DNA of 41,003 nucleotides from Pseudomonadota bacterium (GTDB taxonomy: Bacteria; Pseudomonadota; Alphaproteobacteria; GCA-2731375): positions 1 through 41,003 of the forward strand of contig JAQBYC010000033.1 of the NCBI GenBank assembly GCA_027623205.1. The letters are read 5' to 3'. Under the pieces are notes generated by a model. It saw only the letters and a list, made by a program, of their open reading frames with translations. It was not told the DNA's origin and made no database searches. The position numbers and the translations under genes were made by a program. Positions 1-41,003 of this stretch are shown one piece after another; position 1 is the first letter of the stretch; every line of letters begins with the position of its first letter.

Positions 1-17
1 GTCACGGGCAAGGACAT

Positions 18-48
18 CCATGCCCAACGCTAGATCTAGTGGGCATGG
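18..48. other. Perfect 9-bp inverted repeat (hairpin)
   Basis: CCATGCCCA at 18-26 pairs perfectly with TGGGCATGG at 40-48 around a 13-base loop that itself contains the palindrome CTAGATCTAG (30-39). No T-run follows on either side, so a classical intrinsic terminator is not supported. It could be an operator, or the end of a gene lying left of the window. Confidence 0.4.
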
Positions 49-63
49 GAGTCAACCGGATAG

Positions 64-306
64 GCAAGCGTTGATGGTTATCGCCTCGTACTAATTGACG
101 TGAATTTGCTGGACGCGAACGGTGTCGATATCGCCAGGCAATTCTCGGAATGGTCAAAAGACGTCAGGATCATCTGCGCAACGAGCGCGCATGATCGCGT
201 ACGCGACTACAGGGATGCGATCGATCGCACCCGATGCCCCAACGTGATGTTTGTGGACAAACCCATTCCGCTGCGAATGCTGTATTCATACTATGCATCC
301 TTCTAA
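64..306 (+). pseudogene. Truncated response-regulator receiver remnant
   Basis: An 81-codon open stretch after an in-frame TAG at 61-63 reads like the central and C-terminal part of a receiver domain. It has a beta-3 strand ending in LVLIDV with the candidate phospho-acceptor Asp, a following LLDANGVDIAR segment where receivers have a P-x-G-x-D/N-G turn, and a late FVDKPIP segment carrying the conserved Lys. The N-terminal third, with the acidic pair that binds magnesium, is missing, and no frame in the 60 bases upstream supplies it. The first possible start (GTG at 100) comes after the Asp. I infer a decayed or truncated receiver gene. It precedes another two-component locus on the same strand. 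A short functional protein is possible but unlikely. Confidence 0.45.
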
Positions 307-466
307 GCCGATGATTATTCAGCATTTGTTACTTTCGGTTTTTTCTCAAACGGTATGCTCTGAACAATTGCCGCTTCGGCGGTTTGAATGCCAATATGAA
401 CACAGGCGGATGGTTGTTGCTCCGGCTATGGCCAGTCCATTTAGATCCGGCTGCGGTTCCTCGTGG

Positions 467-478
467 GGGCGTACGCCC
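467..478. promoter_or_regulatory. 12-bp perfect palindrome upstream of the kinase gene
   Basis: GGGCGTACGCCC is a perfect 12-base palindrome 32 bases before the ATG at 511. It lies inside the longest open frame of the kinase, which extends upstream to a GTG at 463. The site favours the internal ATG as true start and could be an operator or a 5'-leader element. A function is not shown by the sequence. Confidence 0.35.
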
Positions 479-510
479 AACCCATTGGAAACAGGTCTAG
501 GACAGCATCC

Positions 511-3069
511 ATGACCTTATTGGCGCGCGATAAGGGTATGGAAACCGGGGCACCGCTCCGTCGTGCGAATTCCGGACCGCAATTGGCCGCCGATCAAACA
601 ACTGTGCTTGTCGTCGACGACGATGTCGATACAAACAACGAACTGGTAGCCTACCTCACATCCAAGGGATTTAATTGCCGCGCGGCGGCTGATGGACTGG
701 AGGCATTGGGATACCTGCAGGCACATCAAAACATCTCCACGGTTGTCGCAGATGTCCGAATGCCGGGTCTGGACGGTATCGAACTGGTGAAGCGGACACG
801 CAGGGATCTTCCGGCTGGCAGGGATGTAAAATTCATTCTCGTGAGCGGCTTCGCCGACTCGGATATGCTCATCGAGGCAATCGACCTTGGCGTTGTGGAT
901 TTCCTGCAAAAGCCATTGTTATTGTCCAATATCGCGCGTGCCCTTGGCGACTCGCAAAATCCCGCAGCCGCCGGAGACGCTAAAGATCACGGATCGAGAG
1001 CCAACTCGCTAGACACGGACCGCCGAGGCCATATGACGGCTGGCGAGCCGCTGGCCCTAGCGGACAGCGACGGATCCGCATGGCTATCCGGGCTAATGGC
1101 GCCACTGATCGTTCGCGCGAAAGATGTCTTTCGGGCCAAGAAGCCAAAGATGGTGCAGCGCGACCGGAGCGCAGGTGAGCGATTCGAAGACAGATGGCGA
1201 TTCGAAGAGGGAATGCGATTCAAGGATTTCTCCGAAGTAGCTTCCGACTGGTTATGGGAAACCGACGCCAAACACCGTTTCACCTTTGTCTCGAAGGGCG
1301 GCCAATCTATCCTTGGCAAGGCCAGGTGGGAGATCGGGGACTACAGCCGCGACGACGCCAATTGGCAACGGCATATCGAGGATTTGACGGCGAACCGCTC
1401 TTTCCGGGGCTTCGAATACGTGCGCACCGATCCCGTCGGCAATCGGCACCAACTTAGTGTTAGTGGACGGCCCATTCGCGATGGTAACGGCAGATTCCTC
1501 GGTTATCGCGGTTCGGCTGTTGACATTAGCAATCGCGTCGCCGCCGATGCGTCACTGCGCAAGAGTGAGCAACGATTGCGCGCAGCGCAACGGATGGCTC
1601 ATGTCGGCAGTTGGGAGTACAATCACCATACTCGCGAGTCGTATTGGTCGGACGAGCTTTATCGTATCCATGGTTTGACGCCAGGTAGCGTCAAGCCCAG
1701 CTTTGCTCTCTTTCTGTCTTTTGTTCTCCCCAACGACCTAGGGATCGCAAGAACACTGAAGAGACCGGCGTTATCTAATGGCCGCGCTTGCGAGGTCGAG
1801 CTACGCATCGTCAGACCCGATGGCGCGATTCGGGTGCTATTCATTCGGAGCGAAACAGACTCCGACGATGCTGGCCGACAACAATTAATCCGGGGGACGG
1901 TTTTCGATATCACGGACCGTAAGGCTGGCAAGAGCAAGCTGCGGGAAAGCGAGCAGCGGCTTCGCAGTATTATGAACCGTGTCCCCGATGCCATCGCCAC
2001 TATCCGCGATAACGGTATCATTGAGTCGGTGAATCCTTCGACCGAAGAACTATTTGGCTGGACGGCAGAAGAACTCGTCGGTCAAAACATTTCAACTTTG
2101 ATGACCGAGCCGGATCGAAGCTCTCACGCCGGTTACCTTCAGCATTACGCAAGAACGGGCGAAAAACATGTCATTGGCAGGAAACCAATACAGGTTGTCG
2201 GTCGGCGCAAAGATGGTTCGGACATTCCTCTGGAACTCGTAGTCGGGGAAATCGACCAGGTGGACGGCCGGTTATTCGTCGGCGTCATGCGCGACATCAG
2301 TGATCGCCAGCGCCTGCAAAGTGAACTCATACAGGCATCGAAACTGTCTACCCTTGGCGAAATGGCCACTGGCGTTGCACACGAACTCAATCAACCGCTC
2401 AACGTCATTCGCATGGCCGCGGAAAGCACTATTGAGTTGATCGAGGAAGGTGAGTGCGACACCGATTATATATTGTCCAAACTCAATCGCATCAGTCAAC
2501 AGACGGTGCGTGCGGCTGACATCATCGACCATATGCGCGTGTTCGGCCGTAAGGCGGAGGCCGGGCCGATTGCATTCGACCTGGTCGAATGCGTCAGCCA
2601 AGCCCTTGCCTTCATGTCTGAACAGCTGCGTATTCAGGGCATCTCTGTCGAGACCGATTTTCCACAGGATGCACCCATAATGGTCGTCGGTCATCGGGTC
2701 CAATTGGAACAGGTTGTCCACAATCTTGTCGGCAACGCGAGAGATGCCATCGAACAGAACGGCGGCGATCAACCACGCGTCATCAAAATTTGCCTCACCC
2801 ACACTGGCAATGACGTTGTCGACTTGAAAGTAGGGGATACAGGCGGTGGTATCCCCGAAGGCCTGATTGACCGCCTCTTCGAACCGTTCTTCACGACCAA
2901 GGAGGTCGGCAAAGGAACAGGCCTCGGGCTTTCCATAAGCTATGGCATCGTAGCCGAGATGGGCGGTAAACTTTCGGTGCGGAATGTAGAGGGCGGCGCC
3001 GAATTCACCGCCTCGCTGGCGACCGTAGCGGACGGGGACAATCTTGCGCAGGAGCCGGTCGCGCAATGA
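511..3069 (+). CDS. Receiver-PAS-PAS-PAS sensor histidine kinase (FixL-like C-terminal half)
   Basis: Two-component histidine kinase of 852 residues counted from ATG 511; GTG 463 and ATG 538 are alternative starts. Domains in order: N-terminal receiver (about 30-145, phospho-acceptor Asp81 in ADVRMPG, Lys in LQKP); a PAS with the signature [14 protein letters not shown] (about 235-350); a PAS_3-type domain (about 352-475); a third PAS (about 480-600) whose GEKHVIG and GRRKDGS segments recall the haem PAS of FixL; HisKA with the phospho-acceptor His624 in HELNQPL; and HATPase with [17 protein letters not shown] and GTGLGLS. No transmembrane segment is evident, so it is probably cytoplasmic. 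Its stop overlaps the start of the next receiver gene by ATGA, so the two are probably translated together and act as partners. The input signal is unknown; oxygen or another haem ligand is possible if His553 binds haem. Confidence 0.9.
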
Positions 3070-3449
3070 CGATGCCGGCACAAACGACTGGCAGCATCTT
3101 GGTAGCCGACGACGAGCCGGATATAAGGGCGGAGATCGTCGAGTATCTTCAGCGATTTGGATACGCCGTTACTGCCGTCGCGAACGGTGAAGAGGCGCTG
3201 GCGGCCCTGGAGGTGTCTATCTACGATGTCATGATCATAGACGCAAAGATGCCGCGGCTTGACGGGCAGGCCGTCATCCAGCGGCTGAACGAGGATGAGA
3301 AGAGCTTGCCGACCATTGTCCTGACGGGCCATTTGGCGCCGGAGACAATTGAGCGGCTCAAGCGCCAGGGTGTCAGCGCAGTACTTGAGAAGCCCGCAAG
3401 TCTGCGGGAAATTCGAGAGCAAATCAAGAACCTGCTAGCCGCCGTCTAA
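3066..3449 (+). CDS. Single-domain response regulator (CheY-like)
   Basis: A 127-residue protein made only of a receiver domain. It has the acidic pair in VADDEPD, phospho-acceptor Asp59 in IIDAKMP, the switch Thr in VLTGH and the conserved Lys in LEKPAS. It has no DNA-binding or enzymatic output domain, so it would signal by protein contact or act in a phosphorelay. The ATG overlaps the stop of the upstream kinase gene (ATGA), which indicates translational coupling and a cognate pair. ATG 3072 is an alternative start. A transposase remnant begins in the same frame directly after its stop codon, so loss of an original C-terminal output domain by insertion and decay is conceivable, but the protein is already full length for a CheY-like regulator. 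Confidence 0.9.
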   Translation: MTMPAQTTGSILVADDEPDIRAEIVEYLQRFGYAVTAVANGEEALAALEVSIYDVMIIDAKMPRLDGQAVIQRLNEDEKSLPTIVLTGHLAPETIERLKRQGVSAVLEKPASLREIREQIKNLLAAV

Positions 3450-3617
3450 CCTATTTTGGCGGACCTGGATGCAGTTCGTCGGTTCTTGGGCGACTACGAG
3501 AAAATGCGGGCGATGGGCAAAACTCACAACCAGGCCATCCCTGCCTTCGGCAGGCATCTCTGCCGCGTCATCTTCAAAACGATCACCTCCGATCAGCCCT
3601 ATAGGATAAAGCGATGA
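3450..3617 (+). pseudogene. Remnant of a transposase C-terminus (IS110-like)
   Basis: Directly after the receiver stop, in the same frame, an open stretch of 55 codons ends at TGA 3615-3617. It contains FLGDYEKMRAMGKTHNQAI and AFGRHLCRVIF, followed by SDQPYR. From memory this resembles the extreme C-terminus of IS110/IS116-family transposases, where a YYxRKRAEGKTHxQA helix precedes an R-RR-VLWAML segment and a short P-Y/F tail. No catalytic N-terminal DEDD domain or complete element is present, and there is no start codon with a good ribosome site. A 6-bp hairpin (CCTGCC-TTC-GGCAGG, 3540-3554) lies inside it. It probably marks an old insertion at the border between the two-component genes and the CoA-transferase block. 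Confidence 0.5.
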
Positions 3618-3678
3618 CCAATAAATGCTTTGAAATTTCCAGCGGGATGTTCAGGTATTTCTTTTTGCGTCGCCAAAC

Positions 3679-4839
3679 CTAAAACACCCCCTTCTCGCGC
3701 ATGGCGGCGATGTCGTTGTCATCATAGCCAACCTTGCGCAGGTTGGCTTCCGTGTGCTGGCCTAGTTCGGGCAGGTCGAACACCACCTGGCCCGGCTCAT
3801 GGCGGAATTTCATGGGGATGCCGATGTGCTCCCAGCCGCGCTCGTCCTCGATGATCATTTGCCGGTGCCGCAGTTGCGGGTCGTCGGCGCCTTGCCGGAG
3901 GTCGTTGACCGGGGCGAAGGCGGCGTCCACGTCGGCGAACCAGTCCACCCAATAGGCCTGGGTTTCCGAGAGGAACCTTTCCGTCAGAAATTCCTTGGCC
4001 GGCAACTGGTTGGGGCCGGGCGGCGGCGCGCACACCGCAATCAGATCGGGTCGGCCCATCTTGTTCAGGATGGCGGCGGCGAAATGCATCTCCGCCCCAC
4101 CCAGGACAATATGCTTGCCGTCCCTGGTGGCGTAAATATTGTACATGGCGTTGCCGCCCCAGCTGCGTTCGTCCTTGGGGTTGGGCGCGCGTTTTTCGGC
4201 GAACACCGGCCCCAGGTTGTTGGGCATGGCGGCGATCAGGCTGTCCATCATGGCCAGGTCGATATAGTCGCCGCGCCCGGTATCGCGCCGGCGATACAAC
4301 GCCATCAACACCGCCGACAGGCCCATCATGGAGGACAGCATGTCCGCGTTGGCGATGCCGGGAATGGCCGGCTGGCCGTCGGGGCCCAGGTTGACGCTGA
4401 GGATGCCCGCGTAGGCCTCCGTCGCCATGTCGTGGGCCGGTTTCTTGGCGTAGGGCCCGTCCTGGCCAAAGGCCGAGAGCGAGGCATAGACGATGCCTGG
4501 ATGGCGCGTCGCCACCGCGTCATAACCCACCCCCAGGCGATCCACCACGCCGGGGCGGAAGGCCTCGATCATCACATCGCAGCTGGCCGCCAGACGCAGG
4601 GCAGCTTCCACGCCGTCCTCGGTCTTCAGGTTCAGCTGCACGCTCTGTTTGTTGCGGTGGGTATTGGCGAAAAACACCGTGGTGCCGTCCCGCTGGGCGC
4701 CGATCTCCCGGTTCGGCTCGCCGCCATTGATCGGCTCCAGCTTGATCACCTCGGCGCCATGGTCCGCCATCATCTGGGTGAGCAGGGGCCCCGGCAAAAA
4801 CAAAGACAGATCGAGGACGCGGATACCTTCGAGTTTCAT
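3679..4839 (-). CDS. CaiB/BaiF (class III) CoA-transferase, copy 1
   Basis: A 386-residue class III CoA-transferase, moving CoA between acyl-CoA and carboxylate substrates. It has the typical N-terminus (GIRVLDLSLFLPGP, then MMADHGAEVIKLEP), the nucleotide-fold region with HRNKQSVQLNL, and the expected catalytic Asp at about 199 in DLAMMDS, where this family forms its aspartyl-CoA anhydride. The reading frame stays open far upstream, but the family N-terminus fixes ATG 4839 as start. It follows the second CoA-transferase by 23 bases as the last gene of a four-gene minus-strand operon with acyl-CoA dehydrogenase and MaoC-like hydratase. A role in activating a carboxylic acid for beta-oxidation-like breakdown is inferred. 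The substrate (formate, carnitine, dicarboxylate or other) cannot be told. Confidence 0.93.
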   Translation of the reverse strand: MKLEGIRVLDLSLFLPGPLLTQMMADHGAEVIKLEPINGGEPNREIGAQRDGTTVFFANTHRNKQSVQLNLKTEDGVEAALRLAASCDVMIEAFRPGVVDRLGVGYDAVATRHPGIVYASLSAFGQDGPYAKKPAHDMATEAYAGILSVNLGPDGQPAIPGIANADMLSSMMGLSAVLMALYRRRDTGRGDYIDLAMMDSLIAAMPNNLGPVFAEKRAPNPKDERSWGGNAMYNIYATRDGKHIVLGGAEMHFAAAILNKMGRPDLIAVCAPPPGPNQLPAKEFLTERFLSETQAYWVDWFADVDAAFAPVNDLRQGADDPQLRHRQMIIEDERGWEHIGIPMKFRHEPGQVVFDLPELGQHTEANLRKVGYDDNDIAAMREKGVF

Positions 4840-4862
4840 AAGAATAGCTTTCTGTGTCTTGG

Positions 4863-6065
4863 CTAGATGGCGTTGTCGGAACGTAAGTTTGCGATTTCGT
4901 CGGATGAATAGCCCAGTTCCGCCAGGATGTCTTCGCTGTCGGCGCCCAACTTGGGGCCGGGACGGGCCGGGATGGGCTCGCCCAGGCGGATCGGGTTGCT
5001 GAGCAGTTTCAGGCCCGGCCGGTCCGGGTGGGGCACCTCCTGGACGCCGCCGCGCTGGCGGAAATAGGGGTTGTCCAGGGCCCCGGCCAGGTCGTTCACG
5101 GGACCCGCCGGCACGGCGCCCGCGAAATGGGCCAGCCAATCGGCGGTGCTTCGCCTGATCAGCACCCGGTCCAGCATCAGGGTCAATTCGTCGCGGTTCT
5201 CGTGCCGGCCTTCGTAGCCCTGAAAGCGGGGATCGGACTTCCAGTGCGGCTGTTCGATCTTGTCGCACAAGGCGCCCCAGAACTTCTCGGTCTGGGCCAT
5301 GATGAAGATCCAGCCGTCTTTCGTGCGGTACAATTGCGAGGGCACGATGAAGGGATGGCCGGAGCGCGGCACCCGCTCAGTGACATCGCCTTCGTTCAGA
5401 TACCAGATCGCCGGATAGCTCAATTGATGCATGGCGACATCATACAGCGAGACCTCCAGATCCCGGCCCCGGCCGGTCTGCCTGGCCTGGTTGAGGCCCG
5501 CCAGCAGCGCCAGAGCGGCGGTCATTCCGGTCATGTAGTCGACGATGGACAGGCCCATGCGGGCCGGCGGCCCGTCGGGCTCGCCGCTCAGATGCAGAAA
5601 ACCCGCCTCGGCCTGCATCAGGAAATCATAGCCCGGCCAGCCGGCCCGCTCCCCATGGTTGCCATAGGCCGAGATATGACTGCAGACGATGGCCGGATTG
5701 TGCGGCGCCAGATCCTCATAGCGCAGCCCCAGCTTGCCCGGCTGGTCGCCGCGCAGATTGTTGGTCAGGCCATCCGCCGTGGCAACCAGGCGGTGAAACA
5801 CCGCCCGGCCCTGGGGGTGTTTCAGATCCAGGCTCAGGGACCGCTTGTTGCGGTTGAAGGCCTGGAAGAACTGCGAATCCCCCTCGCCCAGGTGATGCGG
5901 CCCGACGCTGCGGGACACATCGCCGCCCGTCTGCCGGTTCTCGATCTTGATCAGATCGGCGCCCAGGTCGGCCAGAAAGCCGGTGCCGTAGGGCCCGGCG
6001 CCGTAATGTTCAATGGCGATGATCCGCAGCCCGGCCAGGGGCAAGCCAGAGGGGGGCAGGCTCAC
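4863..6065 (-). CDS. CaiB/BaiF (class III) CoA-transferase, copy 2
   Basis: A second class III CoA-transferase of 400 residues, clearly diverged from its neighbour. It begins GLRIIAIEHYGAGPYGT and FLADLGADLIKIE, has FNRNKRSLSLDL, and keeps the candidate catalytic Asp at about 209 in VSLYDVAM. The start is GTG 6065, which overlaps the stop of the upstream acyl-CoA dehydrogenase (GTGA), so the two are translationally coupled. The frame remains open further upstream, but that part is antisense or out-of-frame sequence over the dehydrogenase. Adjacent paired CaiB-like genes can form heteromers or act on different acids; whether these do is not shown. Confidence 0.92.
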   Translation of the reverse strand: MSLPPSGLPLAGLRIIAIEHYGAGPYGTGFLADLGADLIKIENRQTGGDVSRSVGPHHLGEGDSQFFQAFNRNKRSLSLDLKHPQGRAVFHRLVATADGLTNNLRGDQPGKLGLRYEDLAPHNPAIVCSHISAYGNHGERAGWPGYDFLMQAEAGFLHLSGEPDGPPARMGLSIVDYMTGMTAALALLAGLNQARQTGRGRDLEVSLYDVAMHQLSYPAIWYLNEGDVTERVPRSGHPFIVPSQLYRTKDGWIFIMAQTEKFWGALCDKIEQPHWKSDPRFQGYEGRHENRDELTLMLDRVLIRRSTADWLAHFAGAVPAGPVNDLAGALDNPYFRQRGGVQEVPHPDRPGLKLLSNPIRLGEPIPARPGPKLGADSEDILAELGYSSDEIANLRSDNAI

Positions 6066-7243
6066 ACCGGGTTCCTTTCGATCAACTGCCGGGCGATGAT
6101 GATGCGCTGCATCTCGTTGGTGCCTTCGCCGATGCACATCAGGGGCGCATCCCGGTAATAGCGCTCCACATGGAATTCCTTGGAATAGCCATAGGCGCCA
6201 TGGATGCGCATGCATTCGATGGCGTTTTCCAGGGCGGATTCCGAGGCGAACAGCTTGGCCATGCCGGCTTCCATGTCGCAGCGCTCGCCCCGGTCGTAGG
6301 CCTTGGCGGCGGCTTCCACCAGCAGGCGCGAGGCCTCGCAGCGGGTCGCCATGTCGCCCAGCTTGAGCTGGATCGCCTGATGCTGGCAGATCGGTTTGCC
6401 CATGGTTTCGCGCACCTGGGAATAGGCGGTGGCGGCCTGCAGGGAGGCATTGGCGATGCCGACGCCCCGGGCCGCGACGTTGATGCGGCCCAGTTCCAGC
6501 CCGCCGACCGCATGGCGGAAGCCGGAACCTTCCGCGCCGCCAATCAGGCGCTCGGCGGGGATGCGGTAATCCTCGAAAACCAGTTCGGCGGAATCGATGC
6601 CCTTGTATCCGAGCTTTTCCAGTTTGCGGCCAACCGTGAAGCCGGGGCCTTTTTCGGCGATGAACAACGATGTGCCCTTGTGCCGCGGCTGCATCTCGGG
6701 ATCGGTCTTGACCAGCAGGGCGACGCAATTGCCTTCGATGCCGTTGGAAATCCAGGTCTTGGTGCCGTTGATCACATAGTCATCCCCATCACGTACCGCG
6801 CGGGTCCGGATGGCCTGCAGATCGGTGCCGCAGTTGGGCTCCGTCAAGGCCAGGGCGCCGCGCATTTCGCCGGTGGCGAAGCGCGGCAGATAGTGGCGTT
6901 TCTGCGCCTCGGTGCCAAAGCGTTCCACCGCCGCCGCCATGATCAGGTGGGAATTGAAAATGCCACTGAGGGACATCCAGACTTCCGAAACAGCGGTCAC
7001 GATCTTGGCATAGGTGCCGGCGGGCAGCCCCAGGCCGCCGTATTCCTGGCCGATGGTGGCGCCGAACAGGCCCAGTTCCTTCATCTGCGCCACCATCTCG
7101 TGGGGGTATTCGTCGGCATGTTCCAGTTCCAGCACCTTGTCGCGGACCTCCCGGTCCAGCCAGCGCTGCACCCCATCCAGCAACTGCCGTTCGTCCTCGA
7201 CGGTGATGCTTTCGCCCGATCGGTTGGTCAATATCTCACTCAT
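6062..7243 (-). CDS. Acyl-CoA dehydrogenase (canonical catalytic Glu)
   Basis: A 393-residue FAD-dependent acyl-CoA dehydrogenase that introduces an alpha-beta double bond into an acyl-CoA and passes electrons to electron-transfer flavoprotein. Visible family signatures are ALTEPNCGTD and GTKTWISNG in the middle domain and IHGAYGYSKEFHVERYYRD in the C-terminal domain. The catalytic base is Glu373 in GEGTNEMQ, the usual short/medium-chain position. ATG 7243 is preceded by AGAAGGG about 10 bases upstream; an upstream in-frame TTG at 7267 would add only eight residues. It sits between the MaoC-like gene and the CoA-transferases, so hydration of its product by the MaoC-like protein is the natural reading. 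Confidence 0.95.
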   Translation of the reverse strand: MSEILTNRSGESITVEDERQLLDGVQRWLDREVRDKVLELEHADEYPHEMVAQMKELGLFGATIGQEYGGLGLPAGTYAKIVTAVSEVWMSLSGIFNSHLIMAAAVERFGTEAQKRHYLPRFATGEMRGALALTEPNCGTDLQAIRTRAVRDGDDYVINGTKTWISNGIEGNCVALLVKTDPEMQPRHKGTSLFIAEKGPGFTVGRKLEKLGYKGIDSAELVFEDYRIPAERLIGGAEGSGFRHAVGGLELGRINVAARGVGIANASLQAATAYSQVRETMGKPICQHQAIQLKLGDMATRCEASRLLVEAAAKAYDRGERCDMEAGMAKLFASESALENAIECMRIHGAYGYSKEFHVERYYRDAPLMCIGEGTNEMQRIIIARQLIERNPV

Positions 7244-7264
7244 GGAAGTATTCCCTTCTTCTGC

Positions 7265-7289
7265 CAAGGGTTACGTTTCGCAACCCTTG
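7265..7289 (-). promoter_or_regulatory. 8-bp hairpin just before the acyl-CoA dehydrogenase ribosome site
   Basis: CAAGGGTT (7265-7272) and AACCCTTG (7282-7289) form a perfect 8-bp stem with a 9-base loop. In the minus-strand transcript it lies between the MaoC-like gene and the acyl-CoA dehydrogenase, ending immediately before the AGAAGGG ribosome site. No U-run follows. It could protect or process the downstream message; this is inference. Confidence 0.4.
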
Positions 7290-7347
7290 TCCTTGCGTTC
7301 AAGCGCCACGCTCCAGCGTAAAGAATCATTCATCGCGCCCTTGGGCA

Positions 7348-7875
7348 TTACTGCCGTGCCGCCAGGATCCTGTCGTCCACGCCGTGGCCGCGTTTCGGCA
7401 CCAGGACGGTCCGCTTATAACGCATCACCAGGGTGCCATCGCCTTTATGGGCCCGGGTCTCCACATCGACGATGCCCTGGGTGGGGCGGGATCTGGATTC
7501 CGTTTTTGCCAGAACCTCGGACTCCGCATACAGGGTATCTCCGTTGAAGACCGGCGCCGGCAGGACAATATCGGTCCAGCCCAGGTTGGCGATGGCCTTC
7601 TGGCTGACGTCCGAGACGCTCATGCCCGCGACCACGGCCAGGGTCAGGGCGGAATTGACGATGGGCCTGCCGAACTCGGAATGTTTGGCGTATTCGGCAT
7701 CGAAATGCAGCGGGTGCTGGTTCATGGTCAGCAGCGTGAACCAGGTATTGTCCGCCTCGGAGATGGTGCGGCCGGGACGGTGCTCGTAGATATCGCCCAC
7801 CACGAAATCCTCGTAGTAGCGGCCGAAGGTCTCCCGATAGCGGTTTTCGCCCGTCTTGATCACGCCGTCCTTCAT
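7348..7875 (-). CDS. MaoC-like hot-dog (R)-hydratase/dehydratase
   Basis: A 175-residue single hot-dog-fold MaoC-family protein, expected to hydrate an enoyl-CoA or dehydrate a hydroxyacyl-CoA. The N-terminal FGRYYEDFVVGDIYEHRPGR and the central MNQHPLHFDAEYA followed by FGRPIVNSALTL correspond to the family hydratase region. The usual Gly-Asp-x-Asn-Pro-x-His motif is replaced by a Met-Asn-Gln-His-Pro-Leu-His version, as I recall for mesaconyl-CoA or methylmalyl-CoA hydratase relatives. ATG 7875 has GAGGGAGA about 8 bases upstream. It is the first gene of the minus-strand operon with acyl-CoA dehydrogenase and two CoA-transferases, and it diverges from another acyl-CoA dehydrogenase across 161 bases that must hold both promoters. 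Confidence 0.9.
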   Translation of the reverse strand: MKDGVIKTGENRYRETFGRYYEDFVVGDIYEHRPGRTISEADNTWFTLLTMNQHPLHFDAEYAKHSEFGRPIVNSALTLAVVAGMSVSDVSQKAIANLGWTDIVLPAPVFNGDTLYAESEVLAKTESRSRPTQGIVDVETRAHKGDGTLVMRYKRTVLVPKRGHGVDDRILAARQ

Positions 7876-8036
7876 CGCGACATCTCCCTCGTCCCACGCA
7901 TGTCGTCTGCATTATTCCGGCCATTCTCCCGGCCCGGTGGGTCAGCGTCAATGCGCCCCTATGCCGCGCCGCCCATGATCCGCTATAAAGGTCCTAATTG
8001 TGATGTTGATGGGAGCCGGCGCTGTCCGGGCGAGTG

Positions 8037-9203
8037 ATGGATCTTTCTTTTACCGACGAGCAGATTGCGGTGCGCGATACCATCGCCAAGCTGTGCGAGA
8101 AATATGACGATGCCTATTGGCTGGCCCGGGATACGGACGGCGTCTTCCCCGAGGATTTCGTCAAGGATCTGGCGGCTGGCGGCTGGCTGGGCATTGCCAT
8201 GCCCGAGGAATATGGCGGCTCCGGCCTGGGCGTGATCGAAGCCTCGTTGATGATGCAGACCATCGCGCAGTCAGGCGCCGGTTTCTCCGGCGCGTCCGCC
8301 GTGCATATCAATATCTTCGGCCCCAACCCCATCGTCGTGCATGGCACGGACGAGCAGAAGCAGCGTCTGTTGCCGCCCCTGATCGCGGGCAAGGACCGCA
8401 CCTGTTTTGGCGTCACCGAGCCCGATGCCGGCCTGGATACCACCCGGATCGAGACCAGGGCGGTGCTGACCGGCGATAAATACATCGTCAATGGGCGCAA
8501 GATGTGGACCTCCACCGCCCAGAGCGCGAACAAGATCCTGTTGCTGGCCCGCACCGCCCCCCGGGACGCGGGCGCCAAGCCCACGGACGGCATCACCATG
8601 TTCTACACCGACTTTGACCGGGACTATTGCGAAGCCCGGGTGATCGAGAAAATGGGCCGCAAGGCGGTGGATTCCAACGCCACATTTTATGACAACCTGC
8701 CGGTCCCCGTGACCGACCGCATCGGCGAGGAGGGCAAGGGCTTCTATTACCTGCTGGACGGCATCAACCCGGAACGTATTCTGGTGGCGGCGGAGGCGGT
8801 CGGTCTGGGCCGGGCCGCCCTGCGCAAGGCGGTCGACTACGCCAACGAACGGGTGGTGTTCGACCGGCCCATCGGCCAGAACCAGGGGATCCAGCACCCC
8901 CTGGCCGCGGCCTGGGCCCATCTGGAAGCTGCCGATGCCATGGTCTGGAAGGCCGCGGCGCTGTATGATGCGGGTCTCCCCTGCGGGGCGGAGGCGAATG
9001 CCGCCAAGTATCTGGCGGCCGAGGCCTGTTTCACGGCCTGCGAGCAGGCGGTGATGACCCATGGCGGCATGGGCTATGCCAAGGAATTTCACGTGGAACG
9101 CTACCTGCGGGAAAGCTTCATCGCCCGCATTGCCCCGGTCAGCCGCGAGATGATCCTGAATTTCATCGGCCAGCACGTGCTCAAGATGCCCCGCTCGTAC
9201 TGA
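8037..9203 (+). CDS. Acyl-CoA dehydrogenase (non-canonical catalytic base position)
   Basis: A 388-residue acyl-CoA dehydrogenase. The N-terminal domain begins LSFTDEQIAVRDT, the middle domain has GVTEPDAGLDTT and NGRKMWTS, and the C-terminal domain has THGGMGYAKEFHVERYLRE. The segment that normally carries the catalytic Glu (EGTxE) reads IAPVSREM, so the base is absent there. A Glu at about 246 in GINPERILVA sits where isovaleryl- and long-chain acyl-CoA dehydrogenases place theirs. ATG 8037 directly follows an in-frame GTG (8034); either could start. It diverges from the MaoC-like operon and probably belongs to the same catabolic unit. Confidence 0.94.
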   Translation: MDLSFTDEQIAVRDTIAKLCEKYDDAYWLARDTDGVFPEDFVKDLAAGGWLGIAMPEEYGGSGLGVIEASLMMQTIAQSGAGFSGASAVHINIFGPNPIVVHGTDEQKQRLLPPLIAGKDRTCFGVTEPDAGLDTTRIETRAVLTGDKYIVNGRKMWTSTAQSANKILLLARTAPRDAGAKPTDGITMFYTDFDRDYCEARVIEKMGRKAVDSNATFYDNLPVPVTDRIGEEGKGFYYLLDGINPERILVAAEAVGLGRAALRKAVDYANERVVFDRPIGQNQGIQHPLAAAWAHLEAADAMVWKAAALYDAGLPCGAEANAAKYLAAEACFTACEQAVMTHGGMGYAKEFHVERYLRESFIARIAPVSREMILNFIGQHVLKMPRSY

Positions 9204-9494
9204 TGGGCGCGCAGGATTTCAATGCCTCACCTGGCCCAGGATGCCCGGAAGTAAGTTGAAAAGGCCCTGAATTGGCGCCGTTGAATGGGCTGCGAATCGC
9301 CTAAAATCGGGAAGTTTAAAGAATCTGGAAAATGCTACCGGGCGCAATGCCGCTTGGGTGCTGGCAAAAAACCCTGCAATTGCCCTGAAGTCCAGACTGG
9401 CTGGGCGACTCCGAAGAGCGGTGCTTGTCAACCTTGATTCGCTCTGATAAATGGGGCGAATCATCAACCTCTGGCAGCAGTGAGAACAAATATC
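9204..9494. other. Non-coding stretch before the HU gene, with an inverted repeat
   Basis: These 291 bases hold no convincing gene. The one clear structure is an 8-bp inverted repeat, TGATTCGC (9435-9442) and GCGAATCA (9456-9463), ending about 30 bases before the HU start codon. It could be an operator or leader hairpin. I see no reliable promoter match, and no T-rich hairpin terminating the upstream acyl-CoA dehydrogenase. Confidence 0.4.
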
Positions 9495-9779
9495 ATGAGC
9501 AAAGCCGCACTAATAGAGCGCGTTGCCGCAAAGGGCAAACTCTCGAAAGCCGAAGCCAGCCGCTTGGTCGACCTCGTCATGGGCGAAATCCAAGGCGGTC
9601 TGAAAGCCGCCAAAAAGGAAGGCAAGTACACGATTGGCACTTTCGGCACCTTCTCCGTCACCAAGCGGGCCGCCCGCAAGGGCCGCAATCCGCAAACTGG
9701 CGAGCCGATCAAGATCAAGGCGTCGAAGGTCCTGAAGTTCAAGCCGGCCGCGCAACTAAAAAGGGCTGCTGGCTGCTAG
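9495..9779 (+). CDS. HU-family histone-like DNA-binding protein
   Basis: A 94-residue HU/IHF-family nucleoid protein that binds and bends DNA as a dimer. It has the N-terminal helical dimerisation part (KAALIERVAAKGKLSKAEA), the TIGTFGTFSV strand, and the DNA-binding arm with the hallmark RNPQTGEPI and a basic KIKASKVLKFKP tail. Length matches the family (about 90). ATG 9495 gives the canonical N-terminus; an upstream in-frame start at 9480 would add five non-conserved residues. It stands alone, flanked by metabolic genes. It is more HU-like than IHF-like. Confidence 0.95.
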   Translation: MSKAALIERVAAKGKLSKAEASRLVDLVMGEIQGGLKAAKKEGKYTIGTFGTFSVTKRAARKGRNPQTGEPIKIKASKVLKFKPAAQLKRAAGC

Positions 9780-9900
9780 CTGTCATGTGAGACGCAATTG
9801 TCTGCGCCTTACGCTGGCACGGAAGAATTAGGGGGTTCGCGGCCAGGTCGCGGGCCCCTTAATCCGTTTGGCGCGATTGACGGGAATGGGGAGGATGACG

Positions 9901-11589
9901 ATGAACCAGTTGAGCGGCGCGGAGGCCCTGGTGCACATGCTGCAGGGCCATGGCGTCGACTATATCTTTGGCCTGTGCGGCGATACCTCGCTGCCGTTCT
10001 ATGATGCGCTGTATCGCCTGAACCACGGCATGACCCATATTCTAAGCCGCGATGAAAGATCGGCGGCGTACATGGCGGATGGCTATGCCCGGGTGTCGGG
10101 AAAAGTCGGCGTCTGCGAGGGACCCAGCGGTGGCGGCGCCACCTATATTGCGCCGGGCCTGGTGGAGGCGAATGAAAGCGCCATCCCCATCCTTGCCATC
10201 ACCAGTGACATTTCCGTCGCCGCCCGCGGCCGCTATGCCTTGACGGAATTGGATCAATCGGCCCTGTTCCGCCCCCTGACAAAATGGAACGGGGTTATCG
10301 AACGGGCCGAGGATGTGCCGAAGATGCTGCGCGCGGCGTTTCGCCAAATGACCACCGGGCGGCCCGGTTCGGCCCATCTGGCGTTGCCCTTCGATGTGCA
10401 GAAAGGCGCCGTGGATGCCGCCGATATTTGGTGCGATCCCGATCTGGGGCGTCACCCGGCCTGGCCCACGGGGCCTGATCCGGCGGCGGTGCCGCGCCTG
10501 GCCCGGGTGCTATTGGCGGCGCGCAATCCGGTTATCGTCTGCGGCGGCGGCGTTGTTTTGGCGGGCGCCGAGGCCGAATTGGGCCGTCTGGCGGAACGAC
10601 TGGCGATCCCGGTGGCAACCACCATAAGCGGCAAGGGCTCCATATCCGAGGATCACCCCCTGGCGGTCGGCGTGGTGGGCAGCAATGGCGGTGTGGTGGA
10701 AACCCGCCGCTTCATGGAACAGGCGGATCTGTTGCTGTTGATCGGCTGCCGGGCCGGTTCGGTCACCACCGAACGCTGGCGCTATCCCGTTCCCGGGCGC
10801 TGCCACGTCGCCCATATCGATAGCGACCCCGGTGTGATCGGCGCGAACTATCCAACCGAGGCGGCCATGGTGGGCGATGCCCGCCTGGCCCTGGCTGCCC
10901 TCAATGCCGAAATCGGCACGCCGGCGCCCCCCCAGCGGGATTTGAACGCGGCCGCGGTGGCCCGGGCCAAGGCGGCCAAGTTCGCGGCGTTCAAGCAACT
11001 GGCGGAAAGCGATGAACGGCCCATCCGGCCCGAACGTCTGGTCGCCGCCTTGTCGGAACTGCTGGCTGACGATGCCGTATTGATTGCCGATCCAGGCACG
11101 CCGTGCCCGTATCTTTCGGCCTATTACCCGGTCAAGCGCACGGGCCGGCAGTTTTTCTCCAACCGGGCCCACGGCGCCCTGGGCTATTCCCTGCCGGCGG
11201 CGGTGGGGGCCTACTATGGCCGTCCGGGCGCCAAGATCGTGGCGGTCATGGGCGACGGCAGTTTCGGTTTCAATGCCGGCGAGCTGGAAACCGTGGCCCG
11301 CCTTGGCCTGCCCATTACCTTCGTGGTGGTTTCCAATGGGGTCTTTGGCTGGATCAAGGCCGGGCAGAAGTCGGGCTTCGACGGGCGCTATTTCTCGGTG
11401 GATTTTTCCACCACGGACCATGCCCGTGTCGCCGAGGCGTTCGGCCTGCGGGCCTGGCGCGTAGAGGATCCGGGCGAACTGAAAGGCAAGCTGGCGGCGG
11501 CGTTGAATTGTCCGGGTCCATCGCTGATCGACGTGATCTGTCAGCCCCTGCAGGACGCCCACGCCCCGGTCAGCGAGTGGATTGCCTGA
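9901..11589 (+). CDS. Acetolactate synthase-like thiamine diphosphate enzyme
   Basis: A 562-residue ThDP-dependent enzyme with the three-domain layout of acetolactate synthase and related 2-oxo acid decarboxylases or lyases. Glu52 (RDERSAAYMADGYARVSG) is the cofactor-activating Glu. The C-terminal domain has MGDGSFGFNAGELE (GDG at about 451-453) and SNGVFGW, the ThDP and magnesium-binding motif. The start is ATG 9901 because GGGGAGG lies six bases upstream; in-frame codons at 9868, 9886 and 9895 are less likely. No small regulatory (IlvH-like) subunit gene is nearby, which argues against a biosynthetic acetolactate synthase and for a catabolic enzyme such as a carboligase, oxalyl-CoA or sulfoacetaldehyde-type relative. 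The adjacent MFS gene may supply its substrate. Exact reaction unknown. Confidence 0.88.
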   Translation: MNQLSGAEALVHMLQGHGVDYIFGLCGDTSLPFYDALYRLNHGMTHILSRDERSAAYMADGYARVSGKVGVCEGPSGGGATYIAPGLVEANESAIPILAITSDISVAARGRYALTELDQSALFRPLTKWNGVIERAEDVPKMLRAAFRQMTTGRPGSAHLALPFDVQKGAVDAADIWCDPDLGRHPAWPTGPDPAAVPRLARVLLAARNPVIVCGGGVVLAGAEAELGRLAERLAIPVATTISGKGSISEDHPLAVGVVGSNGGVVETRRFMEQADLLLLIGCRAGSVTTERWRYPVPGRCHVAHIDSDPGVIGANYPTEAAMVGDARLALAALNAEIGTPAPPQRDLNAAAVARAKAAKFAAFKQLAESDERPIRPERLVAALSELLADDAVLIADPGTPCPYLSAYYPVKRTGRQFFSNRAHGALGYSLPAAVGAYYGRPGAKIVAVMGDGSFGFNAGELETVARLGLPITFVVVSNGVFGWIKAGQKSGFDGRYFSVDFSTTDHARVAEAFGLRAWRVEDPGELKGKLAAALNCPGPSLIDVICQPLQDAHAPVSEWIA

Positions 11590-11615
11590 ATGCGGGTTTT
11601 TCGGGCAAGCTGCCG

Positions 11616-11635
11616 CCGCGGGAAACCTTCCGCGG
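11616..11635. other. 6-bp GC hairpin between the ThDP enzyme and MFS genes
   Basis: CCGCGG (11616-11621) and CCGCGG (11630-11635) form a self-complementary stem with an 8-base loop, 26 bases after the ThDP enzyme stop. No T-run follows, so it is at best a weak attenuator or an mRNA 3'-end stabiliser. Confidence 0.3.
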
Positions 11636-11703
11636 TATGGGAATGGCGGCCTGATGGTGCGGCGTGGTGACATATTTCATTTTATGGTCAAGGGTATGGA
11701 TCG

Positions 11704-12933
11704 GTGACGGCGCAACAGGTTGACCATCGGGGGGCGCACGCCCTGGGGCTGATTGGCGCCGGCCATTTTATGAGCCATTTCTATGGCCTGACCCTGCCGC
11801 CGATGTTCCCGATCTTCAAGGCTGAATTTGACGTCAGCTATGCGGCCCTTGGCTTGCTGATGGCGGCCTATGGCCTGATTGGCGGCCTGTTGCAGGCGCC
11901 GGTCGGCTACCTTGTTGACCGTGCCGGACCCGGCCGGGTGCTGATTGCCGGCATGGGCCTGATCGCCGTCTCGACCGGCGCCATCGGCTTCGCGGACAGC
12001 TACGGGGCGCTGTTCGTCCTGGCGGTGCTGGCGGGCATCGGCAATAGTGTGTTCCATCCGGCCGACTACGCCATATTGGCGCGGGTCATGAACCAGCGGA
12101 CCTTGGGGCGGGCCTACAGCATTCATACCTTCGTCGGTTTTTTTGGCGGCAGTGTCGCGCCCATGACGATGATCGCCCTTGCGGCCGCAACCGCCTGGGG
12201 CTGGCGGGCGGCCTTTGTTGCCATGGGTGGCGTTGGGATCATCGTGTTGCTGGCGATGATCATAAAGAGCGGCCTGCTGGACGCGGAGCTGTCGGCGGAT
12301 CGGGCGGGCGCCGAAAGCGCCGCCGCGCGCCAGCCGGCGCCCGGCCGGTTCTCGTTCCTGACGCCGCCGGTATTGTTCTTCTTTCTGTTTTTTGTTGCCT
12401 TCGGGATGACCAGCGGCGGTCTGTTTTCTTTCACGGCGACCATCCTGACCCAGGTTCACGGGGTCGACCTGTCGGTGGCCAATACGGCATTTTCGGGATT
12501 TCTCTTTGCGCTGGCATTTGGCGTGCTCGCCGGTGGTGTCATTGCCGACCGCCTGGGCCGGCATGGTCTGGTTACCGCCATCGCCATGATCGGGGGTGCG
12601 GCCGTGCTGTGTCTGGTGGCCGGCATTCAAATGCCCACCGTTGCGCTGGTCCTGGCCATGGCGGCGGTTGGTCTGGCCCTGGGCGTGGTTCTCCCGGCCC
12701 GGGACATGTTGCTGCGCGCCATGACGCCTACCGAACAGACGGGCAAGGTGGTCGGCTTCGTGTTCGTCGGGCTTAGCCTGGGGTCAAGTGTTTCGCCCTA
12801 CCTGTTTGGCTGGATGATCGACCAGGGCGGGGCCTCGTCGGTCTTTGTCCTGTGCGCTGTCTTCATGGTTTGCGCCATGCTGGCAACCACGGCCGCACAG
12901 GCGGTTGCGCCGCGCCGCGCCGCGGCGATGTAA
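11704..12933 (+). CDS. Major facilitator superfamily transporter
   Basis: A 409-residue integral membrane protein with about 12 hydrophobic segments and a central hydrophilic loop near residues 190-220, the MFS pattern. The N-terminus (GHFMSHFYGLTLPPMFP and FDVSYAALGLL) and LVDRAGPGRVL, the loop 2-3 motif, resemble the fosmidomycin-resistance (FSR)-like subfamily. The start is GTG 11704, with AAGGG about 10 bases upstream; the ATG at 11696 is out of frame. It follows the ThDP enzyme by 114 bases on the same strand and may export or import a related small molecule. The gene converges on the minus-strand carboxymuconolactone decarboxylase-like gene, with a palindromic element between them. Confidence 0.9.
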   Translation: MTAQQVDHRGAHALGLIGAGHFMSHFYGLTLPPMFPIFKAEFDVSYAALGLLMAAYGLIGGLLQAPVGYLVDRAGPGRVLIAGMGLIAVSTGAIGFADSYGALFVLAVLAGIGNSVFHPADYAILARVMNQRTLGRAYSIHTFVGFFGGSVAPMTMIALAAATAWGWRAAFVAMGGVGIIVLLAMIIKSGLLDAELSADRAGAESAAARQPAPGRFSFLTPPVLFFFLFFVAFGMTSGGLFSFTATILTQVHGVDLSVANTAFSGFLFALAFGVLAGGVIADRLGRHGLVTAIAMIGGAAVLCLVAGIQMPTVALVLAMAAVGLALGVVLPARDMLLRAMTPTEQTGKVVGFVFVGLSLGSSVSPYLFGWMIDQGGASSVFVLCAVFMVCAMLATTAAQAVAPRRAAAM

Positions 12934-12999
12934 TCGCCGGGTTGAAGGCACGGGCCGCCTGGCGCATGTTTCCTTAATACATGCCCGGACTCTTTAAGA

Positions 13000-13064
13000 T
13001 TAGAGCAATTAAACCAATTACTTAAGTCGCGAAAGGGACTCTGATGAATTGAAAATTGCTCTAA
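13000..13064. repeat. 65-base imperfect palindromic intergenic element
   Basis: TTAGAGCAATT (13000-13010) is the exact reverse complement of AATTGCTCTAA (13054-13064). Inner parts also pair imperfectly (CAATT and AGTC facing GACT and GAATTG), so the whole 65 bases form one long hairpin. It lies between convergent genes and overlaps the stop codon of the minus-strand gene (13061-13063). Its ends resemble the TTAGAGCA...TGCTCTAA palindromic repeats scattered in rhizobial genomes, so it may be a dispersed repeat that also serves as a bidirectional terminator. I see only this copy in the window. Confidence 0.5.
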
Positions 13065-13816
13065 CCGGCCGCCTTGGCGGCTTTCACCAGAATAGGCACG
13101 CTTTCGGTCATGCTGTGGACGCCAATGGCGGTCACCAGTTCCAGCACCTCCATCAGCTCATCCTTGCTGGCGCCGTGCTTGATGGCGTTCCTGATATGCT
13201 GGCGCAGCCCCGGCTCGTAGAGATGGGTTGTCGCCGCGTCGATGGCGATGTAGACGAATTCCTTTACCTTCGGTGGCAGCGGGCCGGTGAGCCAGGGTAC
13301 GGAAGAGAGCTTCAGATAGGCCTCGAAGAAGTCGGGGCTGAGCAGCAAAAGTCCCTCCAGAAACGGGGCCCAATAGCCGCGGTTCTCGGTAAAGGACGCC
13401 TTGAGCGCGATCTGCCGTTGGTCCAGCGTCACCTCGTCCAGCATGCCGGCGGCATCGAGTTCTTCCAGCAGGATTGGCACGCCGACGGTGCAGGTGTGAA
13501 TGCCGAGCACGCTGGTCAGTTGCAGCACTTCGAACACCTCGTCCACCGTGGCGCCGTGGCGCAGGGCATTCTGGATATGGATGCGGGTGCCCGCGTTGTA
13601 GAGGTGGGTGGTCGAGGCATCGGCGGCAATATACATAAACTCCTTGACCTTGGGCTCCAGCACCCCGTGCTTCCAAGGCACCGACGACAGCTCGGAATAG
13701 GCCTCGAAATAGTCGGGGCTGATGTGCAGAATTTGCTCCCAAACTTCCGACCAATAGCCGCGGTTCTCAATGAAGGTGTCCTTGATCGCCTGCTGGCGTT
13801 CGCTCAGATCAGTCAT
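13061..13816 (-). CDS. Tandem-duplicated carboxymuconolactone decarboxylase-like protein
   Basis: A 251-residue protein made of two homologous halves of about 125 residues. Each has ENRGYW, SPD(Y/F)FEAY, (E/L)LSSVPW, PKVKEF(M/V)YIA, (S/A)TTHLY, a H-I-x-NA-hydrophobic-(R/K)HGA segment and a GIH/GVH strand. This is the AhpD/carboxymuconolactone decarboxylase fold. The CxxC redox motif of AhpD is absent, so peroxide reduction is unlikely. A decarboxylase or hydrolase role on a cyclic acid is possible, but the substrate is unknown. ATG 13816 has AGGA nine bases upstream. It lies 13 bases after the zinc alcohol dehydrogenase gene, so the two probably form an operon. Confidence 0.85.
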   Translation of the reverse strand: MTDLSERQQAIKDTFIENRGYWSEVWEQILHISPDYFEAYSELSSVPWKHGVLEPKVKEFMYIAADASTTHLYNAGTRIHIQNALRHGATVDEVFEVLQLTSVLGIHTCTVGVPILLEELDAAGMLDEVTLDQRQIALKASFTENRGYWAPFLEGLLLLSPDFFEAYLKLSSVPWLTGPLPPKVKEFVYIAIDAATTHLYEPGLRQHIRNAIKHGASKDELMEVLELVTAIGVHSMTESVPILVKAAKAAG

Positions 13817-13829
13817 CGCTTTGTCCTAT

Positions 13830-14882
13830 TCACGATGGCAGGAAGACGCCCTTGCCGGAATTCTGTTGATCGAATAGCTGGTAGGCCTCCTCTGCCTGCT
13901 CCAGCCGCCAGCGGTGGCTGAAAAGACGGTCGACGTCGACGCCGCGGTCGGCCACGAAGCGGGCGCAATCCATCAGCCCGACGGTGGAGAAGGTCCACGA
14001 GCCCATCAAGGTGATCTGCCGGCGCAACAAATCAGGGCTGACCTCCAACGTGACCTCGCCGCCCTCGCCAACATAACAGCAGGCGCCCCAGGCCCGGGTG
14101 GCGCGCACCGCCTGGGCGCGTGCCTGGGGCGAGGAAGAGGCGTCCAGCGTCTTATGGGCGCCCTCGCCATGGGTAAGTTCCAGGATCGTCCGTACCGGAT
14201 CGCCGGCGCCCGGATCAAGGGTGACAGCCGCGCCCATCTCGGTGGCCAGCTGGCGGCGCTCCGGCGAGATGTCCAGCGCGATCACCCGCGCGCCCATGGC
14301 ATGCGCCAGTTGCGTTGCCGACAGACCGACCGGCCCCTGGCCAAAGATGGCGATGGTCTCGTCGCCGTGCAGCGACAGCCGGCCCAGGGCGCCATAGGCA
14401 GTGCCGGTGCCGCAGGCGATTGCGGCGCCGGTTTCGAAGGATAGTTCATCGGGCAGCGTCACCAGGGTATCGACCGGCACTTTCATGTAGGGCGCGTGGG
14501 CGCCGTGGGCGACCGAGCCGAAGACCACGGCGCCATCGACGCACATCTGCCGCCAGCCGGCCATGCAGTGCCGGCAAACGCCGCAGCCCTGGTAGTGGTG
14601 GTCGATCACCCGCTGGCCGATCCGCGCTTCGCGCGGGGTTACCGCCGAACCCAGTTCGGCAACGACGCCGCAGGGCTCGTGGCCGGCGATCACCGGCTCC
14701 ATCGAGCGCTTGATGCCGCCGCGCACCACACCGGGGACGAACGGCTCGCGATAGCCCTTAAGATCGGTGCCGCACATGCCGGAGGCCTTGATCTCCAGAA
14801 TGACATCGCGCGGACCCGGCTGCGGATCGGGGAACTCGCGCAGTTCGGTCCTGCGCGCACCGAGAAATACGACACCTTTCAT
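13830..14882 (-). CDS. Zinc-dependent medium-chain alcohol dehydrogenase
   Basis: A 350-residue MDR-superfamily NAD(P)-dependent dehydrogenase. Catalytic zinc ligands are visible in SGMCGTDLKGY (Cys) and AGHEPCG (His-Glu). The structural-zinc cysteines are in GCGVCRHCMAGWRQMC, and the Rossmann motif is FGQGPVGLSA. An acidic residue in ALDISPERR at the end of the second strand suggests NAD preference. ATG 14882 is preceded by a strong AAAGGAG. It is the first gene of an operon with the duplicated carboxymuconolactone decarboxylase-like protein and diverges from the solute-binding-like gene. The substrate is an unknown alcohol or polyol-like compound; threonine or sorbitol dehydrogenase-like relatives are possible. 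Confidence 0.93.
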   Translation of the reverse strand: MKGVVFLGARRTELREFPDPQPGPRDVILEIKASGMCGTDLKGYREPFVPGVVRGGIKRSMEPVIAGHEPCGVVAELGSAVTPREARIGQRVIDHHYQGCGVCRHCMAGWRQMCVDGAVVFGSVAHGAHAPYMKVPVDTLVTLPDELSFETGAAIACGTGTAYGALGRLSLHGDETIAIFGQGPVGLSATQLAHAMGARVIALDISPERRQLATEMGAAVTLDPGAGDPVRTILELTHGEGAHKTLDASSSPQARAQAVRATRAWGACCYVGEGGEVTLEVSPDLLRRQITLMGSWTFSTVGLMDCARFVADRGVDVDRLFSHRWRLEQAEEAYQLFDQQNSGKGVFLPS

Positions 14883-14902
14883 CTTCCAAATCTCCTTTGT
14901 TT

Positions 14903-14932
14903 TGGCAATGCTAACGATATGTCATGGCAATG
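14903..14932. promoter_or_regulatory. Direct repeat TGGCAATG x2 in a divergent promoter region
   Basis: TGGCAATG occurs at 14903-14910 and 14925-14932, exactly 22 bases (two helical turns) apart, in the region between the divergent alcohol dehydrogenase and solute-binding-like genes. A third partial copy, TGGCAAT, is at 15027-15033. The spacing on one helix face would suit a regulator binding as a tandem dimer. No regulator gene is nearby, so this is a candidate only. Confidence 0.3.
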
Positions 14933-15049
14933 ACCATGCGCGATTAACCGACAGGGCGGGCCGCGCGGCTTGCGACAAGTCGGCCTTGCGGCCCGGGGGA
15001 ACCGTCGCATAGGATATTTTCACCTTTGGCAATTGCAGGCGCATCCATC

Positions 15050-15778
15050 ATGTCCCAGGACGTTATTTCCGAACTCGCCGCAAGCGGCACACTCCGCGCG
15101 GGGATCAATTTGTCGAACCCGCTGCTCGTCACGGGGTCCACTGCAACCGGCGATCCGGTCGGTGTTTCCCCTGACCTGGCGCGCGCGATCGCGGACCGCC
15201 TAGGGGTTGCGCTTGCCTATGTGCCGTTTGCCTCGCCCGGCGAGGTGGCCGATGCGGCGGGCAACGATGCTTGGGATATCGCCCTGATCGCGGCCGAGCA
15301 GGCCCGCGCCGAGACCATGGCCTTCACCCCTGCCTATGTGGAGATCGAGGCGACCTATCTGGTGCCGGAAGACTCTGATTTCCGTTCGGTGGAGGATGTG
15401 GACCGCGCGGGCGTGCGGATCGCGGTTTCGGGCAGAAGCGCCTATGACCTTTACCTCACCCGCACGCTCAAGCATGCGGAACTGCATCGCGGGAAAGGTT
15501 TAGGGGGCGCCGTCGATCTGTTTGTCAGTGAAAAACTGGACGCCCTGGCCGGACTGCGCCCGGCCTTGAACGAAGACGTCGAAAAATTGCCCAGCATGCG
15601 CATTCTGGATGGACGCTATACCACCGTGCAGCAGGCCGTTGGCACCAAACCGGAGAATAAGGCGGCCGCCGTGTTTCTGCGGGACTTCGTGGCCGAGGCA
15701 AAAAAAAGCGGGCTGATCGCCCAACTGATTGCACGCCACGGCGTCGAAGGGCGCCTGCTGGTCGCCTTCGACGATTAG
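15050..15778 (+). CDS. Periplasmic solute-binding-like protein (family 3) without signal peptide
   Basis: A 242-residue protein with the fold features of family 3 extracellular solute-binding proteins: GTLRAGINLSNPLLV, GVSPDLARAIADRLG, WDIALIAAE, FTPAYVEIEATYLV, then RIAVSGRSAYDLYL and VFLRDFVAEAKKSG. Neither ATG 15050 nor an upstream in-frame TTG (15026) gives a signal peptide or lipobox, and no ABC permease or ATPase gene is nearby. It is therefore probably cytoplasmic, either a ligand-binding or sequestering protein or a cyclohexadienyl dehydratase-like enzyme of this fold. Its stop overlaps the stop of the convergent GMC oxidoreductase gene by four bases. Confidence 0.8.
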   Translation: MSQDVISELAASGTLRAGINLSNPLLVTGSTATGDPVGVSPDLARAIADRLGVALAYVPFASPGEVADAAGNDAWDIALIAAEQARAETMAFTPAYVEIEATYLVPEDSDFRSVEDVDRAGVRIAVSGRSAYDLYLTRTLKHAELHRGKGLGGAVDLFVSEKLDALAGLRPALNEDVEKLPSMRILDGRYTTVQQAVGTKPENKAAAVFLRDFVAEAKKSGLIAQLIARHGVEGRLLVAFDD

Positions 15779-17469
15779 GGCGTTCTCGATGAGAACTGGG
15801 CCGGCGTTGGTTCAACGAAAGCTGAAATAGACGACGCGGCGTCCTCCAGGATCATCGCTGCGGCCTTCTCGCCGATCATGATGGCCGGCGCGTTGGTGTT
15901 GCCCGCGACGATCGCGGGCATGATAGAGGCATCGGCCACCCGCAGGGCCGCGACGCCATGCACCCGCAGCCGGGCATCGGTTGCCGAGTCTACCTCAGCG
16001 CCCATGCGGCAGCTGCCGACCGGGTGATAGTTGGCGATCCCGCGCGCCCGTACATCAGCCAGCAGGTCTTCATCGCTGCTGATGGCCGGGCCAGGCAAAA
16101 CTTCCTCGACCATATAGCCCGCCAGCGCCGGCTGGTTTGCGATCCGGCGGCAAACCCGCATACCGTGAAGGATTGCCTGTTTGTCATAGGCGCTGCGCAG
16201 AAATTCATACCGGATCGCCGGCGCCGCCAGGGGATCCGGGCTTTTGATGCGGACAGAGCCTTCGCAATCCGGGCGCAGGTGCACCGGACTGAATGAAAAG
16301 GCCGAGAAGGGGTGGGGATTTACCCGCTCCGGGGTCCGGCTGGCCGCGCTCCAACTGAACATGTTGATTTGGATATCCGGGCGCTCCAGTAGCGGATCGC
16401 TGCGGATGAAGGCGCCGGCGGTAATCGCCGTACTGGTTAATGGACCCGTCCGAAACAGCGCATATTGGGCCCCGGCCAGCAGCCGCCGCGGCAGACTGTT
16501 CGCCAGGTCGTTCATCGTCACCGGTTCGGCGCAACGGAAACTCAGGTAGGTGTTGAAATGATCCCGCAAATGTGCGCCGACGCCGGGTAGGTCACGGTGC
16601 ACGGCAATGCCCATGTCCTGCAACAGCTCGCCCGGACCGATGCCCGAGAGTTGCAACAATTGCGGTGTACCGAAGGCGCCGCCGGAGACAATAACCTCAC
16701 CCCGGGCCCGGGCCCGGCGGATACCGGCGGGCGACTGATATTCGATACCGACCGCCCGGCCGTCTTCGATCAAAACCCGCCGCGCGTGGGCCGATGTTTC
16801 GATCTGCAGGTTCTTCCGGTTGCGGGCCGGCGCCAGATAGGCCGTTGCGGCACTCCAACGCCGATGCTTCGATGCGGTGAACTGGTAGAAACCGGTGCCT
16901 TCCTGCTCCGGTCCATTAAAATCGGAATTCGCCGGGATGCCGCTTTCAATGGCGGCGGCGATCATCGCGCGCGGCAGGGCCCAAGGCCGTGGAATGTCGG
17001 AGACGCGCAAAGGTCCGCCAGTGCCATGCAGGTCGCTGCCGCCGCGCTCGTTATTCTCGGCCTTTTTGAAGAACGGCAATACGGAATCCCAATCCCAGCC
17101 TTCCAGGCCGCGCTGACGCCAGCCGTCATAGTCGGCCGGCGCACCCCGCATATAGATTGTACCGTTGATCGAACTACTGCCGCCCAGCACCTTGCCGCGC
17201 GGTTGGTACAGTACCCGGTTGTCCAGCGCCTCGACGGGTTCGCTCTGAAATTTCCAGTTCACCCGCTCGTCGGTGAAAACCTTGGTGAAACCAAGTGGAA
17301 TATGGATCCAGGGACTGGTATCGCGGGGCCCCGCTTCCAGCAGCAAAACGCCGTAGCGGCCCGATTCGCTCAACCGGGCGGCGACGGCACAGCCGGCGGA
17401 GCCGGCGCCACTGACTATGAAATCGAAGACCTGATCATCTGCTTCCCTGGCCAAGCGGATCTCCCCCAT
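15775..17469 (-). CDS. GMC-family FAD oxidoreductase (choline/alcohol dehydrogenase-like)
   Basis: A 564-residue glucose-methanol-choline oxidoreductase. The N-terminal FAD-binding motif is VSGAGSAGCAVAARLSE followed by LLLEAGP; the GMC signature is GKVLGGSSSINGTIYMRG. The C-terminal catalytic pair is His482 in NYHPVGSCRMG and Asn526 in AGNTNAPAIM. It oxidises an alcohol to an aldehyde or ketone. The frame is open upstream to 17622, but the FAD motif spacing supports ATG 17469. Its 3' end overlaps the convergent solute-binding-like gene. Upstream, 188 bases separate it from the divergent ThDP enzyme. The substrate is undetermined; many proteobacterial members act on choline-like or polyethylene-glycol alcohols. 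Confidence 0.94.
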   Translation of the reverse strand: MGEIRLAREADDQVFDFIVSGAGSAGCAVAARLSESGRYGVLLLEAGPRDTSPWIHIPLGFTKVFTDERVNWKFQSEPVEALDNRVLYQPRGKVLGGSSSINGTIYMRGAPADYDGWRQRGLEGWDWDSVLPFFKKAENNERGGSDLHGTGGPLRVSDIPRPWALPRAMIAAAIESGIPANSDFNGPEQEGTGFYQFTASKHRRWSAATAYLAPARNRKNLQIETSAHARRVLIEDGRAVGIEYQSPAGIRRARARGEVIVSGGAFGTPQLLQLSGIGPGELLQDMGIAVHRDLPGVGAHLRDHFNTYLSFRCAEPVTMNDLANSLPRRLLAGAQYALFRTGPLTSTAITAGAFIRSDPLLERPDIQINMFSWSAASRTPERVNPHPFSAFSFSPVHLRPDCEGSVRIKSPDPLAAPAIRYEFLRSAYDKQAILHGMRVCRRIANQPALAGYMVEEVLPGPAISSDEDLLADVRARGIANYHPVGSCRMGAEVDSATDARLRVHGVAALRVADASIMPAIVAGNTNAPAIMIGEKAAAMILEDAASSISAFVEPTPAQFSSRTP

Positions 17470-17657
17470 GAAAAATTCCCGGGGGCTACCCTGTCTGCCG
17501 GTTTCAATTCTGTCAATTGACCCGGTATAGTTCGAAAATAGTCTGGTTTTGCGCCGGGTTGCGGTATCGGGGGTCTGCAGAGATACGGATCCAGGCCGTG
17601 GCGCGCGGCCCGACCACGGCAATGGCGCCAGAAAGTTTCGGTTGGGGATATGGGATC

Positions 17658-19376
17658 ATGAGCAAGAAAAAAGTAGTCGGCACGGGCGGGGAACTGCTCA
17701 TGCATCAGTTGGTCGCACAGGAGGTGGCGTATGCCTTTACCAACACGGGCAGTGCCGAGGCCGGGTTCTTCGATGCCTTTCTCACGGTTCCAGGCGTTCA
17801 ACCAATTCTTCTGCTTGCTGAATCGCTGGTCCTCTCCGCCGCCGATGGCTATGCGAAGGCGGCGAAAAAGACCGCCTTCGTGAACGTGCATCTGGCGGCC
17901 GGGACGCGCCAGGGCTCGGGTCAGTTGCAGAACGCCTACTTTGACGGCACGCCGATGGTGGTGACCGCCGCCTTGCGCGATAACGGCTCGTTCGGCGACC
18001 ACAATACCCTGGGCGCCAGCAGCGGCTTTTCCCAGATGGGCGCGGTCGAGGATATCACCAAGAACCGCTGGGAGGTCACCGATGCGCGCGGTATCCCAAT
18101 GGCGACGCGCCGGGCCTTCAAGGAAGCCATGACCATGCCCACGGGGCCGGTCTATCTCGCCTTTTCCTCTCCCGCCCTCGACGAAAAGGAGGTCGAGGGC
18201 ACGATCCAGGCGGCCCGCGGCCTGGAGATGGCGCAGGTGCCCAACGGCGCCACCATGGAGAAAATCCACGACGCCCTGCTCAACGCCGAGAATCCCCTGG
18301 TCCTGGCCGGACCGGACGTGCAGGTGGCCGGCGCCCAGAACGAATTGCTCGAGATGGTGGAGAACTATGCCCTGCCCGTGGCCGTCGGGTTTTTCGATTA
18401 CGGCGGTTTTCCGCTGAAGCATCCCAACTATGTGGGCATGATCGACGCCATGTCCGATAAGAAATTCGACGTCGTCTGTTGTATCGGCTATCGGCAGAAT
18501 ACCCGCGCCAGCGCCGAGGATGAGAAGTTCACTGATGCCGGCACGATCATCGGGATCGGTCAGGACCCGGCCATGATGGGCAATACCTTTGCCCTGGATC
18601 TGGATGTCTGGGGTGATGTCAGCCACACCCTGCGGGCCTTGAACCGCCTATGGAAGCCCGATCACGCCAATTTGGCGCATATTCAAAAGCGCAAAATGGG
18701 CTTGGCGGAACAAAGCGCCGCCCGCGCGGCAAAACAAGCGGGCGATGCCCGCACCCATGCCAAGGATAATCCCATCCATCCGCTTTATCTTGGCGACGCC
18801 ATGGCCCGGAACCTGGCCGGCAACACAATGCTGGTGTCGGAGAATTTCCGCGCCTTCGATCATTTCATGCCGTTTGGTTATGGCGACACGGATTGGAGTC
18901 TGGTGCGCACGGCCGGCGGCAGCCTGGGATATGGCCTGGGCGGCGCGATTGGCGCCCAGCTTGGCGCGCCGGACCGGCCGGTTGTATTGAGCATCGGCGA
19001 CGGCTCGGTGATGTACAGTGCATCGGGGTTCTGGACCATGGCGCGCTACAGCCTGCCGATCCTCACCGTCGTCTGGAACAACATGAACTATCAGACCGTG
19101 CGCACCAACTTCGCGGCCTGGGGCGGCAACATGCAGGCGCAGAACAAGTACCCGGAAACCTTTCTGGGGGATCCGGCAATCGATTTCGTCATGCTGGCGA
19201 AGGCCCAGGGGATTGAAGGCGAGCATGTGCGCGGGCCCGGCGAATTGGACGCGGCGTTGCGGCGGGGCAAGGCGGCGCAAGCCGCGGGCGAACCCTACCT
19301 GCTGGATGTCCACATCACCAACATCGGGGCCGGGGCGGATTCGACCTGGCACCAAAGGCTGGCGATGCACACTTGA
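17658..19376 (+). CDS. Benzoylformate decarboxylase-type ThDP enzyme
   Basis: A 572-residue ThDP-dependent enzyme, probably a 2-oxo acid decarboxylase or lyase. Glu55 in LLAESLVLSAADGYAKA activates the cofactor. The C-terminal domain has SIGDGSVMYSASGF (GDG at about 447-449) and WNNMNYQTV, the cofactor diphosphate and magnesium site. It is not close to the acetolactate-synthase-like enzyme at 9901, so the two are not a recent duplication. ATG 17658 follows GGGA closely; the frame is open upstream to 17517, but without family sequence. It diverges from the GMC oxidoreductase, which could act on an aldehyde or alcohol from the same route. Substrate unknown. Confidence 0.85.
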   Translation: MSKKKVVGTGGELLMHQLVAQEVAYAFTNTGSAEAGFFDAFLTVPGVQPILLLAESLVLSAADGYAKAAKKTAFVNVHLAAGTRQGSGQLQNAYFDGTPMVVTAALRDNGSFGDHNTLGASSGFSQMGAVEDITKNRWEVTDARGIPMATRRAFKEAMTMPTGPVYLAFSSPALDEKEVEGTIQAARGLEMAQVPNGATMEKIHDALLNAENPLVLAGPDVQVAGAQNELLEMVENYALPVAVGFFDYGGFPLKHPNYVGMIDAMSDKKFDVVCCIGYRQNTRASAEDEKFTDAGTIIGIGQDPAMMGNTFALDLDVWGDVSHTLRALNRLWKPDHANLAHIQKRKMGLAEQSAARAAKQAGDARTHAKDNPIHPLYLGDAMARNLAGNTMLVSENFRAFDHFMPFGYGDTDWSLVRTAGGSLGYGLGGAIGAQLGAPDRPVVLSIGDGSVMYSASGFWTMARYSLPILTVVWNNMNYQTVRTNFAAWGGNMQAQNKYPETFLGDPAIDFVMLAKAQGIEGEHVRGPGELDAALRRGKAAQAAGEPYLLDVHITNIGAGADSTWHQRLAMHT

Positions 19377-19705
19377 CGGAGATCATCGTCGATCCGGTTG
19401 TCATCGAATCAGGATTGGCATTTTAGAATCATGCCAGCGCCCGCTGGCAGCATGCGAACGGCTCCGCGAGGGCATCGCGGGGGGCGTGTGGGTAGGTCAA
19501 TCTCGAACATGATGGGGTGGGCGGCCCTGCCCCCGGTATCCCAAGACACCCATGAATTGCAGCTTCCGGGCGGCATCGGCGATCGAATGGGGAATTGCGC
19601 TGCCGTTAGACGAGGATGGCATAAAAACTGGCGCCAGGATTGCGGAAAAGCCATACTCGCGGCAAATCAGCTTGTTTGAACAAGCCACTAGGGGGGCGAA
19701 CAAAA
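19377..19705. other. Long non-coding leader before the ureide cluster, with a hairpin
   Basis: These 329 bases carry no convincing gene. Near the left end, TGCCAGC (19432-19438) and GCTGGCA (19443-19449) form a perfect 7-bp stem with a GCCC tetraloop, 55 bases after the ThDP enzyme stop. It may end that transcript, although no T-run follows. Near the right end is a sigma-54-like promoter match, and a G-run (19691-19696) nine bases before ATG 19706 is the ribosome site of the first cluster gene. Confidence 0.45.
19628..19645 (+). promoter_or_regulatory. Candidate sigma-54 (-24/-12) promoter of the ureide cluster
   Basis: CTGGCGCCAGGATTGCGG contains the -24 GG (19630-19631) and -12 GC (19642-19643) with the required ten bases between them, and matches the TGGCAC-N5-TTGC consensus except for G instead of A at one -24 position. 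Transcription would start near 19655, about 50 bases before the first gene. Nitrogen-scavenging operons are often sigma-54/NtrC controlled, which fits the neighbours. The left part is also a 10-base palindrome (CTGGCGCCAG), so an operator is an alternative. Confidence 0.4.
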
Positions 19706-20086
19706 ATGACCATCGAACTGTTTGTAAATGGGACATTGATGCGGGGCCTGGGGCTCCACGAGAACCTCGACGGCGCCGAATTTTTGGGCGCGTTCACCAC
19801 CGAACCCTGTTATCGCCTCTATTCAATCGACGATATTCACCCGGGCATGTTCAAGGTTGCCGAGGGTGGTGTAGGGGTTAAAGGTGAAATGTACCGAATG
19901 AGCGACGAAATTTGGCGGCGCGTTGAAGAAGGCGAACCACCACACCTTTATTGCGGGCCTGTACAACTGGACAACGGCGAAACCGTCGATGGAATTCTAT
20001 TTCCACAGGATATTGCCGAAGCCGGTCACAAGGATATTTCCGAGTATGGCGACTGGCGCGAATATATCGCGTCTCGGGAAGCCTAA
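19706..20086 (+). CDS. Stand-alone gamma-glutamylcyclotransferase-like protein resembling the allophanate hydrolase C domain
   Basis: A 126-residue protein with the GGCT-like fold. It begins IELFVNGTLMRGLGLHENL, continues with EPCYRLYSIDDIHPGMFKVA and GVKGEMYRM, and ends with LYCGPVQLDNGETVDGIL, DISEYGDWREYI. This pattern is what I recall for the C-terminal domain of AtzF/allophanate hydrolase, which in fungal and bacterial enzymes decarboxylates the N-carboxycarbamate made by the amidase domain. No amidase domain is fused or nearby. ATG 19706 has a six-G ribosome site; an upstream in-frame extension to 19640 shows no family sequence. It is the first gene of the ureide cluster, 60 bases before the biuret-hydrolase-like gene. 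A role in decarboxylating an N-carboxy intermediate is inferred. Confidence 0.75.
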   Translation: MTIELFVNGTLMRGLGLHENLDGAEFLGAFTTEPCYRLYSIDDIHPGMFKVAEGGVGVKGEMYRMSDEIWRRVEEGEPPHLYCGPVQLDNGETVDGILFPQDIAEAGHKDISEYGDWREYIASREA

Positions 20087-20146
20087 GGCGAAACCATCCG
20101 AAATCATTGGCGTGGCGTCCATGCGCTAGAGGTTGATAAAAATATT

Positions 20147-20842
20147 ATGCAGGTGTTGGGAAAACATATGCCGGCCACACATGTCATCAACGCGGAACCT
20201 TATCCCGTAAAATTCGAATTAGCTGCAACGGCGTTGCTGGTTATCGACATGCAAAAGGATTTTCTCGAGCCTGGCGGCTTTGGGGAAATGCTTGGCAACG
20301 ATGTTTCGCTGCTGCGAAAAACCATTGCGCCCTGCCAAACCGCACTAAACGCCGCGCGAAGCGCTGGCTTGACCGTGATCCACACGCGCGAGGGGCATCG
20401 TGCGGATCTCGCGGATGCCCCGCCAACGAAACTTAGTCGCGGAAATTTGGCAACCGGTATTGGTGACGATGGTCCCATGGGGCGCATTCTCATTCGTGGC
20501 GAGCCTGGACATGATATTATTGCCGAACTTGCCCCGGCCGAAGGCGAACCCGTGATCGACAAGCCGGGCAAGGGGGCGTTTTACGAAACGGATTTGGATC
20601 TAATTCTAAAAAACAAGACGATTCGGACGCTTATTGTCTGCGGTGTCACAACGGAAGTCTGCGTCCATACGACTGTTCGCGAAGCCAATGATCGCGGCTA
20701 TGAATGTATCGTTTTGGAGGATTGTGTCGGTTCGTATTTTCCCGAATTCCAGCGCATCGGGATCGAAATGATCAAGGCGCAGGGCGGCATATTCGGATGG
20801 GTTGCGGATTCGAAGAAATTCGTCGAAGCCCTGCAAAGCTAA
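20147..20842 (+). CDS. Isochorismatase-like cysteine hydrolase, biuret amidohydrolase-like
   Basis: A 231-residue isochorismatase-fold amidohydrolase with the catalytic triad Asp34 (LVIDMQKDF), Lys142 (KPGKGAF) and Cys172 ([10 protein letters not shown]). Several blocks closely match what I recall of rhizobial biuret amidohydrolase (BiuH): [41 protein letters not shown] and [18 protein letters not shown]. BiuH splits biuret to allophanate and ammonia. Ureidoacrylate amidohydrolase (RutB) and N-carbamoylsarcosine amidase are relatives. ATG 20168 is an alternative start with a closer ribosome-like GGTGTTGGG; ATG 20147 has AGAGG at a long spacing. Position between the GGCT-like gene and an NCS2 permease supports hydrolysis of an imported ureide. 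Confidence 0.85.
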
Positions 20843-20915
20843 GGCCGGATTTTGCCGTGTGGTAATGCTGTGTTCTTATCGTGGAGTGGTTATTTAGCCA
20901 GGGGGAGCTTTTATT

Positions 20916-22451
20916 GTGGGTAGCAAAACACCATTTTGGGTGGCCGGCGATCTGAATGCGTTCTTCGGTCTCGGCACCAATGTCCTGGTGAACCTTTTGG
21001 TTCTGACGGGACTTTTGAAATATGTCATCCAGATTCCAGACGCGGTTCTTTTTGGGCATATCCTCCCAGCCGTCGGGTTGATGCTTTTCTTGGGAAATAT
21101 TTACTACGCGTTCATGGCCAAAAGGTTGTCCGACAAGACCGGCCGGGACGATGTGACGGCGCTGCCGTCGGGGCCGAGCGTGCCGCATATGTTCATTGTT
21201 GTCTTCGTCATCATGTTGCCGATCACAATTCAAACCAAGGATCCGATCAAGGGGTGGGAAGCAGGTCTTGCCTGGGTCTTTATTGAAGGGCTGGTGCTAT
21301 TCGCCGGGGCATTTATCGCGCCGACCATCAGGCGGTTAACCCCGCGCGCGGCTTTGTTGGGAACTTTGGCTGGTATTTCCATCACTTTTATTTCGCTGCG
21401 GCCGGCGATGGAAATATTCGAAACCCCCATTATCGGGCTGGTTTCCCTCGTCATAATTCTGGGCGCGTGGTTCGGTGGCGTAAAATTTCCAGGCAATCTT
21501 CCGGGCGGTCTTGTCGCCATCGCCGTGGGTACCGTTCTCGCCTGGCTCAGCTTTGCATTTAGCTGGGGTTTCGGCGGCATGAACCCGGCTTCAGTGCAAA
21601 GCTCGTTGGGCAATATAGGGTTTTCAATTCCGATGCCGGCATTCGGCCATGTATTTTCCGGCTTTGAGTTTCTCGCATTCATCATCGTAACCGCCATACC
21701 GTTTGGCGTTTATGACTTCATCGAGGCGATGGACAATGTCGAAAGCGCATCCGCCGCAGGTGATGAATACAGCGTCAAAGAGACGCTGATCGCCGAGGGC
21801 GGCATCAGCCTTGTGGGCACCCTGCTTGGCAGCCCGTTCGCTAATGCCGTCTACATCGGCCACCCGGGCTGGAAATCAATCGGCGGTAAAATCGGCTACT
21901 CGATCGCGACCGGGGTCATGGTCTTGCTGTTGACCTGGTTGGGCATCGTATCGTTGCTGCTTGATGTCATTCCGGTGGTCGCGATCATTCCCATCCTGCT
22001 CTATATTGGCGCGCTGATTGGCGCCCAGGCCTTCCAGGCGACACCGGCAAATCATGCCCCGGCCGTGGTTTTTGCCATCGTGCCGCATCTGGCGGCCTGG
22101 GCCAAAACCTTGATCGACGGCTCGCTTGGCGCTGCTGGCACCAACGCGGCCGCGGTTGGGCTCGATAAACTGGCGCAAAACGGTGTGCTCTACAAAGGCC
22201 TTGAAACCCTAGGCAGTGGCGCGATCATCACTGGCCTGATCTTTGGCGGCATTGTTGTCATGCTCATTGACCGCAAGCCAAATGGCGCCGGCGCCGTCTG
22301 CTTGATCGGGGCGGTGCTTGCCTTCTTCGGGTTTATTCATGGGCCGGAGGTTGGCTGGGCTGTCTCACCCATGGTCGCCTTGAGCTATGTGATCATGGCG
22401 GTCATTTGCGTCGGCTTTTCAAAAATGGAGCTTGAACCGGAAAAGCCGTAG
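20916..22451 (+). CDS. NCS2-family nucleobase/ureide permease
   Basis: A 511-residue polytopic membrane protein with about 12-14 hydrophobic segments, of the xanthine/uracil permease (NCS2, AzgA-like) type. The N-terminal FWVAGDLNAFFGLGTN and the SDKTGRDDVTALPSGPSVP loop, and the later IPFGVYDFIEAMDNVESASAAGDEY segment, are characteristic of the AzgA-like branch, with the acidic and polar residues that line the nucleobase site in this family. The start is GTG 20916 with GGGGGAG at 20901-20907, eight bases upstream. It is embedded between the biuret-hydrolase-like gene and the carbamoyltransferase genes and probably brings in the substrate of the pathway, a cyclic amide or ureide. Confidence 0.9.
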   Translation: MGSKTPFWVAGDLNAFFGLGTNVLVNLLVLTGLLKYVIQIPDAVLFGHILPAVGLMLFLGNIYYAFMAKRLSDKTGRDDVTALPSGPSVPHMFIVVFVIMLPITIQTKDPIKGWEAGLAWVFIEGLVLFAGAFIAPTIRRLTPRAALLGTLAGISITFISLRPAMEIFETPIIGLVSLVIILGAWFGGVKFPGNLPGGLVAIAVGTVLAWLSFAFSWGFGGMNPASVQSSLGNIGFSIPMPAFGHVFSGFEFLAFIIVTAIPFGVYDFIEAMDNVESASAAGDEYSVKETLIAEGGISLVGTLLGSPFANAVYIGHPGWKSIGGKIGYSIATGVMVLLLTWLGIVSLLLDVIPVVAIIPILLYIGALIGAQAFQATPANHAPAVVFAIVPHLAAWAKTLIDGSLGAAGTNAAAVGLDKLAQNGVLYKGLETLGSGAIITGLIFGGIVVMLIDRKPNGAGAVCLIGAVLAFFGFIHGPEVGWAVSPMVALSYVIMAVICVGFSKMELEPEKP

Positions 22452-22475
22452 GCAGCTATCTTTCCAGACGTGATC

Positions 22476-22507
22476 GTCCGGACCGGCCGCGATGGTTCGG
22501 TCCGGAC
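22476..22507. other. Strong 10-bp hairpin between the permease and AllH-like genes
   Basis: GTCCGGACCG (22476-22485) pairs perfectly with CGGTCCGGAC (22498-22507) around a 12-base loop, 25 bases after the permease stop and 25 bases before the next ATG. No U-run follows, so full termination is doubtful. It may set the ratio of transporter to enzyme mRNA by attenuation or 3'-end protection. Confidence 0.55.
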
Positions 22508-22532
22508 GCCGCAGCATTTGTAGAGCCCCACG

Positions 22533-23393
22533 ATGATACCGCTTGCCGCGATAACCATAGGATCAGAATTGCCGCAGATAAATTTTGCCGGTGTCGTTCA
22601 CAGCGTTTTTGATCAGGCTGTAAATATTCGGCTGACCGATGGCCACTTGGCGACCTGCACGGCCGCGGATTATTTCGAGCTGCCGCGAGGTATTCGCGTC
22701 GCTACGGCGCACGGTTTCCGTTTCAGTTCATTGTTGACCAACGGCGCTGCCGCTTATTGCCGGGGCGGTATCCTCCGCTTTAGGGGAAGCAATCTGAAGA
22801 TCGATCTCCGCGATGCCCCGGTCTGGCAGAACGATTATACGGCCGCGACGCGGCCTTCCCGGCAGCGACTGCATGCGCTATGGCGGGTCGCGGTGGGTCA
22901 GACAACTTTCGGCTTCGACTTCCCCAAACAGCAGAGTCTCGCGCTGTTGGCCGGTCTGGGATCTGACGATAGACGCCAGGTCAGGCAATCCCTGCGGGGC
23001 CTCATTGGCCGTGGGCCGGGCCTGACCCCGGCCGGCGACGATGTCATTGCCGGTTTTCTCGCGGCGCCAAAGTTGATGGCACCGGCGCAGCCTTGGAGCC
23101 GCGCCTTGGGCCTATTTACCCTGCAGTACCTACAGGCCACCAACGATATCAGCCGCCAGATGCTGTCCGACGCCGCAGGGGGTCATTTTATTGAGCCAAT
23201 TCTATCGACGCTGTCGGCGATTTACGGCGCGGGGCAGATTGGCCGTTCCACCCGCCGCTTGCGATCGGTCGGCGGCACGTCCGGCGCGGCCATGTTGCTG
23301 GGCCTTGTCGCGGGCATTGCCCATGTCGAAGATTACCAGCTTCAGAAGGCAGCGGAAGTATTAGAGCCGGTGCGATCCGCAGGCGCGTATTAG
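22533..23393 (+). CDS. allH: DUF2877 protein, AllH-like subunit of a carbamoyltransferase
   Basis: A 286-residue DUF2877 protein. The conserved core is in LRGLIGRGPGLTPAGDDVIAGFL, typical of this family, followed by a helical C-terminal part with GGTSGAAMLLGLVAGI. In E. coli the homologue (YlbF, renamed AllH) works with AllF/FdrA and AllG/YlbE as oxamate carbamoyltransferase, converting oxalurate and phosphate into oxamate and carbamoyl phosphate. Here it is followed two bases later by fdrA, in the same operon as the AllG and carbamate kinase homologues. The ATG has no strong ribosome site, and a strong hairpin lies just upstream. The function is inferred from family and context. Confidence 0.85.
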   Translation: MIPLAAITIGSELPQINFAGVVHSVFDQAVNIRLTDGHLATCTAADYFELPRGIRVATAHGFRFSSLLTNGAAAYCRGGILRFRGSNLKIDLRDAPVWQNDYTAATRPSRQRLHALWRVAVGQTTFGFDFPKQQSLALLAGLGSDDRRQVRQSLRGLIGRGPGLTPAGDDVIAGFLAAPKLMAPAQPWSRALGLFTLQYLQATNDISRQMLSDAAGGHFIEPILSTLSAIYGAGQIGRSTRRLRSVGGTSGAAMLLGLVAGIAHVEDYQLQKAAEVLEPVRSAGAY

Positions 23394-23395
23394 AT

Positions 23396-24952
23396 ATGCC
23401 GACCGCACAAAGAATATTATCGGACATTTACCGCGACTCTGTCGCGCTGATGCGACTTTCCGCCGATTTGGCAGACCTTCCGGGTGTTACTCAGGCTTCC
23501 GCCATTATGGCGACCGAAGCAAATATTCGGCTTTTGTTCGAAGCGGGCCTTATCGAGCAAATGAGTGGCGCGGCGCCGAGCGATCTATTGATCGCTATTG
23601 AAGGCGAGGACGAGGGTTCGGTTGCCGCCGCCCTTGATCGGGCCGAAGCGCTGCTCAATAACGCGCCACCGCAAGCAACCGGCGGGCCGGATGAAATTCG
23701 TGCGCCCCGCAGTATGGAAATGGCATTGGATGGCTTCCCCGATGCCGATCTGGCTTTGATATCCTGTCCTGGTGAGTATGCGGCAGCCGAAGCAACCAAG
23801 GCCGTGCGCCTGGGCCTTGATGTCATGATCTTCTCCGACAACGTCGCGATTGCGGAAGAACTGGCATTGAAGCAGCTGGCGGCAAAGACCGACAGACTGG
23901 TGATGGGCCCAGACTGTGGCAGCGCAATTATAAACGGCGTCCCCCTGGGTTTCGCCAACGTCGTGGCCCCCGGTGATATCGGGATCGTAGCCGCCTCCGG
24001 GACCGGTTTGCAGCAGGTCTCCTGTCTGATCGACCATTTGGGACGCGGTGTGTCCCAGGCTATCGGAACAGGTGGTCGGGACCTTAACGCCATGATCGAC
24101 GGCGCCACCATGCTTCAGGGACTGAATATCCTTGCCGACGACGAACAGACGGCAGTGATCGTTTTAATTTCCAAGCCGCCGGCGGCGGAAGTCGCGGCCA
24201 GGATTCAGGCGCGGGCGGCAGGCTGCGGCAAGCCGGTTGTGATTAGCTTTCTCGGTTCCGATGCCGGCGCCCCTCAAAGCGGAAATATCTCCATTGCCAA
24301 AACACTGGAGCAAGCCGCGCACATGGCCGTCGATCTGTCGAAGGGCGTCGATCCCTCCGGCAGAATGTTGCCGCGTCACGGTTTGGGCGCACCAGAAATT
24401 CGGGATCTGATATCCACTCTTTCGGATGGACAACAATATATGCGCGGCCTTTATAGCGGCGGCACCTTTAGTTACGAAGCCATGTTGCTTCTGGAAAAAG
24501 ACATCGGGGCGGTAAATTCGCCCTCTCCCATCAAGGCCAAGAACAAACTCAATGATATCTGGTCGAGCACCGGCAATACGGTGCTGGATCTGGGCGATGA
24601 TCAATTCACCAGAGGGCGGCCCCATCCGATGATTGATCACAGATTGCGCAACGACAGGATCCTGCAAGAGGCACGAGACCCCGAGACGGCGGTCATTCTG
24701 CTGGATGTCGTTATCGGCCATGGTTCCCATCCTGCCCCGGCCGAAGCGATGGCGGCTGCCATCAATAGCGCCCGCGAGGCCGCGAACGAAATCGGCCATC
24801 ATCCCATATTCATCACGTTTGTTTGCGGCACCAAGGCTGATCCGCAAAACCTTGTCCGCCAGCAGGATGCCTTGCGCCGGGCGGGTGCCGTCGTTGTCGA
24901 AAACAATGCCCAGGCCGCGCGTCTGGCTGGCGATATCATCTCCGGCCTTTAG
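23396..24952 (+). CDS. fdrA: FdrA/AllF-like carbamoyltransferase subunit
   Basis: A 518-residue FdrA-family protein. The N-terminal region carries DSVALMRLSADLADLPGV and ASAIMATEANIRLLFEAGL. The central part has the CoA-ligase-like Rossmann segment VVAPGDIGIVAASGTGLQQ and the IGTGGRDLNAMIDG stretch that replaces the phosphohistidine loop of succinyl-CoA synthetase alpha. The C-terminal part has LDVVIGHGSHPAPAE. In E. coli FdrA is AllF, a subunit of oxamate carbamoyltransferase. ATG 23396 starts two bases after the allH stop, and the gene ends nine bases before the DUF1116 gene, so all three are co-translated. Annotation as succinyl-CoA synthetase would be wrong given the context. Confidence 0.9.
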   Translation: MPTAQRILSDIYRDSVALMRLSADLADLPGVTQASAIMATEANIRLLFEAGLIEQMSGAAPSDLLIAIEGEDEGSVAAALDRAEALLNNAPPQATGGPDEIRAPRSMEMALDGFPDADLALISCPGEYAAAEATKAVRLGLDVMIFSDNVAIAEELALKQLAAKTDRLVMGPDCGSAIINGVPLGFANVVAPGDIGIVAASGTGLQQVSCLIDHLGRGVSQAIGTGGRDLNAMIDGATMLQGLNILADDEQTAVIVLISKPPAAEVAARIQARAAGCGKPVVISFLGSDAGAPQSGNISIAKTLEQAAHMAVDLSKGVDPSGRMLPRHGLGAPEIRDLISTLSDGQQYMRGLYSGGTFSYEAMLLLEKDIGAVNSPSPIKAKNKLNDIWSSTGNTVLDLGDDQFTRGRPHPMIDHRLRNDRILQEARDPETAVILLDVVIGHGSHPAPAEAMAAAINSAREAANEIGHHPIFITFVCGTKADPQNLVRQQDALRRAGAVVVENNAQAARLAGDIISGL

Positions 24953-24961
24953 GGAAACAGA

Positions 24962-26377
24962 ATGTACGGAAAACCGCCGCAATCGTTGAACGTCATAAAT
25001 GTCGGCGTTGGATCCTTCGCGGACGTTATCAATAGCGCCGGCGGCCAGGCGGTGAATGTGGATTGGCGGCCCCCCGCTGGCGGGGATGCCAAGGCGGCCA
25101 GGGCTCTCGCGGGACTGGTCAATGATCCGGCGATTGATCAGGCCAATAGGACTGCTTTGGAAAAATTCCTGAGCGCCAAACCAGTGCTTGAGGGCGTTGA
25201 GCGGGCCGGCGATGTGATACCGGGTATGGGTGAGCGTACAATTTTGCACTCCGGTCCGCCCGTGGACTGGCAGGATGTTTGCGGCCCGGTTTCCGGGGCG
25301 GTCATTGGCGCCGTCATGTTCGAAGGCTGGGCCAGAGACCGGGATGCTGCCGCGGCGCTCCTGCGCCATGGTGAAGTCACGATCGAACCCTGCCATCATC
25401 ATTCAACCGTCGGTCCCATGGCCGGCATCACAAGCCCTTCCATGCCTGTTTGGGTGGTCTCGAACGCGACCGGCGGCAACAAGGCATTCGCCAATCTGAA
25501 TGAGGGTCTGGGCAAGGTGCTTCGCTTTGGCGCCAATAGTCCTGAAGTAATTGACCGCCTTCAATGGATGGCGACGACATTGGCCAGTGTATTGGCAGCC
25601 GCACTGGCGGCCAGCGATGGCATAGATATTAGAACGATCATGGCGCAAGCGCTTTATATGGGGGACGAGGTTCACAACCGGAATGCCGCGGCGACCGGGT
25701 TGCTGTTCAAGCAATTGGTATCCCACGCCCTGCGCTCCGGTTTGCCCGTGGAAGATATAGCCCAGGCGATGGAATTCATTGCCGGGAACGACCACTTCTT
25801 TCTGAATGTGTCCATGGCGGCATGCAAGTCCATGCTTGATGCGGCCCATGGTGTGCCCGGAAGTACCATGGTGACGGCCATGGCGCGGAATGGCGTCGAG
25901 TTCGGAATTCGCGTGAGCGGTTGCGGCGACCAATGGTTCACAACGTCTGCTCCGGTGGTCGATGGCCTTTATTTTCCATCCTATTCCATGGCGGATGCCG
26001 CCCCGGACCTGGGCGATAGCGCGATAACGGAAACCGCCGGCCTGGGCGGCTTCGCGATGGCGGCGTCGCCGGCGATTGTTCAGTTTGTTGGTGGAACGCC
26101 GGCGGATGCCATTGCACGCAGCCGGGAGATGCAAGCGATCACGATCGGGCGCAACAACGCCCTGACCATTCCCGCCCTGGACTTTGCCGGCACCGCAAGC
26201 GGCATTGATGTCAGGAAGGTTGTCGATACGGGCATTCTGCCAATTATCAATACCGGGATCGCACACAAGGAAGCCGGCATAGGCCAAATCGGCGCCGGGA
26301 TTACCCGGGCCCCCATGGCCTGTTTTACGAAAGCCATTCTATCTCTGTTCGAAACGCATTCCGGTTCACCCGCCTGA
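24962..26377 (+). CDS. allG: DUF1116 protein, AllG-like subunit of a carbamoyltransferase
   Basis: A 471-residue DUF1116 (YlbE/AllG) protein. Visible family blocks are LNVINVGVGSFADVI with VNVDWRPPAGGD near the N-terminus, a His-rich CHHHSTVGPMAGITS segment, and near the middle MGDEVHNRNAAATGL and AGNDHFFLNVSMA; the C-terminus has NTGIAHKEAGIGQIGAGI. In E. coli this protein, with AllF and AllH, forms the oxamate carbamoyltransferase. The ATG is preceded by AGGGAAAC. It lies between fdrA and the carbamate kinase gene, the usual arrangement for this module. Which carbamoyl donor it phosphorolyses here is unknown. Confidence 0.9.
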   Translation: MYGKPPQSLNVINVGVGSFADVINSAGGQAVNVDWRPPAGGDAKAARALAGLVNDPAIDQANRTALEKFLSAKPVLEGVERAGDVIPGMGERTILHSGPPVDWQDVCGPVSGAVIGAVMFEGWARDRDAAAALLRHGEVTIEPCHHHSTVGPMAGITSPSMPVWVVSNATGGNKAFANLNEGLGKVLRFGANSPEVIDRLQWMATTLASVLAAALAASDGIDIRTIMAQALYMGDEVHNRNAAATGLLFKQLVSHALRSGLPVEDIAQAMEFIAGNDHFFLNVSMAACKSMLDAAHGVPGSTMVTAMARNGVEFGIRVSGCGDQWFTTSAPVVDGLYFPSYSMADAAPDLGDSAITETAGLGGFAMAASPAIVQFVGGTPADAIARSREMQAITIGRNNALTIPALDFAGTASGIDVRKVVDTGILPIINTGIAHKEAGIGQIGAGITRAPMACFTKAILSLFETHSGSPA

Positions 26378-26392
26378 TCGGGAGTTCAGCAA

Positions 26393-27346
26393 TTGACCCA
26401 GGGAAACAGGACAGCCGTCGTTGCCGTTGGTGGAAATTCCCTGATCACCGACGAATTTCATCAGGCCATCCCAGACCAGTATGAGGCGGCGGTCAATACG
26501 GTCAAACGCGTCGTGGATATGATGCAGTCGGGCTGGAACATTGTTCTAACCCATGGCAGCGGGCCGCAGGTCGGTTACATATTGCGGCGATCGGAACTGG
26601 CGATAGCGGAAGTCGCCCCGGTGCCGATGGATTATGCCGACGCCGATATACAGGGGGCGGTCGGTTATATGTTTCAACGGGCATTCCATAATGAATTCGT
26701 AAAGCGCGGATTGCCCGGGCATGCCATTGCCATCGTCAGCCAGGTTCTGGTTGATCCGGACGATCCCGCCTTTGCTAATCCGACAAAGCCAATCGGACCG
26801 CAATTGGACGAAGCAACGGCCAAGGCGCGGGGAGAGAAGCTTGGCTGGATTGTGAAAGATGACGTGGGTCGCGGGTGGCGTCGCGTTGTGCCATCCCCAA
26901 CACCGAGGAAAATACTTGAACTCGAGCAAATTAAACTTCTGACCGCCAACGGCTTCGTCGTCATCGCCTGTGGCGGCGGCGGTATTCCGGTTATAGAAAA
27001 CGAAAAAAAATACCTTGTCGGCGTGGAAGCGGTTGTCGATAAGGATCTGGCGTCCAGCCTACTCGCCAGCGATCTCAAAGCAGATGTTTTCATCATTACA
27101 ACAGGTGTGGACCGCGTTGCGATTAACTATGGCGCCCCAAACGAAGAATGGCTGGATTCTCTGGACCTGAACCGCGCGCGCGAACTTTACGACGCGGATC
27201 ACTTCGATCCCGGCAGCATGGGACCAAAAGTCCTGGCCATGATCAACTATCTTGAAAGCGGCGGTGCGAAAGGCATCATCACAAATCCAGAGAACCTGAT
27301 AAAGGCGCTCGATGATAAATCGGGCACAAGGTTTTTTAGTAGGTAA
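26393..27346 (+). CDS. arcC: Carbamate kinase
   Basis: A 317-residue amino-acid-kinase-fold carbamate kinase, which makes ATP from ADP and carbamoyl phosphate and releases carbamate. Motifs: VAVGGNSL near the N-terminus, LTHGSGPQVG, RRVVPSPTP, ACGGGGIPVIE, VEAVVDKDLASSLLA and the C-terminal GSMGPKVLA. Length fits the family (about 310). The start is TTG 26393 with GGGAG eight bases upstream. It follows the AllG-like gene by 15 bases and closes the carbamoyl phosphate module, the energy-conserving step of the proposed pathway. E. coli AllK has the same role in allantoin breakdown. Confidence 0.95.
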   Translation: MTQGNRTAVVAVGGNSLITDEFHQAIPDQYEAAVNTVKRVVDMMQSGWNIVLTHGSGPQVGYILRRSELAIAEVAPVPMDYADADIQGAVGYMFQRAFHNEFVKRGLPGHAIAIVSQVLVDPDDPAFANPTKPIGPQLDEATAKARGEKLGWIVKDDVGRGWRRVVPSPTPRKILELEQIKLLTANGFVVIACGGGGIPVIENEKKYLVGVEAVVDKDLASSLLASDLKADVFIITTGVDRVAINYGAPNEEWLDSLDLNRARELYDADHFDPGSMGPKVLAMINYLESGGAKGIITNPENLIKALDDKSGTRFFSR

Positions 27347-27654
27347 TGGCCGGAGTTGGGAGGCGCGCAAGCGCAACAGGCCGATGGGCGCGTTATCAAG
27401 CAAAGCATCAGGTACAACGCCCCGAAGGCGCATGGCTTTTCAATGAAATATTGCTGGAACGCCTGGCGGGTGCTGTTCTGATAGGCGAAATTCCGAATTT
27501 CGATCCGCCATGTGGCACCACCCTTTGCGACGTCGGCGGCGCAATCTATATTGCATCGGGAACGAATTCCCTCGACATTAGGGCAATGGCCCGGACAAAG
27601 ATCAAGTGTCGGAATTACGCGGCGCTGGGAAAAATTATGAACCGAAATTCCTGA
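27346..27654 (+). CDS. Small hypothetical protein, uncertain
   Basis: An open stretch of 102 codons whose ATG overlaps the last base of the carbamate kinase stop (TAATG), which would allow translational coupling. It ends three bases before the hybrid kinase start. I recognise no family. The middle part contains an AGAVLIGEIPNFDPPCGTT segment and two further cysteines, with a basic N-terminus. There is no signal peptide. Filling the gap neatly between two genes supports it, but an overlapping antisense frame exists and the composition is not decisive. It could be non-coding. Confidence 0.3.
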   Translation: MAGVGRRASATGRWARYQAKHQVQRPEGAWLFNEILLERLAGAVLIGEIPNFDPPCGTTLCDVGGAIYIASGTNSLDIRAMARTKIKCRNYAALGKIMNRNS

Positions 27655-27657
27655 CGT

Positions 27658-30000
27658 ATGGATGAGTCCCAAAAAACCAAGGCACAGTTGATTGAAGAAA
27701 TCACCATGCTTCGGGATGCGCTGGATGCCATCTCGGATGGATTTATCGTGTTCGATGCGGATGACCGCGTGGGCGCATTCAACGCCAGGTACCAGGAACT
27801 ATTCCCTTCATTTGCAGATGTTCTCGACAACGGTGTGCCATACAGAACATTGTTGAAGGCGCAGGCCGGAAGAGGGCAGATCGAAGCCGGAAAGGGGCGG
27901 GTGGACGAACGGGTCGAAGATTGGGTGAAACAGCACCAGATCGCGGACGGCAGCCCGCGAGAGCAAGTGTTCGCGGACGGAAGAACGATCCGCCTCAGCG
28001 AACACCGCCTGCCGTCCGGCGGCATTGTCTCGGTTCGGACAGACATCACCGATCTCAAGGCCACTCAGCGACAATTGCAGGAGAGCGCCGATCGATTCAA
28101 GGATTTTGCCCAGGCCAGCGCGGATTGGTACTGGGAAATGGATGCTGACTTACGCTACACCAACTTGTCAACAAGCGTGGTCGATGGGGTCGGCGTCAAG
28201 ATCCCGGACTTCTACGGTAGGACCCAGTGGGAAATGCTGGGGGAGGAGTTCGAACAACAGGAATCGCTGCGCTTCATCCGCGATTGCATGAAAGCATGTC
28301 AGTCCTATCGGGACGTTGTGTTCTGGCGGACCCACGCGACGACGGGCGAGCGGACCTGGATCCGGGCCAGTGGCATGCCATTCTATGACGGGCATGGGAT
28401 TTTTGCTGGGTTTCGTGGCTCCAGCACGGATATCACGGAAACCCGGCGGGCAGAGGACGCGCTGCGAGAGAGCGAGCATCGATTCCGTGATTTCGCCAGA
28501 GCCGCCTCCGATTGGTTCTGGGAAATGGATGCAGATCTGCCGTTTACCTATCTTTCCGATAGATATTACGAGATCACCGGTTCTGTTCCCGAGGATCGTA
28601 TCGGTACCACGCGTACGCAATTTATCGATGCCGGCGCTCTTGCGGCAGACGGGGAAAAATGGCGCATTCATTTTTCGGATTTAAGGGCCAGGAAACCCTT
28701 CAAAAATCTTGAATACGCCTTCGAGGCGACGGCTGGCGAAATCCGGCACTTCAGAATTAGCGGTACGCCGGTATTTTTGGCCAATGGTAATTTTGCCGGC
28801 TACCGCGGCATTGGAACCGACATTACGGAAGGCAAGGCGATCGAGGAGCAGCTGCGCCAGTCGCAAAAAATGGAAGCGGTTGGTCAACTCACGGGCGGCG
28901 TCGCCCACGATTTCAACAATCTACTGGCGGTCATCATGGGTAGCCTGGAGCTTTTGTTGGACGGAAGTCAAATCGATGCGACCGTTTCTACCTTGGCCAA
29001 CAGGGCACTCGCAGCAACGCAGCGTGGCGCCCGCCTAACCCATCGCCTGCTTGCCTTCTCGCGCAAGCAATCCCTGCAACCGGTTTCCACCGACCTTACC
29101 CAATTGATAACGGGCATGCAGGATCTGCTGGTGCACAGCTTGGGCGCAGCCATAGAAATCAAACTGGTGGGCGCCGCGGGTCTTTGGCAATGCGATGTCG
29201 ATCGGGTACAGCTTGAAAACGCCATCCTCAATCTATCGCTGAATGCCCGTGACGCCATGCCCCAGGGCGGCCGTCTAACCATCGAGACGTCCAATGCGCG
29301 TCTTGATGACACCTATGCCGCCGCTTTCGAGGATGTCACGCCGGGCCAATATGTGCTTCTTGCGGTCAGCGATACCGGGACCGGCATGGCGTCGGATGTC
29401 ATATCCCGCGCCTTTGATCCGTTTTTCACGACGAAGGAGGTGGGTAAAGGCACCGGACTTGGTCTCAGCATGATTTATGGCTTCGTCAAGCAATCGGCTG
29501 GTCATGTGCGCATCTACAGCGAACTTGGCGAGGGCACGGCGATGAAGATCTATCTGCCGCGAGCCAAGGATGATGCGGAGAACAGCGCCAATGCCGACGT
29601 TGGCGTCATTGCGGATACCAGCGCGCGGGACGAGGTTGTTCTGGTGGTCGAGGATGATGCCGAAGTCCGGACGGTGGCGGTCACCATGCTCGATGAATTG
29701 GGCTATGAAGTGCTTGAAGCCGGCACGGCTGGCGAGGCGTTGGAGCATATCGGACAGAATAAGGCGATCGGCCTGCTGCTCACGGATGTCATCCTTCCGG
29801 GCGGCATGGGCGGGCGTCAATTGGCGGCCGAAGCCTGCGAACAGTCGCCCGCTCTCAAAGTCCTCTATATGTCCGGCTATACCGAGGATTCGATCATGCG
29901 CCACGGCCGGCTGGACGCCGACGTCCAGCTTCTCGTAAAACCATTCCGCCGGGCCGATCTGGCGCTGAAAGTTCGCCAGACCCTTGATGGCGCGTCATGA
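27658..30000 (+). CDS. PAS-PAS-PAS hybrid histidine kinase with C-terminal receiver
   Basis: A 780-residue hybrid sensor kinase. Domains: a PAS after a short coiled start (about 10-130, DGFIVFDADDRVG); two PAS domains with the shared signature FKDFAQASADWYWE (about 145-265) and FRDFARAASDWFWE (about 276-395); HisKA with phospho-acceptor His417 in VAHDFNN; HATPase with LNLSLNARDAMP and GTGLGLSMIYGF (about 515-635); and a receiver (about 655-775) with EDD, phospho-acceptor Asp710 in LTDVILPGG and VKPF. No transmembrane segment is visible, so it is probably cytoplasmic. It follows the ureide cluster on the same strand and may sense its substrate or nitrogen/redox state, but no DNA-binding response regulator is near. 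ATG 27658 has only a weak ribosome site. Confidence 0.92.
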   Translation: MDESQKTKAQLIEEITMLRDALDAISDGFIVFDADDRVGAFNARYQELFPSFADVLDNGVPYRTLLKAQAGRGQIEAGKGRVDERVEDWVKQHQIADGSPREQVFADGRTIRLSEHRLPSGGIVSVRTDITDLKATQRQLQESADRFKDFAQASADWYWEMDADLRYTNLSTSVVDGVGVKIPDFYGRTQWEMLGEEFEQQESLRFIRDCMKACQSYRDVVFWRTHATTGERTWIRASGMPFYDGHGIFAGFRGSSTDITETRRAEDALRESEHRFRDFARAASDWFWEMDADLPFTYLSDRYYEITGSVPEDRIGTTRTQFIDAGALAADGEKWRIHFSDLRARKPFKNLEYAFEATAGEIRHFRISGTPVFLANGNFAGYRGIGTDITEGKAIEEQLRQSQKMEAVGQLTGGVAHDFNNLLAVIMGSLELLLDGSQIDATVSTLANRALAATQRGARLTHRLLAFSRKQSLQPVSTDLTQLITGMQDLLVHSLGAAIEIKLVGAAGLWQCDVDRVQLENAILNLSLNARDAMPQGGRLTIETSNARLDDTYAAAFEDVTPGQYVLLAVSDTGTGMASDVISRAFDPFFTTKEVGKGTGLGLSMIYGFVKQSAGHVRIYSELGEGTAMKIYLPRAKDDAENSANADVGVIADTSARDEVVLVVEDDAEVRTVAVTMLDELGYEVLEAGTAGEALEHIGQNKAIGLLLTDVILPGGMGGRQLAAEACEQSPALKVLYMSGYTEDSIMRHGRLDADVQLLVKPFRRADLALKVRQTLDGAS

Positions 30001-30023
30001 AATCGAAGCGGCACGAAAACAGC

Positions 30024-30509
30024 CTATAGCGGAATGGCCAAAAGAGTGTCAATCTTGTCGCTGTCCAGGACGACCAGTTTTTCGGCAAAGCGCGGCCGTT
30101 CGCCGGAGAAATCGATGCTGTCCAGATAGCGGCCGCTGACGAACAGATCCTGGCTGCCGTCGATCATGGTGCGGATCACCATGAAGCCGGCCTCGGCCTG
30201 AACCAGGCCGCCCTCGGATCCGGTAAGGCGGACAACCGAGATTATGTGGCGGTAGCGCTGGGGCTCATAGATATTGGCCTTGCGCAAGGCGGTGACGCGG
30301 TCTTCCAGCATGTTGCGGTTCCTGGCATCGATGATGCCGATCGGCAGGCCGCGGGCATGGTTGAATGCCGTGGTGATGCGGTAGTGCGCTGCTTCGGTAA
30401 AATGACCAGGCCAGCGTTCCAGCTCATCCCCATCGATGCAGGCGGCATATTCCGCCAGCAGGCCGGTCACTTTGCCGATCATAATGCCATCGTCCGGTAT
30501 TGCGGCCAT
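30024..30509 (-). CDS. Aromatic-ring-hydroxylating dioxygenase, beta (small) subunit
   Basis: A 161-residue protein of the ring-hydroxylating dioxygenase beta family (SnoaL-like cone fold), which has a structural role in the alpha3-beta3 oxygenase. It shows LLAEYAACIDGDELERWPGHFTE near the N-terminus and RYRHIISVVRLTG with SGRYLDSID in the second half, as expected. Its ATG (30509-30507) overlaps the stop of the alpha subunit gene by one base (TGATG), so the two are coupled. An in-frame extension upstream lies inside the alpha gene. It converges on the hybrid kinase gene with a gap of 23 bases. Confidence 0.9.
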   Translation of the reverse strand: MAAIPDDGIMIGKVTGLLAEYAACIDGDELERWPGHFTEAAHYRITTAFNHARGLPIGIIDARNRNMLEDRVTALRKANIYEPQRYRHIISVVRLTGSEGGLVQAEAGFMVIRTMIDGSQDLFVSGRYLDSIDFSGERPRFAEKLVVLDSDKIDTLLAIPL

Positions 30510-31765
30510 CAGATGTCCATGGCGTTGCGATAGGCCTTCCAAAAACCCCGGACCGAAGTTTCGGTGGCGCGGCTTTCCTGCGAGGTTGCTCCATCGCCGC
30601 CCATCATGACGACGGACGTTTCCGCGGCCGTGCCGGGTAGCGCGCGCTGAACAAAGGCGCCGACCGCGCCGTCCTCCATGGAGATATAGCCGGCGGGGCC
30701 GACGAAGTTCGATTGCATCAGCCGCAACGCCGCCAGTTCCTCATCATCGTCTACAAAGCCATAATTGGTCCAGACGATGTCGGTGCGATCAACCCCTTTG
30801 GGCACGATCTGGCGCACCACCAGGGAGTTGCGGACCTGCTGGATCACCAGATTGGGGAACACCGAGAGGATTTGCAGGGTGATGCCGTCGCCGAATTCAT
30901 CCCGGCCGGCCAACAGCCCCGGCTCCTTCAGCCCAATGCTGGCATCGTCCGCGCGCAGCTTGGCGGCGTCGTAATCCCTATCGCCGCCGTTTTTGTCCGG
31001 CTTGCCGTCGAGCATTGAATAGCTGACATGATGGCCGCCGCTGGCATCGACGATAATGCCCCCCTTCTGCGACAGCCGGTTGATCCGAAAGGTCGTGAAA
31101 AACAGATGCAGGATGCTGGCGTGATAGGGGTCCCGGACGTTTTCAGCGTAAAGCTTCCAGTTATTGCGCAGGGTTTGGGTGTAATAGCCCAGCACCTTGA
31201 CCGGTCGCGGCAGAACCCGACGGATCCGCTGCACGATCTCCGCACCAAGGTATTCCTCCAGGGGTGGAACCTCCGCGTCGAAACTGCCAAATACCAGACC
31301 GGCGAGGGCCGCCACCTTGAGCCGACGAAGACCATGGTCCTGGCGCCGGAAATCCGCAGGCATACCGCCCTGGCCCTTGACCCCATTCTGAAAGGCGACG
31401 CCGGTCAGATTGCCGTCATGGTCATAGGACCAGGCGTGATAGACGCAGGTGAAGGCCTTGGCATTGCCAAAACGCTCCAGACACAACAACGCACCGCGAT
31501 GGGCACAGCGGTTCTCGAATCCCTTGAGCGTACCGTCCCTGCCTCGCACCAGGACCACCGGCACATCGCCCAGGAAGCTGGTCTTGTAGTCGCCTGGTTT
31601 GGGTATTTCGCATTCAAGGCCCAGGACGTTCCACGTCGGCCCCTTGAACAGGCGCTCCCGCTCCCGTTCGTAAACCACTTGATCGTCATAGAGGGCATAG
31701 GGAACCCGGGTCAGGCCGTTGTTCGGCCAATGCGCCGTCGCCGGGCGGATCGACGCCTCGCTCAT
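30509..31765 (-). CDS. Rieske aromatic-ring-hydroxylating oxygenase, alpha subunit
   Basis: A 418-residue catalytic subunit. The Rieske [2Fe-2S] ligands are Cys87-His89 in NRCAHRG and Cys107-His110 in CVYHAW. The mononuclear iron site has His215 and His220 in DPYHASILH, the bridging Asp212, and a probable Asp365 in MEDGAVG. It hydroxylates an aromatic or related ring using electrons from a reductase and ferredoxin that are not encoded here. The overall pattern (NNWKLYAENVRDPYH) resembles salicylate/anthranilate-type oxygenases; substrate unknown. ATG 31765 has AAGGAG nine bases upstream and overlaps the stop of the GFA gene (ATGA). It is third in a four-gene operon. Confidence 0.93.
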   Translation of the reverse strand: MSEASIRPATAHWPNNGLTRVPYALYDDQVVYERERERLFKGPTWNVLGLECEIPKPGDYKTSFLGDVPVVLVRGRDGTLKGFENRCAHRGALLCLERFGNAKAFTCVYHAWSYDHDGNLTGVAFQNGVKGQGGMPADFRRQDHGLRRLKVAALAGLVFGSFDAEVPPLEEYLGAEIVQRIRRVLPRPVKVLGYYTQTLRNNWKLYAENVRDPYHASILHLFFTTFRINRLSQKGGIIVDASGGHHVSYSMLDGKPDKNGGDRDYDAAKLRADDASIGLKEPGLLAGRDEFGDGITLQILSVFPNLVIQQVRNSLVVRQIVPKGVDRTDIVWTNYGFVDDDEELAALRLMQSNFVGPAGYISMEDGAVGAFVQRALPGTAAETSVVMMGGDGATSQESRATETSVRGFWKAYRNAMDI

Positions 31766-32241
31766 GGAGCAATACTCCTTTGCCAAGCTTCACCGACCGC
31801 CGCGAAACGCGCCAGACTCGCGCGCGGCCAGATCAGCTTTCGATCATAATATTGTTCGAACACCGGCACATCCTCGGGCAATACCAGCCAAGGCTGTTTT
31901 GACCGTATCCATATGTGCATGTCCGGCGCGAACGCCTTTGGATCATCAAGCGCGCCGACCCGAACGAACCAGAATCCCGGCATATACTCGGTCCAAACGT
32001 AGCAGCCGCATTGCGCGCAAAAATGGACACAATTGTTTCGGCCTGGATCCGTGAACTTGAACGAAGCAGGCGCGCCTGAAAGCAGATCCACTTGATCCTT
32101 CTCGATCCAAGCGTTGATCGCAAAGGCGCTGCCCGTCAGACGCTGGCAATCGGTGCAATGACAAGCATGCACGACAATGGGCTTGGCCTTCAAGGCGAAG
32201 CGGATCGCGCCACAGGCGCAGCCGCCTTGGATATTAGTCAT
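31762..32241 (-). CDS. GFA-family (glutathione-dependent formaldehyde-activating-like) zinc protein
   Basis: A 159-residue GFA/Mss4-like domain protein. The zinc-binding cysteines are visible as CAC (8, 10), CHCTDC (27, 29, 32) and CVHFCAQCGC (71, 75, 78, 80). Members bind glutathione adducts of aldehydes, or serve as small zinc-fold proteins with unclear roles; few are proven formaldehyde enzymes. The start at ATG 32241 overlaps the LimB-like gene by eight bases, and its end overlaps the oxygenase alpha gene by four. Tight coupling with two oxygenases suggests handling of an aldehyde or thiol adduct in the same route, which is inference. Confidence 0.88.
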   Translation of the reverse strand: MTNIQGGCACGAIRFALKAKPIVVHACHCTDCQRLTGSAFAINAWIEKDQVDLLSGAPASFKFTDPGRNNCVHFCAQCGCYVWTEYMPGFWFVRVGALDDPKAFAPDMHIWIRSKQPWLVLPEDVPVFEQYYDRKLIWPRASLARFAAVGEAWQRSIAP

Positions 32242-33400
32242 TGCCGGCACGAGATTTGGCCTCTTCCCTGGCGTGGCGTTCAATTTCATGCTCCACGGCC
32301 GCCCGGGCCGCGCCGACGAAGACCTCCCGGTTCTTGTGGCTATAGTCATAGGAGGTTCGGCGCAGATCGTTCTTGCCATTGAAATGGGGCACCACATAGC
32401 GGGCCATTAGCTCGAAATGCTCCAACGTCGCATCAAAATCGGCCCAGTTGTGGGCCAGTTCCAGAAACACGCCAAAGCCACCCGATCCCTTCAACAGTTT
32501 CTCAATATGCCGGATGGCGTCATCGGGATCGCCGATCACCGCCATGCCGTTGTCCGTCAAATACTCGTAGGCATTATCAATTTCGGGGGGAACAATGGGG
32601 AAAGTGGCAATGTCGCGAAAATACTGCGCCCATTGCTCCAGGCCATGCTCCACGTTGCGCTTGGCCTGTTTACGGCTGCGGGCGACATGGGCCAGGGTGA
32701 CAACGCGCCATTTATTCCGGCTGACCGTATGGCCCGCCGCCTTCGCCGTTTCTTCGCATAGGCGCCAATTGTTCGCGTGCGCCGCCAGGGCCTCGTCCGA
32801 GGTGCCGCCGATGGACAGCATACCCAGACCATGCCGGCCCGCGGCCAGGGCGCCGGCGGGCGAACGGGCGCAGGCCACGGCCATTTCGATACGCGGCCGG
32901 CTATAACAGGGCAATTGCATCTGGGCATCACGCAATTCGAACCAATCGGTCTTCATGCTGACGCTTTCGCCGTCCAGCATGGGCACAATGGCATCCAGCG
33001 CCTCGTTCATCATGCGCCGCTGATTGTCCGGGTCTATCCCCATACGGAAGGCATCGCCCACCAGCGCGCCGGGTCCGACACCGAACATGGCCCGCCCCTT
33101 GGTCATATGGTCCAGTTGCACCATGCGCCCGGCATTGGTGAAGGGGTGATGATAAGGCAGGGAAGAGACACCTGTGCCCAGGCGAATGTTCCTGGTCCGT
33201 TCGGCGGCGGCGGCGATGAAAAGGTCCGGCGCGGCGATGATCTCGTAACCACCTGAATGATGTTCGCCGATCCAGGCCTCGTCATAGCCCAGGCGGTCCA
33301 GATGTTCCACCAGCGCCATATCCCGATCCAACGCCGCCGTGGGATCTTCATCCACGGTGTGAAACGGCGCCAGAAAAATGCCGAACCCTAATTCTTTCAT
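32234..33400 (-). CDS. Luciferase-like flavin-dependent monooxygenase (LimB-like)
   Basis: A 388-residue bacterial-luciferase-fold monooxygenase that uses reduced flavin from a separate reductase. The N-terminus FGIFLAPFHTVDEDPTAALD and LGYDEAWIGEHHSGGYEI resembles limonene 1,2-monooxygenase (LimB, about 387 residues). The core has GTGVSSLPYHHPF, MVQLDHMTKGRAMFGVGPGA and RHGLGMLSIGG, all typical of the family. ATG 33400 has GGAAGGA about ten bases upstream; a TTG at 33418 is an alternative. It is the first gene of the operon with GFA and Rieske subunits and diverges from the acyl-CoA synthetase. A terpenoid or cyclic ketone substrate is possible but not shown. Confidence 0.93.
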   Translation of the reverse strand: MKELGFGIFLAPFHTVDEDPTAALDRDMALVEHLDRLGYDEAWIGEHHSGGYEIIAAPDLFIAAAAERTRNIRLGTGVSSLPYHHPFTNAGRMVQLDHMTKGRAMFGVGPGALVGDAFRMGIDPDNQRRMMNEALDAIVPMLDGESVSMKTDWFELRDAQMQLPCYSRPRIEMAVACARSPAGALAAGRHGLGMLSIGGTSDEALAAHANNWRLCEETAKAAGHTVSRNKWRVVTLAHVARSRKQAKRNVEHGLEQWAQYFRDIATFPIVPPEIDNAYEYLTDNGMAVIGDPDDAIRHIEKLLKGSGGFGVFLELAHNWADFDATLEHFELMARYVVPHFNGKNDLRRTSYDYSHKNREVFVGAARAAVEHEIERHAREEAKSRAGND

Positions 33401-33509
33401 TATGGGCAATCCTTCCAATTCGGGCGGCTCAAGCCGGCCGCGAAACCCCTGTCCCCATCATACGCAATTCCGCCTCCATTCGTGCGGCAAATTTTCCGCT
33501 CATCTGAAA

Positions 33510-33549
33510 CTTTCGGAAAGAAATATATGGCGGTAGGAAAGCTGCTTTC
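33510..33549. promoter_or_regulatory. Two operator-like palindromes in the divergent LimB/ligase promoter region
   Basis: CTTTCGGAAAG (33510-33520) and GAAAGCTGCTTTC (33537-33549) are both perfect palindromes with a single central base, built from the same GAAAG/CTTTC words, with centres 28 bases apart. They lie in the 205-base divergent region between the monooxygenase operon and the acyl-CoA synthetase. A shared repressor or activator site is likely in principle, but no regulator gene is adjacent. Confidence 0.45.
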
Positions 33550-33605
33550 ATCCGGTCCGCGAGAGGCGCTATTCTTGCCCATCGGAACAAAAGTAGGGCG
33601 GTACC

Positions 33606-35552
33606 ATGAGTGAGATTGTCTGGCGCGCGGAACCATCGGCCATTGCGGCGAGCAATATCCAGGACTTCACCAATACCCTGGGCGCGGTGGATTACGACGA
33701 TCTGCTGGCCAGGGCGGCCGCCGATCCGGACTGGTTCTGGGACCAGACCATCCGCTACATGGGCTTTGTTTTCGAGAAACCCTATGACCGGGTCCGCGAT
33801 GTGTCCATGGGTGCCGCATGGGCGAAATGGTGCCTGGGCGGCACCACCAATGCCACGCTCAGCCTGCTGGACAAGCACCGCGATAGCCCAACCTACGAGA
33901 CGGAAGCCGTTCGTTTCGAGGCGGAAGACGGCAGCGTGCGCATCTGGAGCTACCGCGACCTGGACCAGCAGACCTGCCGGCTGGCCGCTGCCCTGACGGA
34001 ATTGGGGCTGAGCCCGGACGACAAGATCGGCATCTATATGCCCATGGTGCCGGAGGTCGTGGCCGCCTTTTTTGCCACCGCCCGGATCGGGGCCGTGGCG
34101 GTACCGCTGTTTTCCGGCTTTGGTCATGAGGCCATCGCCACCCGCCTGAACGATGCCGGCGCCACCGCGGTGATTACCATCGACGGTACCCAGCGCCGGG
34201 GCCGGCCCATCCCCATGAAGCCGGTGATGGACCAGGCATTGTTGAATGTCCCATCGGTCCGCCACCAGATCGTCCTGCGCAGCCACGATCACGCCCTGGC
34301 CTGGGACGATGGGCGGGATCACGATTGGGCCGAGATCGTCGCGGGCAAACCCGACTTTGTGCCCGCGGCCATTGTGGATGCCGAGCATCCCCTGCTGCTG
34401 GTCTATACCTCGGGCACCACGGGCAAACCCAAGGGCACCATCCTGACCCACGTGGGCTTCCCCGTTAAAATCGGCTTTGATCTTTTGGTCTGCATGGATT
34501 TGAAGCCGGACGACAGGATGATGTGGATCAGTGATTTTGGCTGGGTCGTGGGGCCGATGATTACCACGGTCTGCTGCCTGGCCGGCGCCACCATGGTCCT
34601 GGTCGAAGGTACCCCGGATTATCCCGACCCGGACCGTATGTGGCGCCTCTGCCAGCAGCACAAGGTGAGTTTTCTGGGCGTCGCGCCCACCACCATTCGC
34701 GGTCTGATGCGGGCCGGCACCGGCGATATCGAGAAATGGGATCTGAGCGGCCTGCGCGTTGTCGCCTCGACCGGTGAACCCTGGACCGATGAAGCCTGGA
34801 ACTGGTGTTTCGAGCATGTCTGCCGGCGCCGCGCCCCGCTGTTCAACTGGACCGGCGGCACCGAGATCGGCGGCGGCATTCTGGTCAGCACTTTCATGCA
34901 CCCGTTAAAACCGTGTTGCTTTGGCGGCTCCGTGCCCGGCATGGAGGCTGATATCCTGGACGATGCCGGCCAGCCCGTGGCCGCCGGCGAGGTCGGTGAA
35001 CTGGTCCTGCGGGCGCCGTCAATCGGTTTGACCCGCGGCCTGTGGCGGGACCCGGAACGTTATCTGGAAACCTATTGGAGCCAGTACCCGGATATCTGGC
35101 GCCACGGCGATTGGGCCAGCCGGGATCAGGACGGCCTTTGGTATGTGCATGGCCGTTCCGACGATACTCTGAAGATCGGCGGCAAGCGGACCGGACCGGC
35201 GGAGATCGAAGGGCTGGTAATGGCCACCGGGTTGATCACGGAAGCCGCCGCCATCGGCCTCCCCGATCCACGCGCCGGCCAGTCGGTGATGTGTGTCTGC
35301 ATTCCCGGCCCCGGCGTTGCGCCGGACGAGGGCACGGCCAATCTGGTTCGTGACGCGGTGGCGGCCGGTTTGGGGCATGCCTTCCGGCCCAAGGATGTGC
35401 TGTTCGTTTCCGATCTGCCGAAAACCCGCAACATGAAAATCATGCGCCGGGTCGTCAGGGCGGCGGTCCTGGGCCAGAACCCCGGCGACCTGACCGCCCT
35501 GGTCAACCCGGAAGCGGTCGAAGAGGTCGCCCGCGCGGCGGCGCAGAGCTGA
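33606..35552 (+). CDS. Acyl-CoA/acetyl-CoA synthetase-like AMP-forming ligase
   Basis: A 648-residue adenylate-forming ligase of the acetyl-CoA synthetase branch, which activates a carboxylic acid with ATP and CoA. The phosphate-binding loop is YTSGTTGKPKG (from about 267), the adenine/acid site has FNWTGGTEIGGG, the hinge is HGRSDDTLKIGGKRTGPAEIE, and the catalytic Lys611 lies in KTRNMKIMRR. An acetyl-CoA-synthetase-like N-terminal part (WAKWCLGGTTNATLSLLDKH) is present. Start ATG 33606. It diverges from the LimB/GFA/Rieske operon, and together they could oxidise a ring compound and activate the resulting acid. It ends three bases before the convergent ATPase gene. Confidence 0.93.
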   Translation: MSEIVWRAEPSAIAASNIQDFTNTLGAVDYDDLLARAAADPDWFWDQTIRYMGFVFEKPYDRVRDVSMGAAWAKWCLGGTTNATLSLLDKHRDSPTYETEAVRFEAEDGSVRIWSYRDLDQQTCRLAAALTELGLSPDDKIGIYMPMVPEVVAAFFATARIGAVAVPLFSGFGHEAIATRLNDAGATAVITIDGTQRRGRPIPMKPVMDQALLNVPSVRHQIVLRSHDHALAWDDGRDHDWAEIVAGKPDFVPAAIVDAEHPLLLVYTSGTTGKPKGTILTHVGFPVKIGFDLLVCMDLKPDDRMMWISDFGWVVGPMITTVCCLAGATMVLVEGTPDYPDPDRMWRLCQQHKVSFLGVAPTTIRGLMRAGTGDIEKWDLSGLRVVASTGEPWTDEAWNWCFEHVCRRRAPLFNWTGGTEIGGGILVSTFMHPLKPCCFGGSVPGMEADILDDAGQPVAAGEVGELVLRAPSIGLTRGLWRDPERYLETYWSQYPDIWRHGDWASRDQDGLWYVHGRSDDTLKIGGKRTGPAEIEGLVMATGLITEAAAIGLPDPRAGQSVMCVCIPGPGVAPDEGTANLVRDAVAAGLGHAFRPKDVLFVSDLPKTRNMKIMRRVVRAAVLGQNPGDLTALVNPEAVEEVARAAAQS

Positions 35553-35555
35553 TCT

Positions 35556-38500
35556 TCATACAGCGTTTGCCTCATCTTCCATCGTGCGCGCGGCCAGTTC
35601 CCACCAGCGATGGATGCATGCAGCCGCGACATCGGCGGCCAACTGCGCTGCGGCGGGACTTGCCATCGCCAGCGCGCGCAGGTCGTCTTTATCCAGGACC
35701 GGCTGTGCATCGATATAGCCGTTGTCCGCAAAATAATGCTCCAGGTTTTCCGTTATTTTCCCGCGAAATCCCTTGAGCCGCCGATCCTCCCTCGCGCGCA
35801 GCACGGCGACTAGTTTGCCGGCATCGTTGCCAAGTTCGGACGCGATGCTGGCGACGTCATTCAAATAACGCTCCCCCAAGGCGCCGCTGCTTTCAAGCAC
35901 ATCGCGATCCACCGGCCGGCCGCGGCCCTGTTTCCACAATTCACAAAACACATTGAGCAAATCGGCGCGGGGTCCAATTTGCGCCGCGACCTTGAACTGC
36001 GCGCCCCTATCCAGGGTCGATCGACTGTTCGACACCAGGCGCCACCTGCCGACATTGTCGATATGCCGCTGCAACCAGGTTTGCAGACAATCGAGATCAT
36101 CCCAAAGCAGATGAAACAGGTGCTGGGCCTCGTAGCCGCGCCGGGGGTCCAGGTAAGGCACGCCGATCAAGGCGCCATATTGTTCGGCGGAACAGCCGGC
36201 AGGTGCGGGCACCGGTTTCTCCGCTTCGACGCGCAGCGACGACGGCCCGGGCACGCTCCCGGTCCTGCCGCGTACCGCCGCCAGGTCAATGACCACTGCC
36301 GCCGGGCAATTTTCTTCTTCGAGGGCATTTTGAATGCGGTCGACATCCACCGGATCGGCCGTGAAGTAGAATATCTGACGATCCTGGTCCTGTGCGATCC
36401 GGCCAAGGCCGCGCACAATCGCGTGGTATCGGGATGGATCGCTCTGATCCAGGGCCTCATCCAGGAAAAGCGGCAACTTGATGCTTTGTTCCACTTCTTC
36501 CGCAAATGCCATGCGGGCCGCCAACAGCAGTTGGGCGCGCGTTCCATCGGAAAGCTCGGCCAGACCGCGCCTCTCGCCGGTGGCCGTATCGATGGCGACC
36601 AGGCGGGGTTCGCCGCCGCTTCCGGCTATGGTGATGTCATAGCCAAAATGGGTGAAATTGGCGAAGAACTCCCGCGCCCTGGCAAGTACGCTGGGCATCT
36701 GATTTTTCTGGTGCTCATGCTCGACCGCTTCGACGATGAGGCGCCCTGCTTTCGCCAACAGCGCCTCGTTTCGCCTGTCGTTCAATTGCGCCAGCCACTC
36801 GTTGCGCTCTGCGAGTAGGTTTTGGATTTCCTGACGGCTTTGGGCGAGATTGACTTGGGCTTTGATATCGGCGATTTCGTCGCGTTTGTCAGCCGCGGTT
36901 CTTGCGGTGTTCGATAGACTTTCGAATGTTGCGTCCATCTCACTGTCCTCCAAGTCGACGAGGACGGCTTCACCGGCCGCCTCCAACTCCGCATGATCCG
37001 ATCGAATCTGACTCTCAATTTCGATGCATTCCTGTTTCAGTTTGGAATAGTACGGCAAATTGTTGATCAATTCCGCAAGCCCGTGTACGTTACCGACGTC
37101 CAGTTCAGCCTCGCCGTATATTTCCGCAAGCGCTCCGCGCGCCGTCGTCAGATGTCCGGCAATATCCGCCAACGAGTCTTGGATTTTGACTTCGTCGGAC
37201 GAAGCGGCGCGCAACCTGGCATCGCTTTTCTCCAGTTGCCCCAAGCCCGCCAATGCCATGGCCGCATCGCTGGGACGCCGCCCGCCATGGCTTGCCAAAA
37301 AATCACCAACATCGGAGAGACGTGCATTGTATTGAATTTCACGGACCGCGTTCTGGTCGTCCGCCTTGCGTTCCTTGCCGCGGGCCTGGCGCAATTGATC
37401 GAGGGCCCGCGCCAGATCGACGAGTTCGACATCGGTTCGTCCGGGCTCGAGCCCCAGGCTGCCGCAAAGTTCTTGTCTTTGCAGCTCAAGCCGGCTTGCC
37501 GCCTCGAGAAGGCCGTCCCGCCGATTCTGAAAATCCCGCCGCTCGACATCCCTGTCCCGCGCGCGCCTTTCCGCGGCACCCAGTTCAGCGGCCAGCCCGT
37601 CAAGTTCACGAAGCCGGGCCTCCGCCGAGCCGACCTCCCAGCGCTCTGGCGCCGCGACGGTAAGATTTACGAATTGGTCCTGGGCGGCTTGGCGCGCGGC
37701 AGAGGCGGATTGCCTGCGCCGGCGGATCAGGATGGGCAGCAATATGCCGCCACCAATGCCGCTCAGTAACCCCAGTCTGGGATCCACAAAAAAGGCAAGC
37801 CCCGCACCAACCGCCAGGAGGGCGATTGCGCCGATTAACCATACCCGATCGAACCGGGATGCCTGTCTGGCCGCCTCCGGATCGGGCGCGCGCAACCAGG
37901 CGCGCAGGATCTCGGTGGCGGCACGATAGCCTTCGAGGGTGCGGCGGCTTTCATCGGAAAACGCCAGTTTCGCCAGCAGCCTAAGGCGCTCGTCTATGGC
38001 ATCGGTCTTGGATCGAAGTTCCTCGACCGCCCGCAGGAAGGAAAACAAGTCACCATGGTTCGCGAGATCGAATGTCGTTGCCGGCATATCGATGCCGCCA
38101 ACCGCCGCGAACGCGATACGCAGTTCTGCCTGATAGCCGTCATGCTCCCGACGGGAATTACTGAGTTCCAGTTCAAACCGCGAGAGTTCTTCTGTCCGTG
38201 CGCGCCAGGTCGTCAGTTCAACCGGGTCCAGCGGTTTGACCAGGCCGCTGCCGTGCTGTTCTTTCCTGGCAGCTTCCAGATCGCGCTCGAGGGATCTTTG
38301 CCGGTCTTCGAAGTCCCGGATCTCAATTTGCCCCGCCTCGGCCTGGTCTGACTCCCGGCCGGTCAAATTTTCAAGGCTCGCCGGCAGAGCGGCAATGGCA
38401 TGCTTCAACTCCATCAGCCGGCGTTTTCGGGCCGCAAGTCCCTGTGCCCGCTTCACGAATGCAAGACGGCGCTCTGCCTGCTCCGCGTCACGTAGGAAAG

Positions 38501-39062
38501 CTGATGCTTCCGTCAATCGGTCAGCTCTATGTTGAAGTCCCGATTGCCGGGCTTCAGCGCTTTTTACCGCGCCGGACGACTCATCGAATTTGCGCCGTTC
38601 GCTACGCCCATGGCTTGGGCCCGGGCCATGAAACAGCTCCGCGATCACACGGGGCAAATCGAAACCACCGGTCATCTGTTTCCGGATTTCGATCGCCACG
38701 TCCTGGGCGCCCATGGCGGATGGCTCGATCAAGTCCCTTAACAGCAGAAAAAAGCAACCATGCAGATGCGATGGCGGCAGCGCCGGTGGCGGCATATCCT
38801 CGCCATCGCGGCGCCAGCCGATCCGCGAACCCTCGCGCTCCACCTGCCATGCGGCCCCATCCAGTTCGAATTCGCCGTGCAAAGACACCTGCTGGCCGGG
38901 TCCCCGATCGTGCCAAAACAAGGCCTCAACCGCGCGGCAGATGCTGGATTTGCCGATGGCGTTGGGTCCATGCACCACATGAATTTGGTCGCCCGCCGTC
39001 ACAATTTCGAAAGGCGCATTGATACCGGGCAGCCGTCTGATCTGTAACCGGCGCAGCTTCAT
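35556..39062 (-). CDS. YhaN/SbcC/Rad50-like coiled-coil ATPase with transmembrane hairpin and C-terminal extension
   Basis: A 1168-residue SMC/Rad50-like ATPase. Walker A is GPNAIGKS (32-39), the signature-like ELSDGTRAQ lies around 840, and Walker B is LPLFLDEALDQSD with Asp868-Glu869. Between them are long coiled coils interrupted by two hydrophobic segments (about 405-445, VWLIGAIALLAVGAGLAFF then LLSGIGGGILLPILI), as in B. subtilis YhaN rather than SbcC. After the ATPase there is an extension of about 230 residues (935-1168) that I do not recognise. It contains RRGYEAQHLFHLLWDDL and a helical end. The gene overlaps the upstream nuclease gene by four bases (ATGA), so the two act as a nuclease-ATPase pair in DNA end processing, repair or possibly defence. 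Confidence 0.9.
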   Translation of the reverse strand: MKLRRLQIRRLPGINAPFEIVTAGDQIHVVHGPNAIGKSSICRAVEALFWHDRGPGQQVSLHGEFELDGAAWQVEREGSRIGWRRDGEDMPPPALPPSHLHGCFFLLLRDLIEPSAMGAQDVAIEIRKQMTGGFDLPRVIAELFHGPGPSHGRSERRKFDESSGAVKSAEARQSGLQHRADRLTEASAFLRDAEQAERRLAFVKRAQGLAARKRRLMELKHAIAALPASLENLTGRESDQAEAGQIEIRDFEDRQRSLERDLEAARKEQHGSGLVKPLDPVELTTWRARTEELSRFELELSNSRREHDGYQAELRIAFAAVGGIDMPATTFDLANHGDLFSFLRAVEELRSKTDAIDERLRLLAKLAFSDESRRTLEGYRAATEILRAWLRAPDPEAARQASRFDRVWLIGAIALLAVGAGLAFFVDPRLGLLSGIGGGILLPILIRRRRQSASAARQAAQDQFVNLTVAAPERWEVGSAEARLRELDGLAAELGAAERRARDRDVERRDFQNRRDGLLEAASRLELQRQELCGSLGLEPGRTDVELVDLARALDQLRQARGKERKADDQNAVREIQYNARLSDVGDFLASHGGRRPSDAAMALAGLGQLEKSDARLRAASSDEVKIQDSLADIAGHLTTARGALAEIYGEAELDVGNVHGLAELINNLPYYSKLKQECIEIESQIRSDHAELEAAGEAVLVDLEDSEMDATFESLSNTARTAADKRDEIADIKAQVNLAQSRQEIQNLLAERNEWLAQLNDRRNEALLAKAGRLIVEAVEHEHQKNQMPSVLARAREFFANFTHFGYDITIAGSGGEPRLVAIDTATGERRGLAELSDGTRAQLLLAARMAFAEEVEQSIKLPLFLDEALDQSDPSRYHAIVRGLGRIAQDQDRQIFYFTADPVDVDRIQNALEEENCPAAVVIDLAAVRGRTGSVPGPSSLRVEAEKPVPAPAGCSAEQYGALIGVPYLDPRRGYEAQHLFHLLWDDLDCLQTWLQRHIDNVGRWRLVSNSRSTLDRGAQFKVAAQIGPRADLLNVFCELWKQGRGRPVDRDVLESSGALGERYLNDVASIASELGNDAGKLVAVLRAREDRRLKGFRGKITENLEHYFADNGYIDAQPVLDKDDLRALAMASPAAAQLAADVAAACIHRWWELAARTMEDEANAV

Positions 39063-40426
39063 GACCGGCCGCCGCCGGATTGCTGTTCAAGCATGGCGTA
39101 CAGGGCAGATTTTGCCGCCCGCAGAAGCAGCTCGCGCAACGGCGCATCGTCGAGTGGATCAAGCGCCTCGCGTTGTTCGTTCAGGGGCGACCATCGGTGG
39201 TCACCGGCCAAGTCATTCAGGCCGGCGCGATATTCCTTGAGCAGTATTGGCACACTTTCGTCGTTGCGTTGAAGCGCCAGAATGCGCTGTGCCAATAAAG
39301 CGGCCGGATCACGGCCCGTCGCGATCTCCACAAGATCCAGGGGCAATTCCAGATCGTCCAGCACTTTGTTGATGAAAACGACCGTATCGCCGACAGGCGG
39401 CGCTGGCAGGCTCCATTTGCCGTCGGCTATGGCGCGGCGAATTGCCGCGTACTGCATACTGGCGCCGGTAAGGCGCACCCGTAGGCCCAGCGCACGCGGC
39501 TCGACGCCGGATTTATGAAGTTGCCGTGCGGCTTCTTGCGCCGCCTGCAACAACCGATCGCCGACATCTTCAACATCCTGGATGCCATCGATCGCCAGCG
39601 TAATGTTGTCCCATCGCAGCGGCGCCATCGGAACCTGCGCGATGCCGACAACACTTGGACCGTCAAGCCTTATCAACCACGGGCCATGGGGTCCGGTTTC
39701 GCTTGGGTCAAGGCCAACCAGCGAGCCAAGATAGCCGCTGGGCGGTCGTCCCTTCAGGTTTGTTGCGCTGCTTAACGACGGCTTGTGAATATGCCCCAAA
39801 AGCCAGGCATCCAGGCCGGCCTGGTCCAATTCCCGCTGTTTGATCGGCGCATAATGTCCACCCGAGGCATCCAGATCCGCATGCAATAAACCTATCCGTG
39901 GGATGCCAGGCCGTGTCGCATCCAGTGGGTTTGATAACAGGCTTGCGACGGGACTTTGACGGACAACGCGGTCTCCGAACGACCAACCAATTATTTCAGC
40001 CAACGGTTGCCCGTTGCGTTCGATCACATGCCGCTGCCAGTGCCCACCGGCGCCCAGTAACGTAAAGCCGTCAACCAACCGGGCAATACGCGGCAGCGCC
40101 TCGACATCATGATTCCCGGCAACGGCGATGACATCGATGCCCGCTGCCACCAGCCGTCGAACATTCTTCTCGAATGGCAGGAGCGCTTCAAACCGGGCAT
40201 TCGTACTTTCGACCACGTCTCCCGCAAACAGCACGGCATCGACTTTCCGCTCAACCGCCAAATCGATCGCCGATGCCAGTGCGGCGGCGGGGGTCAGTTC
40301 CTCCGGGTTGAGACCCCAATCATCCAGGTCACTTGGCAGACCTGAACACTGGGTCCCCAAATGGACGTCGCCGATGGCGAGCAGTTCCACGCCAGCAGTC
40401 GTCTCGTTTTGGTTGTCAGCATCCAT
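39059..40426 (-). CDS. SbcD/Mre11/YhaO-like metallophosphoesterase (DNA exonuclease)
   Basis: A 455-residue calcineurin-like phosphoesterase with the full metal-binding set in order: AIGDVHLG, FAGDVVES, VAGNHDVE, LLHADLD and LLGHIHKP. This is the Mre11/SbcD family pattern, which needs two metal ions, usually manganese, to cut DNA. A C-terminal region of about 200 residues probably caps the nuclease and binds the partner ATPase coiled coil. It overlaps the ATPase gene by four bases, so they are translationally coupled. ATG 40426 begins just before the first motif, as expected. The pair resembles YhaO-YhaN of B. subtilis more than enterobacterial SbcDC. Confidence 0.93.
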   Translation of the reverse strand: MDADNQNETTAGVELLAIGDVHLGTQCSGLPSDLDDWGLNPEELTPAAALASAIDLAVERKVDAVLFAGDVVESTNARFEALLPFEKNVRRLVAAGIDVIAVAGNHDVEALPRIARLVDGFTLLGAGGHWQRHVIERNGQPLAEIIGWSFGDRVVRQSPVASLLSNPLDATRPGIPRIGLLHADLDASGGHYAPIKQRELDQAGLDAWLLGHIHKPSLSSATNLKGRPPSGYLGSLVGLDPSETGPHGPWLIRLDGPSVVGIAQVPMAPLRWDNITLAIDGIQDVEDVGDRLLQAAQEAARQLHKSGVEPRALGLRVRLTGASMQYAAIRRAIADGKWSLPAPPVGDTVVFINKVLDDLELPLDLVEIATGRDPAALLAQRILALQRNDESVPILLKEYRAGLNDLAGDHRWSPLNEQREALDPLDDAPLRELLLRAAKSALYAMLEQQSGGGRS

Positions 40427-40525
40427 TGCGGGAATAATTCGTCATCTATACCAACGCATTCCAATTCAAAATTGACTTTCCGGAACATTGCCCACGCCGA
40501 CGGGAATAGCTAATGCCGCCACGGA

Positions 40526-41003
40526 TCAGGCCGTCGGCCTGTCGCCGGCCACGGTGGTGCGGCGCATCACCCGGCGATAGCTGTTGTCCCAGGGACGGCC
40601 GCGATGCAGGGTGGCGCGGTCATCCCAAATCACCAGATCGCCGGCCTGCCAGTCATGATGATATTGCAGGTGCGCCTGGGTTGCCTGTTCGCGCAACACC
40701 GCCAATAGGGCATCGCTTTCCGCCCGCGCCAGGCCAATGATGCCCGAGACATGTGCGCCGGCATAGAGCGCCTTGCGGCCCGTGCGGGGATTGGTCTGCA
40801 CCAGGGCCTGGGGCACCGGTGGTACTTCCGCCTTTTCCGCAGCCAGAAATTTCTCCTTGGCGTCGTAGCCCATGGCCGCGCGGGAATGGGCCAGGCTGTG
40901 CTCACCGACCATGCCGTCGATCCGGGCCTGCATTTCCGCTGAAAGCGCATCCCAGGCCGCGCGCTGATCGGCGAACTCGGTCGCGCCGCCCTGGGGCGGG
41001 ACT
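40526..41003 (-). CDS. TauD/TfdA-family Fe(II)/2-oxoglutarate dioxygenase (5' part beyond window)
   Basis: The last 159 codons of a minus-strand gene whose start lies beyond the right edge. Reading in from the edge, the frame shows PPQGGATEFADQRAAWDAL, which matches the GGxTxFAD region of taurine/2,4-D dioxygenases. The C-terminus has WQAGDLVIWDDRATLHRG, with the distal iron-binding His, then YRRVMRRTTVAGD with the Arg that binds 2-oxoglutarate. The enzyme oxidises a small sulfonate, aromatic acid or related substrate. It is separated from the nuclease gene by 99 bases and is probably functionally unrelated to the DNA repair pair. Partial only because of the window end. Confidence 0.92.
   Translation of the reverse strand, partial: VPPQGGATEFADQRAAWDALSAEMQARIDGMVGEHSLAHSRAAMGYDAKEKFLAAEKAEVPPVPQALVQTNPRTGRKALYAGAHVSGIIGLARAESDALLAVLREQATQAHLQYHHDWQAGDLVIWDDRATLHRGRPWDNSYRRVMRRTTVAGDRPTA

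Follow-up and report, generated by a model that had tools for sequence, protein, structure and literature searches.

For Mre11-Rad50 systems the expected activity is an ATP-gated cutting of DNA at ends and hairpins. The described systems closest to the locus analysed here are SbcCD/Mre11-Rad50 and YhaO/YhaN, the latter likewise comprising a Mre11-type nuclease and a Rad50-like ATPase encoded by adjacent genes; our literature searches found no functional study of YhaN/YhaO. The Mre11/Rad50 fusion proteins of plasmids and viruses are, according to the accessible part of PMC3175470, sporadic and partly plasmid-borne, with lateral movement proposed for them; they differ from the pair described here, in which the nuclease and ATPase have separate genes and a hydrophobic hairpin and a C-terminal extension are present. 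The word "transmembrane" does not occur in that text. As presented in the available sections of PMC10586767, Lamassu (LmuB) and Wadjet are SMC-like defence systems that employ coiled-coil ABC ATPases, a feature shared with our pair, against foreign DNA. An SMC-like protein has been named as possibly antiviral in Halorubrum (accessible part of PMC10544981), its relation to the present family being putative, and PMC4158269 makes no mention of Mre11, SbcC, Rad50, SMC or YhaN.

The locus lies in a stretch of 41,003 nucleotides (the window) that is contig C79 of genome G000, an assembly of 5.0 Mb in 228 contigs. The earlier note on this DNA had proposed a YhaO/YhaN-like nuclease-ATPase pair with a membrane hairpin and a C-terminal extension, a description borne out here by the open reading frames, motifs, profiles and hydropathy. 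The pair represents a new subfamily, not a new kind of system, and was not described as a subfamily in the literature searched, which yielded no study of it.

The Gene Pair and Its Motifs

The nuclease and ATPase genes are on the minus strand, overlap by four bases and occur as a single copy in G000 (Table 1). Both reading frames are open with an ATG start, the stop of the nuclease gene overlapping the start of the ATPase gene. The G+C content of the pair (61% and 60%) shows no shift from that of the window to its left (60%). Neither protein was given a confident family by PADLOC and NCBIfam.

Table 1. Features of the nuclease and ATPase genes, with their positions in the window.
Feature	Position	Strand	Evidence
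Mre11/YhaO-type calcineurin-like phosphoesterase (nuclease) gene, 455 aa	39059..40426	-	ORF, PF00149, alignment of 15 nucleases
Five nuclease metal-binding motifs, whole span	39779..40372	-	motif search; core residues conserved in nuclease alignment
Nuclease motif GDVHLG	40355-40372	-	
Nuclease motif AGDVVE	40208-40225	-	
Nuclease motif GNHD	40106-40117	-	
Nuclease motif LLHADL	39872-39889	-	
Nuclease motif LGHIHKP	39779-39799	-	
Rad50/YhaN-type ATPase gene, 1168 aa	35556..39062	-	ORF, Pfam, profile vs PDB, model fold search
ATPase head N-terminal lobe, residues 1-150; Walker A at 38946-38969	38613..39062	-	motifs, model
Hydrophobic hairpin, residues 404-447, predicted two membrane passes, turn P428	37722..37853	-	hydropathy, alignments
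ATPase head C-terminal lobe, residues 781-931; LSDGTR 36537-36554, Walker B 36450-36473	36270..36722	-	motifs, model, profile
C-terminal extension, residues 932-1168; proline-containing linker 932-958, then conserved, predicted all-helical domain	35559..36269	-	alignments, models

The nuclease matched the Pfam family Metallophos (PF00149) at 2.1e-12 and has five intact phosphoesterase motifs between residues 19 and 216, the core residues of which are conserved across 15 aligned nucleases. It also matched the sbcD and Mre11 models, under their cut-offs. At the examined loci that hold a full-length ATPase together with its upstream side, the nuclease gene directly precedes the ATPase gene.

The ATPase passed the gathering cut-off of AAA_27 (PF13514), a model that we take to cover YhaN, marginally, by 0.7 bits (22.7 bits against 22). 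Its motifs are Walker A (GPNAIGKS) at residue 32, LSDGTR at 837 and Walker B (PLFLDEAL) at 864, and the GPN-x-x-GK form of Walker A differs from the G-x-N-E-A-G-K of YhaN. When a profile of eight relatives was compared with the PDB, Rad50 heads, archaeal Rad50 included, were matched at 9e-9 to 2e-8. The full-length model was weak (pLDDT 67.1, pTM 0.27), and with this low-confidence model Foldseek ranked Rad50 and SMC-type proteins best and SbcC heads lower down. The LmuB models matched the ATPase weakly, the best of them at residues 1-49 only (6.8e-4), and neither a LmuA-type effector nor Jet subunits, which would be expected of Lamassu or Wadjet, were recognised beside the window pair.

The combination that marks SbcCD, a Rad50 head with Walker A, signature and Walker B motifs and a Mre11-type nuclease partner, is thus present, as are the head lobes, the Mre11 metal motifs and a nuclease gene that comes first. 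Unlike SbcCD, the pair has a hydrophobic hairpin instead of the zinc hook CxxC and an additional C-terminal domain, falls under the sbcD cut-off and has no sbcC match.

Relatives and Phylogeny

At least 16 full-length ATPases bear the extension. They are those of the window, of G001 (68%), G002 (73%) and G004 (45%) in the same genus, of G138 in the class, of an Arenicellales and a Myxococcales MAG, of Actinarchaeum halophilum and of eight haloarchaeal plasmids. A profile scan of genome contigs contributed at least four loci, namely the Arenicellales (43%), Myxococcales and Actinarchaeum copies and a Bacteroidota form that has no extension; the family is under-sampled here. Among 72,556 plasmid records, nine haloarchaeal plasmids carry the family, eight with full-length copies and one with a C-terminal fragment. 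The extension profile alone returned the same nine records only, one of which (Halorussus) matches at a second place. This second Halorussus copy is frameshifted and reads as one fused frame. No viral or phage relatives of the pair were found in virus and phage searches.

Along its length, the contig carrying the G004 copy shares 98.6-99.0% identity with one from G138, which belongs to a different family. Contamination is the probable source of the G004 copy, the alternative being a transfer in the very recent past, and the safe count for the genus is therefore three of 11 genomes.

Trees were made for the ATPase without its extension and for the nuclease, each from 21 rows after exclusion of the near-copies L009, L014 and L015, with midpoint rooting and with long-branch warnings. 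Both separated a clade of 14 rows from seven YhaN/YhaO-type rows with support of 100/100, which sets the pair apart from YhaO/YhaN. The Bacteroidota form falls inside the 14-row clade in the ATPase tree (95/93), and its placement in the nuclease tree is weakly supported.

The C-terminal Extension

The last strand of the ATPase head ends near residue 926 in the model, where YhaN proteins stop, and the extension occupies the remaining 237 residues from about 932 to 1168, close to the limits of 935-1168 given in the earlier note. It was present in 16 of the 17 ATPases of the subfamily examined, the sole one without it being the Bacteroidota relative, whose six reading frames showed no hidden extension when searched by profile, and it was absent from every YhaN examined by alignment. 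The simplest reading would be an extension already present in the ancestor of the subfamily and lost in the Bacteroidota form, since that form nests within the ATPase-tree clade.

The extension is better conserved than the coiled coils. Its identity with the Arenicellales protein is 44% (37-38% for the coils) and with the archaeal proteins 24-31% (16-23% for the coils). Conservation that spans both bacteria and archaea excludes a chance observation. Fold prediction, suggested earlier as a check, produced from four sequences an all-helical, partly confident model (pLDDT 63.8, pTM 0.40, with most of residues 130-265 of 270 above 70) but no convincing known fold. No Pfam family was found below E 0.02 with 13 members, and the best PDB profile match (0.014) was to a chain named Spike protein S2',5HB-H2. 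With the partly confident model, Foldseek returned nothing under E 2 and VIA gave Z scores of at most 5.0 with assorted helical chains; there was no match in a viral fold library. Most likely the extension would set the choice of substrate or partner.

Distribution and Genomic Position

The pair has a patchy distribution. It is full-length in four of the 11 genus genomes, one of them the probably contaminated G004, and two more genomes match as ordinary YhaN only. No additional full-length match appeared when the order (15 genomes) was covered. With the family profile, full matches among 289 genomes of the class were confined to G000 and G138, and nine of the 289 matched only to position 918 or less, like ordinary YhaN. 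The extension profile had one true match, G000 itself, among 398 genomes drawn from the phylum. A match of 61 residues in G618 lies in a ligase-like protein, presumably a glutamate-cysteine ligase, and was judged to be chance.

The position of the pair also shifts, with three different positions in three species. In G000 the pair sits between an AMP-ligase gene and a TauD gene. The same flanking genes enclose other cargo in G010 (SDR and EamA, a gap of about 4.5 kb), G002 (PqiA/MlaD, 5.5 kb), G009 (LysR and other ORFs, 9.4 kb) and G003 (an aminotransferase, 1.5 kb). The pairs of G001 and G002 occupy other sites, the one next to a GGDEF-EAL gene and the other in a region that holds pseudouridine-synthase and methionine-synthase-like genes. 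No repeat of at least nine bases common to both borders, as a mobile-element end might leave, was found, nor any noteworthy common upstream sequence among four copies.

The pair is accessory. The earlier note's reservation, that the extension might be a common part of the family and the pair universal in the core genome, was half justified: the extension is common within its own subfamily (16/17), but YhaN in general lacks it, and the pair does not belong to the core genome (4/11). A core-genome repair gene is ruled out by this count and by four genus genomes (G003, G007, G008 and G010) that show neither the extension-bearing pair nor a YhaO-type nuclease.

An ordinary accessory complex for double-strand-break repair, replacing SbcCD in a lineage without it and merely localised by its tether, is a serious if rather doubtful rival, because sbcC and sbcD each exceeded the curated cut-off in none of the 11 genus genomes; the sbcC absence is soft, as only one of 14 control genomes reached the sbcC cut-off. 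Replacement would also fit the observation that extension-bearing pairs (four genomes) and YhaO-type nucleases (three other genomes) never occur together among the 11, but this pattern is not significant (Fisher p 0.24). The four genomes with neither type indicate that a repair pair is dispensable, and plasmid carriage and shifting position suit a mobile accessory better than a stand-in for repair.

Neighbouring Genes

A defence island at the window copy was ruled out, the neighbours being metabolic: the nearest window genes scanned were TauD, AMP ligase, luciferase-like and Rieske genes. Next to the window pair no defence gene could be recognised, nor did any appear among ten proteins scanned from the corresponding slot in four relatives. 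Metabolic or signalling genes surround the G000, G001, G002 and G138 copies. Upstream of the Arenicellales copy is an N6-methylase-like gene, and HipA genes follow on its downstream side.

The surroundings of the archaeal copies, which were read from partial PLSDB annotation over stretches of unequal length, are of another character. UvrD-type helicase and PD-(D/E)XK genes lie within about 25 kb of the pair on Halapricum, Halorussus, Natronosalvus and Salinigranum plasmids, an association on several plasmids that is in line with a repair role, and a UvrD-type gene near the Actinarchaeum copy brings the archaeal loci with such genes to five. A TmtA match (2e-105), which we take to denote the Tiamat system, is close to the Halosimplex copy, a CBASS cyclase is 12 kb from the Haloarcula copy, and PIN-type toxin-antitoxin genes are near the Haladaptatus and Halorussus copies. 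These DNA-processing and partly defence-like surroundings are suggestive only with regard to function. Of the two roles suggested earlier, repair and anti-phage, either may apply: the window copy is outside a defence island, whereas the archaeal copies are mostly plasmid-borne. Of the ordinary YhaN/YhaO pairs, one on an SYK-6 plasmid adjoins MmeI as well as an ATP-dependent endonuclease with UvrD, and one on a Phaeobacter plasmid is near a DUF4297 anti-phage-associated gene.

Several neighbours raise the idea of an archaeal helper of plasmid maintenance or replication that was acquired by a few bacteria and has no immune role. On the Haloarcula plasmid the pair comes immediately after a protein with a NrS-1-type polymerase domain, a protein 95% identical to this one is encoded close to the Halosimplex copy, and the Haladaptatus plasmid has a DNA primase beside the pair. 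We consider such a role very improbable: the neighbours vary between plasmids, and the bacterial and Actinarchaeum copies do not adjoin recognised replication genes.

The Coiled-Coil Hairpin

Residues 404-446 of the window ATPase are doubly hydrophobic, with a 19-residue Kyte-Doolittle mean of up to 2.37. In hydropathy scans each of the 16 extension-bearing ATPases has a hairpin at the corresponding position, and so does the Bacteroidota relative that lacks the extension. The 907-residue YhaN of Listeria also has a coil hairpin (residues 426-472), as does a Deinococcus relative, whereas five full-length YhaN of related genomes or plasmids (L010, L047, L048, L050 and L051) have none. A hairpin in the coil is therefore an old feature shared by some of the YhaN-like superfamily, and the claim that YhaN also has membrane segments holds for one Firmicutes YhaN, that of Listeria, and not for the five others.

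The zinc hook CxxC is missing in 15 of the 16 extension-bearing ATPases, the exception (L008) having it at residue 572, away from the hairpin. We infer that the hairpin replaces the zinc hook, although it need not be the apex of the coil, as the coil halves are unequal at about 250 and 330 residues. Based on the simple hydropathy scan, the hairpin would insert into the membrane. That it is instead a buried coiled-coil apex or dimerisation hairpin, as its short, G- and A-rich segments and the weaker second one in the window protein (peak 1.59) might suggest, is most unlikely, given that hydrophobicity is kept over 16 proteins despite 20-30% identity there with the archaeal ones, that basic residues (RRRR) directly follow and that Listeria YhaN has the same feature.

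Possible Function

Sequence, profiles and phylogeny give good support to the earlier proposal of a membrane-linked, Mre11-Rad50-like machine that has an additional domain; for membrane insertion itself the support comes from hydropathy only. Our preferred reading, the chances of which we judge to be even, is that the pair is an accessory, horizontally moving DNA-end nuclease of the Mre11-Rad50 type with a tether in the cytoplasmic membrane. As in SbcCD, ATP would bring the heads of two ATPase chains together as a dimer, which would gate a dimer of the Mre11-like nuclease. The coiled coils would lead to the hydrophobic hairpin in the membrane, standing in for the zinc hook, and from each head a helical domain on a flexible linker may determine the choice of substrate through contacts with DNA, the nuclease or a partner. 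The probable target would be DNA ends near the membrane, whether of incoming phage or plasmid DNA or of broken replicons, that are trimmed or destroyed. We favour an accessory device acting on such ends because of the patchy spread, plasmid carriage, movement and tether.

A defence role is plausible, and Rad50 and SMC relatives repeatedly prove to be immune machines. Its fullest form, an unrecognised immune system of bacteria and haloarchaeal plasmids that exchanges the zinc hook for a membrane anchor, destroys linear DNA on entry and uses the helical head domain as a sensor or partner dock, we regard as unlikely.

If the preferred reading is true, a subfamily spanning two domains of life, with a membrane hairpin in place of the zinc hook and a conserved head domain matched by no library searched here, would constitute a testable DNA-end nuclease posted at the membrane, and would give YhaO/YhaN a comparator.

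Distribution Within the Genus

Among the 11 genomes of the genus, the nuclease-ATPase pair with the C-terminal ATPase extension was identified in four (G000, G001, G002 and G004), and nucleases of the YhaO type were identified in three (G005, G006 and G009). The two were found together in none of the 11, an exclusion that was not significant (p 0.24). The 11.8-kb contig C18 of G004 (locus L009) was 98.6-99.0% identical to contig C1 of G138 (locus L035), a genome of a different family; either contamination or a transfer that took place very recently is the probable cause of the sequence match.

Species of the genus differed in the genes that they carry between AMP-ligase and TauD. This slot is a variable site, whose cargo was metabolic outside the window's copy.

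Plasmid Copies

On the Natronosalvus amylolyticus plasmid, a dense DNA-processing island runs up to the pair. The Halorussus caseinilyticus plasmid carries the pair twice; judging from its reading frames, the second copy is a decaying duplicate. On the Natrinema halophilum plasmid, all that is left of the ATPase is its final third, extension included, in an ORF annotated as a hypothetical protein.

Coordinates of the slot and of the haloarchaeal plasmid features

Feature	Locus	Positions	Content
AMP-ligase/TauD slot	window; loci L079-L082	35553-40525 (window)	
Natronosalvus gene cluster	L088	5638-24201	UvrD, PD-(D/E)XK, additional helicases, tyrosyl-DNA phosphodiesterase, RNase H-like genes
Halorussus second copy	L044	4843-9681	nuclease-ATPase fusion frame ending inside the ATPase head; extension in a separate frame
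Natrinema ATPase remnant	L019	10046-11158	final third of the ATPase, extension included

Ordinary YhaO/YhaN pairs were present on Sphingobium (L050) and Phaeobacter (L051) plasmids. Because these pairs adjoin restriction, endonuclease/UvrD and DUF4297 anti-phage-associated genes, YhaO/YhaN as such may be a plasmid-borne defence element.
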